NCBI GenBank assembly: GCA_938085045.1
Contig: CALKGI010000028.1
Location: 1 to 64,000 of the forward strand
Direction: 5' to 3'
DNA from: an uncultured Alteromonadaceae bacterium
Lineage (GTDB): Bacteria; Pseudomonadota; Gammaproteobacteria; Enterobacterales; Alteromonadaceae
Length of the DNA stretch: 64,000 nucleotides
Shown here: positions 1 through 64,000 of the stretch, piece by piece
Numbering within the stretch: the stretch's first letter is position 1
How the letters are laid out: every line of letters begins with the position of its first letter
Notes under the pieces: generated by a model
What the model saw: the letters and a program-made list of their open reading frames with translations, nothing else
Database searches by the model: none
What the model was told of the DNA's origin: nothing
Program-made: the position numbers and the translations under genes

Positions 1-2
1 GT

Positions 3-776
3 CAACAATTCCATCGTCCAAAAGGCCAACTTAAGCCACCTACAGCCGATACGCCAAGCATGGGTGCTTGTAAACGCCTTGATTATGAAATGGAAATGGG
101 TATTTACATCGGTGGCGGCAACGCACTAGGTGATACTATTGCCATCGAAGATGCAGAAGATGCGGTATTTGGCATGTGCTTGTTTAATGACTGGTCGGCC
201 CGTGACATTCAGGCTTGGGAATACCAACCATTAGGTCCGTTTTTGGCCAAGAACTTTGCTTCAACAGTTTCACCTTGGGTTGTTACTAACGAAGCATTAG
301 CGCCATTTAGAGCGGCTTGGAATCGTGATAGTGCTGATCCACAGCCACTCGATTACTTAAGCTGCACGCAAAACTCAGAACAGGGTTCATACGACGTTGA
401 GTTAGAAGTGTTTGTAGAAACAGCCAAAATGCGTAACGGCGGCGAAGCACCAGCCAAATTGAGCCAATCAAACTTCCATCATTCATACTGGACAGTGGCA
501 CAAATGGTGGCACATCACACTGTTAATGGCTGTAACTTTAGACCGGGCGACTTCATCGGTTCGGGTACCCAATCGGGCCCTGAAAGTGAAGAAGCGGGTT
601 CAATGCTAGAACTGTCAAACGGCGGAAAACAGCAAATCGATTTGGGCAACGGCGAAACTCGCACCTTCTTAGAAGATGGCGACGCGGTTATCATGCGCGG
701 TTACTGTCAACGAGACGGCGCAGCCCGCATCGGTTTTGGTGAAGTTAGCGCGCTGGTATTGCCAGCTAAAGCTTAA
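3..776 (+). CDS. fahA: Fumarylacetoacetase, 3' part (cut by window edge)
   Basis: C-terminal part of fumarylacetoacetase, which splits 4-fumarylacetoacetate into fumarate and acetoacetate at the end of tyrosine/homogentisate catabolism. The frame is already open at base 3, so the start lies outside the window; the ATG at 60 is internal. Family signatures are visible: the metal/active-site stretch FNDWSARDIQAWEYQPLGPF, the run KNFASTVSPWVV, the HHTVNGCNFRPGDFIGSGT region, and near the end DGDAVIMRGYC followed by RIGFGEV. The match follows the long eukaryotic-type FAH rather than the short FahA-domain hydrolases. A cation exporter gene follows 27 bases downstream on the same strand. Identification is firm; only the N-terminal domain is missing from view. 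Confidence 0.93.
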   Translation, partial: QQFHRPKGQLKPPTADTPSMGACKRLDYEMEMGIYIGGGNALGDTIAIEDAEDAVFGMCLFNDWSARDIQAWEYQPLGPFLAKNFASTVSPWVVTNEALAPFRAAWNRDSADPQPLDYLSCTQNSEQGSYDVELEVFVETAKMRNGGEAPAKLSQSNFHHSYWTVAQMVAHHTVNGCNFRPGDFIGSGTQSGPESEEAGSMLELSNGGKQQIDLGNGETRTFLEDGDAVIMRGYCQRDGAARIGFGEVSALVLPAKA

Positions 777-803
777 AGTTGCATCAATAGTTAAAACCCA
801 AGG

Positions 804-1691
804 ATGAACACGTCTAAACGTGATTATCAGCAGCTGGTAAAGATGGCCTCATGGGCCTCGTTATTGGCTGCTAGCTTGCTGATTGTTAGCAAGCTGTATG
901 CATGGATGATCACAGGCTCTGCCAGCCTTATGGCGGCGCTTACCGATTCACTGCTAGACGTAGTGGCATCGGGTATGAACTTCTTCGTTATCCGATTTGC
1001 CCTTGAACCTGCCGACGATGAACACCGTTTTGGTCACGGCAAAGCCGAATCTTTGGCTGGACTGGGTCAAGCCGCGTTTATCAGCGGTTCATCGTTATTA
1101 CTAGTCTTTCACGCCATCAGCAGAATTTACCAGCCCGTTGACGTACAACATCCTCTTGTCGGTATTTGGGTATCGATATTTTCGATTGTCGTCACCCTGA
1201 TTTTGGTGATGTTTCAACAATGGGTGGTTAAACAAACCCAATCGGTGGCCATTAAGGCCGACTCACTTCACTACAAAGGCGACTTGCTACTTAACGCTGC
1301 TGTTTTGGTTGCGATATGGTTAGCGGCAAAAAATGTGCCCCATGTTGATGCCATATTTGCTATTTTGATAGCCATATTCTTGCTTTACAATGCTTGGACT
1401 ATTGCGGTAGAAAGTGCCCATAGCTTGATGGACAGAGAGTTGTCGGATGAAGAGCAAGAGAAGATTATTGCGCTGTGCTTGTCGAACCCAAGCGTGAGAG
1501 GTGTGCATCAACTCAGAACCAGACAAGCTGGGCCTACTAAGTTTATTCAAATGCACCTGGCCATGGATGACCACTTAACCTTGTTCGACGCTCACGCTAT
1601 TTCTGAAGAAGTTGAATTGGCGATTATTGATGCTTTTGGCAATGTTGATTTACTGATACATGCTGACCCCGATTCACTTGGGGTTGATTGA
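804..1691 (+). CDS. fieF: FieF-type cation diffusion facilitator
   Basis: Inner-membrane cation/proton antiporter of the cation diffusion facilitator family, 295 residues, the same size as E. coli FieF (about 300). The transport-site residues appear as TDSLLD in TM2 and DSLHYKGD in TM5, and the HRFGHGK loop that follows TM2 is present. Six hydrophobic segments fill residues 12-210, followed by the cytoplasmic domain (RQAGPTKFIQMHLAMD region) that dimerises and senses metal. The DD/HD-type site matches the FieF/Zn-Fe exporter group, so Fe2+ and Zn2+ are likely substrates (inferred). It lies 27 bases after fahA, so the two may share a transcript. Confidence 0.88.
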   Translation: MNTSKRDYQQLVKMASWASLLAASLLIVSKLYAWMITGSASLMAALTDSLLDVVASGMNFFVIRFALEPADDEHRFGHGKAESLAGLGQAAFISGSSLLLVFHAISRIYQPVDVQHPLVGIWVSIFSIVVTLILVMFQQWVVKQTQSVAIKADSLHYKGDLLLNAAVLVAIWLAAKNVPHVDAIFAILIAIFLLYNAWTIAVESAHSLMDRELSDEEQEKIIALCLSNPSVRGVHQLRTRQAGPTKFIQMHLAMDDHLTLFDAHAISEEVELAIIDAFGNVDLLIHADPDSLGVD

Positions 1692-1718
1692 GGGTTGTGG
1701 ATTTAAGGCACAAAGGTC

Positions 1719-1923
1719 AAAAGATCTCACACGGAGGCACGGAGACGCAGAGGTTCACGGAGTAAAAGAAAGATAATAAAAACAGAACAGAACAGCATAA
1801 AAATAAAAGATTAAGCTCTCCTTGGTTTGTCTGTAAATCCACATGTACCAAATAATTTTTGCCTTTGCTTTTAGTCTTCCTCCGTGAACCTCCGTGCCTT
1901 TGCGTCTCCGTGTAAAGCTTTTA
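1719..1923. repeat. CACGGAGG inverted-repeat element, copy 1
   Basis: Two inverted arms, about 1719-1762 (core ACACGGAGGCACGGAGACGC) and 1876-1923 (its near reverse complement), flank about 110 A-rich bases. Related elements occur at 13094, 42374 and 48939. The right arm runs into the 3' end of the neighbouring minus-strand hydrolase gene and encodes its last residues. No transposase is linked. It looks like a non-autonomous dispersed repeat (MITE-like) or a long hairpin at gene ends. Confidence 0.8.
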
Positions 1924-2917
1924 GGCCCTCAATCGTCTCCTCAAAGAACCCCAGCATCCCACCAATTGCGGTATTACGCATCAAATCAGTTTCAAAAAAC
2001 ACTTCATGCTTTGCCCCGTGCAATTCAATTTTTTGGCATTCGCCCAATTCTTTTAAACGCTTATGGACCCGCGATTGCGCTCTAATACTCACTATTGGGT
2101 CGTCACATGACTGAATGATCAACATAGGGGTTTTGATATTCTCTAGCTTGTCGTACAACCTGTCGATTGCCCGCAATGCTGTCGCCAGCCAGTGAAAGGT
2201 AATGCCGCCAAGTTGCAAGGCAGGCTCGTGGGCATATTGCTCGCGAAAGTGATGATAGCGTGGCTGGCAGTGTGTTAAGTCATTTCCTTCAAACGGCTCG
2301 TGGCGATAATCGTGTTGACCGATAAAATAGTCTTTCGACTGACCCAGAAGAATCTTCAAACCAATTAATACCCAAGACACAGGTTTGGCCAAAAAAACCG
2401 GAATTGAACCGGGATGAAAGCCATATAAAGGTGCAGACATCGCAGCGCCGACAAAATCATCGGGGTTTTGCTGCAAATACAAAGTGGCAATGGTGCCGCC
2501 CATCGAATGACCCGTTAGAAATAACGGCCCGTTAGCCTTTGGGGCAACAACGTGATGGTAAAAGTAGTGAAGGTCGTCGACATAGTGCTGAAAGTCGTCA
2601 ACAAAGCCTTTTTGTGGGTCGTCAATCAAACGCCCTGAGAGTCCCTGACCACGGTGGTCGATAATAAACACCGAAAAACCGTTTTGGTATAAATCGAAGA
2701 TAAACTCTTTGTATTTTAGATACCCTTCGGTACGCCCGGGTGACACCACAACCGTTGCCTTGGCGTCAGGGCACAAACAATAAGCATAGGCAATCGACAC
2801 GCCGTCATCGCTGTCGAAACTGCCAGTCGAGACACTAGACTGCCAAAAAGGTTCGATCTGCTGCGAAAACTGTTCTTCGAGGGTATCTTGGGACGTTAAA
2901 ATGTAGGGTGACGGCAT
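1871..2917 (-). CDS. pldB: Lysophospholipase L2-like alpha/beta hydrolase
   Basis: Alpha/beta hydrolase of 348 residues, close to the length of E. coli PldB (340). The oxyanion/strand motif DHRGQGLS lies near residues 88-95, the nucleophile elbow GHSMGG at 136-141 (Ser138), and the late acid and histidine are suggested by IIQSCDDPIV and LHGAKHEVFFE. The family hydrolyses 2-acyl lysophospholipids at the inner membrane. The last 17 residues or so (LKALHGDAKARRFTEED) are encoded by the dispersed CACGGAGG repeat, so the native stop codon was probably displaced by the repeat. The gene is divergent from the protease gene at 3061. Confidence 0.85.
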   Translation of the reverse strand: MPSPYILTSQDTLEEQFSQQIEPFWQSSVSTGSFDSDDGVSIAYAYCLCPDAKATVVVSPGRTEGYLKYKEFIFDLYQNGFSVFIIDHRGQGLSGRLIDDPQKGFVDDFQHYVDDLHYFYHHVVAPKANGPLFLTGHSMGGTIATLYLQQNPDDFVGAAMSAPLYGFHPGSIPVFLAKPVSWVLIGLKILLGQSKDYFIGQHDYRHEPFEGNDLTHCQPRYHHFREQYAHEPALQLGGITFHWLATALRAIDRLYDKLENIKTPMLIIQSCDDPIVSIRAQSRVHKRLKELGECQKIELHGAKHEVFFETDLMRNTAIGGMLGFFEETIEGLKALHGDAKARRFTEED

Positions 2918-3060
2918 TTACGACATACTGCTATACAATTTTATCTTGATTATAGAGTAACTGGAATAAATGAATAGTTACAATAACAATTGAAATTCAA
3001 ATTGCACTTGTCCGCTTCTCTTTGTACTGTCATTAAGTCTCGTCAAACAAGGTTATCTGT

Positions 3061-4398
3061 GTGCTAAAAATAACGTCAACTTTGCTACTCATGTTTTCAT
3101 TGTCTGCCAGTGCTTATGAAATCGACTATCAAATCACGGTGGCCGAACCGCTTGAGCAGGTAAACGTAAAAGTTTGCTTTAAAAAGCATGTGCCCAGAGC
3201 TTTGCATAATGGTGCATACCGAGATATGAACAGCCTTAATAACACTATTGGGCCAGATGGCAAATCGCTTTATGTTAGTGATAACAAAATGCGCTTAAGC
3301 GGAGTTAAACCTAACCAGTGCATAAGTTACCAAGCTTCATTAAATGGCGCAAAACAGCGCCGAAGAACGACCTATCGTGCAGGAAAAGACATTGTTGTTA
3401 ATAACAACTTATGGTTATGGCAACCGATAAATATTGGCAACAAAGACACCGTAAAACTGACTTTTAACCTGCCCAAAGGTTACAACGTATCAACGCCATG
3501 GACAGCAACAGGCAAGCCAAATCAATTTACCTTAACCACAACACCATACGACTGGGATAGTCGAATCGCCATAGGCACGTTCAAAGTGACGCCAGTGAAC
3601 ATTGCTCAGCAAACCATTCAAGTGGCCATTCTCAACAGCACTGAAAAACGTAAACTCGAATACATCGACTGGATTAAACAAGCAGCGAGCGCTGTTGCAG
3701 GGATAAATGGCAGTTATCCGGTCGACAACGCGCAAATCATCATCACCCCTACCGGTAAAAAACGAGAAGCGGTGCCATGGGGCGAAGTACAAAGGGGCGG
3801 AAGTGTGTCAGCCCACTTTTTTGTCGACAGCTTTCGGCCGATTCAAGAATTTAAAGACGATTGGACCGCCACCCATGAACTTAGCCATATGCTAGTGCCA
3901 TTTATTAGTCGCAACGAGTTGTATCTGTCAGAAGGTATTGCCAGCTACTACCAAAACGTGGCCCGAGGCAAAGCGGGTATGATTAGCGTAGAAACCGCTT
4001 GGGACAAACTGCTAGCAGGGTTTGCGCGAGGTACCAGTTCAAGAAGAATGCAAAAGTACTGGACTGGTGCGGCTATTTATATGATGGCCGACCGCGAACT
4101 GCGCAAACGTTCTAACAACAAACAAAGCTTGGGCACAGTGTTGGATAAGTTTAACAACTGTTGCAGGCCCAGTACTTCGTCGTGGAGCGGACAGCGGTTA
4201 ATGAATCAATTTGATGAGCTGAGCAGCAGTAAGATTTTCACCACGCTTTATTACAAACAGCAGGATAAGTTAGCAGAAGAGCAAGCTAAACGGCGTTTTC
4301 CAGATATTCTGCCCGTACTCAAAGAGATGGGGATTGATGAGTTAAAACGCGATACGTCGAAGCAGTTGAGTGGTGCGGCTTTGGATATTGTGCGTTGA
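3061..4398 (+). CDS. Secreted M61-like gluzincin metalloprotease
   Basis: Predicted exported zinc peptidase, 445 residues, starting with GTG. Residues 1-18 form a signal peptide (LLLMFSLSASA, cleavage near Ala18). Residues 20-180 look like an N-terminal beta domain as in M61/M1 enzymes. The zinc motif HELSH is at 272-276, and the third ligand is probably Glu291 in LYLSEGIASYY, 15 residues after the second histidine, the gluzincin pattern. The C-terminal half is helical. Glycyl-aminopeptidase-like (M61) activity is inferred from the architecture; the substrate is unknown. It is transcribed divergently from the pldB-like gene with a 143-base gap, and precedes the accessory pair at 4558. Confidence 0.72.
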   Translation: MLKITSTLLLMFSLSASAYEIDYQITVAEPLEQVNVKVCFKKHVPRALHNGAYRDMNSLNNTIGPDGKSLYVSDNKMRLSGVKPNQCISYQASLNGAKQRRRTTYRAGKDIVVNNNLWLWQPINIGNKDTVKLTFNLPKGYNVSTPWTATGKPNQFTLTTTPYDWDSRIAIGTFKVTPVNIAQQTIQVAILNSTEKRKLEYIDWIKQAASAVAGINGSYPVDNAQIIITPTGKKREAVPWGEVQRGGSVSAHFFVDSFRPIQEFKDDWTATHELSHMLVPFISRNELYLSEGIASYYQNVARGKAGMISVETAWDKLLAGFARGTSSRRMQKYWTGAAIYMMADRELRKRSNNKQSLGTVLDKFNNCCRPSTSSWSGQRLMNQFDELSSSKIFTTLYYKQQDKLAEEQAKRRFPDILPVLKEMGIDELKRDTSKQLSGAALDIVR

Positions 4399-4557
4399 TA
4401 GAGTGATTTTTGTTTCTCTGTTAGTTAAATTAACACTGAGTTAACCCAAGATTAATGGTGCGCACAGCGGCACCCTACGTTGCCTTCGCCGCTAACAAGT
4501 GTACAACGCTAACGCGGCTGTTATACTGCCATCAAATCAAACTGTTAAAATTTCATT

Positions 4558-5697
4558 ATGTTTATCAAAAAGTTTTTTTTGCATGATATCTTAAAGCACA
4601 AAAAGATAACGGAAGTTTATTTCGACAAATTAAATGTGCTAGTTGGTACTTCAGGTGCCGGAAAAACTACAATTATGAATGGGTTAAACACTGTCATTCA
4701 AATTGCCAATGGTATGTCTTCCGCTCGGGATTGTTGGGAGTTCGAATTTATTGATAACGATGGCAGAGCAGTGAATTGGCAAGGTGAATTTTCATCAAAA
4801 TCCGAGTTAAACAGTGATAAGGTCGAAGTCGCAGAGTTACTTAAAGAGCAATTAACTGTAGATGGGCAGTTATTGATCAACAAGCTCAATGGTAAAACAA
4901 CTTATAAGGGCAATAAATTGCCTGTCTTGGATAAACATCAAAGCAACATTTTTCTGTTGCGTGAGGATGATAGTATTGCGGATATATACAACTCATTGTC
5001 ATCAATGATAATTGTATTGAGTCATAGTAGGCTACATACAGATACGGAGGAGTTTGTGTACTCTACAGGTGGTATGCTTCAGACAGTAAAAAGGCTAGCG
5101 TCTAGGTTCGCAGTACATAATATTCAGGAGCTGCACAAACGAATTCCAAGTATAAATTGTCGCTGGCGATTGTTTTTTGCTGAAAATATGGACAAAGAGT
5201 CATTTGAGTCGTTGGCGTTCGTATATTCCACAATTTTCCCGAACGTAAAATCTATTCGATTAAGTTCAGTTGAACAAAGTGAATCACACGGAGTAGATCT
5301 TATTGTGCTTTACATCTCACTAGAGCTAATTGATGGAACGGTAATTCCACAATCAGAAATATCCTCAGGCATGTTCAAAACACTGATGCTCTTATCTGAC
5401 TTGATGCTAAGCAGTGACAACACGGTCTTGCTAATCGACGAACTCGAAAACAGCCTAGGCGTTAACTGCCTCCCAGATATAATCCAAGAAATAAAATCTG
5501 CCAACTTCCAATGTATTGTCAGCACGCACCACCCCAAAATCATCAATGATATTCCGGTAAAGCACTGGAAAATAGTCAACCGCAAAGGCAATGAGATTCA
5601 TGTCGACGATGCCACTGACCTTGAGAAATCCTCAAGCCACCACGATAAGTTCATTCAACTAATCAACAGTAGCATCTACAAGAACGGCAATGGTTAA
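4558..5697 (+). CDS. ABC/SMC-type AAA ATPase of an ATPase-TOPRIM-like pair
   Basis: OLD/RloA/AriA-like ATPase of 379 residues. Visible motifs: Walker A GTSGAGKTT at 30-38, a signature-like SEISSGMFK before the core, Walker B LLIDELE at 291-297, and an H-loop STHHP near 322-326. The SMC-like order with Walker A at the extreme N-terminus is typical of AAA_15/AAA_21 ATPases found in phage-defence loci. The stop overlaps the start of the next gene (TAATGA), so the two are translationally coupled. The first 800 bases are more AT-rich than the flanks, which suggests acquisition. Function in defence is inferred; the ATPase identity is clear. Confidence 0.8.
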   Translation: MFIKKFFLHDILKHKKITEVYFDKLNVLVGTSGAGKTTIMNGLNTVIQIANGMSSARDCWEFEFIDNDGRAVNWQGEFSSKSELNSDKVEVAELLKEQLTVDGQLLINKLNGKTTYKGNKLPVLDKHQSNIFLLREDDSIADIYNSLSSMIIVLSHSRLHTDTEEFVYSTGGMLQTVKRLASRFAVHNIQELHKRIPSINCRWRLFFAENMDKESFESLAFVYSTIFPNVKSIRLSSVEQSESHGVDLIVLYISLELIDGTVIPQSEISSGMFKTLMLLSDLMLSSDNTVLLIDELENSLGVNCLPDIIQEIKSANFQCIVSTHHPKIINDIPVKHWKIVNRKGNEIHVDDATDLEKSSSHHDKFIQLINSSIYKNGNG

Positions 5698-6386
5698 TGA
5701 AGTTATACCTATTGGTTGAAGGCATTTCTTCTGAAATGCAGGCCTATCCGGTTTGGCTGAAATATTTTGTGCCTGCGTTAACTCACCACGATGGTTTTGA
5801 GGCTTTTAAATCCGCAGACGAAGGCTTTCATCTGATATCTGGCCACGGTTACCCTTCAATAATTACTCATATAAACAATGCTGCTGAAGATGTTAATGAC
5901 ATCGGTGATGTTGACTATTTCTTTGTTATTCTCGATTGCGATGAAGACGAAGTCGATGTTCGTAAAGCGCTTGTTGAAGACGAATTGGTAAAATACGCTT
6001 TCCCTGACCGAGTAAATGTTGAAGTGATTATTCAAAACCGCTGCTTCGAAAGCTTGTTGCTAGCCAATCGCAAAGCCATACCACGTCAACCAACCAGTAA
6101 GCGGCTAATTGATTATGTTCGATATTATGACGTGGTCGAGAATGATCCCGAGGCGATGGGGCATTTTAATGAGGACTTTAATCATGCACAGTTTCACGCC
6201 GAATATGCGAATAAAGCCTTAAGAGAAAAAAGAATTCGCTATACAAAATCTAATTGCGGTGATGTTGCCACCAATGAGTATATTCAAGAAATTGATAAAA
6301 GAATCAATGATACCAATCACTTGCAAAGTTTTGAGGCATTCATAAAACAACTCAAAACAATCCACCAAAAAATAAATTCAAAATAA
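5697..6386 (+). CDS. TOPRIM/DUF4276-like partner of the ATPase
   Basis: Small soluble protein of 229 residues, coupled to the ATPase by a one-base overlap. Three motifs fit a TOPRIM or RloB/DUF4276-like fold: YLLVEG with Glu8 after the first strand, an acidic cluster ending a hydrophobic strand (FFVILDCDEDE, Asp80/Asp82/Asp84), and QNRCFESLLLANR (Glu118), which resembles the N-x-C-F-E segment of RloB. Such proteins act as nuclease effectors held or triggered by the partner ATPase in OLD, PARIS (AriB) and RloAB systems. I cannot assign the exact family by eye. Nuclease activity is inferred from motifs only. Confidence 0.65.
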   Translation: MKLYLLVEGISSEMQAYPVWLKYFVPALTHHDGFEAFKSADEGFHLISGHGYPSIITHINNAAEDVNDIGDVDYFFVILDCDEDEVDVRKALVEDELVKYAFPDRVNVEVIIQNRCFESLLLANRKAIPRQPTSKRLIDYVRYYDVVENDPEAMGHFNEDFNHAQFHAEYANKALREKRIRYTKSNCGDVATNEYIQEIDKRINDTNHLQSFEAFIKQLKTIHQKINSK

Positions 6387-6445
6387 ACTGTAAGTTTTAT
6401 CACCCAGCAGACACTAACCTACCAAAGTAAATAAAATTCAATGTA

Positions 6446-6748
6446 ATGCGGGCGGTTAATATGACGGTTAATACAGTAAATTCACAGCAAAACACTCAAG
6501 ATAACACTAAAAGCAACAGCCCTAGTTTTACCGTCCAGGCCAAGCAAGGCTTGCTCAAAATGACTTTGTTATATAGCGTTTCATTTTTGTTTTGGGTGGT
6601 GTTGTGGTTGCTTAATGATGGTTCGGGTGGCATGCAAACCAGTTTTTTAGGCTTTGCAGCCATTGGTCATTTGGTTATGATTGCCATTCATTATAAACAA
6701 GCCGTCGAAGCGTCAGCCCAAGACAAAAATAATAAAGGTGCAAAATGA
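6446..6748 (+). CDS. Small two-TM membrane protein
   Basis: Unrecognised protein of up to 100 residues. A polar Gln/Asn/Ser-rich N-terminus (about 35 residues) precedes two hydrophobic segments, roughly 39-57 (MTLLYSVSFLFWVVLWLL) and 65-82 (FLGFAAIGHLVMIAIHY), with a short charged tail. The start is uncertain: ATG 6446 or ATG 6461 (MTVNTVN), neither with a strong ribosome site. It overlaps the next gene by four bases (ATGA), so the two are certainly paired. It lies 59 bases after the TOPRIM-like gene and may or may not belong to that unit. Confidence 0.6.
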   Translation: MRAVNMTVNTVNSQQNTQDNTKSNSPSFTVQAKQGLLKMTLLYSVSFLFWVVLWLLNDGSGGMQTSFLGFAAIGHLVMIAIHYKQAVEASAQDKNNKGAK

Positions 6749-7146
6749 TACTTGGTAACCCCATATTAATCGTGTTTGGTATGCTGTTCATCAGCTTTAC
6801 TGCGGTGACTGAACCGCTTGAACAGAATTATCGCGTCAGGCTCTATTTTGGGTTGTCTTTGCCAGATGGCGGCGGTGTGTCGTTAAAACAATGGCAAGCT
6901 TTTCAACAAAATGTATTGGTGAGCAACTTTGAGGGATTCAATGTTGTTGATTCTACGGGGTTTTATAAAGGCGAACCCGAACGGTCGAAAATTGTCACTA
7001 TTTTAACAAACCAAAGTGGCATGAAAGCGGTAAAAAAGGTGGCTAGTCAATACGCCACCAAATTTCATCAAGAATCGGTGATGATGGTCAAAATCAAAGT
7101 CGATGAGTGGGCTTTTATTAAGGCTGCTGAATCGAACAAACAATAA
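6745..7146 (+). CDS. DUF3574-like small exported protein
   Basis: Protein of 133 residues with an N-terminal hydrophobic segment (ILIVFGMLFISFTAV, residues 6-20), likely a signal sequence or anchor. The body resembles DUF3574: a strand LYFGLSLPDGGGVS, then LKQWQAFQQNVL, FEGFNVVDSTGFY and a glutamate-rich ERSKIVTIL strand. The function of that family is unknown. Translation is coupled to the upstream two-TM protein by ATGA overlap. It converges on the cupin gene with a 7-base gap. The family call is from memory of the pattern and is moderate. Confidence 0.6.
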   Translation: MILGNPILIVFGMLFISFTAVTEPLEQNYRVRLYFGLSLPDGGGVSLKQWQAFQQNVLVSNFEGFNVVDSTGFYKGEPERSKIVTILTNQSGMKAVKKVASQYATKFHQESVMMVKIKVDEWAFIKAAESNKQ

Positions 7147-7153
7147 AGGGCCG

Positions 7154-7633
7154 TTAAGACTCACCCTCATAATAATCAACGCTTTTGTCCATAGAGCTAA
7201 TATGCTTGAAACGCTCTTCCCCGGGTGTCGACACATAACTCATTATCTTGTTTGAGTCTGGATATTCACAAACATCCACAGGCTCAACAGTGCTCAGGCA
7301 AAAGTACTTCAAAGGCTCATCAGATGTATTGATGATTTGATGGGCAACCTCGCGGCCACCCGGTGGACAGGCAATCACATCGTCTTTTTTAATGGCATAT
7401 TCTTTATCGCCAAAACGTAACGTGCCTGTGCCTTCAAGAACCAAAAACATTTCTTCATTAACTCGGTGATTATGAAACGGGCATACTTTTTTGCCCGGCT
7501 GAATAATCGTTACGCTGTAACCGAGCTTTTGCGCGCCGACTTTTTCGCTAACGCCGGAGAACTGTTCAGCAAAATCACCTTTTTCAGAGCCTTCAAAATC
7601 ATCCAGCTCATTTAAGTTAATGACAGGTTTCAT
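7154..7633 (-). CDS. Single-domain cupin protein
   Basis: Cupin-fold protein of 159 residues. The first cupin motif is seen as CPFHNHRVNEEMFLVLEG (HxH and Glu metal ligands) and the second as HQIINTSDEP, with an intervening ACPPGG turn. The substrate is not predictable; related proteins are small-molecule isomerases or metal-binding sensors. The start is separated by one base from the stop of ybiT, so it is co-transcribed as the distal gene of that unit. Confidence 0.75.
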   Translation of the reverse strand: MKPVINLNELDDFEGSEKGDFAEQFSGVSEKVGAQKLGYSVTIIQPGKKVCPFHNHRVNEEMFLVLEGTGTLRFGDKEYAIKKDDVIACPPGGREVAHQIINTSDEPLKYFCLSTVEPVDVCEYPDSNKIMSYVSTPGEERFKHISSMDKSVDYYEGES

Positions 7634-7634
7634 T

Positions 7635-9227
7635 TTATTTACCTTCTTTGGTTTTTAGGTAAGCATCATAATTGCCAGTGAAGTCGATGATACCGTGGTC
7701 GGTGACTTCTAAAATACGAGTGGCCAACGATGATACAAACTCACGGTCATGACTGACAAAAAGCAGTGTGCCCGGGTAGTTTGCAAGTGCTAGGTTCAAC
7801 GATTCAATTGATTCCATATCCAAGTGATTGGTTGGTTCGTCCATCAAAATAACGTTAGGGTTGGTCATCATGATTTTACCGAACAGCATACGGCCTTGCT
7901 CACCACCAGAAATTATTTTTACTGATTTGATTATGTCGTCTTGCGAGAACAACAAACGGCCCAATATGCCGCGAACAGATTGTTCGTCGTCGTTTGGCTG
8001 TCGCCATTGGCTCATCCATTCGAACAAGGTCATGTCGTCTTCAAAATCAGCTGAATGGTCTTGTGCATAATAACCAAATTTGGTGTTTTCAGACCATTTT
8101 GCTTCGCCCGAATCTGATTTTAACTCACCGAGTAAGGTGCGCATTAAAGTGGTTTTACCTGCGCCATTTTGGCCGATGATAGCAATACGTTCACCCACTT
8201 CTGCTAAGAAGTTAATGTCTTTTATTACAACTTCACCGTCAAATGATTTAGTCAGCTTTTTGACTTCAATGGCATTACGGAACAGTTTCTTTTCTTGGTT
8301 AAAGCGAATAAAAGGACTGATTCGACTGGATGCTTTGATTTCGTGCAGTTTGATTTTATCGAGCTGTTTGGCACGAGAGGTCGCTTGTTTCGCTTTAGAT
8401 GCGTTGGCCGAGAAGCGGCTGACAAACGATTGCAATTCAGCAATTTGGGTCTTTTTCTTGGCGTTTTCGTTTTGCAGCAACTCGCGAGACTGCGTAGCCG
8501 CTGTCATATATTCGTCGTAGTTGCCCGGGAACAAGCGCAATTCGCCGTAATCTAAATCGGCCATATGTGTACAAACTGAGTTTAAGAAATGACGGTCATG
8601 AGAAATGATAACCATGGTCGATTTACGGGCTTTCAACACGTCGGCAAGCCAACTAATGGTATCAATGTCCAAGTTATTGGTCGGTTCGTCGAGTAACAGT
8701 ATGTCTGGATCAGAAAACAGGGCTTGGGCCAACAATACTCGTAATTTCCAACCCGGCGCCACTTCTGACATCAAACCGTAATGTTGTTCGATAGGAATGC
8801 CTACGCCTATTAATAATTCACCAGCACGCGCTTCGGCGGTGTAACCGTCCATTTCGGCGAATTCGGTTTCAAGGTCGGCGACTTTCATGCCGTCGTCTTC
8901 GCTCATTTCAGGCAGCGAATAAATGCGGTCACGCTCTGATTTTACCGCCCACATTTCTTTATGACCCATGATCACGGTGTCAACCACGTTGCAATGCTCA
9001 AAGGCAAACTGGTCTTGATTCAACTTACCAATGCGTTCGTGAACGTCAACATTGACGTTTCCGCTGCTTTGGGCAAGTTCACCGGTTAAAATCTTCATAA
9101 AGGTTGTTTTACCACAGCCATTCGCTCCGATTAGACCATAACGGTTGCCGTTACCAAATTTAACCGAAATGTTCTCAAACAATGGCTTGGCGCCAAATTG
9201 CATCGTAATGTTAGCTGTAGTGATCAA
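7635..9227 (-). CDS. ybiT: ABC-F ATPase YbiT
   Basis: Soluble ABC-F protein with two ATPase domains, 530 residues, exactly the length of E. coli YbiT and closely similar throughout. Domain 1 has GANGCGKTT, the variant signature [27 protein letters not shown] and ISHDRHF. The linker carries [16 protein letters not shown]. Domain 2 has [31 protein letters not shown] and VSHDREF. ABC-F proteins bind the ribosomal E site and relieve stalled elongation; YbiT is one of the four E. coli paralogues. It is first in a two-gene unit with the cupin and divergent from rhlE. Confidence 0.95.
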
Positions 9228-9431
9228 AGTATAATTCTCTTAAATTCAAATGGGTGTATAAAGGCCATATATTGCCAGCCTGTAAAAAGCGGTGGCTATT
9301 CTAACCCATTAGGCGGTTTGATTGCTATGAAACTGATGCATTTTCGAACTTTATTGCGCTTAACTGTGCAATCGGGTAAGCTGCACCGCCGCAATTTGGG
9401 CGGTCACTTTAATATAGAGAGCACTAAATAG

Positions 9432-10814
9432 ATGAGTTTTACCGATCTCGGTTTATCTACAGCAATCCTTGAAGCCGTTGAACAACAAGGCTACGACACC
9501 CCTTCACCAATTCAGGCGCAGGCTATCCCTGCTGTACTTGAAGGCAAGGACGTAATGGCGGCGGCCCAAACGGGTACGGGTAAAACCGCAGGGTTTACTT
9601 TGCCTATTCTCGAACGCTTGAGTGGTGGCGCAAAAGTTAAGTCTAATCATATCCGAACGTTAGTTTTAACGCCTACACGCGAATTGGCAGCCCAAGTGGG
9701 TGAAAGTGTCAGTCTTTATGGCAAAAACTTGCCTTTAACCTCAGCGGTTGTGTTTGGCGGGGTAAAAATTAACCCGCAAATGCAAAAGCTCAGAGGCGGC
9801 GTTGATATTTTGGTTGCTACCCCCGGACGTTTGATGGATTTACATGGCCAAAAGGCGGTGAAATTCGACCAAGTTGAAGTATTGGTGCTCGACGAAGCCG
9901 ACAGAATGCTCGACATGGGCTTTATCCGAGACATTAAAAAAATTCTGGCGCTATTGCCTAAGAAACGTCAAAACCTGATGTTCTCGGCAACGTTTTCTGA
10001 CGATATTAGAAATTTGGCCAAAGGTCTGGTTAATAACCCGGTTGAGATTTCGGTTAGCCCGCGCAATACCACAGCGCAAAGGGTAGAGCAGTGGATTCAC
10101 CCAGTCGACAAAAACCAAAAATCTAAATTACTGATTAAATTAATTAACGATGGCAACTGGCGACAAGTGCTGGTGTTCACCCGAACCAAACACGGTGCCA
10201 ATCGTTTAACCAAAAGTCTAGAGGCGCAAAAAATCAGCGCTGCTGCCATTCATGGCAACAAAAGCCAAGGCGCACGAACCAAAGCGTTGGCCAATTTTAA
10301 ATCTGGCGAAATCAGAGTGTTAGTTGCCACAGATATCGCCGCTCGTGGTCTAGACATAGAGCAATTGCCGCAGGTTGTGAACTATGAATTGCCAAACGTG
10401 CCAGAAGATTACGTTCACCGCATAGGCCGTACAGGCAGAGCAGGGGCCAGTGGCCATGCCGTGTCGTTGGTTATGGCAGATGAATTCAAGCAATTAATAG
10501 ACATTGAACGTGTGATTCAAAAACACCTGACTCGTGAAGTTGTAAAAGGTTTTGAACCGGCTAACCCATTGCCAAAATCACCAGCAATTAGAGCGGTTAA
10601 AGCCAAAAAACCGAAAAAGCCTAAGGTTGAGCATCAAGACGGCCAACGTTCAGGTGAAGTGGCCAGTGGTCATAAACCGGTGAGCAAAAATAGACGCCAT
10701 GTAGGTGGGCAGCAGTCTGGTCAAAACCAAAATCAAAGTGATGGTAACACCAAGCCGAGCAATCGTCATCGTCGACCTAGCCGCGCCTCTCATCAGGCGG
10801 CTAAGCCTTCTTAA
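9432..10814 (+). CDS. rhlE: DEAD-box RNA helicase RhlE
   Basis: ATP-dependent RNA helicase of 460 residues acting in ribosome assembly and RNA decay. The Q motif is at TPSPIQ (23-28), Walker A AQTGTGKT at 45-52, DEAD at 154-157, SAT after it, and [10 protein letters not shown] in domain 2. Residues beyond about 375 form a basic, Gln/Asn-rich disordered tail ([25 protein letters not shown]) typical of RhlE RNA anchoring. The gene ends just before a strong hairpin at 10828. The 204-base region upstream is shared with divergent ybiT. Confidence 0.93.
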
Positions 10815-10827
10815 ATCTATTATGTTA

Positions 10828-10861
10828 CCCCAAAAGCGCGAATTCATTCACGCTTTTGGGG
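10828..10861. terminator. Bidirectional terminator after rhlE
   Basis: A perfect 11-bp stem, CCCCAAAAGCG (10828-10838) with CGCTTTTGGGG (10851-10861) around a 12-base loop, lies between the convergent rhlE and VOC genes. A and T runs within the stem allow use in both directions, although neither flank carries a long U tract. Confidence 0.75.
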
Positions 10862-10862
10862 T

Positions 10863-11234
10863 TTAACAATGTTGGTCAATCAAAATCGGGTTGCCATCAG
10901 GGTCTACCACCATAAAACTGCCTGGGCCTTCGCCGCTTTCATCTGTAGGGTTTATCACTGCAACGCCATCACCTTTCAGTGACTTTTGTAAATCTCGTAC
11001 ATCGGTAAATTCTGGCAAACCTTTGGCATCTTGGTCCCAACCGGGATTAAAGGTCATCATATTTTTGTCGAACATACCTTGAAATAAACCGATGATGTGT
11101 TGGTCGTTTTTCATGATCAGCCAGTTTTGTTCAAACTCGCCGCCAAATTGCTCAAAACCCAGTTTTTGGTAAAATGCTTTTGAAGCCGCTAAGTCTTTTA
11201 CGGTCAAACTTATTGAAAATGCACCTAATTTCAT
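10863..11234 (-). CDS. VOC (glyoxalase/bleomycin-resistance) protein
   Basis: Single VOC-domain protein of 123 residues with the paired beta-alpha-beta-beta-beta modules: GAFSISLTVKDLAASKAFYQ, FEQNWLIM, and the C-terminal DESGEGPGSFMVVDPDGNPI. Members are metal-dependent dioxygenases, isomerases or drug-binding proteins; the substrate here cannot be told. A ribosome site CAGGAG precedes the ATG by 7 bases. Two perfect palindromes lie directly upstream (11254-11290) and may be operators. Confidence 0.82.
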   Translation of the reverse strand: MKLGAFSISLTVKDLAASKAFYQKLGFEQFGGEFEQNWLIMKNDQHIIGLFQGMFDKNMMTFNPGWDQDAKGLPEFTDVRDLQKSLKGDGVAVINPTDESGEGPGSFMVVDPDGNPILIDQHC

Positions 11235-11253
11235 GTTTTTCTCCTGATGGTTA

Positions 11254-11290
11254 TTTTAGCTGAGCTAAAACCTGTAGTATCGCTACAGGT
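11254..11290. promoter_or_regulatory. Adjacent palindromes, MerR-operator-like
   Basis: Two perfect inverted repeats overlap by one base: TTTTAGC-TGA-GCTAAAA (11254-11270) and ACCTGTAG-N5-CTACAGGT (11270-11290). The second has the 21-bp dyad layout seen in MerR-family operators such as those of CadR/PbrR. They sit 20 bases upstream of the VOC start and 141 upstream of the diguanylate cyclase. No MerR gene is in view, so the regulator is unknown. Confidence 0.45.
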
Positions 11291-11430
11291 TAGGCTTAGG
11301 TGGTATTGTCTTAACCCTTGTTTATATAGGGGTTTTAGTTAATTACATCACAATAATCCTAGCAGGAATCTGTGCAGGTGGATTAATTAAATGCACCCCT
11401 CTATACTCGAAATAACAGCGAAATAATGAC

Positions 11431-12660
11431 ATGGTCGTGATGAGTCAATTTGATCCGAAAAAAAATAACAACGCCATTTTTGGCCTTGCCTTTACTATTG
11501 CGGTGCTGATCTTGGTCAACGGTGCTTTTGCCTTTTGGCAGATGCAACAGGTAAAGCAAGAGTTTGAAGATGTTGCCAACCGAGACCTACCTTTGGTTTC
11601 GCAATTGTTGCCACTGATTGACCGCCAGTTTGAACAAACCTTATTGATAGAAAAACTCGATCAACTCGGGCCTGATCACCGTGCTCAGGTTATCGCTATT
11701 TTGCAAGACAGCTTTTTGCGCACCGGTGAAAAATTCAAAGCCTCGCTAAATAAGCTCAATGAATTTATTCAAGTACAAACCGCTTCGGCAACCGAGCAAA
11801 CTCGCCGAGAGTTGGGCCGAGTTAACGCTATGTTGGGGCAAATTGGTCAAGAACATCAGCAGTATCAACAGCAAGTTGCATGGATGGTCGAGGCCATAAA
11901 AGGCCCGCAATCTCACATTGAAACCAGTGTTATTACCAAAGTCAGTAAACAAGAAAAGGCGTTGCGGGCCGAATTGCTCGCGATGCGTGATGAAGTGCAA
12001 CAGTTTACTCAACATTCAGCTGATGCAGTAGATAAACACGAAACTCTGGTGATCCAAGAAACCACAGTGTTCACTTTGTTTGTCTTTTCGCTCGGTGCTG
12101 CGATGCTGTTTTTCATTGGTAAAGTGATGGCGGCCAGAGATGAGGCTATTAACGAAATCACTTATCACGCGACGTTTGACTCATTAACTAAGTTGCATAA
12201 TCGGCGTTATTTTAATGAGCGATTCGACTCAGCCATTAAGGCAGCCACTCGTCATAATCAACCTTTGAGTGTGTGTTTGTGTGATTTAGACCATTTCAAA
12301 AAAATCAACGATACCCAAGGTCATCAAGCCGGAGATATTGCGTTGATAGGTTTTGCTGACATGCTAACGACTCACTTGCGAGCTGATGACGTGGCAGGGC
12401 GTTTTGGGGGGGATGAATTTGTGTTGTTTTTTCCCAATACCAAAGCTGGCGATGCGGTGAAATTGCTAGAACGAATCCGCCGTAAGCTGGCTAATAAGGT
12501 ATTTCATACCGGACAAGACGATGATTTTTCTATCACGGCCACTTTTGGCGTGACGGAGTTGTCGTTAGAGGCCAAAACCGTACCAGCCTTGTTGGGTATT
12601 GCCGACAAGGCGTTATATAAAGCCAAAGAAAATGGACGTGACCGGGTTCATGCTTTGTAG
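11431..12660 (+). CDS. Membrane diguanylate cyclase (GGDEF)
   Basis: Makes cyclic di-GMP from two GTP. Of 409 residues, TM1 is about 14-36, followed by a helical periplasmic sensor domain (about 37-205, rich in Glu/Gln coils), TM2 about 210-232 (TTVFTLFVFSLGAAMLFFIG), then the GGDEF domain. The active site GGDEF is intact at 326-330, and the inhibitory I-site RADD sits at the canonical spacing just upstream, so product feedback is expected. The start may be 11431 or the ATG at 11440 (MSQFD); neither has a strong ribosome site. Confidence 0.88.
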   Translation: MVVMSQFDPKKNNNAIFGLAFTIAVLILVNGAFAFWQMQQVKQEFEDVANRDLPLVSQLLPLIDRQFEQTLLIEKLDQLGPDHRAQVIAILQDSFLRTGEKFKASLNKLNEFIQVQTASATEQTRRELGRVNAMLGQIGQEHQQYQQQVAWMVEAIKGPQSHIETSVITKVSKQEKALRAELLAMRDEVQQFTQHSADAVDKHETLVIQETTVFTLFVFSLGAAMLFFIGKVMAARDEAINEITYHATFDSLTKLHNRRYFNERFDSAIKAATRHNQPLSVCLCDLDHFKKINDTQGHQAGDIALIGFADMLTTHLRADDVAGRFGGDEFVLFFPNTKAGDAVKLLERIRRKLANKVFHTGQDDDFSITATFGVTELSLEAKTVPALLGIADKALYKAKENGRDRVHAL

Positions 12661-12667
12661 TTGAAGG

Positions 12668-13012
12668 TTAAAAGTTAATTGAGCTTCTTTTTCGTTTGAT
12701 CACTACAGGTTCAGCTGGGGGCTGAGCTTTGGGCTGCTTGGCTTTAGTTGCTGTTTTTGCAGGCGCAGGTTTTGATGGTACGCTTTGCGTACTTACTGCT
12801 TCTCCTAGTTCAACCTGATAAGTCTCACCGTCAAATTCGATGATATCGCCACTAACAATTTTCTTTCTCTTTTGAACTTCAACCTCACCATTTAACAACA
12901 CATGGCCTGATGCTATCAGCATTTTTGCCTCGCCACCGCCGCCAACCAGTGATTCGAATTTTAATATTTTGTATAACTCTACTGGTTCATGGTTTATGTT
13001 GATGATTTTCAT
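12668..13012 (-). CDS. S4-domain RNA-binding protein (YbcJ-like)
   Basis: Small protein of 114 residues. The S4 fold occupies about residues 1-75: LYKILKFESLVGGGGEAKMLIASGHVLLNG, then the KRKKIVSGDIIEFDG strand. Residues 76-114 are an Ala/Pro/Lys-rich tail ending KRKRSS, probably a flexible RNA-binding extension. It resembles YbcJ of E. coli, whose role is linked to RNA or ribosomes but not defined. It converges on the diguanylate cyclase gene. Confidence 0.75.
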   Translation of the reverse strand: MKIININHEPVELYKILKFESLVGGGGEAKMLIASGHVLLNGEVEVQKRKKIVSGDIIEFDGETYQVELGEAVSTQSVPSKPAPAKTATKAKQPKAQPPAEPVVIKRKRSSINF

Positions 13013-13093
13013 TAATTTGGGCTCTGTTGGGTTGACCGGGTGGAGTATATCAGTGGGGCGCGCCTATGGCGAGGTCGTGCTGCGCACACTACA

Positions 13094-13275
13094 GTCAAAA
13101 GCTCTCACACGGAGGCGCGGCGTTACGGATGTTCTCGAAGAAGGGCAAAAAACAACAGAAGGAAAAGAATAAATTGAAGTTTGTAGACACCTAAATTGTC
13201 ATCCCCATCCCTTTGTTCTTAATCTTTTCCTCCGTGAACCTCCGCTTCACCGTGTCTCCGTGTGAAGCTTTTAAT
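13094..13275. repeat. CACGGAGG inverted-repeat element, copy 2
   Basis: Left arm about 13094-13120 (CTCACACGGAGGCGCGG, the rest diverged) and right arm about 13224-13273 (CCTCCGTGAACCTCCG then CCGTGTCTCCGTGTGAAGCT). It ends about 10 bases from the cpxA stop codon. Same family as 1719, 42374 and 48939. Confidence 0.75.
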
Positions 13276-13284
13276 CTCTAAACC

Positions 13285-14685
13285 TCAAAGCCCGCGATGC
13301 AAAGGCAACTTAACAGTCACCTCTAGCCCCTGTTCTTGATGATTATGGGCAACAATACTGCCGCCATGGCTGCGAATCGACTTTTCGGCAATCGCCAAGC
13401 CCAGCCCGGTGCCACCAGATGAGCGCTGTCGTGAGTCAGATACTCGGTAAAACGGCTGAAATAATTGTGACAATGCCGATGCTGGAACGCCAGGGCCAAA
13501 ATCTCTCACTTTTACAATCACTTGGCTTGCATCAACCTGTAAAGACACGGCTACCGTGGTATTTTGCTCGGTATATTTAACCGCGTTACGCACCACATTT
13601 TCAAACGCACTGGCGAGCAATGCTTGGTCGCCCATTACGTTGGCATCTTCTTTTGTCTCTAACGTTACGGCTTTTTCGTCGCCTTTGGCTTCAAAATTGG
13701 CGTCTTTGACCAAATACGAAAGCAACGATTTTAAACTGAGCGGAAACAATTCAATATTTTGTAACTGGCTTTCTAATCTCGATAGCCTTAGTACATCACC
13801 AATCATATCGTCTAAGCGATTGGCTTCGAGTTCTATGCGCTGCAAATGGCGCTCTAAGTCTTTAGAATCTGGTTGTATTGCCAACCCCAGTGCAATTTGC
13901 ATGCGGGCCAGTGGCGAACGTAATTCATGAGACACATCACCGAGTAGGCGCTTTTGTGCGGCCAGTAATTGCGAAATTTTGTCAGCCATATCATCAAAAT
14001 CTTGGCCAAGTTGGCCGAGTTCATCGTTACGCAGGGCCACACCGTTAGAGCGGGTGTCGAGGTTGCCTTGGGCCAGTGAGCGGTGGGCGTTTCGCAGTGA
14101 AAGAATGGGATTGGTTATCGACATAGCAACAAACAGGCTTAAAAATGCAGAGATCACCAATGGCAATCCAAGGCGCAGCCATAGCGGCAGGCTTCTAAAA
14201 CGCATCATTGGATGAGGGTCGTAACGACCTACGGCAAAAAGGCTATAGTTTGCGTGGTGGTCACTTATTTTAAATGGCCCATAGACAATAAACCCACCGA
14301 TGATTTTGGTTATAGGCGTGGGGTTGTCGGTTTTAAGTTGTTTTATATCAAACTCAGGTGGCAGTGGCTTGGCGCTTTTTAATGGCCCACCTTCTTTAGA
14401 CCACAAAATCATGTGGCTGCGCCTGACTCGGGGCGAACGAATGAGGCGTTCAAAATCATTAACCCCATTGCGTCTGCCACGGTGCAGGCGATCTTCAAAT
14501 GAATCTATTTGCGAGATTATGTAGGGGGGAATACGTTGCTTTTCAAGACCAGGATCAATTTGCGATGCGATGACAACCAAAGCCAGCACTGTTAACGCTA
14601 TCATCAACCAAAACCATAAAAACAGCTTACCAGCCAAATAATTCAGTGGATTCAAGCGCTTGTACCAAGCTTTATGAGCCGTCAT
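13285..14685 (-). CDS. cpxA: Envelope-stress sensor kinase CpxA
   Basis: Histidine kinase of 466 residues. TM1 about 17-41 (LAGKLFLWFWLMIALTVLAL), a periplasmic sensor domain about 42-165, TM2 about 170-192, HAMP, then the phosphoacceptor helix GDVSHELRSPLARMQ, N-box ENVVRNAVKYT, and G boxes DFGPGVP and GGTGLGLAIA. CpxA responds to misfolded envelope protein and phosphorylates CpxR. Its start shares one base with the cpxR stop (TAATG), so the two are coupled. The divergent CpxP-type genes support the Cpx assignment over other OmpR-family pairs. Confidence 0.88.
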   Translation of the reverse strand: MTAHKAWYKRLNPLNYLAGKLFLWFWLMIALTVLALVVIASQIDPGLEKQRIPPYIISQIDSFEDRLHRGRRNGVNDFERLIRSPRVRRSHMILWSKEGGPLKSAKPLPPEFDIKQLKTDNPTPITKIIGGFIVYGPFKISDHHANYSLFAVGRYDPHPMMRFRSLPLWLRLGLPLVISAFLSLFVAMSITNPILSLRNAHRSLAQGNLDTRSNGVALRNDELGQLGQDFDDMADKISQLLAAQKRLLGDVSHELRSPLARMQIALGLAIQPDSKDLERHLQRIELEANRLDDMIGDVLRLSRLESQLQNIELFPLSLKSLLSYLVKDANFEAKGDEKAVTLETKEDANVMGDQALLASAFENVVRNAVKYTEQNTTVAVSLQVDASQVIVKVRDFGPGVPASALSQLFQPFYRVSDSRQRSSGGTGLGLAIAEKSIRSHGGSIVAHNHQEQGLEVTVKLPLHRGL

Positions 14686-15380
14686 TATTGCGCCCCTTTG
14701 ATAAAGATATAACCGGCACCGCGCACGGTTTTAAGCTTGTCGTCGTCGCAAAACTTTTGCAGTTTTTTACGAATGTTGCTCAGGTGCATGTCGATACTGC
14801 GGTCAAAAGGCGCTAACCGTCTGCCTAGCACTTCTTGGCTGATGGTTTCTTTTGAAACGATTTCGCCGGGGCTGTTCATCAATAAGTGTAACATCTGAAA
14901 TTCGGTGCCAGTCAGTAAAACGTCATTACCTGCACAGGTGACCTGACGGCTAGAAAGGTCTAGCCTGACATTGTTGTAAAACAGTTCGCTTTGATGTTGC
15001 ACTGAGGCGATATGTTCAATGCGCCGGGTAATGGCTTTGATGCGGGCAACCAATTCGCGATGGTTAAAGGGCTTGGGAAGATAATCGTCGGCGCCGAGTT
15101 CTAGGCCAAATATACGGTCGAAATCATCGCCACGTGCGGTGAGCATCAATACCGGGGTTTTGTTTGTTACGCGCAATTGCTTGAGCACTTCAAAACCATC
15201 CATTTTTGGTAACATTACGTCGAGCAGAATCAAATCAAACTGAGTAGCATTGGCTTTGTGTAAACCCGCTTCACCATCGTGGGCCACGGTAATGTTCAAC
15301 CCTTGACTACTAAGGTACTCGGTTAACAACTCGGTGAGTTCTTGGTCGTCATCAATGAGTAAAAGTTTATATTCAGCCAT
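14685..15380 (-). CDS. cpxR: Response regulator CpxR
   Basis: OmpR-family regulator of 231 residues. The receiver domain shows the acidic pair DDD near residues 10-12, phospho-Asp in LILLDVMLPKMDG (about residue 54), TARG and KPFNHREL. The C-terminal winged helix (about 130-228) carries LTGTEFQMLHLLM and IDMHLSNIRKKL. CpxR controls envelope protein-folding genes by binding GTAAA-repeat boxes; such a box lies upstream of each of the two divergent CpxP-like genes. First gene of the cpxRA unit. Confidence 0.9.
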   Translation of the reverse strand: MAEYKLLLIDDDQELTELLTEYLSSQGLNITVAHDGEAGLHKANATQFDLILLDVMLPKMDGFEVLKQLRVTNKTPVLMLTARGDDFDRIFGLELGADDYLPKPFNHRELVARIKAITRRIEHIASVQHQSELFYNNVRLDLSSRQVTCAGNDVLLTGTEFQMLHLLMNSPGEIVSKETISQEVLGRRLAPFDRSIDMHLSNIRKKLQKFCDDDKLKTVRGAGYIFIKGAQ

Positions 15381-15466
15381 GCTTACCTGCCTTTTATCGT
15401 CCTGAAAATTAGGTCCATGTGATGTTTCAGGAAACCGTTCTGTTTAAGCAAGTGGAACTGCACTTA

Positions 15467-15486
15467 CTTTTCAACGAGTTGAAAAG
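15467..15486. promoter_or_regulatory. Palindrome in the cpxR leader
   Basis: The perfect dyad CTTTTCAAC-GA-GTTGAAAAG lies 87 bases upstream of the cpxR start, next to a smaller dyad AAGTG-N6-CACTT (15450-15465). The 334-base gap 15381-15714 otherwise holds CCCGGCCGGG (15581-15590) and the CpxR box at 15601; no gene is seen in it. The dyad could be an operator or a hairpin in the cpxR mRNA leader. Confidence 0.4.
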
Positions 15487-15600
15487 GCGGCACATCCGTG
15501 TACCGCGTAGCCAGTGCCTAACAACATCTGTTTTGGGGTGGGCACTGGCTTGTTATGTATTACGTGCATTTTATCGCTTACCCGGCCGGGTTTGTAAAGC

Positions 15601-15616
15601 TTTACATAACCTTTAC
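15601..15616 (+). promoter_or_regulatory. CpxR box upstream of first cpxP-like gene
   Basis: TTTAC-N6-TTTAC, the reverse complement of the CpxR consensus GTAAA-N(4-8)-GTAAA, lies 98 bases before the ATG. A further inverted GTAAA (15594-15598) precedes it. The 25-30 bases downstream (TTCATCACGTT then CTTTGCATTG) recur at the second box, so the whole promoter seems duplicated. It may also serve autoregulation of cpxRA. Confidence 0.7.
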
Positions 15617-15714
15617 AGTTCATCACGTTGCTTTGCATTGAGGTCTGTAGACTTGGTTTCAAGGTCATCAAACAAGACCGCAACACACAACAATCACTGT
15701 ATTGGAGCATCATT

Positions 15715-16212
15715 ATGAAAAATATCGTATCAGTATTAGGCTTAGGTTTCGCATTAACTTTTGGCGGCGCAGTATTGGCAGAAGGTCACAATGGGTTTGA
15801 ACGTGGCGAAGGTAAAGGCGGCCATGGCGGCAAAGGGCACATGATGAAACGCATGTTCTCAAAACTCGATTTAACCGACGAACAGCAAACGTCAATTGAC
15901 GCCCTACGCGACCAAATGCACGACTCTATGGAAGCCCTTCGCGGTGAAGGCGAGCGTGAAGATTTACGTGCTCAAATGAAATCTGTGGTACAGGCCGAAA
16001 CATTTGATGAAGAAGCCTTTAAAGCCATGTTGGCAAGTAAACACGCCAAAAAGACAGAAGCGGCTGTTATTAAAGCCAAAATGAAAAACGGCGTTTGGAA
16101 TGTATTGACCGCCGAGCAGCAAGAACAAATGACCGCGATGATGGACGAAAAACGTGAGCGCCGTGGTGGTAAACGTGGCATGCGTCGTGACGGTGGTGGT
16201 TTAAGCAAATAA
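15715..16212 (+). CDS. cpxP: CpxP/Spy-family periplasmic protein, first copy
   Basis: Periplasmic LTxxQ-motif chaperone/adaptor, 165 residues from the ATG at 15715, which gives a clean signal peptide (MKNIVSVLGLGFALTFGGAVLA) behind a TGGAG ribosome site; the upstream in-frame ATG at 15628 is disregarded. The mature N-terminus is Gly/His-rich (GKGGHGGKGHMMKRM), a possible metal site. LTDEQ and LTAEQ motifs bracket a helical body. CpxP inhibits CpxA and delivers misfolded proteins for degradation. It is divergent from cpxRA and followed by a paralogue. Confidence 0.85.
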   Translation: MKNIVSVLGLGFALTFGGAVLAEGHNGFERGEGKGGHGGKGHMMKRMFSKLDLTDEQQTSIDALRDQMHDSMEALRGEGEREDLRAQMKSVVQAETFDEEAFKAMLASKHAKKTEAAVIKAKMKNGVWNVLTAEQQEQMTAMMDEKRERRGGKRGMRRDGGGLSK

Positions 16213-16217
16213 CCACC

Positions 16218-16233
16218 TTTACACAACCTTTAC
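16218..16233 (+). promoter_or_regulatory. CpxR box upstream of second cpxP-like gene
   Basis: TTTAC-N6-TTTAC with the same 6-base spacer as the first box, followed by the same CTTCATCACGTT then CTTTGCATTGCG block. It starts six bases after the stop of the first cpxP-like gene and 109 bases before the next ATG, giving the second copy its own Cpx-type promoter. Confidence 0.7.
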
Positions 16234-16342
16234 ACTTCATCACGTTCCTTTGCATTGCGTTGTGTACACTTTAGTCATCGGGTTAGCAGTTACTCAGCAA
16301 ACAGTTTAGCGAACAACAAACAAAACATTTTGGAGTCACATC

Positions 16343-16852
16343 ATGAAAAAGATTTTATCAGTATTAGGTTTGGGTTTGGCATTAGCATTTGGTGGCGTTG
16401 CCATGGCACAAGGCGACCGCAGTTCAGAACGCACTTTTGACCACAGTGCAGAGCGCGGCCACGGTGGCAATGGCCATCATATGATGAAACGCATGTTCTC
16501 GAAGCTTGATTTGAGCGAAGAGCAGCAAACGCAAGTTAAAGCTTTGAGAGAACAAATGAAGGCCGACATGCAGGCGCTTCGTGGCGATAGCGAGCGCAGT
16601 AATATGCGTGACCTAATGAAATCTATCGTACAGGCCGAAACTTTTGACGAAGATGCTTTTAGAGCTATGTTGGCCGACAAGCAAGCGAAAAAGACAGAAG
16701 CGGCGGTGATTAAAGCTAAAATGAAAAATGGTGTTTGGAATACCCTTAACGCTGAGCAACAGGCTAAAATGACTGAAATGATGGAAAGTCGTGGTAAACG
16801 TCATGGTGATCGCCAAATGCGTCGTCACGGCGGCGGTGACTATAACAAATAA
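16343..16852 (+). CDS. CpxP/Spy-family periplasmic protein, second copy
   Basis: Paralogue of the preceding gene, 169 residues, with signal peptide (MKKILSVLGLGLALAFGGVAMA) and a TGGAG ribosome site. It shares HHMMKRMFSKLDL, the QAETFDEDAF segment and AEAAVIKAKMKNGVWN-like stretches with copy 1. Its LTxxQ motifs have drifted to LSEEQ and LNAEQ, and the N-terminus is less glycine-rich (RGHGGNGHHMMKRM). This points to a tandem duplication including the promoter, then divergence. Its role is probably Cpx-controlled periplasmic quality control or metal response. Confidence 0.82.
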   Translation: MKKILSVLGLGLALAFGGVAMAQGDRSSERTFDHSAERGHGGNGHHMMKRMFSKLDLSEEQQTQVKALREQMKADMQALRGDSERSNMRDLMKSIVQAETFDEDAFRAMLADKQAKKTEAAVIKAKMKNGVWNTLNAEQQAKMTEMMESRGKRHGDRQMRRHGGGDYNK

Positions 16853-17109
16853 GCCTAAATTTCATATATAAGTGACCATCGGGAGCTGTATTCTACGGCT
16901 CCGACAATACCCTCTTTAAATTCGCTACAAATATACACAATTCCTATCTCTTTGAAATATATCATTATTGTTTTTTTATGGTATATTTATTACACATTAT
17001 GGCGGTAAATTGATAACCTTTTTTACGTTTCATCTATACAATGACCTCAACTTTTTGGTTACGGCCAAATTGTAATCATAATGAAGAAGTAACTAAGGAA
17101 GCAATAACG

Positions 17110-17529
17110 ATGACTATCAAAACCACCAGCAGTTTCAAAAGCAAAATTAAAGATGTTGCCACATACGCCGTATTGATTGGGATAGGCCTAGGTGTCGGTT
17201 TAGGCGCTAAAAAAGCTTATACTTGGTATAACGAAGCACCGGCTTATGTAGAAACCAACACCGCTGTCCATTTTGCCAATACTGAGCAAAAAGTGGTCAT
17301 TTACGGCACGCAGTGGTGTCCATTCTGTACCAAGGCAAAGGCATTTTTGACCGACAATAACATCCCATTTGTAGAGCGTGATATTGAAAAAGACGGTCAA
17401 AAAGTCTCGGCATTATTTGATACTATTGGCACGCCGGGTATTCCAAAAATTGTGATTGGTAATAGAATTCTCACCGGCTTTAATCAGGCTGTACTTCAAC
17501 AAGAATTGAAACAACAGCAATTGTTATAA
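17110..17529 (+). CDS. Membrane-anchored glutaredoxin
   Basis: Thioredoxin-fold protein of 139 residues from the ATG at 17110, which follows TAAGGAAGC at good spacing; the ATG at 17041 in frame would add 23 unlikely residues. Residues 18-36 form a hydrophobic segment (AVLIGIGLGVGLGAKKAY). The glutaredoxin domain follows: VVIYGTQWCPFCTKAKAFL (active site CPFC), RDIEKDGQ and cis-Pro region GTPGIPKIVIGN. Topology cannot be decided here; if N-in, the domain would face the periplasm, where dithiol exchange would fit the nearby Cpx locus (inferred). Confidence 0.82.
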   Translation: MTIKTTSSFKSKIKDVATYAVLIGIGLGVGLGAKKAYTWYNEAPAYVETNTAVHFANTEQKVVIYGTQWCPFCTKAKAFLTDNNIPFVERDIEKDGQKVSALFDTIGTPGIPKIVIGNRILTGFNQAVLQQELKQQQLL

Positions 17530-17548
17530 TCTCTATCGAAATAATTTG

Positions 17549-18367
17549 ATGACAAAAAACCTCATTGAGCAATTGCTCAATGCACAACAAAATGGCGCAA
17601 CACTGCTTGCTTGCGTTAAAGATGTACAAGGCTCAATTGAGGTTTACCAACATCTAAATCGCCGCTGGATTTATACAGGCGGCGAGTCTATTCAATCTAC
17701 CCTTGACCTTGAAGCCCCTGATTATTTAGTGCAAACCTATCAGCAGGTGATGCTGACATCACTGCTTTTTATACACACGCCCCGACGAATTTTAAATCTT
17801 GGTTTTGGTGGTGGTGCGTTTGAGCGCTTCTTTATTAGTAAGAATGATTCTATTGAAGTGGTGCCTGTCGATACCAATGCGCAATTGGTAAGGCTTGCCC
17901 AACAACATATGAAAATCCCCTCAAAGTGGCCGGTTGTGATTGATTCGGCAGAGCATTATTTGGCTAATGGCGAATCGCAGTTTGAGTTGATTCTGTGTGA
18001 CTTGTTTGTTGGTCAAAACCACGCGCCTTGCCTGCGAGGTACTGACGGGGGCGATGTTGGAGGAGGTGAAAACAACTTTTATCTCAAAGCGGCTAAGCGG
18101 TTGACAGATACAGGAGTGATGGCGATTAATTTGGCGCCTGAGTCTGAGGCCGAACTAATGGCGATTTTGCATTATGCTCGGCAAGCCTTTTGTGGGGCAA
18201 TGATATCTGGTGTTAGCGAGCAAAGTAATTTGGTTTTGGTGTTGAGCAAACAACCGTTGCCAGACATCACTCAATTGATGTCGAAAATAACAACTTGTCA
18301 ACATCTGTGGTCGCTTGACTTTAACCAGTTGCTTACCGGTTTTAAGTTATTTCCTAATAAAGTTTAA
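17549..18367 (+). CDS. Spermidine synthase-like methyltransferase-fold protein
   Basis: Rossmann-fold protein of 272 residues. The SAM/dcSAM-binding glycine loop is ILNLGFGGGAFERFF (about residues 83-97), the acidic end of the next strand is PVDTNAQL, and ILCDLFVGQ sits at the catalytic Asp position. This is the layout of spermidine synthase-like proteins, but substrate residues cannot be confirmed. A TTG three bases upstream is an alternative start. It lies just after the glutaredoxin gene and overlaps the convergent cupin stop by four bases. Confidence 0.65.
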   Translation: MTKNLIEQLLNAQQNGATLLACVKDVQGSIEVYQHLNRRWIYTGGESIQSTLDLEAPDYLVQTYQQVMLTSLLFIHTPRRILNLGFGGGAFERFFISKNDSIEVVPVDTNAQLVRLAQQHMKIPSKWPVVIDSAEHYLANGESQFELILCDLFVGQNHAPCLRGTDGGDVGGGENNFYLKAAKRLTDTGVMAINLAPESEAELMAILHYARQAFCGAMISGVSEQSNLVLVLSKQPLPDITQLMSKITTCQHLWSLDFNQLLTGFKLFPNKV

Positions 18368-18759
18368 AGCTCGTTAGGGTGAATTAGGCTATGAGTGGTT
18401 GGCTGTGGTGTGATGACAAGAATTTTAACGCCTTTAGGCGTTTCAAACCGATGCCAAACGCCTTGTGGTACCACAAACAATTCACCTGGGCTAAGTAAAT
18501 TGCCTGTTTCAATACCACCTTGGTACAAAATAAGTGAGGTTTCGCCTTCTATCACCATGACCATTTCATCACCTTTGGGATGGGTTTCCCACTCGCTGTT
18601 ACCTGCATAATGACCGATAAAAATGGCGCCATCTCGGTAGCCAGATAGACTGGCGAAAGCGCCTTTGGCTTCTTCATTGGTCGTTTGCGGTGTTCGATTG
18701 CTCAAAAACGTCAGTTTGGCCAGTTGTTCGTTGATTGAAATAGCGGTGGCTTTTGGCAT
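18364..18759 (-). CDS. Small cupin protein
   Basis: Cupin protein of 131 residues: WETHPKGDEMVMVIEGE forms motif 1, with His/Glu ligands, and VPQGVWHRFETP forms motif 2. It resembles the quercetinase/AraC-N-type small cupins, with unknown substrate. The LysR regulator at 19045 is divergent, the usual layout for a LysR target, with a possible 50-residue gene between them on this strand. Confidence 0.75.
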   Translation of the reverse strand: MPKATAISINEQLAKLTFLSNRTPQTTNEEAKGAFASLSGYRDGAIFIGHYAGNSEWETHPKGDEMVMVIEGETSLILYQGGIETGNLLSPGELFVVPQGVWHRFETPKGVKILVITPQPTTHSLIHPNEL

Positions 18760-18788
18760 AGGTATGTCCTTTTGGTTCTATGGCTTGG

Positions 18789-18941
18789 TTACTTAGTGTA
18801 GATGGTATAACTTAACCCCAGCTTATTACTGATGAGTGACAATAGGTCATTTGATTTGTTAAGCTGTTGCTGGGCATTTGGCTTTTCTTGTCTCTTTGAA
18901 TCTTTACAAGTGTTTAATTTAATGGCTTCGTTGATTATCAT
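18789..18941 (-). CDS. Possible 50-residue small protein
   Basis: An open frame of 50 codons (starting MIINEAIKLNTCKDSKRQEK) in the gap between the LysR gene and the cupin. The ATG is preceded by AGGAAA at about 8 bases, a good ribosome site. It would lie 29 bases upstream of the cupin on the same strand and could be co-transcribed. No family is recognised; the protein is basic and polar with no TM segment. It may also be chance. Confidence 0.35.
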   Translation of the reverse strand: MIINEAIKLNTCKDSKRQEKPNAQQQLNKSNDLLSLISNKLGLSYTIYTK

Positions 18942-19044
18942 GACGACTTTCCTTTTTTGATTTCGTGGTTTAGTGAAGCCATTGTGCCGTTTAATCGGCG
19001 ATTAAACCAACGATATAAAATTAACCCTAATATAAGTTAAACTT

Positions 19045-19953
19045 ATGGATAAACGATTAAAGTATCTAAATGCACTGCGTTGTTTTGAAAGCGCGGCGCG
19101 CCATCAAAGTTACAGTAAAGCGGCCGACGAACAATTTGTCTCTCAAGCGGCGGTCAGTCAGCAAATGCGTCAACTCGAAGAGGTATTGGGTACCAAGTTG
19201 TTTGTGCGAAAGGGCAGGCAAATGCGACTGACACAAAGTGGCAGCAAGTTGTATCAAACCACGCACAAAGCGTTTAATTCGTTGTTACAGACTTTTAACG
19301 ACATACAATGCGAAGAAGTTGCCGGCAGTTTGACAATCACTTCTACCCAGTCGTTTTCGTCGTTGTGGTTAATGCCGCGTTTATATCGGTTTTCAATCAA
19401 ACATCCAGATATCAAGATTAGGGTTATCGGCTCATACGAAGTTGAAGACTTACAAGCTGGGCATATCGACCTAGCGATTCGGTTTGGTGTGACAGGGAAA
19501 CCGCTAATTGACGATGATATGCACTATCGCACGTTTGGTGAAGACTTGGTTTATCCGGTGTGTTCGCCGCAGTTAATTGAGCAAATGAATATAACGTCGG
19601 TGCAAGACATGCTTGATTGCTGGTTGGTTAAATTGGGCATGGAAGGGAAGCTCTCTTGGCAGTCGTGGTTTGAACATGCTGGCGTTGATAATTTTGATAA
19701 ACACGCGATGTGGACAGAAGTCACCACCGGCGATATGGCATTAAGTGCGGTGTTAAGTGGTCATGGGTTTGCTTTGGCTGCATCGGCTTTGTATTCACAA
19801 TATGTGGATGTAGGGCGTTTAGTGGTGCCGTTTGATATTCCACACCCAGTTACGCTTAAGCGCTTTTTGGTTTATGACCCCAATTCGGCCAAGCAGGCGC
19901 GAATCAAGTTGTTTATCGATTGGCTTGACGCAGAAATGGCGCTTGGCGGATAG
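19045..19953 (+). CDS. LysR-type regulator (GcvA-like)
   Basis: LysR regulator of 302 residues. The winged HTH (about 5-65) shows LNALRCFESAARHQSYSKAA, then VSQAAVSQQMRQLEEVLGTKLFVR. The effector domain from about 90 resembles the GcvA/AmpR subgroup (LTITSTQSFSSLWLMPRL, HIDLAIRFG, FALAASALY). It likely controls the divergent cupin, and perhaps the small frame, from the 19.0 kb gap; the effector is unknown. Confidence 0.85.
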   Translation: MDKRLKYLNALRCFESAARHQSYSKAADEQFVSQAAVSQQMRQLEEVLGTKLFVRKGRQMRLTQSGSKLYQTTHKAFNSLLQTFNDIQCEEVAGSLTITSTQSFSSLWLMPRLYRFSIKHPDIKIRVIGSYEVEDLQAGHIDLAIRFGVTGKPLIDDDMHYRTFGEDLVYPVCSPQLIEQMNITSVQDMLDCWLVKLGMEGKLSWQSWFEHAGVDNFDKHAMWTEVTTGDMALSAVLSGHGFALAASALYSQYVDVGRLVVPFDIPHPVTLKRFLVYDPNSAKQARIKLFIDWLDAEMALGG

Positions 19954-20067
19954 CGAAGAACCTCTACACCCTGATACAAAAAACTACAAAACCCGTCTGG
20001 TTTATGGTCACCAACAACGCTTACTATTTGTCTATCTAATTCATCAAAGACAAAAAGCGGGATCACC

Positions 20068-20832
20068 ATGGAAATAGTAGCCAAGCAAGGTAGTGTCAGT
20101 AACGCCAATGCCTATGATCAAAACCAACCAGCTTCGCAGAGCAAAAACAACTTAGAAGAAATTGCCAAATTTAATGATATCGTGATGTTTTCTGAGCAAT
20201 CGTTGATGCAAAATCAGGTAGATGATTTGTATCAGCAATTAGACGCAGTGTATTTGTCTCGTATATCAAATGCAGATAAAAAGTCGCTTGAATCTGCTTA
20301 TGCTCAATTAGATCAAATCTTTAAAACCAGTCAACCCAGTGAACTTCAAGACAAACAAGCTGAAAAATTGTTTGCCCAAATCGATCAGATTTTCACAACT
20401 GCCCAAGCAGCACTAACTGGGACAGACAAACAACGCATTGAGGTGCTCAATGATAAGATAGACGGTCTGTTTGAAGATATTGAAACAGACAGTCTTGAAG
20501 ATGTTCCAGATGAACTACTGATTGAGCTCGACCCGCTAGAGTTGGAACTCGATAACATTTTGTCATCAACCTTAACTGGCGAACAGAAAAAAGAACTCAG
20601 TACTTTGCACAGCCAAATTGGTCGATTGTTTGACCAAAATGAACGCTCAGAACAAGACAACAAAGTCATTGAAGCGGCTTTTGACAAAATCGATGGTATT
20701 TTGAATCGCTCTTATGATGCTTTAACTGATGCCGATAAACAGCGTGTGCAACTGCTTGAATCGAATATCGACGATGTCTTTGATGCAATGGAACAACATA
20801 GCGAACAGGTGTCGGGTTACTATTCGGTATAA
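20068..20832 (+). CDS. Acidic protein of eight ~25-residue helical repeats
   Basis: Unrecognised cytoplasmic protein, 254 residues, no signal peptide. From about residue 51 to 245 it is built of seven full and one partial repeat of 24-27 residues. The loose consensus is L-x-x-Q-I-D-x-I-F-(8-10)-L-T-x-x-D-K-Q-x-I-E, for example KLFAQIDQIFTTAQAALTGT and AAFDKIDGILNRSYDALTDA. The pattern predicts stacked helical hairpins, strongly acidic. The start ATG (MEIVAKQG) has a weak upstream GGATCACC. It lies directly left of the repeat-bracketed McrBC cassette. No function can be assigned. Confidence 0.7.
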   Translation: MEIVAKQGSVSNANAYDQNQPASQSKNNLEEIAKFNDIVMFSEQSLMQNQVDDLYQQLDAVYLSRISNADKKSLESAYAQLDQIFKTSQPSELQDKQAEKLFAQIDQIFTTAQAALTGTDKQRIEVLNDKIDGLFEDIETDSLEDVPDELLIELDPLELELDNILSSTLTGEQKKELSTLHSQIGRLFDQNERSEQDNKVIEAAFDKIDGILNRSYDALTDADKQRVQLLESNIDDVFDAMEQHSEQVSGYYSV

Positions 20833-20878
20833 ACTATTCTGTATAAATCAAGTTCTGTATAAATAGGTTCTGTGTAAG
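20823..20878 (+). repeat. Four degenerate TTCTGTATAAA repeats
   Basis: TTCGGTATAAA (20823), TTCTGTATAAA (20837), TTCTGTATAAA (20853) and TTCTGTGTAAG (20868) follow one another at 14-16 base spacing across the end of the repeat-protein gene. They may be slippage products of its last codons. Confidence 0.5.
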
Positions 20879-20938
20879 CGTTTGTTGTAAAAGCCTTTTT
20901 CGTTCTATCCTTCCCTTTACGTGGACCCATGCCATCGA

Positions 20939-20996
20939 AATGCTGTGATGGGCTAGGCATGGTGTTCACATCTAATTTTTCACAGCGCACATAAAT
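20939..20996 (+). repeat. 58-bp direct repeat, left copy
   Basis: Identical over 58 bases to 25091-25148 and still related for about 25 bases beyond (the CTACG-TCAAACC stretch). The repeat contains an inverted pair GCTGTGA / TCACAGC. The two copies enclose exactly the mcrBC genes. The 429-base gap 20833-21261 holds this copy, a sigma-70-like promoter at 21052 and no other gene that I can see. Confidence 0.92.
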
Positions 20997-21051
20997 TATA
21001 GTCCTACGCTCAAACCAAACTTCCCTGTAATCGTCAAAAAGTGTGTTGCTA

Positions 21052-21081
21052 TTGTTTCTTTTTGTGGGTGAAAATTATAAT
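21052..21081 (+). promoter_or_regulatory. Sigma-70-like promoter for mcrBC
   Basis: TTGTTT (21052-21057), an 18-base spacer and a perfect TATAAT (21076-21081), about 180 bases upstream of mcrB and inside the repeat-bracketed segment. The cassette would therefore carry its own promoter. Confidence 0.45.
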
Positions 21082-21261
21082 TTCATGTAAGATGATTTAC
21101 AAATGATTAATACTAAAAAATTGGCCAGTGCATACGCTTTTCACTTGGCTTGGCAATTGCGATATAGAGGGTATGGAGCAAGAACAAAACATTGCCATCC
21201 TGTCACTTGCTACTAAATCACGAGTCCCTTTAAATATAATAGAAATAACAAGGACCTTGAT

Positions 21262-23739
21262 ATGTCATCCTATTTATTAACTTGCAACTACAACCCATTT
21301 GCTACTGCTGGCGATGTTTCACAGCAAACTTTGCTCGACTACAAACCGGGCGATGTCGTGCGGTGGCCATGTGATAATAAACAAGTGGTTGTTGGCGATA
21401 TTGTTTATCTGATGAAGTTAGGGGAGGGGGTTAGGGGGTTAATCGCAAAGGGTGTTGTTAGTGCTGCGAGCTATGTCTACACATTTTCGACAGTTGGCGC
21501 TGATGAACAAACTTGCATTGATTTTAGGTTAGAAACGCATCGGCAATCCTGCGAAGAGGGGATCGTGCCACAAGTGTTATTGTTTGCTGCATTTCCCAAT
21601 CAGCAATGGGAAGAGCAAGAATCAGGCCTTTTAATCGAGGCTCAATATCAGCAGCAGATTGACGAACTTTGGCAACAAGGTGAGTCTCTTCATAGTTTAA
21701 ACATTTATTTCAACTGGATTAAGCAGCATAAATTCAATACGGGCTGGTGTAAAGTCTACAAGGAGATGTGCGAGCTTGGGACGACGATCAAACAGTCTCA
21801 ACAGATAAACGAGCGGCAGCTTGAGGCTATTTGGGCTAAAAAAACCAACGGTATTGCCAGTGTCGGACAAGGGTTTATGTATCGTGAGAAAGAGTATGAT
21901 TTAAATAAAGAATACCTTCGTGAGCTAACGCTGAGTATTTTAGATACCCCTTCAAAATCAAACTACAACCGGATTTACAAAGAATGGAAAGCCAAAGGTG
22001 GCTTTACGCGAATGTTGTGGGCTGTGATTAGGCGGGTATTTGCCCTTGCAGACTCACAAACCTTAACCAGTATTGTTGGCGACAGCTATCTAAAAGTGCT
22101 GTTTGAGATTTTAAATGAACAATTTGAACTAAACACCAAATACAGCAACCTTTGGTTTGATGACAATGCAGAACTGTTGTCAAAAACTGCACCTTACCTC
22201 TCATCCCAATTGGATACTCATACCCGAAATATACTGTTATGGCAGGCTTATGAATACTCTCAACCAAAAAAGAAAAAGGGTAATGACAGTGATGAACCAC
22301 AAGACACAGCGCCTGTGACTGCGCCAGACGAGAAAACAAGTAGCGCTGAGGTTTTTGATCCGAGTCAGTTAAATCGGATTTTATATGGTCCGGCAGGAAC
22401 CGGTAAAACTTATTCGACCGTAAAAATGGCGGTAGATACAGCTGATCCAACATTCGCTAAGACAGAGCAAAGCAGGGAATGTTATAAAACAAGATATGAT
22501 GAACTTGTTGGTCAGAATCGAATAAGGTTTGTGACCTTTCACCAAAGTTTTGGGTATGAAGAGTTTGTTGAGGGTCTTAAAGCTTCAAGCGATGGCGGTA
22601 ATATTTCGTATGATGTTGAAGATGGCATTTTCAAAAACATAGCACTACAAGCTGAAAAATATATAAAAACCAAAGCGGCTAAATCTTCCTATAGCTTTGG
22701 TAAAGCTTGGCAAGCTTTTACCGAATCACTAGCTGAGGTCGACTTTATTGAAGTTAAAATGTCTAAAACCTCTTTTAAAGTGCTCAGTTTTAATGACAAG
22801 CGGATAGTTTTTGAAAAGCAAAATGGTAGCTTAGACCACACATTAAGCATTGCGACCTTACAAGCTATCTTTGAAGGTAAAAGGGAATACAACTCTGGTT
22901 TGGGGGTTTATTACCATCCGTTAGTGCGGTATTTAAAAAGGTCTAGCAATTTAGAGCAAGTGCCTGCTATTGAACGGCAAAATTTTGTTTTAATCATAGA
23001 TGAAATTAACCGGGGCAATATTTCAAAGATTTTTGGTGAGTTAATTACTTTAATTGAACCATCTAAACGCTTGGGTCGGTTAGAGGCCTTAACGGTTACA
23101 TTGCCGTATTCAGGTGACATCTTTTCTATACCTGACAATCTTTACATCATCGGCACTATGAATACTGCTGACAGGTCGTTGGCGTTAATGGATACGGCGC
23201 TAAGAAGGCGATTTGATTTTGTAGAATTGATGCCTGATCATACCGTATTAACGAATGCACAGGGTTTGCCAGCATTTATTGAAATTACGCTTTATATGGG
23301 AAAAAAGGCAACCATTGATTTGCAAACGCTTTTAGTTACCTTGAATAAACGAATCAGTGCGCTTTACGACAGGGAACATACCATTGGCCATGCTTTTTTT
23401 ATGCCTGTGATAGAAAAGTTAAATGAAGATGATCACGAAGCGGCCTTACAGACGCTTGCGAGTTGTTTTAAAAACAAAATTATTCCGTTGCTTGGTGAGT
23501 ACTTTTTTGAAGACTGGCAAAAAATTCAGTTAGTGCTTGGCGATAACCAAAAGCCCAAGAAATGGCAGTTAATTCAGAAGTTAGATGTTAACCTTGAAAG
23601 CCTATTTGGCAATATCGAAGCGTTAGATGTTATTGATGATGAAACACGTGAATTCCAACTTATTGAAGACGATTCAAAACAATGGGATGACCCGATGACC
23701 TATATTGGCATGTACGATATATCTCGTTTAGGTGATTGA
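21262..23739 (+). CDS. mcrB: EVE-domain McrB GTPase
   Basis: GTP-driven motor of a type IV (modified-cytosine) restriction system, 825 residues. The N-terminus (about 1-120) looks like an EVE/PUA-type modified-base reader (NPFATAGD, VVVGDIVYLMKLGEG, GLIAKGVV). A helical region follows, then the AAA+ core: Walker A YGPAGTGKTYS near 375-385, Walker B FVLIIDEINRG near 575-585, and MNTADRS at 633-639, the McrB-specific motif for GTP, then LRRRFDF. AAGGA sits 8 bases before the ATG. McrC begins 6 bases after the stop. EVE-McrB fusions are known; E. coli McrB carries a different reader domain. Confidence 0.9.
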   Translation: MSSYLLTCNYNPFATAGDVSQQTLLDYKPGDVVRWPCDNKQVVVGDIVYLMKLGEGVRGLIAKGVVSAASYVYTFSTVGADEQTCIDFRLETHRQSCEEGIVPQVLLFAAFPNQQWEEQESGLLIEAQYQQQIDELWQQGESLHSLNIYFNWIKQHKFNTGWCKVYKEMCELGTTIKQSQQINERQLEAIWAKKTNGIASVGQGFMYREKEYDLNKEYLRELTLSILDTPSKSNYNRIYKEWKAKGGFTRMLWAVIRRVFALADSQTLTSIVGDSYLKVLFEILNEQFELNTKYSNLWFDDNAELLSKTAPYLSSQLDTHTRNILLWQAYEYSQPKKKKGNDSDEPQDTAPVTAPDEKTSSAEVFDPSQLNRILYGPAGTGKTYSTVKMAVDTADPTFAKTEQSRECYKTRYDELVGQNRIRFVTFHQSFGYEEFVEGLKASSDGGNISYDVEDGIFKNIALQAEKYIKTKAAKSSYSFGKAWQAFTESLAEVDFIEVKMSKTSFKVLSFNDKRIVFEKQNGSLDHTLSIATLQAIFEGKREYNSGLGVYYHPLVRYLKRSSNLEQVPAIERQNFVLIIDEINRGNISKIFGELITLIEPSKRLGRLEALTVTLPYSGDIFSIPDNLYIIGTMNTADRSLALMDTALRRRFDFVELMPDHTVLTNAQGLPAFIEITLYMGKKATIDLQTLLVTLNKRISALYDREHTIGHAFFMPVIEKLNEDDHEAALQTLASCFKNKIIPLLGEYFFEDWQKIQLVLGDNQKPKKWQLIQKLDVNLESLFGNIEALDVIDDETREFQLIEDDSKQWDDPMTYIGMYDISRLGD

Positions 23740-23745
23740 GAATTT

Positions 23746-25092
23746 ATGGCCCGCCCACCAAGAAAGAGTAAAATAGTCAATATTACTGTGTTTGAGTATG
23801 GATTAATAAGTTCAAACCCAAAGGCAGAGAAAGACCACCGAGTAACTCATTTACCACAAGCGGCTTTTGACTATTTAAGAAAGAGTTGTTTGTGTGATGA
23901 TAGCGAATCTCGTTTTTTAAGGTTAAGAATTGCGCACGGTATGGAGGCGCTGCAAGTTCAAAATTATGCCGGCGTGATACTTTGCCCAGACGGCACACAA
24001 ATTGAGGTGTTGCCTAAGGTTGCTAAAACGGGTGAGGATGGTAAAAGTGATGAATTAGCCAGGTTATCGTTATTGATGATGCTAAAGTCATTGCGCCAGT
24101 TTCGTTTTATCGAAACCGAGACAACCAGTATAAAAAAACAGAAAATGCCGCTAATGGAAATTTTTGTTACGCAATTTTTGAATGCTGTAAATCGTTTGGT
24201 CAAAAAGGGCATTAAAAGCGATTATGTTAAAGAACAAGCCAACAGCGTATTTTTGAAAGGCAAGTTACTCACTAACCAGCAACTAAAATATAATATTATC
24301 AATCGTCATAAGTTCTACGTTGAATATGATGCCTATCTAACAGACAGAGCCGAAAACCGGTTAATTCGCTCTGCACTGGATGTTTTATCTTCTTACACCA
24401 GTGCTAATCAAAGTAAAAAGCGCATTCAAGCGTTACTTTTTGTCTTTGGCGAAGTGCCTTTAAGCAAAGATTACAAATGCGATTTTTCTAGGATAAAGCT
24501 AGAACGCGGCATGCAACATTACGAGGCGCCAATGGGTTGGGCGAGGTTAATATTAGAAGGCTTTTCACCACAGTCGATGTTAGGCAAGCACAACGCATAT
24601 TCGCTATTATTCCCGATGGAAGCGGTATTTGAATGCTTTGTCGCAAAGTATTTGAAACAGCGAGTGCCGCTGCCGTTAAAACTCTCTGCTCAAGTTCAAA
24701 GTAAGTCTTTGGTTCGCTACGGTGATAAAAACTATTTTCTTTTAAAACCAGACCTTTACCTTCGTGGCGCAACTGCCACAAACACAGTGTTAGATACCAA
24801 ATGGAAGTTAATCGATCAAAATAAAAAAACGGGCAAAGACAAGTTTGGTTTATCTCAGGGTGACTTCTATCAAATGTTGGCTTATGGACATAAGTATTTA
24901 AATGGTGAAGGCGATTTGGTGCTGATCTATCCCAAAACAGACAAATTTGATGAACCGCTAAAGCACAGTTTTGATTATGACGACGAGAGCCGATTAAAGC
25001 TTACAGTCGTACCTTTTGACATTGCTCATTATCGTAATGATCAGAATAAAGCACGAATCGATTTAAGTTTGTTGGGTATTAGCAATCAATAA
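23746..25092 (+). CDS. mcrC: McrC nuclease subunit
   Basis: Partner of McrB, 448 residues; McrC stimulates the GTPase and cuts DNA. The N-terminal beta domain includes LQVQNYAGVILCPDGTQIEV; the C-terminal PD-(D/E)xK site is LLKPDLYLRG (Asp336) and VLDTKWK (Asp350, Lys352), followed by FGLSQGDFYQMLAYG, which is typical of McrC. The stop codon lies at the very left edge of the right 58-bp repeat. Catalytic residues are intact, so the system should be active. Confidence 0.9.
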   Translation: MARPPRKSKIVNITVFEYGLISSNPKAEKDHRVTHLPQAAFDYLRKSCLCDDSESRFLRLRIAHGMEALQVQNYAGVILCPDGTQIEVLPKVAKTGEDGKSDELARLSLLMMLKSLRQFRFIETETTSIKKQKMPLMEIFVTQFLNAVNRLVKKGIKSDYVKEQANSVFLKGKLLTNQQLKYNIINRHKFYVEYDAYLTDRAENRLIRSALDVLSSYTSANQSKKRIQALLFVFGEVPLSKDYKCDFSRIKLERGMQHYEAPMGWARLILEGFSPQSMLGKHNAYSLLFPMEAVFECFVAKYLKQRVPLPLKLSAQVQSKSLVRYGDKNYFLLKPDLYLRGATATNTVLDTKWKLIDQNKKTGKDKFGLSQGDFYQMLAYGHKYLNGEGDLVLIYPKTDKFDEPLKHSFDYDDESRLKLTVVPFDIAHYRNDQNKARIDLSLLGISNQ

Positions 25093-25148
25093 TGCTGTGA
25101 TGGGCTAGGCATGGTGTTCACATCTAATTTTTCACAGCGCACATAAAT
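25091..25148 (+). repeat. 58-bp direct repeat, right copy
   Basis: Perfect copy of 20939-20996. Here the sequence runs on as CGCACAT-AA-ATGTGCG, a complete small palindrome that is broken in the left copy, so the right copy may be the older one, native to the leader of the downstream GTPase gene. The mcrC stop overlaps its first two bases. Confidence 0.92.
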
Positions 25149-25205
25149 GTGCGTTCTACGGTCAAACCCGGTAAACTAGCGCTTTTTTGATAAAGAGAAA
25201 TTACT

Positions 25206-26060
25206 ATGGCGATTAACTGGTTCCCAGGCCACATGTTTAAGGCGCAAAAAGAGATCGCCAAAATAATGAATCAAGTCGACTTGATCATTGAAGTGCTCGA
25301 TGCCCGTATTCCTTTTAGTAGCGAAAACCCCATGGTGCCTCAGTTGCGCGGTCGCACACCTGTTTTGAAAGTGCTCAATAAAAGTGATTTAGCCGACCCC
25401 GCCACCACGCAATTGTGGATGGATAAGCTAGAGCTCGAAGAGGGCACGACTGCTATTGCTCTGACTCAAAAACAACCTGCCACGGTGCGCAGCATTTTAT
25501 CTATTTGCGAAAAAATGGTGCCTGAGCGCAATCTTGAAGCCACACCACTGCGAGCGATAATTCTCGGCATTCCAAACGTTGGTAAATCTACACTTATCAA
25601 TACCTTGGTTGGGCGTACGGTGGCCAAAACTGGCAACGAACCGGCGGTTACTAAAACACAACAGCGTATTCGTTTGCCCAATAATATTGTATTACACGAC
25701 ACTCCTGGGTTTTTATGGCCCAAACTTGAGCCTGAGGAATGTGGTTATCGCCTTGCTGTAACAGGTGCTATTAAAGATACTGTGGTCGAATATGAAGATG
25801 TTGCGATGTTCTTTGCTGACTATTTACTTAATGCCTATCCTGAGATTTTGCTCGAACGCTTTGGTTTGAAAGAATTACCCGAGACCGAAATTGAAGTGCT
25901 CGAGGCCATCGCTGCCAAGCGAGGCTGCTTGCGTAAAGGCGGCAGAGCCAATTTGCACAAGGTTTCTGAAATATTACTGCATGAATATCGCTCTGCAGCT
26001 TTGGGCCGTTTGAGCCTAGAAACCCCTAAAATGGTCGAAGACGAAAAACTAAGTAATTAA
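25206..26060 (+). CDS. ylqF: Ribosome biogenesis GTPase YlqF/RbgA
   Basis: Circularly permuted GTPase that helps mature the 50S subunit, 284 residues. The motif order is G4 LNKSD (about 57-61), G1 GIPNVGKST (about 119-127), then G3 DTPG (about 163-166), as expected for the permuted fold. The N-terminal NWFPGHMFKAQKEI is the family hallmark. The C-terminal domain includes RKGGRANLHKVSEILL. Its leader carries the right copy of the 58-bp repeat. Confidence 0.93.
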   Translation: MAINWFPGHMFKAQKEIAKIMNQVDLIIEVLDARIPFSSENPMVPQLRGRTPVLKVLNKSDLADPATTQLWMDKLELEEGTTAIALTQKQPATVRSILSICEKMVPERNLEATPLRAIILGIPNVGKSTLINTLVGRTVAKTGNEPAVTKTQQRIRLPNNIVLHDTPGFLWPKLEPEECGYRLAVTGAIKDTVVEYEDVAMFFADYLLNAYPEILLERFGLKELPETEIEVLEAIAAKRGCLRKGGRANLHKVSEILLHEYRSAALGRLSLETPKMVEDEKLSN

Positions 26061-26248
26061 CATTAAACTGACAGAATCGTAAAATTCGCCAAGAAAGGTT
26101 ATATTTTTTGGCGTAACTTCTGTTTTTGTAACGTTTTTTGTAAAAATATCCCTATTTATGTGCTTACTTTATAGACATATTGGTGTAACTTGTTAAAATT
26201 AACTGTTAAATCCTTTAAATTTATGTTTTTAGACACACAGGTATTTTT

Positions 26249-28870
26249 TTGACCCAAGCAACTGAGCAAATAACCGCCAACACCACAAAGCGGCTGGAAC
26301 ATAGAGTCCAGCGGCTTGAAGATTTGGTGGCGCGTTATAAATACGCCAAGTCAGTGCAAAGTGCTTTGTTGCAATTGTCTGAGCTGGCAAGCTCGGTGAC
26401 CGACATGACTGTGTTTTATTCTGCAATGCACGGTGTGGTTGGTCAGTTGTTGCATGCTGAAAACTTTTATGTGGTGTTAGTCGACTCACAAACACGTTCA
26501 TATTCTCCGGTTTATTTTTCTGATCAGGTCGATACCATTGATGTAAAGAAACTCAATAGCCAAGTGTTCGAAACTGGTCTCACGGGTTTTGTTTATCGTA
26601 GTGGCAAGCCTTTGTTGTGCGATCAGGCCAAGTTAGAGCAAATGGCACAACAAGATCTGGTGGCTATTCACGGTGTTATTGCTTCGCATTGGATGGGTGT
26701 GCCGCTTATTAGAGAACACCAACCGATTGGTGTAGTGGTAGCGCAAACATACGATAATACCCTTTACAGCGAATCAGATTTGGCGTTGCTTGAGTTTATT
26801 TCGTTACACTTAGTGACGGCGATAGACAGGGTTAAACAGCGCGATATGTTAGAGCAGGATATTTTTGACCGTACTCGGGAATTAAACCAGCTTAACCAAG
26901 ATTTACAATTGCAAATCAGCCAGCGACATCGCGCTGAAGAATTGCAAAGTGCACTGTTTACCATTTCACAAATCACCGCCACTGCGGTGTTGATGGATGA
27001 CTTTTACCAATCTATTCACGAAGTGCTTAAAACCCTGATTTATGCCGAAAACTGTTATATCGCCTTGCTGTCGGTAGATGGAAAAGAGCTGAGTTTTCCG
27101 TTTTATGCCGATGCAAAAAAGACTAAATCGAAACAACGCAAACTAGGCCGTGGTTTTACTGAGTATGTTATTAATAAAGGCGAAGCGTGTTTAATTAACC
27201 GCGAGCAAGCCCATGAATTGGTTAAACAAGGTGTGGTTTTTCGTCGTCATAAAGATCAGACGGGTTTTGCCGATGCCGCGACATCGTGGCTGGGCGCACC
27301 GCTGATCATCAATGACAAAGTCATTGGGGTGATCACGACTCAGGTTTATGAAGATGCGCATCAATACAGCGCAAAAGAGCTTGAGGTGTTGTGTTTTGTT
27401 TCGCATCATTTGGCTGTGGCGATTCACCGAAAATTGGCCGCCGATCAATTACACCGCTCTTACGATGAACTCGAAGACAAAATTCTGACCCGCACCCAAG
27501 AGCTTAGACAAACCAATTTATTTCTTAAGTTACAGGTTGAAGAGCGTAAAAAAGCCGAGAAAAAGCTCTACTTTGAAGCCAACCACGATGCCCTAACCGG
27601 TTTGCCAAACCGCAAAATGTTGCTGCAACGCTTAGAGCAGGCAATCATTCATAAAAAACGTCATAAAGCGCATAACTTTGGTGCACTGTTTATTGATCTC
27701 GACCGCTTTAAGATCATTAACGACACCATGGGCCACCATGTTGGTGACCTGTTTTTGATTGAGGTGAGCCTTCGCATTGCTGGGTGTATTCGCGATAACG
27801 ATATTTTGGCCCGCTTGGGTGGCGACGAATTTGTTATTTTGTTGGATATGATTCAAAGCATCGATGATGCCGAAGAGATTGCTCAGCGCATCATCAGTGC
27901 TGTCGGTTCGCCGTTTTATATCAATGAACAAGAAGTTTATTCTGGTGCCAGCATCGGCATTGCTGAATGTACGCAGGCATACCAAAGCGCCGACGAATTG
28001 TTACGTGATGCTGATGCTGCGATGTATCAGGCCAAAAACATGGGCCGGGGTCGATTCATTGTGTTTGATGAAACTATGCACCAGCAATTAATGGACGATT
28101 TGAATATCGATCAGGCGCTGCACCAAGCGGTTAAAGAACATTTGTTATTTCCGCAGTATATTGCGCTACACAATGTACATACTGGTGAGTTACTAGGCTT
28201 TGAGGTTGAAACCTGCTGGCATCACCCAGATTTGGGTGATGTAGAACAAGACTACTTTGCTGAGTTGGCAGAGTCGAACGGTTTAATTTCCACCATCGAT
28301 GAGCAAATTTTGACAGAAGTTTGCAAACAAATGCAAAGTGGTGGCAAGCTGTTTGATGCGGGTTTGGTTAGTGTGAATGTGTCGGCCACCCACTTAAGCC
28401 AAAGTAAGTCGCTTAATCAACTGCTGGATATTGTTAAACAATCAGACATTGAGCGCCATAAATTGTGCTTTGAGTTTAGTGAGCACAATTTACTGAAGCT
28501 CCAAGATGTTCAATTGAGCGCGTTAAAGCGAATCAAAAACACCGGTGTTAGTGTGGCTATTCAAGGTTTTGGTAGCGGGGTATCATCGCTGGGTTTACTT
28601 ACTCAAAATACCATCGATTATGTTAAAACCGACCGAGATTTTACCCGTAGCTTGCTTAAAAATGCAAAGAACAATACTTTACTCGACACTCTGATGACGC
28701 TGAGTTTGTCATTTAATTTCAAGGTGATACTTGAAGGCATCGATAACGAAGCGCTGCAACAGTTGGCGCAATCGCGTGAAGTCTTTATCGGCCAAGGTTC
28801 ATACTTTGAACGACTGGCTGAACTAGAGGCAAACAAGGCGCCGGTTATCCAACTGCATCAGTTTGCTTGA
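26249..28870 (+). CDS. GAF-GAF-GGDEF protein with degenerate EAL
   Basis: Large cyclic-di-GMP signalling protein, 873 residues, no TM segment. Coiled coil 14-35, GAF 1 about 45-195, coil, GAF 2 about 230-390, coil, GGDEF about 440-605 (NHDALTGLPNRKML, I-site RDND, intact GGDEF at 524-528), then an EAL-like domain 625-860. In the EAL part the signature reads GFEVETCW instead of EAL, FEFSEH replaces the E-x-TE motif and IQGFGSG replaces the DDFG motif, so metal ligands are missing and phosphodiesterase activity is unlikely. The best start is TTG 26249 (AGG 7 bases upstream); no in-frame ATG precedes it. Its end overlaps the convergent ATPase gene by 13 bases. Confidence 0.85.
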   Translation: MTQATEQITANTTKRLEHRVQRLEDLVARYKYAKSVQSALLQLSELASSVTDMTVFYSAMHGVVGQLLHAENFYVVLVDSQTRSYSPVYFSDQVDTIDVKKLNSQVFETGLTGFVYRSGKPLLCDQAKLEQMAQQDLVAIHGVIASHWMGVPLIREHQPIGVVVAQTYDNTLYSESDLALLEFISLHLVTAIDRVKQRDMLEQDIFDRTRELNQLNQDLQLQISQRHRAEELQSALFTISQITATAVLMDDFYQSIHEVLKTLIYAENCYIALLSVDGKELSFPFYADAKKTKSKQRKLGRGFTEYVINKGEACLINREQAHELVKQGVVFRRHKDQTGFADAATSWLGAPLIINDKVIGVITTQVYEDAHQYSAKELEVLCFVSHHLAVAIHRKLAADQLHRSYDELEDKILTRTQELRQTNLFLKLQVEERKKAEKKLYFEANHDALTGLPNRKMLLQRLEQAIIHKKRHKAHNFGALFIDLDRFKIINDTMGHHVGDLFLIEVSLRIAGCIRDNDILARLGGDEFVILLDMIQSIDDAEEIAQRIISAVGSPFYINEQEVYSGASIGIAECTQAYQSADELLRDADAAMYQAKNMGRGRFIVFDETMHQQLMDDLNIDQALHQAVKEHLLFPQYIALHNVHTGELLGFEVETCWHHPDLGDVEQDYFAELAESNGLISTIDEQILTEVCKQMQSGGKLFDAGLVSVNVSATHLSQSKSLNQLLDIVKQSDIERHKLCFEFSEHNLLKLQDVQLSALKRIKNTGVSVAIQGFGSGVSSLGLLTQNTIDYVKTDRDFTRSLLKNAKNNTLLDTLMTLSLSFNFKVILEGIDNEALQQLAQSREVFIGQGSYFERLAELEANKAPVIQLHQFA

Positions 28871-30216
28871 TCAGCCAATAACTCTTCTATATATTGCCGC
28901 GCGTAGTAAAGTGGCAACGTCTGTAATAACTCTTCTCTAAACCCGCCAACTTTAGCTGTGAATTTGTAAGCACAGATGGGTTGATATTTTTCGATATATC
29001 CTTTGAGGCTCTTGGCTTGAGTGCGCTTGCCGCTTTTTACTTCAATTGGAATGATTTTGCCATCGTAGCGTTTAAGCAAAAATTCGAGTTCTGCCATACG
29101 GCCGCTTTTCCACGAATAGGTGTGAGTTTGGCCTAGTGTTAAGACTTCGTTCTGGACAAAGTTTTCTGCCATATAACCTTTAAAATCAAAGTCTTGAAGT
29201 TTTATTTCACGATAACTGACTTCAAGCATATAGTGTAGTAAGCCAATGTCATGAAAAAACAGTTTAAAGCGATTTGGCGAAGCCAGCGTACTTAGTGGGT
29301 TGTGTGGTTTGCCTTCAATGGTAAAGTTTTTGGAAGCTAATCTCGCTTTGATTAAAAACTCGATTGGCCCCTGTAAGTCTTGGTAGCCATTTTTTTTGGG
29401 GATAACATGACGAAATTGATAACGGCTGACTGAGCCTTCTATTTCTTTAGTCAGTTGAAGAGGTATGTTTGTGAATACTTGTTCTATCTGCATTGCGGCG
29501 GTTTTACTGGTGGCGAATTTGCCGAAATCTCGGATGTAACCGTTAATTAGGTCTCTATGTACGCGGCGCACCTTGGTGGTTAGCGCATTTATTTTTGATT
29601 TGTCTCCTTTGACCCAAGTATCAACTGCTTTGGGCATTCCGCCGACAAAATAATAATCAAGCAATAGCTGCCACAGCTTACTGTGTACCACGTCGTTTCG
29701 AACACATGCTTCAAAGGCTTTGGTGAGGTGAGAATTGCCATGAGCAATCACAAACTCCGCAAAGCTCATAGGATATAAACGGTATTCTTGTATTTTGCCA
29801 ACCGGATAACGCCCAAGTAGACCAATATTAGACCCCGATGCGCACACGTAGATATCAGGCCTAAGTTCTTGAAAAAATTTAAGACTGTCGATGGCATTTT
29901 GACACTCACCAATTTCATCAAGCAAAAGTAGGTCGGTTTTTGGATTAAAATCAATACCAAGCGTTAATTGCATTTTGTCTAGAATGGTCTGAGGTTTTTT
30001 CGAACCTGCAAACCATTGAGCCAGCTCAGGCTCTGCCAGAAAATCGAGTTTGACCACTTGTTTAAAGTGAGTACCACCGAATAAATGCTCAAGCAAATAT
30101 GATTTGCCTACTTGACGGGCACCATCAAGCAACATCGGCATTCTGTCGGTGGAGGGTTGGTTTTTCCATTGGAGTAGTTGCGTTAGTATGGTTCTATACA
30201 TCGCGGAAGCTGACAA
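28858..30216 (-). CDS. DUF4143-type AAA ATPase
   Basis: ATPase of the AAA_14/DUF4143 family, 452 residues. Walker A GARQVGKS is at 32-39, Walker B LLLLDEIGEC near 96-104, and the sensor strand YVCASGSN follows. The C-terminal DUF4143 region contains AELEFLLKR and IIPIEVKSGK, the pattern of a PD-(D/E)xK nuclease-like fold. These proteins are widespread in mobile and accessory regions and have no settled function. The gene is headed by an array of five 33-bp iterons (30272-30431). Its 3' end intrudes 13 bases into the diguanylate cyclase gene, consistent with insertion next to a native gene. Confidence 0.82.
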   Translation of the reverse strand: MSASAMYRTILTQLLQWKNQPSTDRMPMLLDGARQVGKSYLLEHLFGGTHFKQVVKLDFLAEPELAQWFAGSKKPQTILDKMQLTLGIDFNPKTDLLLLDEIGECQNAIDSLKFFQELRPDIYVCASGSNIGLLGRYPVGKIQEYRLYPMSFAEFVIAHGNSHLTKAFEACVRNDVVHSKLWQLLLDYYFVGGMPKAVDTWVKGDKSKINALTTKVRRVHRDLINGYIRDFGKFATSKTAAMQIEQVFTNIPLQLTKEIEGSVSRYQFRHVIPKKNGYQDLQGPIEFLIKARLASKNFTIEGKPHNPLSTLASPNRFKLFFHDIGLLHYMLEVSYREIKLQDFDFKGYMAENFVQNEVLTLGQTHTYSWKSGRMAELEFLLKRYDGKIIPIEVKSGKRTQAKSLKGYIEKYQPICAYKFTAKVGGFREELLQTLPLYYARQYIEELLADQAN

Positions 30217-30271
30217 ACCAGTGAGTAATGATGTGTTAAGTGTAGGGTTTGTTCGGTGTCATATCAATCAA

Positions 30272-30431
30272 AAAACTAAAAAACGACATGACTTTTTTAA
30301 CTTAAACCCTAAAAAATGACATGACTTTTTGGGATTAAATCCTAAAAAATGACATGACTTTTTCGGGTTAAACCCTAAAAAATGACATGACTTTTTTGGG
30401 TTAAACCCTAAAAAATGACATGACTTTTGGG
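30272..30431 (-). repeat. Five 33-bp iterons upstream of the DUF4143 gene
   Basis: The word GACATGACTTTT recurs at 30285, 30318, 30351, 30384 and 30417, exactly 33 bases apart with no spacers. Inner units are near-identical (AAACCCTAAAAAATGACATG then ACTTTTTTGGGTT). Each unit is an imperfect dyad: A6 pairs with T6 around TGACATGAC, and GGGTTAAACCC palindromes form the junctions. The array ends 55 bases before the DUF4143 start, so it sits in that gene's promoter or leader. Confidence 0.9.
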
Positions 30432-30549
30432 TTTGTTGCAAATATAGATTAAGTCTTACGAGGCCCATCAGCGTTTGTTATTTCGCATAAAGCGTATATA
30501 CGAGTCTTTAAAGTATTGTGAAAAGTGAAAACGATGGAGCTCTGTTGTT

Positions 30550-31125
30550 CTACAACCCGGCTAAAAATGGCATCAACAACCCCGAATAAGACTCTTCAAC
30601 CGCCACTGTCATCTCAACATCATAGCCATAATTAACCTCAACTACTCGGCCGCTGTTTTGGCTTAACCAATGCCTCACTAATTGTTCTTTGGCAAAAGCG
30701 ACATGAATGGTTTTCTCTATCTCGCTAATGTGGGTTTGAATGGATAATTCGCTCATGACTTTTTCAGTGGCGCCGCTGTAAGCTCTGACTAGTCCGCCTG
30801 CGCCCAATTTTATACCGCCAAAATAACGAATGACAATCACCATAACATCGCCAACATCTTTGTGTTGTAGCACGTTTAATATCGGTTTACCGGCGGTGCC
30901 TGAGGGTTCGCCGTCATCCGACATGGCGGCATTGGTCGGTGATTTGGGGTTGCCGATTTTATATGCCCAGCAATGGTGACGGGCATCGGGGTATTCATCT
31001 TTGGCCTTTTGTAAAAATTTCATGGCTTGTTGACGGTCGGTTACTTCATCAGCCCACGCAATAAAGCGACTTTTTTTGATCTCTAATTCAAATTGGTGAA
31101 AATGCTTGGGTGTTGAATACGACAT
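30550..31125 (-). CDS. yigZ: YigZ/IMPACT-family protein
   Basis: Protein of 191 residues of the YigZ/IMPACT (UPF0029) family. The N-terminal domain shows KKSRFIAWADEV, DARHHCWAY, DDGEPSGTAGKPIL and IRYFGGIKLGAGGLVRAY, the family hallmark. A small C-terminal alpha/beta domain follows. In eukaryotes IMPACT modulates GCN2; the bacterial role is unclear. It begins 11 bases after the stop of the secreted protein gene on the same strand, so they form a unit. Confidence 0.9.
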   Translation of the reverse strand: MSYSTPKHFHQFELEIKKSRFIAWADEVTDRQQAMKFLQKAKDEYPDARHHCWAYKIGNPKSPTNAAMSDDGEPSGTAGKPILNVLQHKDVGDVMVIVIRYFGGIKLGAGGLVRAYSGATEKVMSELSIQTHISEIEKTIHVAFAKEQLVRHWLSQNSGRVVEVNYGYDVEMTVAVEESYSGLLMPFLAGL

Positions 31126-31136
31126 GGGCGGCTTTT

Positions 31137-31733
31137 CTAGTCCTTATAACCCCATGGCGCGAAGGGCGGGGTTATTGGTTGGGTCAAATCAAAGTCTACG
31201 CGAAACTCTCTCCCTTCACGGGTCATACGGTAGCTGAAGATTTTGGGGTAGATAAACATTTGCCATGTGTTGCCCATCGACTGTGGTATACCCTGTTTGA
31301 CAAATAGTTCTTTAGAGTACTGATCGGCCGGGAACGATTGAACTTGTGCCCAACCAGCGTCGAGTGTATGACCGCCATACATGGTTGACTCGGCATTGGT
31401 GCCATCTTTGTGGCGGTGATCATGCTTTAAAGAAAGGCCTGAGCCGGTTTTGGTGATGATCCAAGTTCTAGAGGCATCATCGCCAACATGAAAGGGAATT
31501 TGCAATTGGTTTGGCGCACACTTTCTGACATGCATGATTAGCTTTTTGTTTTTCCAGCCATCACCTGGCGCATTATCAACGCTGATTTTTCCTGCAAAGG
31601 CTTTGCCACAAAACAGGCTGATGTGTTCAAAAAAAGCATCATGAGTCGGGATTGAAACTAATGGGGCTTGCGCACTTGTTGCTGTGGTACTCGTCAAAAA
31701 GAAAAGTGCGCAGGTGATGAATAATCGTGTCAT
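31137..31733 (-). CDS. Secreted protein of unknown function
   Basis: About 198 residues from the ATG at 31733, chosen because it gives a compact signal peptide (MTRLFITCALFFLTSTTATSAQA); an ATG at 31763 adds 10 polar residues. The mature part is globular with two early cysteines (LFCGKAF and RKCAPN), and DDASRTWIITKTGSGLSLKH and HDHRHKDG in the middle. I do not recognise the family. Three TATAGGC repeats lie about 95-120 bases upstream. yigZ follows at 11 bases. Confidence 0.7.
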   Translation of the reverse strand: MTRLFITCALFFLTSTTATSAQAPLVSIPTHDAFFEHISLFCGKAFAGKISVDNAPGDGWKNKKLIMHVRKCAPNQLQIPFHVGDDASRTWIITKTGSGLSLKHDHRHKDGTNAESTMYGGHTLDAGWAQVQSFPADQYSKELFVKQGIPQSMGNTWQMFIYPKIFSYRMTREGREFRVDFDLTQPITPPFAPWGYKD

Positions 31734-31827
31734 TTGTTGGTCTCGTTTAGATTGGCTGTGCACATGCTAATAGCCGCCAAGCACTATAGAGGGAATTGAT
31801 TAAGACTGCAAACAGGCGAGCGTTGTT

Positions 31828-31857
31828 TATAGGCGATGTTATAGGCATGCTATAGGC
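31828..31857. repeat. Three TATAGGC direct repeats
   Basis: TATAGGC occurs at 31828, 31840 and 31851, spaced by 12 and 11 bases, about one helical turn. They lie in the 133-base gap between the histidine kinase stop and the secreted-protein gene, and could be stacked activator sites for the latter. Confidence 0.4.
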
Positions 31858-31866
31858 GTTGTAGAG

Positions 31867-33393
31867 TTACTCTTTGCTCATCGGCAACGTAATAATGAAT
31901 TCACTGCCAATACCGAGTTTGCTGTCGACGTTGATGGTGCCGTTCATTTTAAAGATCAAACTTCTGACGATAGACAGGCCTAGGCCTGTTCCTTCAATGC
32001 TATTATCTTGTGCGAAAGATAACCGATGTAACGGCTCGAATATTTTGCCTGTATCTTTACCAGCAATGCCAACCCCTGTGTCTTTGACCGTGATCATCAC
32101 TCTATTTTTCTCGAATATACCGGTTGTGATGGTAACGTTACCGTCGGTGTGATTGTATTTGATGGCATTGCTTAGCAGGTTGATTAACACCTGCCTTAAT
32201 CGATTGGCGTTGGCGTAAACACTCAAAGGAACTGAGCTTGTATCAATGGTGATATTCTTTTCGATAGCCAAGGTATGAACCATAGTGGTACTGGCGTTGA
32301 TGACTTTATTCAAGTCGAAGGTTTCTAATTCGATGGTGACATCGCTGCCGTTCATGACCACAATTGTCATAATGTCTTCAAACAACATTAACAGGTGTTC
32401 TCCGGCCTGAACGGTATGGTCGACCATTTGCCTTTGCGCTTCATATTGAGGCCCGTTGAGTTGTTGATGCAGTATCTGTGAACAGCCTAAAATGGCATTA
32501 AGTGGCGTGCGTAACTCGTGGTTTATTCTTGACAGAAATATAGATTTTGAACGGTTGGCAAGTTCAGCTTCTTCTTTGGCCATTTTTAAATCTAGGGTGC
32601 GTTTTTCTACTGTGTATTCGAGGTTGTTGTTTAGGTTGACGATTTTGTTTCTGGCATCTGCTAACTGATTGAGCATTGATGAAAAAGAATCTTGGAGTAC
32701 GGTTAATTCGTTTTTTCGCTTTGATTTTAGTTTGATGTCGAATTTGCCAAGGGTGTTAAAGTCGACTGATTGAATGGCATCGATAAGTTTGTTTAATGGG
32801 CGTAATAAAATGCGTCTGCCAACATAAAAAAATAAAACCCACAAGGCAATCGTTTTGACTATCGAATTGATGATCAGCAACATTACACCCATTTCTACTC
32901 GTTCTAAAACGGCCGACGAATCTGAATACACAGTGGCAACGCCTACTTCGCGTGCCTGGGAGCGAAATGTGTAGTTAATGGCAAAACTATAAGAGAAAAT
33001 CTCAGAAACATTAGATAAGTCAACATCGACAGGTTCGCCTAAATTATTGTAATGACGAATGGCACTATTTTGTTCTTTTATTACACCCATTGCTTTAAGC
33101 TGCTGGCCATCTTGTTCAATTTTAATTCCGGTGACAATAGGGATAGCCAACATGCCCTGAAGGGTTGATTGAATCTGTTCTTCATCAAGGTTCCATAATC
33201 CGACCGCCAATACCGGTTCGAATATCTTTTCATTGATGCCCAGTTCATTGTGAATTTGTGTTTTGGTGTGATTATATTCCAACAGAATTTGCGTGGTGGT
33301 GATAAAAATTGCGACCACGCAATATAGCGCAAACACAATTTTAATCAGCTGTGTGGCGATTGAATCTTTTTGTAAAAAGTGAGCGGTTTCCAT
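31867..33393 (-). CDS. Membrane histidine kinase paired with binding protein
   Basis: Sensor kinase of 508 residues. TM1 about 14-36, a periplasmic domain of about 120 residues, TM2 about 173-195 (LIINSIVKTIALWVLFFYV), HAMP (RRILLRPLNKLIDAI), a coiled coil, the H-box FLSRINHELRTPLNAILG, N-box LINLLSNAIKYN, and G boxes DTGVGI and GTGLGLSIV. There is no receiver domain and no response regulator nearby. It starts 11 bases after the stop of an OpuAC-like binding protein, suggesting that the binding protein presents a ligand to the kinase. Confidence 0.85.
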   Translation of the reverse strand: METAHFLQKDSIATQLIKIVFALYCVVAIFITTTQILLEYNHTKTQIHNELGINEKIFEPVLAVGLWNLDEEQIQSTLQGMLAIPIVTGIKIEQDGQQLKAMGVIKEQNSAIRHYNNLGEPVDVDLSNVSEIFSYSFAINYTFRSQAREVGVATVYSDSSAVLERVEMGVMLLIINSIVKTIALWVLFFYVGRRILLRPLNKLIDAIQSVDFNTLGKFDIKLKSKRKNELTVLQDSFSSMLNQLADARNKIVNLNNNLEYTVEKRTLDLKMAKEEAELANRSKSIFLSRINHELRTPLNAILGCSQILHQQLNGPQYEAQRQMVDHTVQAGEHLLMLFEDIMTIVVMNGSDVTIELETFDLNKVINASTTMVHTLAIEKNITIDTSSVPLSVYANANRLRQVLINLLSNAIKYNHTDGNVTITTGIFEKNRVMITVKDTGVGIAGKDTGKIFEPLHRLSFAQDNSIEGTGLGLSIVRSLIFKMNGTINVDSKLGIGSEFIITLPMSKE

Positions 33394-33404
33394 GTGTTAA
33401 ACTG

Positions 33405-34364
33405 CTATCCAGGTTTACAGGATTGGGGGATCCAGCTTTGCCAGATCTTCGGGTTTTCTGCAAGCCAGCGGTCGGTCGCATCTTGATAACTCATCTTTTC
33501 AAAATCAACCCAAGCCGCAACAGTTGAAATAATCTTACTACTGAAATTGATTTTTTGCAGGGTTTTAAATGCACATGGCCATTTTTTTTCCATACCCGCC
33601 CAAGCGGCTTTTTTTAACCAGCCATTTTTAGGGTTGCCGCAATCTTGATGGAAGCGAGGATTGACGCCCCATTCAGGATTAGTTTCGCACTGTGGGTCAT
33701 AGTCGGGGAACTCAATAAATTTGCCTTCATAAACGGCTTCAACCCAATTGGGCGTCCAGTTGAATAATACTATGGGTTGGTTTTTCTTCTTGGCATTTTC
33801 TAAGGCTACCCAGAGGTCTTGCGCTGTTGGTACCGCGTCTACCTTGAAATTGAGTCCTAAGGCTCTTATTCGAGCCGCTTCTGGCTTTTCCCAAGGTCCG
33901 GCGATGTAGCGCCCTGAATCGCCGCCTTTGTCTGTCGAAAATACACTTGCACAGTTTTTTAAGGCTCGCCAGTCGGGTAATCCAGGACAAAAATCTTCTA
34001 CGTAAAGTGGATACCACCAGTCTTCGCGTGTTTTGGCATCATGAGTGCCCGCATCGACGACTAATTTTGAAGCCACCATTCGCTCGAACATCTCAGACAT
34101 AGTGCCTTGCCAAACTTCAACCTGAACATGGTCTATACCGTGTTTCAATGCACCCCATTGTTGATTGGTGGTCGAAAAAGGATATTCAACGACGTAACCC
34201 ATACTGGTGAAAATTTTCCCCGTGACTTTGGCTAGAATAATTTGACTGGTCCAGTCGTTGATGATCACCCGGATGGGTTGTTGATCTTTATTGTTTTGTG
34301 CAAAAACCGGCATTTGATAGAGCAAGATTATTGCAACAAAGGCACTTTTAATACTAACGCTCAT
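33405..34364 (-). CDS. OpuAC-like periplasmic binding protein
   Basis: Solute-binding protein of the glycine betaine/choline type (OpuAC), 319 residues, with signal peptide (FVAIILLYQMPVFA, cleavage about residue 22). Features: IRVIINDWTSQIILAKV, a Trp-rich pocket (TREDWWYPLYV, FNWTPNW), VQVEVWQGTMSEMF and the C-terminal WLAENPKIWQSWIP. There are six cysteines, unusual for the family. No permease or ATPase gene is near; the next gene on the strand is a histidine kinase. A sensory role rather than uptake is inferred. Divergent from the PAS kinase at 34.5 kb. Confidence 0.8.
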   Translation of the reverse strand: MSVSIKSAFVAIILLYQMPVFAQNNKDQQPIRVIINDWTSQIILAKVTGKIFTSMGYVVEYPFSTTNQQWGALKHGIDHVQVEVWQGTMSEMFERMVASKLVVDAGTHDAKTREDWWYPLYVEDFCPGLPDWRALKNCASVFSTDKGGDSGRYIAGPWEKPEAARIRALGLNFKVDAVPTAQDLWVALENAKKKNQPIVLFNWTPNWVEAVYEGKFIEFPDYDPQCETNPEWGVNPRFHQDCGNPKNGWLKKAAWAGMEKKWPCAFKTLQKINFSSKIISTVAAWVDFEKMSYQDATDRWLAENPKIWQSWIPQSCKPG

Positions 34365-34543
34365 GAAATCACTTTAACACAGGGTTGTTTCTTATAAGTA
34401 TTGCAGGGAATTGAGTTATCGCAATTATTGGCTATCGTCCGGTGCATTGGTAAAGCCGAGGTTTTTAGCTAAACTCTTATGGATAAAATGTTCTATAATT
34501 CCATCCCTAATTAAGCCCAAAACAGTACTTAAAGGACCTTGTC

Positions 34544-36655
34544 ATTAAAGACCGATTGCCACCAAAAACACAATTGAATAGTCATAATGTGCTGGCACAG
34601 CAAACCGCATTATTGTATCAATCGGTCAACCGGGCGATGTTTGCCACTTTAATCATTGGTATTTTACTGGTTGGCGTTTTATGGCCAGCTCAAAGTCATA
34701 TTAAATTGTTGGTTTGGTATGCAGTTTTGATTCTTATCTGTGCTAGTCGCTGGCAACTCGCCCGATTTTATTATAAAGCTCAACCCGCCGAAAATGAGGC
34801 CGAGCCATGGTACAAAAAATTCATTATAGGCACTTTGGCTGGGGCTGCGCTGTGGGCAGGGGTTTCAATCTGGTTATTTCCGGCTAATGATATTACCCGT
34901 CAGGTTTTTTTAGCCTTTGCTGTTGGTGGTATGGCAGCTGGGTCGCTCAGCAGTTTGGCGTATGATCGCAAGGCCTCATATCTATTCTTATTACTTTCTT
35001 TGGTACCTTTAGTCGCCCGCTTTTTTATCAATGAAGATGAACTGAGCGTTGTGATGGGTATTATGTTGATGTTTTATTTAATCATGTTTTTATACAGTGC
35101 GACGCAAACCACTCAAAGCGTTGAACAAAATATCGGTCTTCATATTGAGTCAAAACGGCGAGAAAACCAGTTGAACCTGTCGCGACAAAAGTTGGCGTTG
35201 CATGTGCAAAACACGCCACTAGGGTTGATTGAGTGCGATAATAATGTGCTAGTGACCCAGTGGAACCCGGCAGCTGAGTTAATTTTTGGTTTTAGCGAAA
35301 AAGAGGCGATGGGCAAGCGTGTTGATGAACTGATCATTGCGCAAGAGATTAGAGCACAAGTTAAAGAGGTTTGGGACAAAGTCGCTAATACCAAAGACGG
35401 CTATCGCTCAACCAATAACAACATCACTAAGTTTGGTCATTCTATTACTTGCGAATGGTATAACACGCCGCTAGTAAATGATGAGGGAATGGTTATTGGC
35501 GTAGCGTCATTGGTGCAAGATGTGACTCAAAAATTAGAGTCTCAAAAAGAGCTCAAAGACAGTGAAGCCAGTTTTAGGGCATTGTTTGAATTGTCTGATG
35601 AGGCAATGATGACGATGGGTGAGGCAGGGGTTATTGACAGTAATATCGCGGCATTAAGGCTGTTTGGTTACAAAGAAAAAAACGATATTTTGGGTCTTCA
35701 TCCCGCCGATTTTTCACCTAAATACCAGCCAGACGGCAAGGATTCGTTTAATGCGGCCAACGATATTCTTGATGAAGCTAGAGCAGGAGGTAAGAATCAT
35801 TGCCAATGGACACATCAGCGTGTTTGCGGCGAAAGTTTTGTGGCTCAAGTGACACTCACTCCTATGGTACTGATGGGACAAAAGGTCGTACAGTCTATTA
35901 TCAGAGATATTTCACAAGCCAAACTTGCCGAAGCATTGTTGATTGCTGCCAAGCTGGAGGCAGAGGATTCAAGCCGGGCTAAGTCTGAGTTTTTGTCACG
36001 CATGAGTCATGAGTTACGCACGCCGTTAAATGCGGTTCTTGGTTTTGCTCAGATACTGTTGTTGCAAAGCACAAACCTTGATGAGCAGCAAAATGAAAAT
36101 CTCAATCAAATCATCACGGCTGGCGAGTTTTTACTGAGTCTAATTGAAGAATTATTAGACATGGCCAGAATCGAGTCAGGAAACTTGTCGGTTGAAATTG
36201 GGCCGGTAAAACTTGATAGATTAATAGACTCTTGTTTGTTCTTGATAGAACGGCAAAGAACACAAGCCAAGGTGACACTTGATGACCAGCTCAGCACTAT
36301 GGGGTTAGCCGTTTTGGCAGATGAAATGAAACTTAAGCAGGTGTTGTTGAACCTACTGACCAATGCAATTAAATACAACAGTGAACAAGGCAACATCACT
36401 ATTAAAGGGGAGGTTCGTGAAACCAATACAGTACGAATATGCATAAGTGATACTGGTTCAGGGTTTACTGAAATTGAACTGGCTAAACTGTTCACCCCCT
36501 TTGAACGGCTAAACGCGCTTAACACGGTTGAAGGCACTGGTATTGGTTTATCAATCAGCAAACATTTGATGGAAGTAATGGACGGCACAATTGGTGTGAG
36601 CAGTCACCTAGGTGAAGGATGTACTTTTTGGTTAGAGTTGCCGTTACAAAAGTAA
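34544..36655 (+). CDS. Membrane PAS histidine kinase, start codon unusual
   Basis: Orphan sensor kinase of about 700 residues: six hydrophobic segments (about 25-205), two PAS domains (about 215-330 and 340-455), H-box FLSRMSHELRTPLNAVLG, N-box LLNLLTNAIKYN and G boxes DTGSGF and GTGIGLSIS; no receiver. No ATG lies near the start. TTG 34556 lacks a ribosome site, whereas AAAGGA (34531-34536) sits 7 bases before ATT 34544 (reading IKDRLPPK), so initiation at AUU is proposed, as known for infC and pcnB; TTG remains possible. It is divergent from the binding protein/kinase pair. Confidence 0.8.
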   Translation: MKDRLPPKTQLNSHNVLAQQTALLYQSVNRAMFATLIIGILLVGVLWPAQSHIKLLVWYAVLILICASRWQLARFYYKAQPAENEAEPWYKKFIIGTLAGAALWAGVSIWLFPANDITRQVFLAFAVGGMAAGSLSSLAYDRKASYLFLLLSLVPLVARFFINEDELSVVMGIMLMFYLIMFLYSATQTTQSVEQNIGLHIESKRRENQLNLSRQKLALHVQNTPLGLIECDNNVLVTQWNPAAELIFGFSEKEAMGKRVDELIIAQEIRAQVKEVWDKVANTKDGYRSTNNNITKFGHSITCEWYNTPLVNDEGMVIGVASLVQDVTQKLESQKELKDSEASFRALFELSDEAMMTMGEAGVIDSNIAALRLFGYKEKNDILGLHPADFSPKYQPDGKDSFNAANDILDEARAGGKNHCQWTHQRVCGESFVAQVTLTPMVLMGQKVVQSIIRDISQAKLAEALLIAAKLEAEDSSRAKSEFLSRMSHELRTPLNAVLGFAQILLLQSTNLDEQQNENLNQIITAGEFLLSLIEELLDMARIESGNLSVEIGPVKLDRLIDSCLFLIERQRTQAKVTLDDQLSTMGLAVLADEMKLKQVLLNLLTNAIKYNSEQGNITIKGEVRETNTVRICISDTGSGFTEIELAKLFTPFERLNALNTVEGTGIGLSISKHLMEVMDGTIGVSSHLGEGCTFWLELPLQK

Positions 36656-36727
36656 CCCAACTGGTGTAATTAGTATGCTTTGTTAGACTCATACGCACGG
36701 CATTCTTAAACCAACAAATGAACCCTC

Positions 36728-37966
36728 ATGAGTAAACGAACCAAAGTTAATTTTCCTGCTTATAACCCATCGGGTGAAGAGCAACCCCATCAATTAAGTG
36801 GCTTGCTCGAAAGCCCATCACAAGACCCCCGTGCTTTTGTCTTATTCGCTCACTGTTTTACCTGTGGTAAAGATGTTGCGGCAGCATCAAGAATTTCTCG
36901 TGCATTAGTTACCCATGGTTACGCGGTACTGCGTTTTGACTTTACCGGCCTTGGTAATAGCGATGGTGATTTTGCTAATACCAATTTTTCTTCGAATGTT
37001 GGTGATTTGGTCGCGGCAGCTGATTACTTGCGAGCTAATTATCGTGCGCCAAGCTTGTTGATTGGCCACAGCCTTGGTGGTGCGGCAGTGCTTAAAGCCG
37101 CAGCAAAAATTCCTGAAAGCCTAGGCATTGTAACCATAGGTGCACCGGCTGACCCTGAACATGTCACAAAAAACTTCTCTATGGATTTGGCAACTATTGA
37201 ATCAGAAGGCGAGGCGAAGGTGAGTTTGGCGGGGCGTCCATTTACCATCAAAAAGCAATTTGTTGATGACTTGCGTGATAACGATACCAGCTACATTGGC
37301 GCGATGAAAAAAGCTCTTTTGGTGTTCCATTCACCGCTCGATGCTACTGTGTCTATCAATCAAGCCGAGAAAATTTATGTAGCCGCCAAACATCCCAAAA
37401 GCTTTGTTAGCCTTGACCAAGCCGATCATCTGCTCACCAATAAAGCCGATTCGCAATATGTCGCTGCAACAATTGCCGCGTGGGCTGGGCGATATTTACC
37501 AAATACTTTGGCCAATGCCGAGCAGGTTGAGTCGAACGTTACTGGTGGCCATGTGATTGTCAGTGAACGCAATCAGGTGTTTACGCAAAATGTGTATAGT
37601 GATTCACACCAATGGATTGCCGACGAACCTGTTAAGGTTGGCGGTGATAACCTGGGCCCAGACCCTTATGAGCATTTACTGGCCGGTTTGGGGGCGTGTA
37701 CTTCGATGACCTTGCGGATGTACGCGCAGCGTAAAAAGTTACCTCTAGAGCAAGTAACAGTTGAGTTGAGCCATAGCCGCAGCCATGGGGCCGATTGCAA
37801 ACAATGTGATGACGAAAACCCGAGTATTGAAGTGATTGATCGAAAGGTCACCTTGGTTGGTGATTTAACTGACGCGCAGCGCCAACGAATGTTAGAGATT
37901 GCAGACAAATGCCCTGTTCACAAGACTTTACATAGCAAGCTGGTGGTTGAGACCAAGTTGATTTGA
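36728..37966 (+). CDS. Alpha/beta hydrolase-OsmC fusion protein
   Basis: Bifunctional protein of 412 residues. Residues 1-255 are an alpha/beta hydrolase: [22 protein letters not shown], nucleophile elbow GHSLGG (about 114-119), and [10 protein letters not shown] with the likely catalytic His. Residues 270-412 are an OsmC/Ohr-type domain: [35 protein letters not shown] and [10 protein letters not shown], with both redox cysteines (GACTS, KCPVH). OsmC domains reduce organic hydroperoxides. The fusion is a known family; what the hydrolase contributes is unknown. Confidence 0.9.
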
Positions 37967-37986
37967 GCTTTTCTTACCCTGCAATA

Positions 37987-38014
37987 AAGGCGCGAGCTTA
38001 ACAGCTAGCGCCTT
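37987..38014 (+). terminator. Hairpin after the OsmC fusion gene
   Basis: Stem AAGGCGC (37987-37993) with GCGCCTT (38008-38014), extended inside by an AGCT pair. The following bases TTAAAATT are only weakly T-rich. It lies between convergent genes. Confidence 0.55.
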
Positions 38015-38030
38015 AAAATTAAGGTCAGTG

Positions 38031-38053
38031 AACGCCCTGTTAAATCGGGCGTT
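38031..38053 (-). terminator. Hairpin after the Cys-rich secreted gene
   Basis: Stem AACGCCC (38031-38037) with GGGCGTT (38047-38053), 26 bases from the stop of the minus-strand gene at 38080. Back-to-back with the previous hairpin, together separating convergent transcripts. Confidence 0.5.
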
Positions 38054-38079
38054 TATCGGTATGTATAGTCGTAAGGATA

Positions 38080-38574
38080 TTAGAATCTACGGTTACAATT
38101 TTCATCCCAGTCAGAGCCTGAACGTGGGTTTATGCACTGTCCTTCATCGATGTAGTTGTCAATGACAAGGTCTCGAAAGGTTTCATGATTGACGGTAATG
38201 GTGTACTCCGACTGGGTTACACCATCGCAGTGAGTTACAGTTGCTTTGCTAGGCTTTCCACCATCAAATAATTCCCATTCAGTTGTCAGGTGGCTGCGTG
38301 GCGAGCCTGCCTGACACGCACCGCCAATTGTATGCGCTTTGTTAATGCCGGCATCGATACCCGATGGTGAATTGTTGTGCCAATATAGCCGTCTTTCATC
38401 ACCTTCGGCCTTTACTGTGAGTGGGTGCATCGCCGAGTAGTCGCCACAAATTGCAGATGTAGAACAGGTTAAAGTCGCTTCCTGTGCAAAGTATATTTCT
38501 TGCTCTGCTGCTGCGTTGTTTGCTGTTAAAGCCAATGCTGCCAATACCAAACCTGTTATCATTTTACTGTTCAT
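38080..38574 (-). CDS. Small Cys-rich exported protein
   Basis: Unrecognised protein of 164 residues from the ATG at 38574, which follows AAAGGAAA at 6 bases and opens a signal peptide (MITGLVLAALALTANNAAA). An in-frame ATG at 38631 would add 19 unlikely residues. The mature protein has six cysteines (LTCSTSAIC, GGACQAG, THCDG, GQCINP, ENCNRRF), consistent with three disulfides and export. It has no recognised domain. The neighbouring ToxR/CadC-type regulator gene lies upstream on the same strand. Confidence 0.72.
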   Translation of the reverse strand: MNSKMITGLVLAALALTANNAAAEQEIYFAQEATLTCSTSAICGDYSAMHPLTVKAEGDERRLYWHNNSPSGIDAGINKAHTIGGACQAGSPRSHLTTEWELFDGGKPSKATVTHCDGVTQSEYTITVNHETFRDLVIDNYIDEGQCINPRSGSDWDENCNRRF

Positions 38575-38908
38575 CGTTGTTTCCTTTTCTTTATTAAGAG
38601 TGTGTTGGAGTTGCTTCAAACGACTAAGCATTTATTGTGTGTTGCATGCCGTTTGAAGATGTAGCCATGATGCCCAGATGAAGGTTCTAAAACATGGCAA
38701 AACGAGGAACAATTGGGATCTTAATTGGAGATTTTTCGGAGGAAATTCGGATCAGTCGGTTACGAAGTTCACATGGTGTTGATTTTATTGAAGTTATTAA
38801 ATTACCTTTAATTGGTTTTATGTGTTTAGCAAAAAGAATGATTTGAGCAAACTATCGTTTTTTGTTGTCTATTTACGCATAGCTAACCAATTTACTAAGA
38901 TTGCGTGA
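38575..38908. other. Gap upstream of the Cys-rich secreted gene
   Basis: 334 bases without a gene. It should hold the promoter of the gene ending at 38080. The block around 38715-38765 has loosely repeated GGATC/TCGG words (TTGGGATC, TTTTCGGAGG, TTCGGATCAGTCGG), possible binding sites; nothing firmer is seen. Confidence 0.4.
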
Positions 38909-41065
38909 TTAAGGCTTAGGCGCGGGATTGTTTTTTAGAGGTTCAATCAAAAATAAGTCCATGCGTTTGCTGTCGTTTTTATCGTAAAAAAACCGTTGGT
39001 TTTTGTTGTCGAGTATAAATGAGTCATAAAAAGCTTGGTCTACCAGCGTTATCAAATTGTGGTTTAGTTGCATGGTGGGTAATGTCATGACCGACCATTC
39101 AAAACGAGAGTGTTCGTTGAAGTTGACCAAAGTGATGTGACTGTCCCTTAAGCGCCAATCGCTGATACTGCTGGCACCGGGTAGTGGTTGCCAATCTGGC
39201 TTGTTTTGTTCTATTTGAACTTGAAAGACTTTTCCGTATCGTATGACTTGAACGATATATCGGTTCGGCTCCAACGTGGCGATACTATAAACAGACTCGT
39301 CAAGCAGTTTTATTTGTGTTTGCTCTGGTAAATCGAGCAAGTAAACGCCAGGGGTGTCGGCTTCGTCGTAAACCACTGTTAATTGTGATGAATTGTCGTG
39401 CCAGTCGGCAAAGACAATATGTTCAATTTTGTTATATGAGGTATCGGGGTTTTGCGCGTCTATCACATAAAGTTGACTGTGACCTTTGTGGGTTCGGGTT
39501 AGTGCAAGTTTTTGGTCGTCTTTAGACCAATTAGCGCTGGTAATGATGCCTGATTTAAAGTGGGTAAATTGTCGATTTTCATTTGATATTAAGTCTTTTA
39601 CCCATAAGTTGCTGTGATTATTATGATTGGCGACATAGGCAAGTCGGTTTCCGTCATGACTTAATGACAGACGCCGTTCATTAGCTGTGCTGTCGAGCAA
39701 TGTCTGGTGTTCAATCTGACCATCTTCAGTGAGGTGGGCAACATGAATATTAAGGTCCTTCATATTGATATTGGCAACGAATCGCAGGGTATTTGGGTCA
39801 ACATCAAAATCACGGACATCTCCATTGTAAACAAAAGTGGTTTCTTGTGTGAGTAAGTCCATATGCCAGATACCCGAGCCGGTATTGTTGGTGTCAGAAA
39901 AGTAAATTTCATTATCGTTTTTTCCCCATACTACTTGCTGCACCCGGGTAAATTGACGGGCCAGGAGTTGTACTTTTTTGCTCGAAAGATTAAACAGGGC
40001 AATGTTGGCGACCTTGGTTCGGCCATTAAATGCCACCGATAAGATTTGTTGGTTGCTGGGAGACAAGCGTGGAAAAAGGTAGCCTGTATTATTTTCTTCA
40101 GGAAAAAGCAAAGGGATACTTTGACCACTTTTGATATCAATTTCAACTAGTCCAGCAGTAGACCGGTCGGCTTTGAGTTCGGTGGCGATAAGCTTTTTGC
40201 TGTCAAAGGTAAATGACAGGTTAGTATTGAACAGTGCTTCGCAGTCTTTGATAGCGCGATTTTGATTGGTTTTAAAGGTATAAATCATCAAGGCGCAGCT
40301 GACTTCTTGTTTGGTACGATTGACTCTGGCATAAACGATTTCTTCTGAGTCAGGAGAAAAGGTGGGGTTTAGAAAGCTGTCTTGCTCGGCGCTGAACAAA
40401 ACTCGCTCACTGTTATTGGACAAATCTCGCAGCACCAGTGATTTTTTCTCGTCGCTGAACTGAGTACTGATCACAAAGCGACCATCGGGCGAGAATCGTG
40501 GATGGCGGTTGATTTTTTGGTGTGATGACAAAGGCAACTTGTGCATTTTGCTAAAATTCGGGGCATTGTTAATCGGTTGGTTGTTTGGCCAAATTAAATA
40601 AGCGGCAAGTATGACGACCATGCTGATGGCGAGTATACCGGCAAGACCAATGAAGTTGCTGCTGTGTTTGGCTTTAGAGCTGGATTGAGGGCTGAGCTGA
40701 GATGTTACTTCGCTGGGCACTTGTGCATCAACACTTTGTGGAGCGAGTAAAAACTGGTAGCCCTGTTTTGAAATTGTTTTGATGTAGCGAGGTGATTTGG
40801 CCGAATCACCTAGTGATTTACGCAAAAAGGCGATGCTGCGGCTGACTGATTCATCTGAGACAACATTACCCTGCCAAACGTGAGTGATTAATTCGTCACG
40901 ACTGACTACTTTGCCATGATTACTGGCCAAATAGCACAATAGACTCATTAAGCTCGGCGCAATATCGTTTGGGGATTGATTGTTGTTGTCATCGAGCAAT
41001 AGATGACGCTCGGGGTCGACGGTCCATTGTCCAACTTTGAAGGGTTGTTCAATCGCTAAAGGCAT
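38909..41065 (-). CDS. ToxR/CadC-type regulator with beta-propeller sensor
   Basis: Membrane-bound transcription factor, 718 residues from the ATG at 41065 (GTG 41080 is an alternative). An OmpR-type winged helix spans about 5-105 (SRDELITHVWQGNVVSDESV, SRSIAFLRKSLGD, YIKTISKQGYQFL), then a Ser/Gln linker, a TM segment about 139-162 (FIGLAGILAISMVVILAAYLI), and a periplasmic WD40/TolB-like propeller (about 185-710) with repeated blades such as HPRFSPDGRFVIS and NPTFSPDSEEIVYA. The propeller would sense an envelope signal. It probably controls nearby genes such as the Cys-rich secreted protein (inferred). Confidence 0.85.
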   Translation of the reverse strand: MPLAIEQPFKVGQWTVDPERHLLLDDNNNQSPNDIAPSLMSLLCYLASNHGKVVSRDELITHVWQGNVVSDESVSRSIAFLRKSLGDSAKSPRYIKTISKQGYQFLLAPQSVDAQVPSEVTSQLSPQSSSKAKHSSNFIGLAGILAISMVVILAAYLIWPNNQPINNAPNFSKMHKLPLSSHQKINRHPRFSPDGRFVISTQFSDEKKSLVLRDLSNNSERVLFSAEQDSFLNPTFSPDSEEIVYARVNRTKQEVSCALMIYTFKTNQNRAIKDCEALFNTNLSFTFDSKKLIATELKADRSTAGLVEIDIKSGQSIPLLFPEENNTGYLFPRLSPSNQQILSVAFNGRTKVANIALFNLSSKKVQLLARQFTRVQQVVWGKNDNEIYFSDTNNTGSGIWHMDLLTQETTFVYNGDVRDFDVDPNTLRFVANINMKDLNIHVAHLTEDGQIEHQTLLDSTANERRLSLSHDGNRLAYVANHNNHSNLWVKDLISNENRQFTHFKSGIITSANWSKDDQKLALTRTHKGHSQLYVIDAQNPDTSYNKIEHIVFADWHDNSSQLTVVYDEADTPGVYLLDLPEQTQIKLLDESVYSIATLEPNRYIVQVIRYGKVFQVQIEQNKPDWQPLPGASSISDWRLRDSHITLVNFNEHSRFEWSVMTLPTMQLNHNLITLVDQAFYDSFILDNKNQRFFYDKNDSKRMDLFLIEPLKNNPAPKP

Positions 41066-41134
41066 TGAGCGAGGCACCACAGTGAAAGTTACTATTGGTT
41101 GCTAATGGTACGGCAAATAATGAGAAAATAACAG

Positions 41135-41416
41135 GAATCAAGGGGTCAGAGACATTGAAAGTACAATAATAGCAATATAATCAGTAGGTTAAAATCAAAG
41201 GGCCAGAGTCAGACAGGAATGTAAAGCAAAACAACTCAAAAATGATGTAGTAAATTGCTACGTTGGGGGTGTCGGGTTAATTTTGGCTTTGCGAAATATT
41301 TGTTGTTGAGGCGCAGTCTTAATTGGCTACAGTTCTATAGCTCTCTGGCCCCTTGATTATAACTAGTTGATTTTAGTGCGGTAATAACTTTTTCAAGATC
41401 TCTGACCCCTTGATTC
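41135..41416. mobile_element. MITE-like nest of GGGGTCAGAG inverted repeats
   Basis: A perfect 18-bp inverted repeat, GAATCAAGGGGTCAGAGA (41135-41152) and its complement (41399-41416), bounds 282 bases. Inside lies a second pair, AATCAAAGGGCCAGAG (about 41193-41208) and CTCTGGCCCCTTGATT (about 41343-41358). No coding frame is present. Words of the GGGGTCAGAGTC type often border small transposase genes (REP-associated or IS-like) in gammaproteobacteria. This fills most of the 334-base gap 41081-41414 (or 349 bases from the ATG at 41065); the right end touches the stop of the DJ-1-type gene. Confidence 0.65.
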
Positions 41417-42296
41417 AGTTTTTTAATAGCTGAACAAACTTCAGCCCTAATGTATGAGCATCGCCGGGCCAGCGGGCGGAAAGGTAATTACCGTCTTGTA
41501 CCACCCATGCTGGTTTATCGTTGTGTAACCTGTCTCGGGCAAGGCCTGAGGTTTTTGTTAAGAAATTGGCAGTGCCTTTGGGCACGTCAATAAAGTCAGC
41601 TTCTGATTCGAGCGCACGTGTGACCTCTTTTTCGACGCTCCAATGGCCAAGTTTTTCGCCTTTTTCTTCGCGGTAGGTTCGGTAGTAATGTGGATCCCAA
41701 AAACGCGCTAAAAACTTTGATAAAAACCAGGCGGTGCTTTCTAATTTCCAAGTCAATGCAGTGGTTTTTTTGCCATACAATACCGACTTGTTGGTGGTGG
41801 GCGATATTGAACGGGCCGCCAATAATACGCCATGGCAAACGGCGGCGATGGGTTTGTGTTGACCCTTGTCGTCTAGTGTTTCAAAAAACTCGGCGACAAA
41901 TTGTTGGAGCTGTTTGTTTTCGAGGTAGGGGACCATTCTTGGTGCATGTCCCCCTGGCAGCAACAATCCGGCATAATCGCTTACTTTTAAATCGGCAAAG
42001 GTTTTGGGGTGGGTAAAGTTGTGGTCTTGTTCAAGTGCCGCATAGGCTTTACGTGCCGGAGTGTCGGCTCTGAGTGTTAGGCCTATTACGCGAATTTTTT
42101 TTAGTACAGGGATACATCCCCATGGGTCGAGTTCTTCGCCTGATATCATTAACGGGTCGGCACAGGGTTTATCTCCCTCAACGGTAGCAAACTCAACATT
42201 AAATCCTTGTTGGGTCAAAATCTGCCATGGCACTGCGACTTCGGTTGGATCAAAGTCGTGGTTTGGCAATGGAATGATTATGCTGGGTTTGCTCAT
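41415..42296 (-). CDS. DJ-1/PfpI-family protein (Hsp31-like)
   Basis: Class I glutamine-amidotransferase-like protein of 293 residues. The nucleophile elbow is AAVCHGVLLAA with Cys154-His155; LLLPGGHAPR precedes it, and the N-terminal IIIPLPNHDFDPTEV has the conserved acidic residue region. The size and inserts resemble Hsp31-type members, which act as glyoxalase III, deglycase or holding chaperones; the exact activity is not settled by sequence. Its stop codon is part of the inverted repeat end at 41416. Confidence 0.82.
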   Translation of the reverse strand: MSKPSIIIPLPNHDFDPTEVAVPWQILTQQGFNVEFATVEGDKPCADPLMISGEELDPWGCIPVLKKIRVIGLTLRADTPARKAYAALEQDHNFTHPKTFADLKVSDYAGLLLPGGHAPRMVPYLENKQLQQFVAEFFETLDDKGQHKPIAAVCHGVLLAARSISPTTNKSVLYGKKTTALTWKLESTAWFLSKFLARFWDPHYYRTYREEKGEKLGHWSVEKEVTRALESEADFIDVPKGTANFLTKTSGLARDRLHNDKPAWVVQDGNYLSARWPGDAHTLGLKFVQLLKN

Positions 42297-42373
42297 GTTT
42301 TTGCCTTTTAAAATGGTTAATGTTGGTGGAGCTAGAATATCGAAATACTTAATTATGGAACGAATTAAAAGCC

Positions 42374-42497
42374 AAAAGCTTTTTAACCACAGAGAACGCA
42401 GAGGACACGGAGAAATGCAAAATCGAAAGCAATTGTTGGGTCTATTGTTTTTTTCGCTTTTCTCTGTGCGCTTTGTGCCCTCTGTGGTTAAAGGATT
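42374..42497. repeat. Dispersed inverted-repeat element, variant copy 3
   Basis: Left arm about 42374-42415 (TTAACCACAGAGAACGCAGA then GGACACGGAGA) and right arm about 42460-42497 (TCTCTGTGCGCTTTGTGCCC then TCTGTGGTTAA). The arms differ in detail from the CACGGAGG elements at 1719, 13094 and 48939 but share the repeated (A/C)CGCAGAGG/ACACGGAG layout. It lies between the DJ-1-type and porin genes. Confidence 0.72.
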
Positions 42498-42546
42498 TTA
42501 TTTTTCCTTAATTAGGTTTCTCAGTATTTAGGTGCTTGTCCGAGAA

Positions 42547-43761
42547 CTACCAATAATATTCTAAACTGAATTGAACAAAGTCGTCTTTACGTACAACATA
42601 GGTAACTTCGTTAGCGGTGTCAGACTGAAAGAACCAGGCATCAACTCGCCATTTCCAGTTATCGTTGATTCGGCTACTGGCTTCTAACAAACCACTACGA
42701 CTGCTTGACCTGTCTAAATCTTGCACCAATCCAAATAATAATTCTGTGCCGTCTTCATCATTAAAAGCGATTCTTGAACCAAAAAACAGGTCGTTTTGAC
42801 CAGCGGCTATTACTACATCATCACGCTCGTCGTATTGGTATTCAGCGAGTATACCTAAGTCCCAAACCGTATCAAATGCGCCGCCAATAGTATATTCGAA
42901 ACCGCCGGTCATTGCGGTGAACGAGTCGGCATCAGTTTTACGGTGAATGACTTCGACTTTGAATAACCAAGATTCAATTGTGGCTTGTATGTCTGCGCCA
43001 ATTTGGTCCATTTGGGCATAATAGGGTCTTAGATAGACATCATCGTCAAAGCCGCCCACAAACCCGGCATTACGGTCGGTGCCTTTAAAATATGACAGTC
43101 CAACATCCCAATCTTCTATGGTGTGACTCCAGCGCAGGGCAAGGTCTACGTGTTTTTCTTCTGAGCCTGATTCAAAAAGGGCTTGGTCGCCTTTGACTTC
43201 TAAACCGGGGCGAAAGCGACCATCGAGCGAGGCGAAATTACTTTGCCTAAACCAAGGCAATATAAAGGCATCTATGGTACCCCATTCTTTTATTAAGCTT
43301 AGGTGCACCATGGGCTGGCCGAGTTTTTGCTCGCCGTCGATGGCTTCGACATTGTCGGTTTGGTTGATAACATCAACTAAGTGTTGTGATTCGGTGACGC
43401 CCCAGTAAACTTTGCCAATACCGGTACGAATTTCCCAGTCTTCACCTACGTGTAACCACAATAGTTCGCGAATGTCGCCGTGGGTTCTTTCGCTGTCTTC
43501 GCTGTCGTAGCGAAAAAACGGCTTGAAGGTGAGGCTGTCCATACCATCGTTCCAGTCGTTAAACCATTCAGCTTCCATTGAGAGCGAAAATTGGTTATCA
43601 GTTTGGTTGGCGTAAGCGGCATCTTGAAGGAAGAATCGCGATTCTGCGACAACTTTACCGGTTAATTCTGACTCTGCTGCTGCGGTTAATGGCAGTAAAG
43701 CGGTTAGCAGTCCTGTTAAGAGTATTTTGTTCAAGTTTTCTATGATCCTGATATTAGACAT
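42547..43761 (-). CDS. Porin-like outer-membrane beta-barrel protein
   Basis: Exported protein of 404 residues from the ATG at 43761, which starts a signal peptide (NKILLTGLLTALLPLTAAA); the ATG at 43818 adds an unlikely 19 residues. Alternating amphipathic strands fill the sequence (FKPFFRYDSEDSER, WEIRTGIGKVYWGVT, LDLGILAEYQYDERDD-like runs), and the last residues FSLEYYW give the aromatic C-terminal signature of outer-membrane barrels. It is last in an apparent operon tetR, RND exporter, LolA-like protein, barrel. It could be the outer-membrane end of that export path. Confidence 0.75.
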   Translation of the reverse strand: MSNIRIIENLNKILLTGLLTALLPLTAAAESELTGKVVAESRFFLQDAAYANQTDNQFSLSMEAEWFNDWNDGMDSLTFKPFFRYDSEDSERTHGDIRELLWLHVGEDWEIRTGIGKVYWGVTESQHLVDVINQTDNVEAIDGEQKLGQPMVHLSLIKEWGTIDAFILPWFRQSNFASLDGRFRPGLEVKGDQALFESGSEEKHVDLALRWSHTIEDWDVGLSYFKGTDRNAGFVGGFDDDVYLRPYYAQMDQIGADIQATIESWLFKVEVIHRKTDADSFTAMTGGFEYTIGGAFDTVWDLGILAEYQYDERDDVVIAAGQNDLFFGSRIAFNDEDGTELLFGLVQDLDRSSSRSGLLEASSRINDNWKWRVDAWFFQSDTANEVTYVVRKDDFVQFSLEYYW

Positions 43762-43821
43762 CTGTGGTAATAGGTTTTGTCGTAGACGGGGCGTAAAGCA
43801 CCCGTCTACGAGATTCAATGA

Positions 43822-44652
43822 TTATCTGGCACGCTTCAAACTGGCTTTGTTAAAGTCTTTGTCTACTAAACCTGTTTTGAATGCTAGTTCGTCGGTAATA
43901 AAGTCGGTGCTTTTACCTGTTTGGTGGTTAATCATGTTGAGTTTTAGTGAGCGCCAGTATTTGTCTAAATACTGTTTGTAGTCATGAAAGGTCAGGGTTT
44001 TTAGTAACGACTTTTTACGGTCGTAAAATTCTATTTTTTGTACTCGGTAATGCTCTTTGTCGGTCCACACCATTAACTTGGTGTAACCCGAGAATTTGTC
44101 GTTAGGCGTTTGTTCAACAACAAAGCAATCCATACCGTTGATGGTTTCATCGCGCAGGTAGTTGTAGTTGTATTTTTCTATTTCAAACGAGCTTAAATCT
44201 TCGTACGAAAACTCACTGCCCATAAAAGGCCCTGACTTGTTGCGTGATGAAATACGTTTAACTCTTTTTAGTGCCGGCAAGTACAACCATTGTTCGTCGG
44301 GTTTGATGGCATGTGAAAAGTTCAAAAACGCTGTGCCTTTAACATCACGTGGCTGGTCGAATATCGTTAGACCTTTGTCGCCATCATCTAAGACTTCGAG
44401 TGATTTGAGTCGCATTTTTCGTGTTGAGGCATCGCCTTGCTTATTGCGTAAGATCATCGAGGTTTTGGCTACTGAATCGCCCCAACCAATATCACGGGCC
44501 TTACGCTCTTTGGCCTGCGCTAGACCTTTTTCTGCACTGGTTTGTGCGGTGGCAAGCGGTGACAATAAGCTGCAAACCAGTGTGGTTAGCACCATCAGCG
44601 AGCTAACTGAAAGCTTACTCAGATTTTTTTTATTGCGCATTAGTCTGTTCAT
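43822..44652 (-). CDS. LolA-like outer-membrane lipoprotein-sorting protein
   Basis: Periplasmic protein of 276 residues with signal peptide (LSVSSLMVLTTLVCSLLSPLATA). The body matches the COG2834-type lipoprotein-sorting fold: MILRNKQGDASTRKMRLKSL, FDQPRDVKGTAFLNFSH, DEQWLYLPALKRVKRI, GPFMGSEFSYEDL. Such proteins pair with MMPL/RND permeases. AAGGA sits 11 bases before the ATG at 44652. It overlaps the upstream exporter gene by 23 bases, showing coupled translation. It likely carries a lipid or lipidated cargo across the periplasm (inferred). Confidence 0.82.
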   Translation of the reverse strand: MNRLMRNKKNLSKLSVSSLMVLTTLVCSLLSPLATAQTSAEKGLAQAKERKARDIGWGDSVAKTSMILRNKQGDASTRKMRLKSLEVLDDGDKGLTIFDQPRDVKGTAFLNFSHAIKPDEQWLYLPALKRVKRISSRNKSGPFMGSEFSYEDLSSFEIEKYNYNYLRDETINGMDCFVVEQTPNDKFSGYTKLMVWTDKEHYRVQKIEFYDRKKSLLKTLTFHDYKQYLDKYWRSLKLNMINHQTGKSTDFITDELAFKTGLVDKDFNKASLKRAR

Positions 44653-46942
44653 TTTGCAATGTTCCTTCTTTGTCTTTGTCGAATACCATTAAAAAGGCTG
44701 GCAGGAACAAAAAGTCCACTGCTAATGCCACTACCAATATCAGTCCGGTTAACATTCCCATGTCTGAGTTTAGTCTGAAACTTGACATGGCCAATACTGC
44801 AAAACCCACCGTTAGCACCAAGGTGGTGATCCATAATGCTCGGCCAACACTATGGAACGAGTAACGAACCGCTTCTTCGGCGTTTTTGCCAAGCTGCCTG
44901 GCGTGTTTGTATTTGCTGAGAAAATGTACTGTGTCGTCAACGATGATACCAAGGCTCATACTGGCGACCACCGACAAACCAAGGTTGATTTCGCCGCTGT
45001 ATAATCCCCAAATACCAAAGCCTATTGTGGCGGGCACAATGTTTGGCACCAGCGAAATAATGCCCAAGCGTAGCGATTTCAATGCAAATATCAGTAACAG
45101 TGAAATCAATATAAGGGCGGTTGGTAGGCTTTTCAGCATACTTTGCATATTTTGTTCGCCAATGTGAGCAAACATCAACGATGGACTGGCAGGGTTCATA
45201 ACAATATGGGGCGCGTTGTCTTTAAACCATTGTATGGCTTCTTGTTCAAAGGCGGTGAATTCTTTACTGCCTAAATCACGCAAGGTGGTAACCACACGTA
45301 AGGTTGATTTATTGAGGTCAATTTGGTTGTTCAAATCTAGGCCATAGGGCAGTGACATTTCGTACATGAGCAAGTATTGCGCTGCAAGCTCTTGATCTAC
45401 CGGTAACTTGTACCAGATGGGATCGTCGCCATGCATATTTTGGTTGAGTCGTTTGAACGTATTGGTGATGGTCGATACGTGGTCGACTTCAGGCCGAGAG
45501 TTCAACCATTGGGTGAACTTTTCGACCAGCGCTAAGAATTTAGGGTCGTTAATGCCGCTTTCTTTGCCTGTATATAGTGCAAAATCCATATTGGCCATGC
45601 CGCTGAGGTTTTTCGCCATAAAGTCAGTTGACTGGCGGAACTCGGTATCTTTTGCGAAGTATTTGGTAGCTTCGTCGTTAACCTGATTGAACACCACAAA
45701 ACTACTTAAGCCTATTACAGCAAACAGGCTGACAGGCAGTAAGATTCGGTGTTTGGCAATAACCCACTCGGCAAACTGTTCCATCCGGCCAGAGGTTTGT
45801 TTTTCGGCAGTCACTTTGATTGGCACCAAACGTAACATCGCTGGCAGTATGGTGACCGAAAAGGCAAAGGCAACCATTACGCCTATGGCGGTAAGGTTAC
45901 CTAGGTCGCGCAGAATTGGCACGTTTGAGAAGTTCATGGTCAAAAAACCAATGGCTGTGGTAATACTGGTAATGAAAATCGGCATTAGATTTAGATTCAT
46001 GCTTTCGGTAATGGCTTCTTCTTTAGATTTGCCCTGTCGCATTGCGAACAACATAGAGCCAATTACATGCACGCAGTCGGCCACCGCCAGTGTCATTATA
46101 ATAGTGGGCACGTTAACTGTTGCTGTGCTGAGGAAGAAACCTGCCCAACCGGCGATACCTAATGTGGTGAGCACCGATGTGATGATGACTAACATGGTCA
46201 CCAATGTACTGGCGATTGAGCGTAGTAAAATGGCGAGCATGATCAGAATGCCAAAAAACATAGCGGGTACCAGTGTTGATGCGTCTTTTTGCGCCTCTGA
46301 GGCAAAGCTGTAGTTCATCACTATAATACCGGCGTGATAAAAGTCGGCTTTTGCACCATTTGCTTTGAATTTAGCACTTAAGGCTCTGACGTGTTCGGCG
46401 ACCTCGGCTATTTCTAACGTGCGGTTTTTTTCGGGTAGTTGTACGGTGATATTAATGAGCGCAACATGGCCTTTGTCTGACACCATGCGGTTAACCAGGT
46501 TGGGTTCTCCCATCACTGCCGATTTGATTGACTGGACTTTTTCGTCGGTCAGTTCAGTGTCGTCATAAATCATCGCCTCAACTAACAAGTCATCGTCTTC
46601 TGCCCAGGTATGCTGGTAGTTCGACAAAGAATCGACTCGGGTGGAGTAGGGGGTTTGCCATGCTTGCTCGGTGATGTCGTGGATAAGCTTCAGGGTTTGC
46701 TTGTCAAATACATCGCCAGATTTGGGCGCGACAATAATGCTGGCGCTACTGGTTTTGTTGAATACATCCTGCATTTTCTCAAATGCTAACAATTGCGGGT
46801 TGTTGTCTTCAAAGAAGATTTTGTAATCGCCTCTAAAGTAGAGGTTTTGAGCGCCAAAACCGGTGCCACAGATAACTAATATACCCAAAAGCAAAGTAAG
46901 CCAGGGGCGATGGATGATTGTGGTAAGCCATGCTTGTTTCAT
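44630..46942 (-). CDS. MMPL/RND-family exporter
   Basis: Inner-membrane permease of 770 residues. GGAG 6 bases upstream favours the ATG at 46942 (MKQAWL) over 46948. The layout is that of two RND halves: TM1 (LTLLLGILVICGTGFGA), a large periplasmic loop, TM2-6 about 225-375 (AMFFGILIMLAILLRSI, VPTIIMTLAVADCVHVIGSM), TM7 about 398-415, a second loop, and TM8-12 after 625 (VVASMSLGIIVDDTVHFLSK). Conserved Asp residues in TM4 (AVADCVH) and TM10 (IVDDTVH) fit proton coupling. Size and context suggest a lipid or hydrophobic-compound exporter. It sits after tetR and before the LolA-like gene. Confidence 0.88.
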   Translation of the reverse strand: MKQAWLTTIIHRPWLTLLLGILVICGTGFGAQNLYFRGDYKIFFEDNNPQLLAFEKMQDVFNKTSSASIIVAPKSGDVFDKQTLKLIHDITEQAWQTPYSTRVDSLSNYQHTWAEDDDLLVEAMIYDDTELTDEKVQSIKSAVMGEPNLVNRMVSDKGHVALINITVQLPEKNRTLEIAEVAEHVRALSAKFKANGAKADFYHAGIIVMNYSFASEAQKDASTLVPAMFFGILIMLAILLRSIASTLVTMLVIITSVLTTLGIAGWAGFFLSTATVNVPTIIMTLAVADCVHVIGSMLFAMRQGKSKEEAITESMNLNLMPIFITSITTAIGFLTMNFSNVPILRDLGNLTAIGVMVAFAFSVTILPAMLRLVPIKVTAEKQTSGRMEQFAEWVIAKHRILLPVSLFAVIGLSSFVVFNQVNDEATKYFAKDTEFRQSTDFMAKNLSGMANMDFALYTGKESGINDPKFLALVEKFTQWLNSRPEVDHVSTITNTFKRLNQNMHGDDPIWYKLPVDQELAAQYLLMYEMSLPYGLDLNNQIDLNKSTLRVVTTLRDLGSKEFTAFEQEAIQWFKDNAPHIVMNPASPSLMFAHIGEQNMQSMLKSLPTALILISLLLIFALKSLRLGIISLVPNIVPATIGFGIWGLYSGEINLGLSVVASMSLGIIVDDTVHFLSKYKHARQLGKNAEEAVRYSFHSVGRALWITTLVLTVGFAVLAMSSFRLNSDMGMLTGLILVVALAVDFLFLPAFLMVFDKDKEGTLQNEQTNAQ

Positions 46943-46958
46943 TGTCATCTCCGGTTAA

Positions 46959-46973
46959 TTGACTATGTGTCAA
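46959..46973. promoter_or_regulatory. Palindrome before the RND exporter
   Basis: TTGAC-TATGT-GTCAA, a perfect 5-bp-arm dyad 16 bases upstream of the exporter start in the 92-base gap after tetR. An ATGACG half-site like those of the tetR operator lies at 47015. It may let the regulator act inside the operon. Confidence 0.35.
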
Positions 46974-47034
46974 CTAAGGGTTAAAAAAGGCAGTTTAGAG
47001 TGTAGCTAAGATCTATGACGATTTAGTGTTACTG

Positions 47035-47808
47035 CTATAAAGTTGCCGGGTTGTTCGTAAATAATTGATTTTCAATGCGTGCCCAAGTCTGTCGGTAATC
47101 ACATTGGTCGGATAAAGGGTGCCAGCCCATGCCATCAAGCAACAAATTAATGTTGTTTAATTGGGCGAAACGATTGTCGAGTCTACTGATGCTTTCAACT
47201 GCGCCCGCCGACACCATCAAGGCGTTGGTGCCAAATGACATGGCCCATATGGCAAAAACCAAGCTATTGAGTTCTACTCCCGTCCTTAAAACTAATGAGC
47301 CGTCTTCGATGGCGTCGCTAAACAAACCATCGCAAAACTGGGTGACCTCTTTGGTTAATTCTTCTTGCTTTTCAAGGCGCTCGGGGCTGGATTTTTCCAT
47401 CACCGCTGGTGTTTTGGCACTTAGCACGCACATAAATAAGGTTGGGTTTTCAAATGCATGTTTTTGATAGGCGTATAAAACCGCAAGACACTTTTCACGT
47501 GAGTTACCTTCAAAAGTAGCTGCGTGCATGAACAAGCAAAGCTCTTTTTGGAGGCTTTTGATACACAGGGCTGAGATCAAATCTTCTTTGCTATTGAAGT
47601 GGTTATAAATGGTGCCTTTAGAATAACTAGAGTTGTTGGTGAGTTTATCCATGGTGAAATTGGCAAAACCTTCTTCGCCTACCAGTTGTTCAGCAAGAAC
47701 CAAAAGCTCTGCTTCGCGATCAGCAATAGCCTGCTGTCGCTTGGCTGAAACCCGGCGAATGATGCACTTTGATTCTTTGGTGCTTTGGTTTTTGCAGAAA
47801 AAACTCAT
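47035..47808 (-). CDS. TetR-family regulator of the exporter operon
   Basis: TetR regulator of 257 residues. After a 20-residue basic extension, the HTH spans about 25-75 (LAEQLVGEEGFANFTMDKL, SSYSKGTIYNHFNSKEDLI). The C-terminal ligand domain is helical with Cys and Met (FMCVLSAKTPAVMEK). It is first in the same-strand series tetR, RND exporter, LolA-like protein, barrel, and a strong double dyad lies 20 bases upstream, so autorepression and control of the operon are expected. The ligand is unknown, perhaps a fatty acid or lipid exported by the pump. Confidence 0.85.
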   Translation of the reverse strand: MSFFCKNQSTKESKCIIRRVSAKRQQAIADREAELLVLAEQLVGEEGFANFTMDKLTNNSSYSKGTIYNHFNSKEDLISALCIKSLQKELCLFMHAATFEGNSREKCLAVLYAYQKHAFENPTLFMCVLSAKTPAVMEKSSPERLEKQEELTKEVTQFCDGLFSDAIEDGSLVLRTGVELNSLVFAIWAMSFGTNALMVSAGAVESISRLDNRFAQLNNINLLLDGMGWHPLSDQCDYRQTWARIENQLFTNNPATL

Positions 47809-47827
47809 TTGCTAATATATCAACTCT

Positions 47828-47871
47828 GTTAAAATGACGAAGCGTCATATTTGACGTTTCGTCATTTTAAC
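47828..47871. promoter_or_regulatory. Double-palindrome operator upstream of tetR
   Basis: Left arm GTTAAAATGACGAAGCGTCA (47828-47847) and right arm TGACGTTTCGTCATTTTAAC (47852-47871) pair at 19 of 20 positions around TATT. Each arm is itself a dyad: ATGACG-AAG-CGTCAT and TGACG-TTT-CGTCA. Two adjacent operators 18 bp apart fit binding by two TetR dimers. It lies between tetR and fklB and could affect both. Confidence 0.75.
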
Positions 47872-47983
47872 GCGCATTTTGGTTTTTGCAAGAAAAAGAT
47901 CGCCTGCAAAACAAAATGAATGTGTTAGACTATCGCGGTAATTTTTACCTGAACCCTTTACCTAAAAGGAATGAGAGAGATAC

Positions 47984-48601
47984 ATGTCTGAATATAACAC
48001 TATTGAAGAGCGTGCAAGTTATGGCGTAGGCCGTCAAATGGGCGACCAACTTGCAGCAAATCCTTTTGACGGATTGGCAGTTTCTGCCGTTGTTGCCGGT
48101 TTAACCGATGCTTTGAACGGTACTGCTTGTCCTGTTAGCGATGCTGACATGAACGCTGCTTTCAGTGCGATTAACGAGCAAATGCAAGCTAAAAATGCTG
48201 AAAAAGCCAAAACTATGTCGGCTGAAGGCGATGCGTTCTTGGCTGACAACGCCAAGCGTGATGAAGTGACTGTTACTGAGTCTGGTTTACAATATGAAGT
48301 ATTGACCACTGGCGATGGCGAAAAGCCAACTGCTGCTTCAACTGTTCGCACTCACTACCACGGCACTTTAATTGACGGTACTGTTTTTGACAGCTCTTAC
48401 GATCGTGGTCAGCCAGCTGAATTCCCAGTAGGCGGCGTGATTAAAGGTTGGACTGAAGCATTGCAAATGATGACGACTGGTACAAAATGGCGTTTGTTCG
48501 TGCCATACGATCTGGCATACGGCGAGCAAGGTGCTGGCGGCGTGATTGGTCCATTTGCTACATTGATTTTTGACGTAGAATTGCTTGAAATCGTAGGCTA
48601 A
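47984..48601 (+). CDS. fklB: FKBP-type peptidyl-prolyl isomerase FklB
   Basis: Prolyl cis-trans isomerase of 205 residues, the size of E. coli FklB (206). The N-terminal helical dimerisation domain (SYGVGRQMGDQLAANPFDGL) is followed by the FKBP domain from about 95: VTESGLQYEVL, VRTHYHGTLIDGTVFDSSYDRG, VIKGWTEALQMM, YDLAYGEQGAGG and FDVELLEI. No signal peptide is visible, so it is cytoplasmic. A GAGAGA ribosome site precedes the ATG. Confidence 0.93.
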   Translation: MSEYNTIEERASYGVGRQMGDQLAANPFDGLAVSAVVAGLTDALNGTACPVSDADMNAAFSAINEQMQAKNAEKAKTMSAEGDAFLADNAKRDEVTVTESGLQYEVLTTGDGEKPTAASTVRTHYHGTLIDGTVFDSSYDRGQPAEFPVGGVIKGWTEALQMMTTGTKWRLFVPYDLAYGEQGAGGVIGPFATLIFDVELLEIVG

Positions 48602-48610
48602 GGCTTGCGT

Positions 48611-48889
48611 TTAAGGGTTTTCATCGTGGCTTTTTAGTTTGTCGCGTGAATCCTCCAACCGCTTCCATACTTGTGCGAGGCGGTTGGCTAACATCCCCAA
48701 ATATCCATACCCCATCAAAATCACCGCAGGCACCGCAATCACCATTGCAATTATTTGATACCAGTGTTGGTAGTAATACCCTAACGCGATAAAACCTCCA
48801 GACACAAAAAAAAGCAACATGCCGATTAGAAACCAGCGTAAATTGCCTTTGTTGTTGCTGCCTAGTTTGTAGATTATTTGGCGAAGCAT
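48611..48889 (-). CDS. Small two-TM membrane protein
   Basis: Unrecognised protein of 92 residues with two hydrophobic segments, about 19-39 (WFLIGMLLFFVSGGFIALGYY) and 45-66 (IIAMVIAVPAVILMGYGYLGML), and a charged C-terminal tail (WKRLEDSRDKLKSHDE). It converges on fklB with a 9-base gap. Confidence 0.6.
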   Translation of the reverse strand: MLRQIIYKLGSNNKGNLRWFLIGMLLFFVSGGFIALGYYYQHWYQIIAMVIAVPAVILMGYGYLGMLANRLAQVWKRLEDSRDKLKSHDENP

Positions 48890-48938
48890 CTTCTATTTAC
48901 CCTGCGGGTGGTTTGTTTTGGCCTGCGGCCACTAGAGC

Positions 48939-49143
48939 GAAAAGCTTCACACGGAGACGCGGAGGCACGGAGGTTCACGGAGAAAGATAAAAGAAGAAAA
49001 ACAAACAAAATGGACTAAAAGACAGTTATGTTGCTGAAGGAAAACGCCTAAAGACAGTTAAGCAAACCACCCCTTGATCTTTTTTTTAAACTTTTCCTCC
49101 GTGAACCTCCGTGTCCCCGCGTCTCCGTGTGAAATCTTTTGAC
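48939..49143. repeat. CACGGAGG inverted-repeat element, copy 4
   Basis: Best-preserved copy. Left arm about 48939-48986 (CACACGGAGACGCGGAGGCA then CGGAGGTTCACGGAG) and right arm about 49092-49142 pair almost fully around about 105 A-rich bases. It lies between the two-TM protein start and the nfuA stop (8 bases away). Confidence 0.82.
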
Positions 49144-49150
49144 CTAAAGC

Positions 49151-49729
49151 CTAATAGTAAGAATGCTCACCAGCTTCATGTTCGGTGGCGTCTCTAACAC
49201 CATTTATTTCGTCTTCGAATTTGGCCAGTAATTCTTTTTCGATACCTTCTTTTAGCGTCACATCAATCATTGAACAACCATTACAGCCGCCACCGAATTG
49301 CACGATAGCAATTTTATCTTCAGTGATTTCAGTCACCAAACAGTTACCGCCGTGGTTGGCCAGTTGTGGATTGATGTCGGTTTCTATTACGTAATTGAGA
49401 CGTTCAAGTAAAGGTGCGTCATCATTTACTTTTCTCATTTTTGCGTTTGGTGCTTTAAGCGTTAACTGTGAACCCATTTTATCGGTAACAAAATCAATAT
49501 CGGCTTCTTCGAGGAACGGTGCACTGTCAACATCTATAACGGCGTCAAAACCGTTAAAATTCAAGGTGATGTCTGTGTCTTCAACCGAATCAACCGGACA
49601 ATATGAAACGCCACATTCGGCTTGTGCAGTGCCTGGGTTTACGACGAATACGCGGATATTGGTTTTGTCTGCTTGTTGTGACAGCAAAGTGGCAAAATGG
49701 GCCTGGGCGGCGTCGGTGATATTGATCAT
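49151..49729 (-). CDS. nfuA: Fe-S biogenesis protein NfuA
   Basis: Iron-sulphur carrier that delivers 4Fe-4S clusters to apo-proteins under stress, 192 residues from the ATG at 49729 (E. coli NfuA 191). The longer in-frame start at 49897 is rejected as it would add 56 non-conserved residues. The N-terminal degenerate A-type domain ([30 protein letters not shown]) precedes the Nfu domain with the cluster motif GGGCNGCSM. nfuA close to comF and bioH is a conserved gammaproteobacterial neighbourhood. Confidence 0.94.
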
Positions 49730-49914
49730 AACGGACTCTTTATATGTTTCTACGGCTGGTACTTGACTAAAATAGTCGGCTTTGGGGCATGATACCTGCA
49801 ATGACGTTGATGGGCCAGACCTTGAGCAGCTTAATTTGACGATTTTTATGGGCTTTATGTGTAATATTTGATAGTTTAGCCAGTAATTAAAACCCACATT
49901 ATGACTTTCAATTC

Positions 49915-52482
49915 ATGCGCTTGTTAATTGCTACTGTTTTATCATCACTATGTCTGTTGTTTACCATCACGTCTACCGCCCAATCACTGGATGATTTTTT
50001 TCCTGAGCCAGTCAGTTTTAACCCTGATATTCCTACACCTGAATCCTTTTTAGGTTACCAAGTGGGCGACTGGCATGTTGGGCATGACCAGTTAGTTAAT
50101 TATATGAAGTTACTAGCCGAAAAAAGTGACAGAATAAACCTTGAAGTGATGGGTTACAGCCATGAACAAAGGCCGTTGCTGTTGATGACTATCGCTCATC
50201 CTGACAAGTTGAAAAACGTAGAGCAAATTCGAAAGCGTCATATTGCCAGAATGGATAACAAGTCTGCCGTTGTTGGCGCAGATGATCCGGCCATTGTCTG
50301 GATGGGTTACAGCGTGCATGGCAATGAAGCCAGTGGTACTAACGCATCACTATTGTTTGCTTATTATTTGGCCGCTGCACAGGGGCCAAAAATAGAAAAG
50401 AGCTTGAATGAATTGGTGATTTTGCTCGACCCAAGCCTAAACCCCGATGGTTTGAATCGTTTTGCCAGTTGGGTTAATTCGCACAAAGGTTCAATACCAA
50501 ACCCCGACTCACGTGATGTGGAGCATAACGAAAGTTGGCCACAAGGCCGAACTAACCATTACTGGTTTGACTTAAACCGTGATTGGTTGTTACTGCGTCA
50601 TCCTGAATCTCGCGCCCGAGTGTCTAAGTTTCATCACTGGAAACCCAATGTGCTGACCGATTTTCACGAAATGGGGCCAAATAACAGCTTTTTCTTCCAA
50701 CCGGGTATCAGTTCTCGAAAAAACCCATGGACACCGACTCGCAATGTAGAGTTAACGCGTGCAATTGCGTCACATCATGTTAAATCGTTCGATAAGCAAG
50801 GTGTGATGTATTTCACTGAAGAAAGTTTTGATGACTTTTATTACGGTAAGGGCTCAACATACCCAGATGTGAACGGCGGGATAGGGATTTTATTTGAGCA
50901 AGCCAGTGCTCGTGGTTTTGTGCAAAATACAGTTAATGGCAAATTAACTTTCCCAACGGCAATAGCGAATCAATTAAGTGCGTCACTATCGACGCTTGAA
51001 GGGGCAAAAGCCAATCGTAAGCAGTTGCTCGAACATCAGCGTGACTTTTACACTGGTTTTGACAAGTTGGCCGATGAAGATGACATATCAGGTTATATTG
51101 TCAGCGAAGCTCATGACAAAAGTCGTTTGCATGAGTTATTAACGTTGTTGCAAAGCCATCAAATTGAGGTTTATCAACTGAGTAAAGATCTCAAAGTGAA
51201 TAGTCGTCAGTTTGACCAAGACCACAGTTATTATGTGCCACTGGCTCAGAAACAGTATCGTTTAATCAAATCTATTTTTTCGCAGCGCAAAAGCTTCAAC
51301 GACAATACCTTTTATGATGTGTCGAGCTGGAATTTGGCTTATGCCTTTAATATTACCTTTGAGCCAATTAATTCGAGTTGGGGACTGAAATACAACGAAC
51401 AACCATGGCAAAAACCAGCACCTGAGAGCATGCCACAACTGGGTAAAGCATATTCTTATGCGTTCGAATGGGATGATACAAAAGCGCCGTTGCTGCTGAG
51501 CACTTTACTTGCCGATAAACTGTCTATTCGCGTTGCGACTAAGGAGTTTACGGCCAAGGTAAAAGATGGTCAGCACCAGTTTGCTCCGGGTACCATTGTC
51601 ATCAACAAAATTTTGCAAAAAGGCGGTCACTGGCTCGATAAATTGCAGAAGGCTCAACAACAAACTGGGGTCAAAATTTTTCAAATTAGCTCGGGTTGGA
51701 CCACAAGCGGCCTAGATTTGGGCAGTCGTTCGATATTGCCAGTCCATTTACCTAAAGTATTATTGGTTGGCGGTCAAGGCACCACTTCTTATGAAGTTGG
51801 TGAAATATGGCACTTTCTTAATAAACAGTTGGCGCTGGCACCGACCATTGTCGAACGTGACCGACTGAGTCGGGTCAACTTTTCTAATTATACCCATATG
51901 ATTTTGGCTAACGGTGATTACGACAGTATTTCTGAGGGCACTTTCACTAAGCTTAAGCGCTGGATCAAAAGCGGTGGCGTTATTTGGGGGCAGAAAAAAG
52001 GCGCTTTGTGGTTGGCGAAAAAAGAATTGCTAAAAACCAATTACATCACAGCGTCAGACATGGGCAAGCGTTTAGAAACCAACCCTTTGAGTTATGGCGA
52101 AAAAGATGCGCTGGATGGCCGAAAACGTATCGCTGGTGCGATATTCTCAGTCGACTTAGATTTGTCTCACCCGCTGGCGTACGGTTATAAACAGTCGCAG
52201 TTACCGGTATTTAAAAACAGCACTTTTGTGATGCAAAAAACCACAACATCATTCGTGACGGTCGCCAAGTACGGTAAATACCCACAACTGAGTGGTTATG
52301 CAGATAAAACTAACGTCGATAAAATTGCCGAGAGTTCGTATATGTTGGCACATTCATTGGGCCGTGGTTTGGTGATAGGCGTTGCCGACAATGTAAACTT
52401 TCGCGGTTTTTGGTATGGAACCAGTCGACTGATGAGTAATAGTTTGTTTTTTTCAGGCTTAGTTAAAGCCGAAGCGGAATAA
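49915..52482 (+). CDS. Secreted M14-family zinc carboxypeptidase
   Basis: Exported metallopeptidase of 855 residues with signal peptide (LLIATVLSSLCLLFTITSTAQ). M14 zinc ligands: His135 and Glu138 in VHGNEASG and His251 in DFHEMG; PSLNPDGLNRF and NHYWFDLNRDW are typical of the bacterial large M14 group. Residues from about 400 to 855 form a long C-terminal region with a glutamine-amidotransferase-like or beta appearance, KVLLVGGQGTTSYEVGEIW, of unclear role. Likely degrades peptides in the periplasm or outside the cell. Confidence 0.87.
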   Translation: MRLLIATVLSSLCLLFTITSTAQSLDDFFPEPVSFNPDIPTPESFLGYQVGDWHVGHDQLVNYMKLLAEKSDRINLEVMGYSHEQRPLLLMTIAHPDKLKNVEQIRKRHIARMDNKSAVVGADDPAIVWMGYSVHGNEASGTNASLLFAYYLAAAQGPKIEKSLNELVILLDPSLNPDGLNRFASWVNSHKGSIPNPDSRDVEHNESWPQGRTNHYWFDLNRDWLLLRHPESRARVSKFHHWKPNVLTDFHEMGPNNSFFFQPGISSRKNPWTPTRNVELTRAIASHHVKSFDKQGVMYFTEESFDDFYYGKGSTYPDVNGGIGILFEQASARGFVQNTVNGKLTFPTAIANQLSASLSTLEGAKANRKQLLEHQRDFYTGFDKLADEDDISGYIVSEAHDKSRLHELLTLLQSHQIEVYQLSKDLKVNSRQFDQDHSYYVPLAQKQYRLIKSIFSQRKSFNDNTFYDVSSWNLAYAFNITFEPINSSWGLKYNEQPWQKPAPESMPQLGKAYSYAFEWDDTKAPLLLSTLLADKLSIRVATKEFTAKVKDGQHQFAPGTIVINKILQKGGHWLDKLQKAQQQTGVKIFQISSGWTTSGLDLGSRSILPVHLPKVLLVGGQGTTSYEVGEIWHFLNKQLALAPTIVERDRLSRVNFSNYTHMILANGDYDSISEGTFTKLKRWIKSGGVIWGQKKGALWLAKKELLKTNYITASDMGKRLETNPLSYGEKDALDGRKRIAGAIFSVDLDLSHPLAYGYKQSQLPVFKNSTFVMQKTTTSFVTVAKYGKYPQLSGYADKTNVDKIAESSYMLAHSLGRGLVIGVADNVNFRGFWYGTSRLMSNSLFFSGLVKAEAE

Positions 52483-52773
52483 CAATTGTCCGAATCCTAC
52501 GGAGGCTAAGCTTGTCTGCGTGGGTTTTTGGTTGAAAGTGTGTCATTTTTATTGCTAGTTGTATCAATATATTTCCAAATGTTATCAACGATTTAACTAA
52601 TAAGTAACCCATCGTAACCGCTACCGTAAGGCGAAGCGTAAGCAATCGTTCCCCGATATAAGCAGGTTTTTACCGTAGACACTCTAGAATTAACTTCATC
52701 AAAGGCAGACGCTGGAAAAATGAGTTTTCGGCAAAACACTAATATTAAGTTCTTAATTTTTTAGAGGTATCAA

Positions 52774-53109
52774 ATGGTTACCAGTTTCAGGAAAGTTGTC
52801 GAAGATAGAAATGTCGACATTCAAATTGTTATCAAAAATAACGATTTGACCTGCGCGGATGCCATTGATAGTGAATGGCAAATTGAGCATACAATGGACG
52901 GGTGTGACGCAACAACGTTGGCATTTGATAAAGGCAGCAAGAATAAAAACAGCATAATAATAAAATTAGCTTCGGCCAAGGCCGCAAGTAGTGAAAGTAG
53001 TGTGTTAGCGACTCAATTAACGGGTGTTGAAGTGTTGAAAGACAACGAATGCCCTTTGGACAATGGAGATTTTGCTGGGATATCAAATCTTTGGTATCGC
53101 ATCAAATAA
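52774..53109 (+). CDS. Unknown 111-residue protein
   Basis: Unrecognised cytoplasmic-looking protein, no signal or TM segment, three cysteines (LTCADA, GCDATT, NECPLD). AGAGG lies 7 bases before the ATG. The 291-base stretch upstream (52483-52773) holds imperfect CGTAAG/GCGAAG repeats near 52630 and no other gene. The gene stands alone, convergent with comF. Confidence 0.5.
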   Translation: MVTSFRKVVEDRNVDIQIVIKNNDLTCADAIDSEWQIEHTMDGCDATTLAFDKGSKNKNSIIIKLASAKAASSESSVLATQLTGVEVLKDNECPLDNGDFAGISNLWYRIK

Positions 53110-53191
53110 CTCGTTGCACATAAAAAAATCGGAATAGGTGAGGCTGTATTAACAGTGACAGGGAAATGGTCAGATTCGTTCTTTATTGACC

Positions 53192-53902
53192 TCACTTATT
53201 TTTTATTCCTTTAACTTTCTTTTGCAATGGCACGGCACATATCGTCCACACTGAAATACGTTCAATCCCCCTTTCTTTCAATACCTTACAAACTTCATTT
53301 AGCGTCGAACCCGTGGTTATCACATCATCAATTACACCGACATGTTTATAAATAGGACCTGTGTATTCAAACGCTTGCTTTACATTGGATTGCCTGTCTT
53401 TTTTATTTAATCCTGACTGAGCAGATGTTGATTTCACCCGGTTCAATGATTGCGTGTCTAGTGGGATATGGAGTTGTGTGCCAAGCACTTGTGCAATCAA
53501 TTTCGACTGGTTATAGCCTCTCATAAAACGGCGGTTGCGGTGAATTGGCATAGGCAAAATGGCATCGGGTGTATTTTCAGTAGAATTTTGGAGAAGGTTT
53601 TGCACTAATTTGAATAGTTGTTGAGCCATCAGCTCACCAAGCTGATGTTGTTCTTTGAATTTAAGGTCGGTGATCCATTGGTCAAACGGCCACTGGTAAG
53701 GGGCAAGGCTTATTAGTGAATCAAAACGGGGCTGTTTGATGCCTTGGCGGATGTCTGGTCTGAGTAAGAGGTTGTTAAACTGGCGATAGTCAAAATACTC
53801 CAAATCGTTGGCACAACAGTTACACAGGGCAATTTTGTTGTTAGTGATTAATCTACATAGCACACATCTATTGGGAATAAAGCGATTGAGTCGTACTGGC
53901 AT
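53192..53902 (-). CDS. comF: ComF/GntX phosphoribosyltransferase-like protein
   Basis: Protein of 236 residues. The N-terminus has a four-cysteine zinc-ribbon pattern (RCVLC, LCNCC), then double-strand region FDSLISLAPYQWPFDQWI, and the PRPP-binding loop VGVIDDVITTGSTLNE near 188-203. FMRGYNQSKLIAQVL is a ComF-family hallmark. ComF/GntX proteins support DNA uptake and utilisation. It is divergent from bioH, the usual arrangement. Confidence 0.9.
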   Translation of the reverse strand: MPVRLNRFIPNRCVLCRLITNNKIALCNCCANDLEYFDYRQFNNLLLRPDIRQGIKQPRFDSLISLAPYQWPFDQWITDLKFKEQHQLGELMAQQLFKLVQNLLQNSTENTPDAILPMPIHRNRRFMRGYNQSKLIAQVLGTQLHIPLDTQSLNRVKSTSAQSGLNKKDRQSNVKQAFEYTGPIYKHVGVIDDVITTGSTLNEVCKVLKERGIERISVWTICAVPLQKKVKGIKNK

Positions 53903-53974
53903 TGGAAGGTTTCCTTTCTAACATAAAATCCTTAAAATGCGTCTTTTGACAGTTATCTCACGGCGCATGTATTT

Positions 53975-54751
53975 ATGATAAGCAAGCAATCGAATAATGG
54001 CAAATATCCACTGGTTTTACTCCATGGTTGGGGTGTCAATAGTGGGGTTTGGGCGCAAGTTTTGCCTGAGTTGGAACGCAACTTTGATGTGCATTGTATT
54101 GACTTGCCCGGTTTTGGGTTTAACAATGCGGTAAGGTTGGGCGATTATAGCCTTAGCGCACTGGCTGATATTATCGCACCGCTGTGCCCGCAAAACAGTA
54201 TTGTGGCAGGTTGGTCTTTAGGTGGACTAGTTGCGAGTACCATTGCTTTGCAGTTTCCTGAAAAAGTTGCCTCGTTATGTCTAATCGCATCATCGCCATG
54301 TTTTGTCACCCAACCTGACTGGAAAGGCATAGAACCCAACGTATTACAGCAGTTTTCGCAGAGTTTGATTCTCAATGCAAAAAAAACCATAGAACGGTTT
54401 TTGGCGATTCAGTCGATGGGCAGCGAAAGTGCCCGAAAAGACGCTAAGTTATTGAAGCAAATCATCTTTGATCAGCCTTGTGCTGACATTGAAGCGTTGA
54501 TAGGCGGTTTGAAAATCTTAGAAAACAGTGATTTACGCTTGAGGCTTAACACCTTGAAAATGCCAATTAAAGGCATTTATGGTCAGCGTGATACGCTAGT
54601 GGCAGAGGCTTCAATTGCCAAGTTAGCGGGGGCGTTACCTGATTTTGAATATCGAGTGTTGGACAAAGCTTCACATGCCCCGTTTATCTCGCATCAGCAG
54701 GATTTTGTCAATTGCTTTGAACAGCTGCATTTGCCACTGGCTTTAATATAA
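53975..54751 (+). CDS. bioH: Pimeloyl-ACP methyl ester carboxylesterase BioH
   Basis: Alpha/beta hydrolase of 258 residues (E. coli BioH 256) that removes the methyl ester from pimeloyl-ACP to end the first stage of biotin synthesis. LVLLHGWGVNSGVW gives the oxyanion region, GWSLGG (about 79-84) the nucleophile, IYGQRDTLV the acid and KASHAPFISH the His. The position beside comF and nfuA supports the call over other esterases. Confidence 0.9.
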   Translation: MISKQSNNGKYPLVLLHGWGVNSGVWAQVLPELERNFDVHCIDLPGFGFNNAVRLGDYSLSALADIIAPLCPQNSIVAGWSLGGLVASTIALQFPEKVASLCLIASSPCFVTQPDWKGIEPNVLQQFSQSLILNAKKTIERFLAIQSMGSESARKDAKLLKQIIFDQPCADIEALIGGLKILENSDLRLRLNTLKMPIKGIYGQRDTLVAEASIAKLAGALPDFEYRVLDKASHAPFISHQQDFVNCFEQLHLPLALI

Positions 54752-54869
54752 CCAATGGTGCTAAAATAGGCTGATTAGAGAGATTTTTTGGCTAAGAATG
54801 ATCTTTCAATTTAGGTCTTTATGGTTAATAATTAGACTAATTGAATTATCTTTTATTTTGGGGGCATGT

Positions 54870-55145
54870 ATGGACATCGGATCGAGCTTTTCGTCGGGCC
54901 TACAAGGGTATCAACAAGCGTCAAATCAGATTTCGCAAGAAACGCAAAACATTAACCGTCAGACGTTGGCAGAGCCATCATCTGAACAGCAGGCACAAGC
55001 CGCTGAACAACCGGCGCCACCACCACAATCTTTAGCAAGTTCGGTGGTTAATTTAACCAGTGAGTTGGGCAATGCCCAAGCCAATGTTCGTTCGATAGAA
55101 ACTGCCGATGAAGTGCTTGGTAGTGTTATCGACATCCGGGTTTAA
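54870..55145 (+). CDS. Small partner of the SprA-type protein
   Basis: Protein of 91 residues from the ATG at 54870 (GGGGG 5 bases upstream); the upstream frame from 54798 is set aside. The N-terminus MDIGSSFSSGLQGYQQAS looks like a short export or rod-type helix; the middle is Gln/Pro-rich (EQQAQAAEQPAPPPQ) and the end ETADEVLGSVIDIRV is helical. Similar small proteins sit next to SprA-type genes in other gammaproteobacteria (recollection, not checked). Its function is unknown. The SprA-type gene follows 25 bases later. Confidence 0.65.
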   Translation: MDIGSSFSSGLQGYQQASNQISQETQNINRQTLAEPSSEQQAQAAEQPAPPPQSLASSVVNLTSELGNAQANVRSIETADEVLGSVIDIRV

Positions 55146-55170
55146 AACTTTAGAGTTTTTTTAATTATTT

Positions 55171-56232
55171 ATGAATATAGTTACGCCATACCCAACGAAT
55201 ATCCCAATCAACACGGTCAACGTGACGACCGAGTCTGCCCGTCGGGATAATCAACTGCGCGAAGTGATTACCAAACCTTCGGCCGTTGAAGCGGGTGTTG
55301 CAGAGCGTGGCGTAGCCTCTGAACACGACAAATCTAAATCTCCCCAACAAAATCAAAACAGTGTCGAAGTCAATTTAAGCAAAGGCGATGAGCACCAGAA
55401 AATTGGTGAGCGTGGTCAGGGCGAAAAAGACCAAGGTCAAGATAAAGAAGAGCAAAATAAAGAACAGCAGCAACAACAAGCAAATAAGCAACTTGAACGC
55501 GCTGAAGCTAAACAAGTTCAACAAGACCAGCAACAGGTTCAAGAGTTAAGAAGTCGTGATGCCGAAGTTAAGGCGCATGAGCAAGCTCATGCCGCTGCTG
55601 GTGGCCAATATGCTGGTAGCCCAACCTACGAGTTCAAACGTGGCCCTGATGGTAACAATTATGCTGTTGGCGGCGAAGTTTCTATTGATGCATCGGCAGT
55701 AGGAGGCGACCCAAGAGCCACTATCGATAAGATGCGTCAGGTTCGTTCTGCTGCATTAGCCCCAGCAAGCCCATCTAGTCAAGACAGAGCTGTTGCGGCG
55801 CAAGCTGCACAAGTCGCCAGCGATGCCAGAGCAGACGAAATTGACCAAGCCAATGAGGCCCTAAAAGCTAAAGAACAAGCTAAGGAAGAGAAAACAGCTG
55901 AGGCTGGTGAGGCTGAAACAGCAGCTAAGGCAGAAAAAGCAAAAAATGCGCAAAGTGCTAACGAAACAGGCCCAGTTGCTGACCCGTTTGGTTTATTGGG
56001 TGATGACGAAGATAACGCTCAAGGCGGACAGCAAATTGGTTCGGCGAAAAGTGTTGGTGAAGTCTTTGGCACCTCAGGTCTAGCGGGCGGTGAAAATCGC
56101 GACCAAATCAATTTTAATCGTTTGGCAGCAGAGCAACGTAATAGCGAAGTGGTTGCCCGAGCTGCACGAGTCCAAAGTTTTTATTCTGCCTCTACCGTTC
56201 CCCGCTCTGGCGGTTTCTCTTCGTTTGCTTAG
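55171..56232 (+). CDS. SprA-family putative metalloprotease
   Basis: Protein of 353 residues of the SprA-related family. Residues 40-125 are a Lys/Gln/Glu coiled stretch ([20 protein letters not shown]). The core follows: HEQAH at 136-140 (HExxH zinc motif), [30 protein letters not shown] and [20 protein letters not shown]. The C-terminus is Ala/Glu-rich. No signal peptide is present. Proteolysis is inferred from HExxH only. It forms a unit with the 91-residue protein upstream. Confidence 0.8.
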
Positions 56233-56344
56233 TTAATAATCCTCCTTTCAACTTTCACCTCTTATCTTTTTTGACCTCTAGCTACTTTTGACCTCAAGTT
56301 ATTTTTGATCTTCCGCAGATAAGATACTACCGTTAATACAAACT

Positions 56345-56368
56345 AAAATGGCCCCGTAGGGCCATTTT
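56345..56368 (+). terminator. Terminator between the SprA-type gene and tex
   Basis: A perfect 10-bp stem AAAATGGCCC (56345-56354) with GGGCCATTTT (56359-56368) and a CGTA loop, with T runs on both strands; it can end transcripts of the convergent genes on either side. Confidence 0.85.
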
Positions 56369-56447
56369 GCATTTGTTATATCAAATCTATTCAATAACGG
56401 GTTTTATTAGTGACAAATATAAGACTCGCTATTCAATCTCACTAGTA

Positions 56448-58856
56448 TTATTTTTTCATCTTGGCAAAGGCATCGGCAAAAGCGTTACCCATAGCCGCAT
56501 TTTGCGCAGGTTGTTTGGCCTTGGGCTTGCCTTGGCTCTTACCGTTGTGTTGATGCTTTCCTTGAGGCCTATTAGAGTGTTTGTTATCACCCTTGCCACT
56601 ACTATTAGATGAATCACTGGTTGAGTTGTTATTCGAGCCTTGTGCAGGTGGTTGCTCGCTCATTTTCATGGTTAGGTTGATACGCTTACGCTGTGCATCG
56701 ACTTCTAATACCTTAACTTTGACAATATCCCCCGCTTTGACCACTTCTCTTGGGTCTGAGACAAACTTTTCAGTCAGTGAAGAGATATGAACCAAACCAT
56801 CTTGATGGACACCAATATCAACAAAAGCACCAAAATTTGCTACGTTGGATACCACCCCTTCGAGCATCATGCCGGGTTCTAAGTCTTTTATCGATTCAAC
56901 GCCGTCTTTGAAAGAGGCTGTTTTGAACTGTGGCCTTGGGTCTCTTCCGGGTTTACTTAGCTCGCTGATAATATCGGTCACGGTAGGAATACCAAAAGTA
57001 TCATCACTGAACTGTGCAGGCTCTAGTGACTTTAAGAAACTCTCGTTGCCGATGACGTCACTGATGTTCATTTTATGTTGGCTGAGCATTTTCTCAACCA
57101 CCACGTAACTTTCTGGATGAACGCCAGAGCCATCTAGTAGGTTTTCACCTTCGCGAATACGTAAAAAACCTGCGCATTGTTCAAAAGCTTTAGGCCCAAG
57201 GCGAGCGACTTTTTTCAGCGCTGTACGGTTGTTAAATTGGCCGTGCTCATCGCGATAATCAATGATATTTTGCGCCAGTGTTTTGTTTAATCCTGAAACC
57301 CGGCTTAGTAGTGCGGCGGATGCCATGTTCAAATCGACCCCAACGCTGTTCACACAGTCTTCAACGACTGAACCCAATGATTTGGCGAGGTTACTTTGAC
57401 TGACATCATGTTGATATTGTCCGACTCCAATGGCTTTGGCTTCAATCTTAACCAGTTCAGCTAGTGGGTCTTGTAAACGTCTGGCTATCGAGACTGCACC
57501 TCGAATAGACACATCTAAATCAGGAAATTCATTGGCGGCCAGTTCTGAGGCTGAGTAAATTGAAGCACCTGCCTCACTGACCATTACCTTGGCTATTTTT
57601 AACTCTGGATTGGCCTTGATTAACTCACCAGCCAATTTGTCTGTCTCTCTAGAGGCTGTGCCGTTACCAATAGCAATGAGTTCTACTTTGTGTTGACGAC
57701 AGAGGTTTGACAAGGTTCTGAGCGCTTTATCCCAATGGTTTTGTGGTGCGTGTGGAAAGATGGTGGCGTTGTCGCAGAACTTGCCTGTCTTGTCGACGAT
57801 GGCAATTTTGACACCAGTACGCAAACCTGGGTCTAGGCCCATGGTGTTTTTGGCACCAGCAGGCGCCGACATCAGTACGTCTTTAAGGTTCTTGGCAAAA
57901 ACGTCAATGGCTGCATCTTCGGCTTTTTCTTTAAGTAAAGCTAGCTGTTCGTTTTCAAGGTGACCGCTGATTTTCTTTTTCCATGCAGCTTGGACGCTCT
58001 GAGTTAACCAGTGTTTGTTGTCTTGATGGTTGACGGGCATACCCAAATGTTCTCGAATGGACTGTTCACAATGAGAAGCCAGAGCATTTTTATCTTCTTG
58101 GGGAGAGGCGCCGAGCTTAAGCGACAATACACCGGCATTACGACCACGAAACATGGCCAAGGCGCGATGGGATGGTACATTTTTCAGCTTTTCGTTGTGC
58201 TCTAAGTAATCTCTGAATTTATCTCCTTTGCCTTTATTCTTACCTTTTTCTTCAGTCTGGCCTCTGGCCTTACGACTGAGCAAATAACTATTTTGTACCA
58301 CATATTGACGCAGCTTGCCGAGTAAGCGTGCATCTTCGGCCAAGTGTTCAATAACAATTGACTGTGCACCTTCAAGTACCGCTTCGTTTGTTTCTAACCC
58401 TTTGTCGGCATCGATATATTGCGAAGCCAGCTGCTCTATTTCTGTTTGAGGGCGTGTTAAAGGTGCACTTAATAATTTGTCTGCCAATGGTTGCAAACCC
58501 GCTTCGATGGCGATTTGCCCTTTGGTACGGCGTTTAGGTTTAAATGGCAGATAGATATCTTCGAGCTGAGTTTTGTTATCTGCAGCGTTGATTTGCTGGG
58601 TTAAGGCGCCAGTTAATTTGCCTTGTTCTTTAATTGACTTGAGAATCACCTGGCGACGGTCGGCTAAGTCGCGCATGTATCCTAATCGCTGCTCTAGCAG
58701 TCGAAGTTGGGTGTCGTCCAGTCCGCCAGTGGCTTCTTTACGATAACGTGCGATGAAGGGAACGCTAGAGCCTTCGTCGAGCAGGCGAATGGCGGCATTA
58801 ATTTGTTCTTGTCCGGCGCTGATTTCCGCGGCAAGGTTTTGAACAATATTGGACAT
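56448..58856 (-). CDS. tex: Transcription accessory protein Tex
   Basis: RNA-binding transcription accessory protein, 802 residues. The N-terminal helix-turn-helix region [21 protein letters not shown] is the Tex hallmark; the YqgF-like domain is near 320-440 ([18 protein letters not shown]), the HhH region about 490-560, and the S1 domain about 650-725 ([29 protein letters not shown]). The last 75 residues are a Ser/Asn/Lys/Gln-rich tail. tex directly before greB is conserved in gammaproteobacteria. Confidence 0.95.
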
Positions 58857-58945
58857 TAAGAAGAGACCTTTTTAAAGGGTAGGCAAATGTTAGAATCCAT
58901 ATAAATGGCGGCTGTGCAGCTAAATTTCAAGGCAATAGGTGCAAT

Positions 58946-59434
58946 TTATTCTGGTGCTTCAAACGAATGGTATTGAATTTGGTTGATAAACCACAATTTA
59001 AGGCCACAAGGCGTTTTTACTTCGACTTCATCATCGACCTGTTTACCAATTAAAGCGCGAGCCACGGGGGAGTCTATGGTGATATGATGATTTTTAGTGT
59101 CGATTTCATCAGTGCCAACAATGCGGTATTGCACTATTTCTCCAGCTTCGTTTTCAAGCTCAACCCAAGCGCCAAAAAATACTTTTCCGAGTTGTTCGGG
59201 CCCATGGTCGACAATTTTTAAGTCGTCTAATCGTTTGACCAAAAATCGAACCCTTCGGTCGATTGAGCGAAGTTCTCGTTTACCTTCTTTGTATTCTGCA
59301 TTTTCGCTTCGGTCGCCCAGTGCTGCCGCTTCACTGACGGCTTGGGTGACTTGGGGTCTTTTGACTTTCCAAAGGTATTTGAGTTCGTCGTCGAGTTTTT
59401 GCCAGCCTGCGCGGGTCACTAAATTGGTTTTCAT
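58946..59434 (-). CDS. greB: Transcript cleavage factor GreB
   Basis: Rescues backtracked RNA polymerase by stimulating RNA cleavage, 162 residues from the ATG at 59434 (E. coli GreB 158); an in-frame ATG at 59599 would add 55 non-conserved residues. The coiled-coil tip carries the acidic GDRSENAEYKEGK motif, then RRVRFLVKRLDDL. The C-terminal FKBP-like domain shows VFFGAWVEL and SPVARALIGK. It is divergent from ompR. Confidence 0.92.
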   Translation of the reverse strand: MKTNLVTRAGWQKLDDELKYLWKVKRPQVTQAVSEAAALGDRSENAEYKEGKRELRSIDRRVRFLVKRLDDLKIVDHGPEQLGKVFFGAWVELENEAGEIVQYRIVGTDEIDTKNHHITIDSPVARALIGKQVDDEVEVKTPCGLKLWFINQIQYHSFEAPE

Positions 59435-59627
59435 TGGAGTTGGATGGCTTGTAAATAAAGTTAGATAAAATGGTAAATGAATTATTGGCAATTCGCAATT
59501 GTTGCGGGCGGGGTTTTTGAATGGACAAAAACATATTGTAACAGCAAATATCCACGGGGCTATTGCTTTTGCGGCGCAATAGCTTATATTTGTTCGCATA
59601 AGATAGGGTCACTAGAGCTGTTAAAAA

Positions 59628-60350
59628 ATGGGTAAAGAAACCACCAAGATACTTGTTGTTGATGATGACATGCGGTTACGTAGTTTACTGGAGCGTTATT
59701 TGGTCGAGCAGGGCTATATTGTTCGCTCAGCTGCCAATGCCGAGCAAATGGACAGATTGTTAGAGCGCGAAAATTTTCACATGATGGTACTCGATTTGAT
59801 GTTACCCGGAGAAGATGGTTTGACCATTTGTCGCCGTTTGCGCCAACAAGAAAATGAAATTCCCATTGTGATGCTCACCGCTAAAGGTGATGAAGTTGAC
59901 CGTATTATTGGCCTTGAATTAGGCGCTGACGATTACTTGCCTAAGCCGTTCAATCCAAGAGAGTTATTGGCTCGTATTAAGGCTGTATTACGTCGAAAAT
60001 CAGCAGATGTACCGGGTGCACCAACTGCTGAAGAGTCGGTTGTGACGTTCTCTACATATAGTTTGAATTTGGCTACTCGCGAAATGAAAAATGGTGATGA
60101 GCCGATGCCATTGACCAGTGGTGAGTTTGCGGTATTAAAAGCGTTAGTCACGCATGCTCGCGAGCCATTGTCTCGTGATAAGTTGATGAATCTGGCTCGT
60201 GGCCGTGATTATAGTGCTTTGGAAAGAAGTATTGACGTGCAGGTGTCTCGATTGCGCCGTATGCTCGAAGAAGACCCAGCTAACCCTCGTTATATTCAGA
60301 CCGTGTGGGGTTTGGGATACGTTTTTGTGCCTGATGGTTCTGCAACCTGA
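59628..60350 (+). CDS. ompR: Osmoregulatory response regulator OmpR
   Basis: Response regulator of 240 residues (E. coli OmpR 239). Receiver: [19 protein letters not shown], phospho-Asp in [11 protein letters not shown] (about 56), [20 protein letters not shown]. The C-terminal winged helix shows [13 protein letters not shown] and [18 protein letters not shown]. Its TGA overlaps the envZ ATG by one base. It controls porins and envelope genes in response to osmolarity. Confidence 0.95.
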
Positions 60351-61669
60351 TGGGTTTATTGCCCCGCAGTACGTTTGGGCAAACGGTTTTACTGGTTGGT
60401 GTGCTGTTGTTCATCAACCAGGTCTTCTCTTACATGACCGTTACCGCCTATGTTGTTCGCCCCAATTATCAACAAACCATTCATTTGCTCGCCAAGCAGG
60501 TTAAAGTCCTATTTCTCAATGTCGACCTCGGCGATGAAAAACTCAATAATCAATTAGGCCAGCGTTTTTTCGAAGCGACCGGCATTACTGTCTACGACAA
60601 AGAAGAAGCGGCAAACCAAGGCGTTGAGCAAATGCCATATTATTGGGTTTTTTCTGATGAAATGTCGGCGCAACTTGGCGGTAAAGCCGAGGTACGTATC
60701 TCGCAAGGCAAAGAATATGTATTTTGGATTAAACCACCTGAGCACATGTTGCCTGAGGGCATGACCGAGGTTTGGGTTAAGGTACCATTTGTCGATTTGG
60801 ATGAAACAGATTTATCGTTATTGACTGTGTTTTTGATTGCCATCGGTGTGCTTAGTGTTATTGGTAGTTGGGTATTTATCCGCCAAATTAATGAACCACT
60901 TAGAGAGTTGCAAATAGCAGCAGAGCAGGTCGGTCAAGGAGAGTTTCCTGAACCTGTTAGAGAATCGGGTACTACCGAGACGGCACAGGTGATTCGGGCA
61001 TTTAATCAAATGTCTACAGGCATTCAAGAATTTGATAAAGACCGCGCTGTATTGATGGCTGGGGTGTCTCATGATTTGCGTACGCCGTTAACCCGAATTC
61101 GTTTGGCCACTGAAATGATGTCTTCAACTGAAGATTACCTTAAAGACGGTATTGTGGCAGACATTGACGATATGAATGCGATTATTGATCAGTTTATGGA
61201 TTATATCCGTCATCATCGTCAAGAAGATTTAGAGTCGGATGACTTAAATACGGTGATCAATGAAGTGGTTGCGGCCGAGAGTAATCAGCCGAGGGCAATA
61301 AGCTGCCAACTCGATGAAAGATTACCTCTGGTACCACTTAGAAGTGTCGCAATCAAGCGAGTACTCAGTAACTTGTTAGCAAATGCTCTGCGATATTCAC
61401 AAGGCGATATTGAGGTGCGCTCTGGTTTGGATAAAAAACGCAAGCGGATATACTGCACTGTGTTAGACAATGGCCCGGGCATTCCTGAAGAGGATGTTGA
61501 GCGTTTATTCCAACCCTTTACGCAAGGTGATATTGCCAGAGGCGGCGAGGGAAGTGGTCTGGGGCTTGCGATTATTAAACGTATTGTTGATCTACATTAT
61601 GGCGAAGTGACGCTAGTGAATCGTTCTGAGGGCGGCTTAGCTGCGACTATTTATTTACCTTTGAAATAA
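60350..61669 (+). CDS. envZ: Osmosensor kinase EnvZ
   Basis: Histidine kinase of 439 residues (E. coli EnvZ 450). TM1 about 8-35, periplasmic domain, TM2 about 160-180 ([20 protein letters not shown]), HAMP, the H-box [21 protein letters not shown] matching EnvZ exactly in the core, N-box LLANALRYS and G boxes DNGPGIP and GSGLGLAII. Coupled to ompR. It ends before the bidirectional hairpin at 61722. Confidence 0.95.
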
Positions 61670-61721
61670 GCCTACGGCTTTTTTGAAAAAGCTATTGCTT
61701 TAACCTTCTGTCATTAGACAT

Positions 61722-61749
61722 AAAAAAGGCTCCAAAAGGAGCCTTTTTT
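61722..61749. terminator. Terminator between envZ and pckA
   Basis: Stem AAAAAAGGCTCC (61722-61733) with GGAGCCTTTTTT (61738-61749) around AAAA. T runs on both strands make it work for both convergent genes. Confidence 0.9.
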
Positions 61750-61764
61750 GCATTGAGGAAGTTA

Positions 61765-63303
61765 TTAGTGCTGAGGACCAGCAGCAACAATCTCGTCAGA
61801 AACCTCATATTTTACAAAGTTTTCAGTGAAATCTTTGGCTAGGTTCAAAGCATATTCGTGATACTTGTCTTTGTCTACCCAAGTGTTGACAGGGTTTAAC
61901 AGCTCTGTGTCTACACCAGACACGGCTACTGGTACGTCAAGGTTCAAGATATCAATGTGCTGTGTTTCAACGTCAGCCAATTCACCTGATACGATAGCAT
62001 CAATAATTGCACGGGTAGTTGGGATGTCAAAACGTTTGCCGGTGCCGTATGGGCCGCCTGTCCAGCCGGTGTTAACCAGATAGACCTTTGAGTTAAATTC
62101 ACGTACTCGCTTCATTAACAACTCGGCATAAACGCCCGCAGGACGTGGGAAGAAAGGTGCGCCGAAACAAGTTGAGAATGTTGATTCGATGTCAGAAGTT
62201 GAACCGATTTCAGTTGAACCGACTTTGGCGGTGTAACCACTCAAGAAGTGATAAGCCGCGGCTTGTTCAGAAAGTACAGATACCGGAGGTAATACACCGC
62301 TAACGTCACAAGTCAAAAATACAACGGCTTTTGGTTCACCAGCACGATTTTCAATAATGCGTTTTTCGATGTGCTCAAGCGGGTAGGCGGCGCGTGAGTT
62401 TTTGGTCAGGCTGGTATCGGTGTAATCAACTTCACGCTGTTCGTCCATTACGACGTTTTCGAGGATAGTACCAAAACGGATCGCATTCCAGATAACAGGT
62501 TCGTTTTTCTGAGATAGGTCGATACACTTAGCGTAACAACCGCCTTCGATATTAAATACACTGCCAGGTGCCCAGCCATGTTCGTCATCACCAATCAGTG
62601 AACGTTTAGGGTCTGCTGACAAGGTTGTTTTACCAGTACCAGATAAACCAAAGAACAAAGTGGTATCGCCATCATCACCAACATTTGCTGAACAATGCAT
62701 AGGCAATACATCTTTTGCTGGCAACAGGAAGTTTTGCACAGAGAACATTGCTTTTTTCATCTCACCGGCGTAGCGCATACCAGCCAGTAAAACTTTGCGT
62801 TGGGCGAAATTAATCATCACTACGCCATCGCTGTTTGTGCCATCGCGTTCAGGCTTACAAACAAATGAAGGGACGTTCATGACCTGCCAAGTGGGTTTGT
62901 TTAATGCATTCCAGTTTTGTGGAACGATAAACAAGTTACGGGCAAATACATGATGCCAAGCTGTTTCGGTGGTGACCGTCATTGAAATGGTGTGCTCTGG
63001 ATCAGAACCTACTTCAAGTGGCGATACAAAATGATCGCTATCTTGAACATAAGCTTCAACTCGGGCCCACAGGGCGTCAAATTTTTCAGCGTCGATTGGT
63101 TGGTTGACGTTGCCCCATTGAATATCGTTTTGAGTACTGTCTTCCTGCACGATGAAACGATCTTTGGGAGAACGTCCAGTGCGGCGTCCAGTCTCGGCTA
63201 CAAATGCGCCATTGGCGGCAATTTTGCCTTCTTCTCGACGAACGGCATGTTCAATCAATTCAGCTACTGATAGATCGACATAACGAGTTGCGTTCGATGT
63301 CAT
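61765..63303 (-). CDS. pckA: Phosphoenolpyruvate carboxykinase (ATP)
   Basis: Converts oxaloacetate and ATP to phosphoenolpyruvate, first step of gluconeogenesis, 512 residues. [16 protein letters not shown] (about 227-242) is the P-loop, GDDEHGW the metal/oxaloacetate region, and [13 protein letters not shown] the C-terminal adenine region, as in ATP-type PEPCK. pckA next to the ompR-envZ pair is a common gammaproteobacterial order. Its promoter region has a perfect dyad at 63393. Confidence 0.96.
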
Positions 63304-63616
63304 GTGAGGGTGCTCCTTGAAACGGGCTGTAATTAGTGGTTAATAGCAGGTTAAAATATGATGCTAATTTTGCGCGCCATTTTACAGTAAATGATCATAA
63401 TGATCGACTAGTATTCCGCCATTATTTCATATAACTAAATTGTATGCAAAAACAATTTAATTTGTTCAAGAGGTGGTCAAATAAGGAGTGGGGTGATGTA
63501 AGCTTTTTGTTGTTGTTTTTAGAGGTTGAAGTTCATCAGTTATGTTTATTTAGGTCAATAAAAAGCCCGGCAGGTGCCGGGCTTCAATTTGTTAAGTGTT
63601 ACGTTAAGGTTAAACC
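63304..63616. other. pckA promoter region and hairpin
   Basis: 313 bases without a gene. It holds GATCAT-A-ATGATC (63393-63405), a perfect dyad about 90 bases upstream of pckA that might be an operator, and the terminator at 63563. A small dyad TAAGGTT-A-AACCTTA spans 63605-63619 at the end of the neighbouring gene. Confidence 0.5.
63563..63584 (-). terminator. Terminator of the surface-protein gene
   Basis: Stem AAGCCCGGCA (63563-63572) with TGCCGGGCTT (63575-63584); on the minus strand it is followed by TTTTT ATT. It lies 33 bases after the stop at 63617. Confidence 0.85.
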
Positions 63617-64000
63617 TTACTTAACAAGTTTTTGCTTTCTACGACGGATGAACGCCAAAGGAGCCAACAGTAGTGTAACCAGACCCATGCCTGCACCACT
63701 AGAAGTGTTTTTGATGTTTACAGTCATATTGACCGCATCACTGGTGAACACGCCATCGCTTACGGTTACAGATACAGCAGAAGTGCTGTCTTCAGTTACT
63801 CGTGGTGCGATGAACTCGTAAGTGTTGCCACTGTTGTTGACTGCTTCGCCATCTACCATCCAGGTATAGGTCAGGTCATCACCATCAGTGTCGACACCAG
63901 TTACAGACAATGTAACGCTCTTCTTCTCATCAACTGAATAAGTTGCTGAGTCGGCTGACAATGTTGGTGCAGTGTTACCCAATACTGTGAAGCTGAACGA
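63617..64000 (-). CDS. Surface/secreted protein, C-terminal end (cut by window edge)
   Basis: The last 127 residues of a larger protein whose frame stays open to the window end. An Ig/PKD-like domain is visible (NTAPTLSADSATYSVDEKKS, VDTDGDDLTYTWMVDGEAV, SVTVSDGVFTSDAVNMTV). The tail SSGAGMGLVTLLLAPLAF followed by IRRRKQK has the Gly-rich/hydrophobic/Arg order of GlyGly-CTERM rhombosortase sorting signals. A calcium-dependent or adhesive exoprotein is possible; the catalytic part is outside the window. Confidence 0.7.
   Translation of the reverse strand, partial: SFSFTVLGNTAPTLSADSATYSVDEKKSVTLSVTGVDTDGDDLTYTWMVDGEAVNNSGNTYEFIAPRVTEDSTSAVSVTVSDGVFTSDAVNMTVNIKNTSSGAGMGLVTLLLAPLAFIRRRKQKLVK

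Follow-up and report, generated by a model that had tools for sequence, protein, structure and literature searches.

An mcrBC gene pair enclosed by long, locus-specific direct repeats before ylqF: most likely the footprint of an insertion in an Algicola-like marine bacterium

In the window analysed here, a stretch of 64,000 nucleotides from the 133-kb contig C28 of an Algicola-like marine bacterium, an mcrB-mcrC gene pair lies between two perfect 58-bp direct repeats that are specific to this locus. Scars of this kind have already been described for other restriction systems, and the repeats around mcrBC are most likely the footprint of an insertion. On balance, and with modest confidence, we favour an event in which mcrBC was inserted by recombination before ylqF, leaving or bringing with it a duplicate of some 60-80 bp of the ylqF leader.

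The two copies of the repeat are found at 20939-20996 and 25091-25148, both on the forward strand, and the ORF list and a profile search place only mcrB, mcrC and their leader between them, with no integrase or transposase ORF. This agrees in coordinates, identity and content with the initial annotation, which had also described similarity fading past the 58 bp. That similarity can be followed further: an ungapped match extends over 78 bp (20939-21016 and 25091-25168) with 72 of 78 positions identical (92%), and all six mismatches fall in the final 20 bases, a clustering with a chance of 1.5e-4 under a random spread. In the left copy the diverged tail covers 20 bp (20997-21016, forward strand), 14 of them identical to the right copy; the right tail (25149-25168, forward strand) belongs to the ylqF leader. 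Leftward of both repeats, identity breaks off immediately. The mcrC stop codon falls on the right repeat, as first noted: the last two bases of its TAA (25090-25092) are the first two of the repeat, whose 58-bp copy ends 57 bp upstream of ylqF.

The 58-bp sequence is the longest exact repeat of the contig, in which the remaining exact direct repeats of at least 21 bp belong to a 33-bp tandem array or a dispersed family. A search of the organism's own genome, a 5.9-Mb draft in 317 contigs that is 81% complete, returned two copies, both at the mcrBC locus. The sequence was found neither in the 60 relatives searched, nor in 395 genomes of the order, nor in the plasmids searched, nor, by exact 25-mer search, in viral contigs. 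Because none of these sets yielded a further copy, the repeat is not a dispersed element, and the possibility, raised with the initial annotation, of an ordinary sequence scattered through the genome can be set aside. The idea that the repeat is an mcrC terminator which travels with mcrBC was likewise rejected: the sequence is absent at homologous loci, and a terminator scan returned nothing at either repeat. No structured RNA of known kind was found around the left copy. The pairing energies of the repeats with their flanks, considered as a sign of native junctions, were -23.0 and -20.7 kcal/mol for the outer flanks versus -12.9 and -12.4 kcal/mol for the inner ones, with no single value above background.

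Several other features were recorded in the window and contig. A dispersed repeat, CACGGAGACGCGGAGGCACGGAGGTTCACGGAG, occurs at 1714-1768, 1868-1922, 13211-13285, 48940-48999 and 49079-49152, and at contig positions 122204-122374, often as facing pairs with a spacing of 100-150 bp. Tandem gene duplicates at 15600-16852 encode a small secreted protein, Spy/CpxP-like in appearance, and share a 55-bp leader repeat at 87%. The segment 28858-30431 carries an AAA_14/DUF4143 gene, assigned to the PADLOC candidate family PDC-S01, together with a 33-bp tandem array. Algicola sp. DT_2 lacks this segment, and its neighbours there lie about 75 bp apart (positions 3246-3321 of locus L162); no direct repeats were found at the ends of the segment.

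To judge from their sequences, both genes of the cassette look intact. A 265-bp leader (20997-21261, forward strand) runs from the left repeat to mcrB (21262-23739, forward strand, 825 aa), in which the Walker A, LIIDEIN and MNTADR motifs are undamaged. The full-length mcrC (23746-25092, forward strand, 448 aa; PF10117, E=2e-99) encodes KPD and DTK, which we take to be the motif residues of a PD-(D/E)xK nuclease. McrB matches solved McrB proteins (2e-54) and McrC matches a solved McrC (9e-14). Adjacent genes for a protein with AAA+ GTPase motifs and one with the PD-(D/E)xK nuclease are the make-up of a type IV McrBC system, and the presumed substrate for cleavage is DNA that contains modified cytosine. 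Since the C-terminus of McrC (LSLLGISNQ) ends level with those of its homologues (LSLLGISNK in G083, LSLLGISSK in G072), mcrC has not been cut short, and it is at the gene's natural end that the repeat begins. The N-terminal ~340 residues of McrB (21262-22296) matched no Pfam family and are probably the modified-base reader; structure prediction of this part without an alignment gave a mean pLDDT of only 38, and a full-length relative at locus L156 shares 48% identity.

The third codon positions of mcrB and mcrC have a GC content (GC3) of 0.38-0.39 versus a contig mean of 0.443 (s.d. 0.04). To the right of the cassette, ylqF (25206-26060, forward strand) encodes a ribosome biogenesis GTPase (TIGR03596, E=2e-101). 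To the left, a gene at 20068-20832 (forward strand) encodes a protein of 254 aa that belongs to no known Pfam family and is rare in the bacterial family; it too is low in GC3, so the acquired stretch may exceed the cassette. This left-flank protein was not found beside ylqF in other genera: in genome G027 its best homologue is on contig C4 and ylqF on C22.

Among 197 genomes of the family, mcrC is sporadic, with 16 containing it. In the nearest homologues the pair sits among type I restriction genes (L152 and L155), downstream of a tRNA-Leu at a distance of some 2.7 kb (L153), or alone amid unrelated genes (L156). An AAA_15 ATPase gene that is absent from the window follows mcrBC at L152 (11061-12527) and L155 (11113-12579), which represent two genera. 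None of the ten homologous loci examined had ylqF near mcrBC and none had flanking direct repeats longer than 13 bp: mcrBC is a gene pair that occurs at various loci, and with ten loci devoid of them, long repeats are not one of its general properties. Nor is the pair fixed at this locus in all relatives, the other circumstance that the initial annotation had named as telling against its reading. Its suggestion of an exchangeable defence spot is not supported: no relative was found with other cargo or with an empty single-copy site. The only congener compared, DT_2, is a metagenome assembly whose contigs stop at codon 142 of the LysR gene and codon 141 of ylqF, on either side of the same interval; mcrC was not found in this assembly, which breaks where mcrBC would lie.

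The point at which the repeats diverge coincides with a hairpin. At the end of the right copy, the minus strand carries a complete GTAG-tagged hairpin, CGTAGAACGCACATTTATGTGCG (25138-25160), and perfect identity between the copies stops at its loop. The left-copy counterpart (20986-21008, minus strand) retains the GTAG tag, one arm and further matches beyond, with the other arm replaced (TATAG for GTGCG). REP sequences have the same make-up of GTAG tag and hairpin (PMC3733652), and in its own genome the hairpin is, like them, repeated between genes: the pattern CGTAGNNCGNNNNTTTANNNNCG returned six matches, all of them hairpins or nearly so, versus none for the reversed control. The same pattern gave three matches in DT_2 versus two for the control, which is no excess by count alone, and a loose search of the contig for GTAG hairpins showed no clear excess over shuffles; only the specific motif exceeds its control. 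The genome encodes six homologues of Y1 transposases, four of which are long RAYT-like proteins. Because the right copy has both the ylqF leader and the hairpin in full, whereas the hairpin of the left copy is broken, the right copy looks like the native one.

Most simply, these features would be explained by an insertion with a long target duplication. The ancestral site would have held a single copy of the ylqF leader, and an intact type IV, modification-dependent mcrB-mcrC cassette would have recombined into the interval before ylqF in an event that left, or arrived with, a second leader copy, so that direct repeats came to bound the cassette. The direction would have been gain, not loss. 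Such a gain by recombination at one repeat, already suggested by the initial annotation, is argued for by a repeat that is locus-specific, an mcrBC pair that is sporadic and independent of locus, and the lack of a mobility gene inside. The low GC3 of mcrB and mcrC and the native look of the right copy also speak for it. The locus has three of the features expected of a target duplication: direct repeats in the range of tens to hundreds of bp around restriction genes (perfect over 58 bp, 92% identical over 78 bp), a repeat that is locus-specific rather than dispersed (two copies, none elsewhere) and an insert of mcrB and mcrC only, free of integrase, transposase or IS. Other points count against it. 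A further expected feature, a single target copy in a relative that lacks the insert, falls in the interval at which both DT_2 contigs end. The clustering of mismatches in the tail calls for a second step, for which the incoming copy may have been different already or the first 58 bp may have been converted later, and the scar is seen once only, since the relatives' mcrBC pairs have no flanking repeats. The rare, low-GC3 left neighbour may mean that more than the cassette was acquired. At 58 bp, the perfect repeat is sufficient in length for homologous deletion, and low-rate loss of the cassette would be expected; recombination between the repeats could delete or amplify it.

Site-specific integration, too, could produce a perfect core flanked on one side by a graded tail. 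In that case the two repeats would represent attL and attR, the ends of a small integrative element that might be what is left of a larger island and that a tyrosine recombinase supplied in trans had moved; the 58 bp would be the core, and the graded tail the element's imperfect version of the target. Also in line with this explanation are the single direct repeat found at either end, with no third copy, and a boundary that coincides exactly with a stop codon. We nevertheless think it unlikely, given that there is no integrase between the repeats and no tRNA gene in the window, that the repeat is unlike a dif site, and that the mcrBC pairs of relatives have no such ends. Three defined classes of element were considered and rejected: an integron gene cassette, as by eye the attC boxes RYYYAAC and GTTRRRY are not in place in the repeat; a Xer/dif-exploiting element (IMEX), as the best 28-bp dif match of the repeat is no better than shuffles; and a genomic island with its own integrase, as the element contains no integrase gene.

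The arrangement could instead be a historical accident, in which mcrBC came by some other route to lie between two old copies of the leader, or it could reflect misassembly at the repeat. The fragmentation and incompleteness of the draft leave some room for error. However, the copies have different tails and all four flanks differ, which shows that two real sites are involved; the sequence occurs only at this locus, and the left copy has no known structured RNA around it. We regard this explanation as quite improbable. That the 78-bp element is itself mobile, MITE- or REP-derived, and was inserted on both sides of mcrBC in the style of a composite transposon is very unlikely: part of it is the dispersed GTAG hairpin and RAYT-like proteins are encoded in the genome, but the whole element exists in two copies only, both here, and on inspection these have neither terminal inverted repeats nor target duplications. 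Finally, the stop of perfect identity at the hairpin loop raises the idea that the hairpin took part in the event, with single-strand processing at the GTAG hairpin, by a RAYT or through replication stalling, fixing one end of the cassette. We give this little credence; if true, it would be a REP-guided insertion route for restriction genes without a recombinase of their own.

The hairpin is comparable to GTAG-tagged REP/RAYT systems (PMC3733652, PMC2817692) in the succession of GTAG tetranucleotide and short hairpin, in its dispersal between genes and in the presence of RAYT-like proteins; it differs in its low copy number (six with the pattern used), and its role in the mcrBC event is only conjectured. 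A parallel to the cassette is provided by the mobile mcrBC units of Fukuda et al. 2008 (PMC2614495, Kobayashi group), which in the passages considered here are argued from phylogeny and context to behave as mobile elements. Those units are likewise sporadic two-gene operons at varied loci, some of them in restriction-modification (RM) complexes as at L152 and L155, but mobility is deduced there from linkage to integrases, plasmids and RM complexes, and those passages do not mention direct repeats.

Under the insertion that we favour, the nearest known counterpart is RM insertion with long target duplication. RM units insert with long, variable target duplications of ~100 bp, unlinked to a mobile element (PMC3874152; PMC3031569; see also PMC1643837; Kobayashi group), and the mcrBC locus shares with the described cases (Nobusato et al. 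2000; Furuta et al. 2010; PMC3874152) restriction genes alone between target repeats of tens to ~100 bp and no linked mobility gene. It differs in that it carries a type IV McrBC and no methyltransferase, in that one boundary lies in a stop codon and identity ends at a REP-like hairpin, and in that the locus is seen only in its two-copy state. What is known of restriction genes moving without their own recombinase comes mainly from RM-system comparisons in a few genomes. A clean, methyltransferase-free McrBC case in a marine gammaproteobacterium, with stop-codon and hairpin boundaries, would extend such scars beyond addictive RM pairs, and the locus would be a simple place to measure gain and loss.
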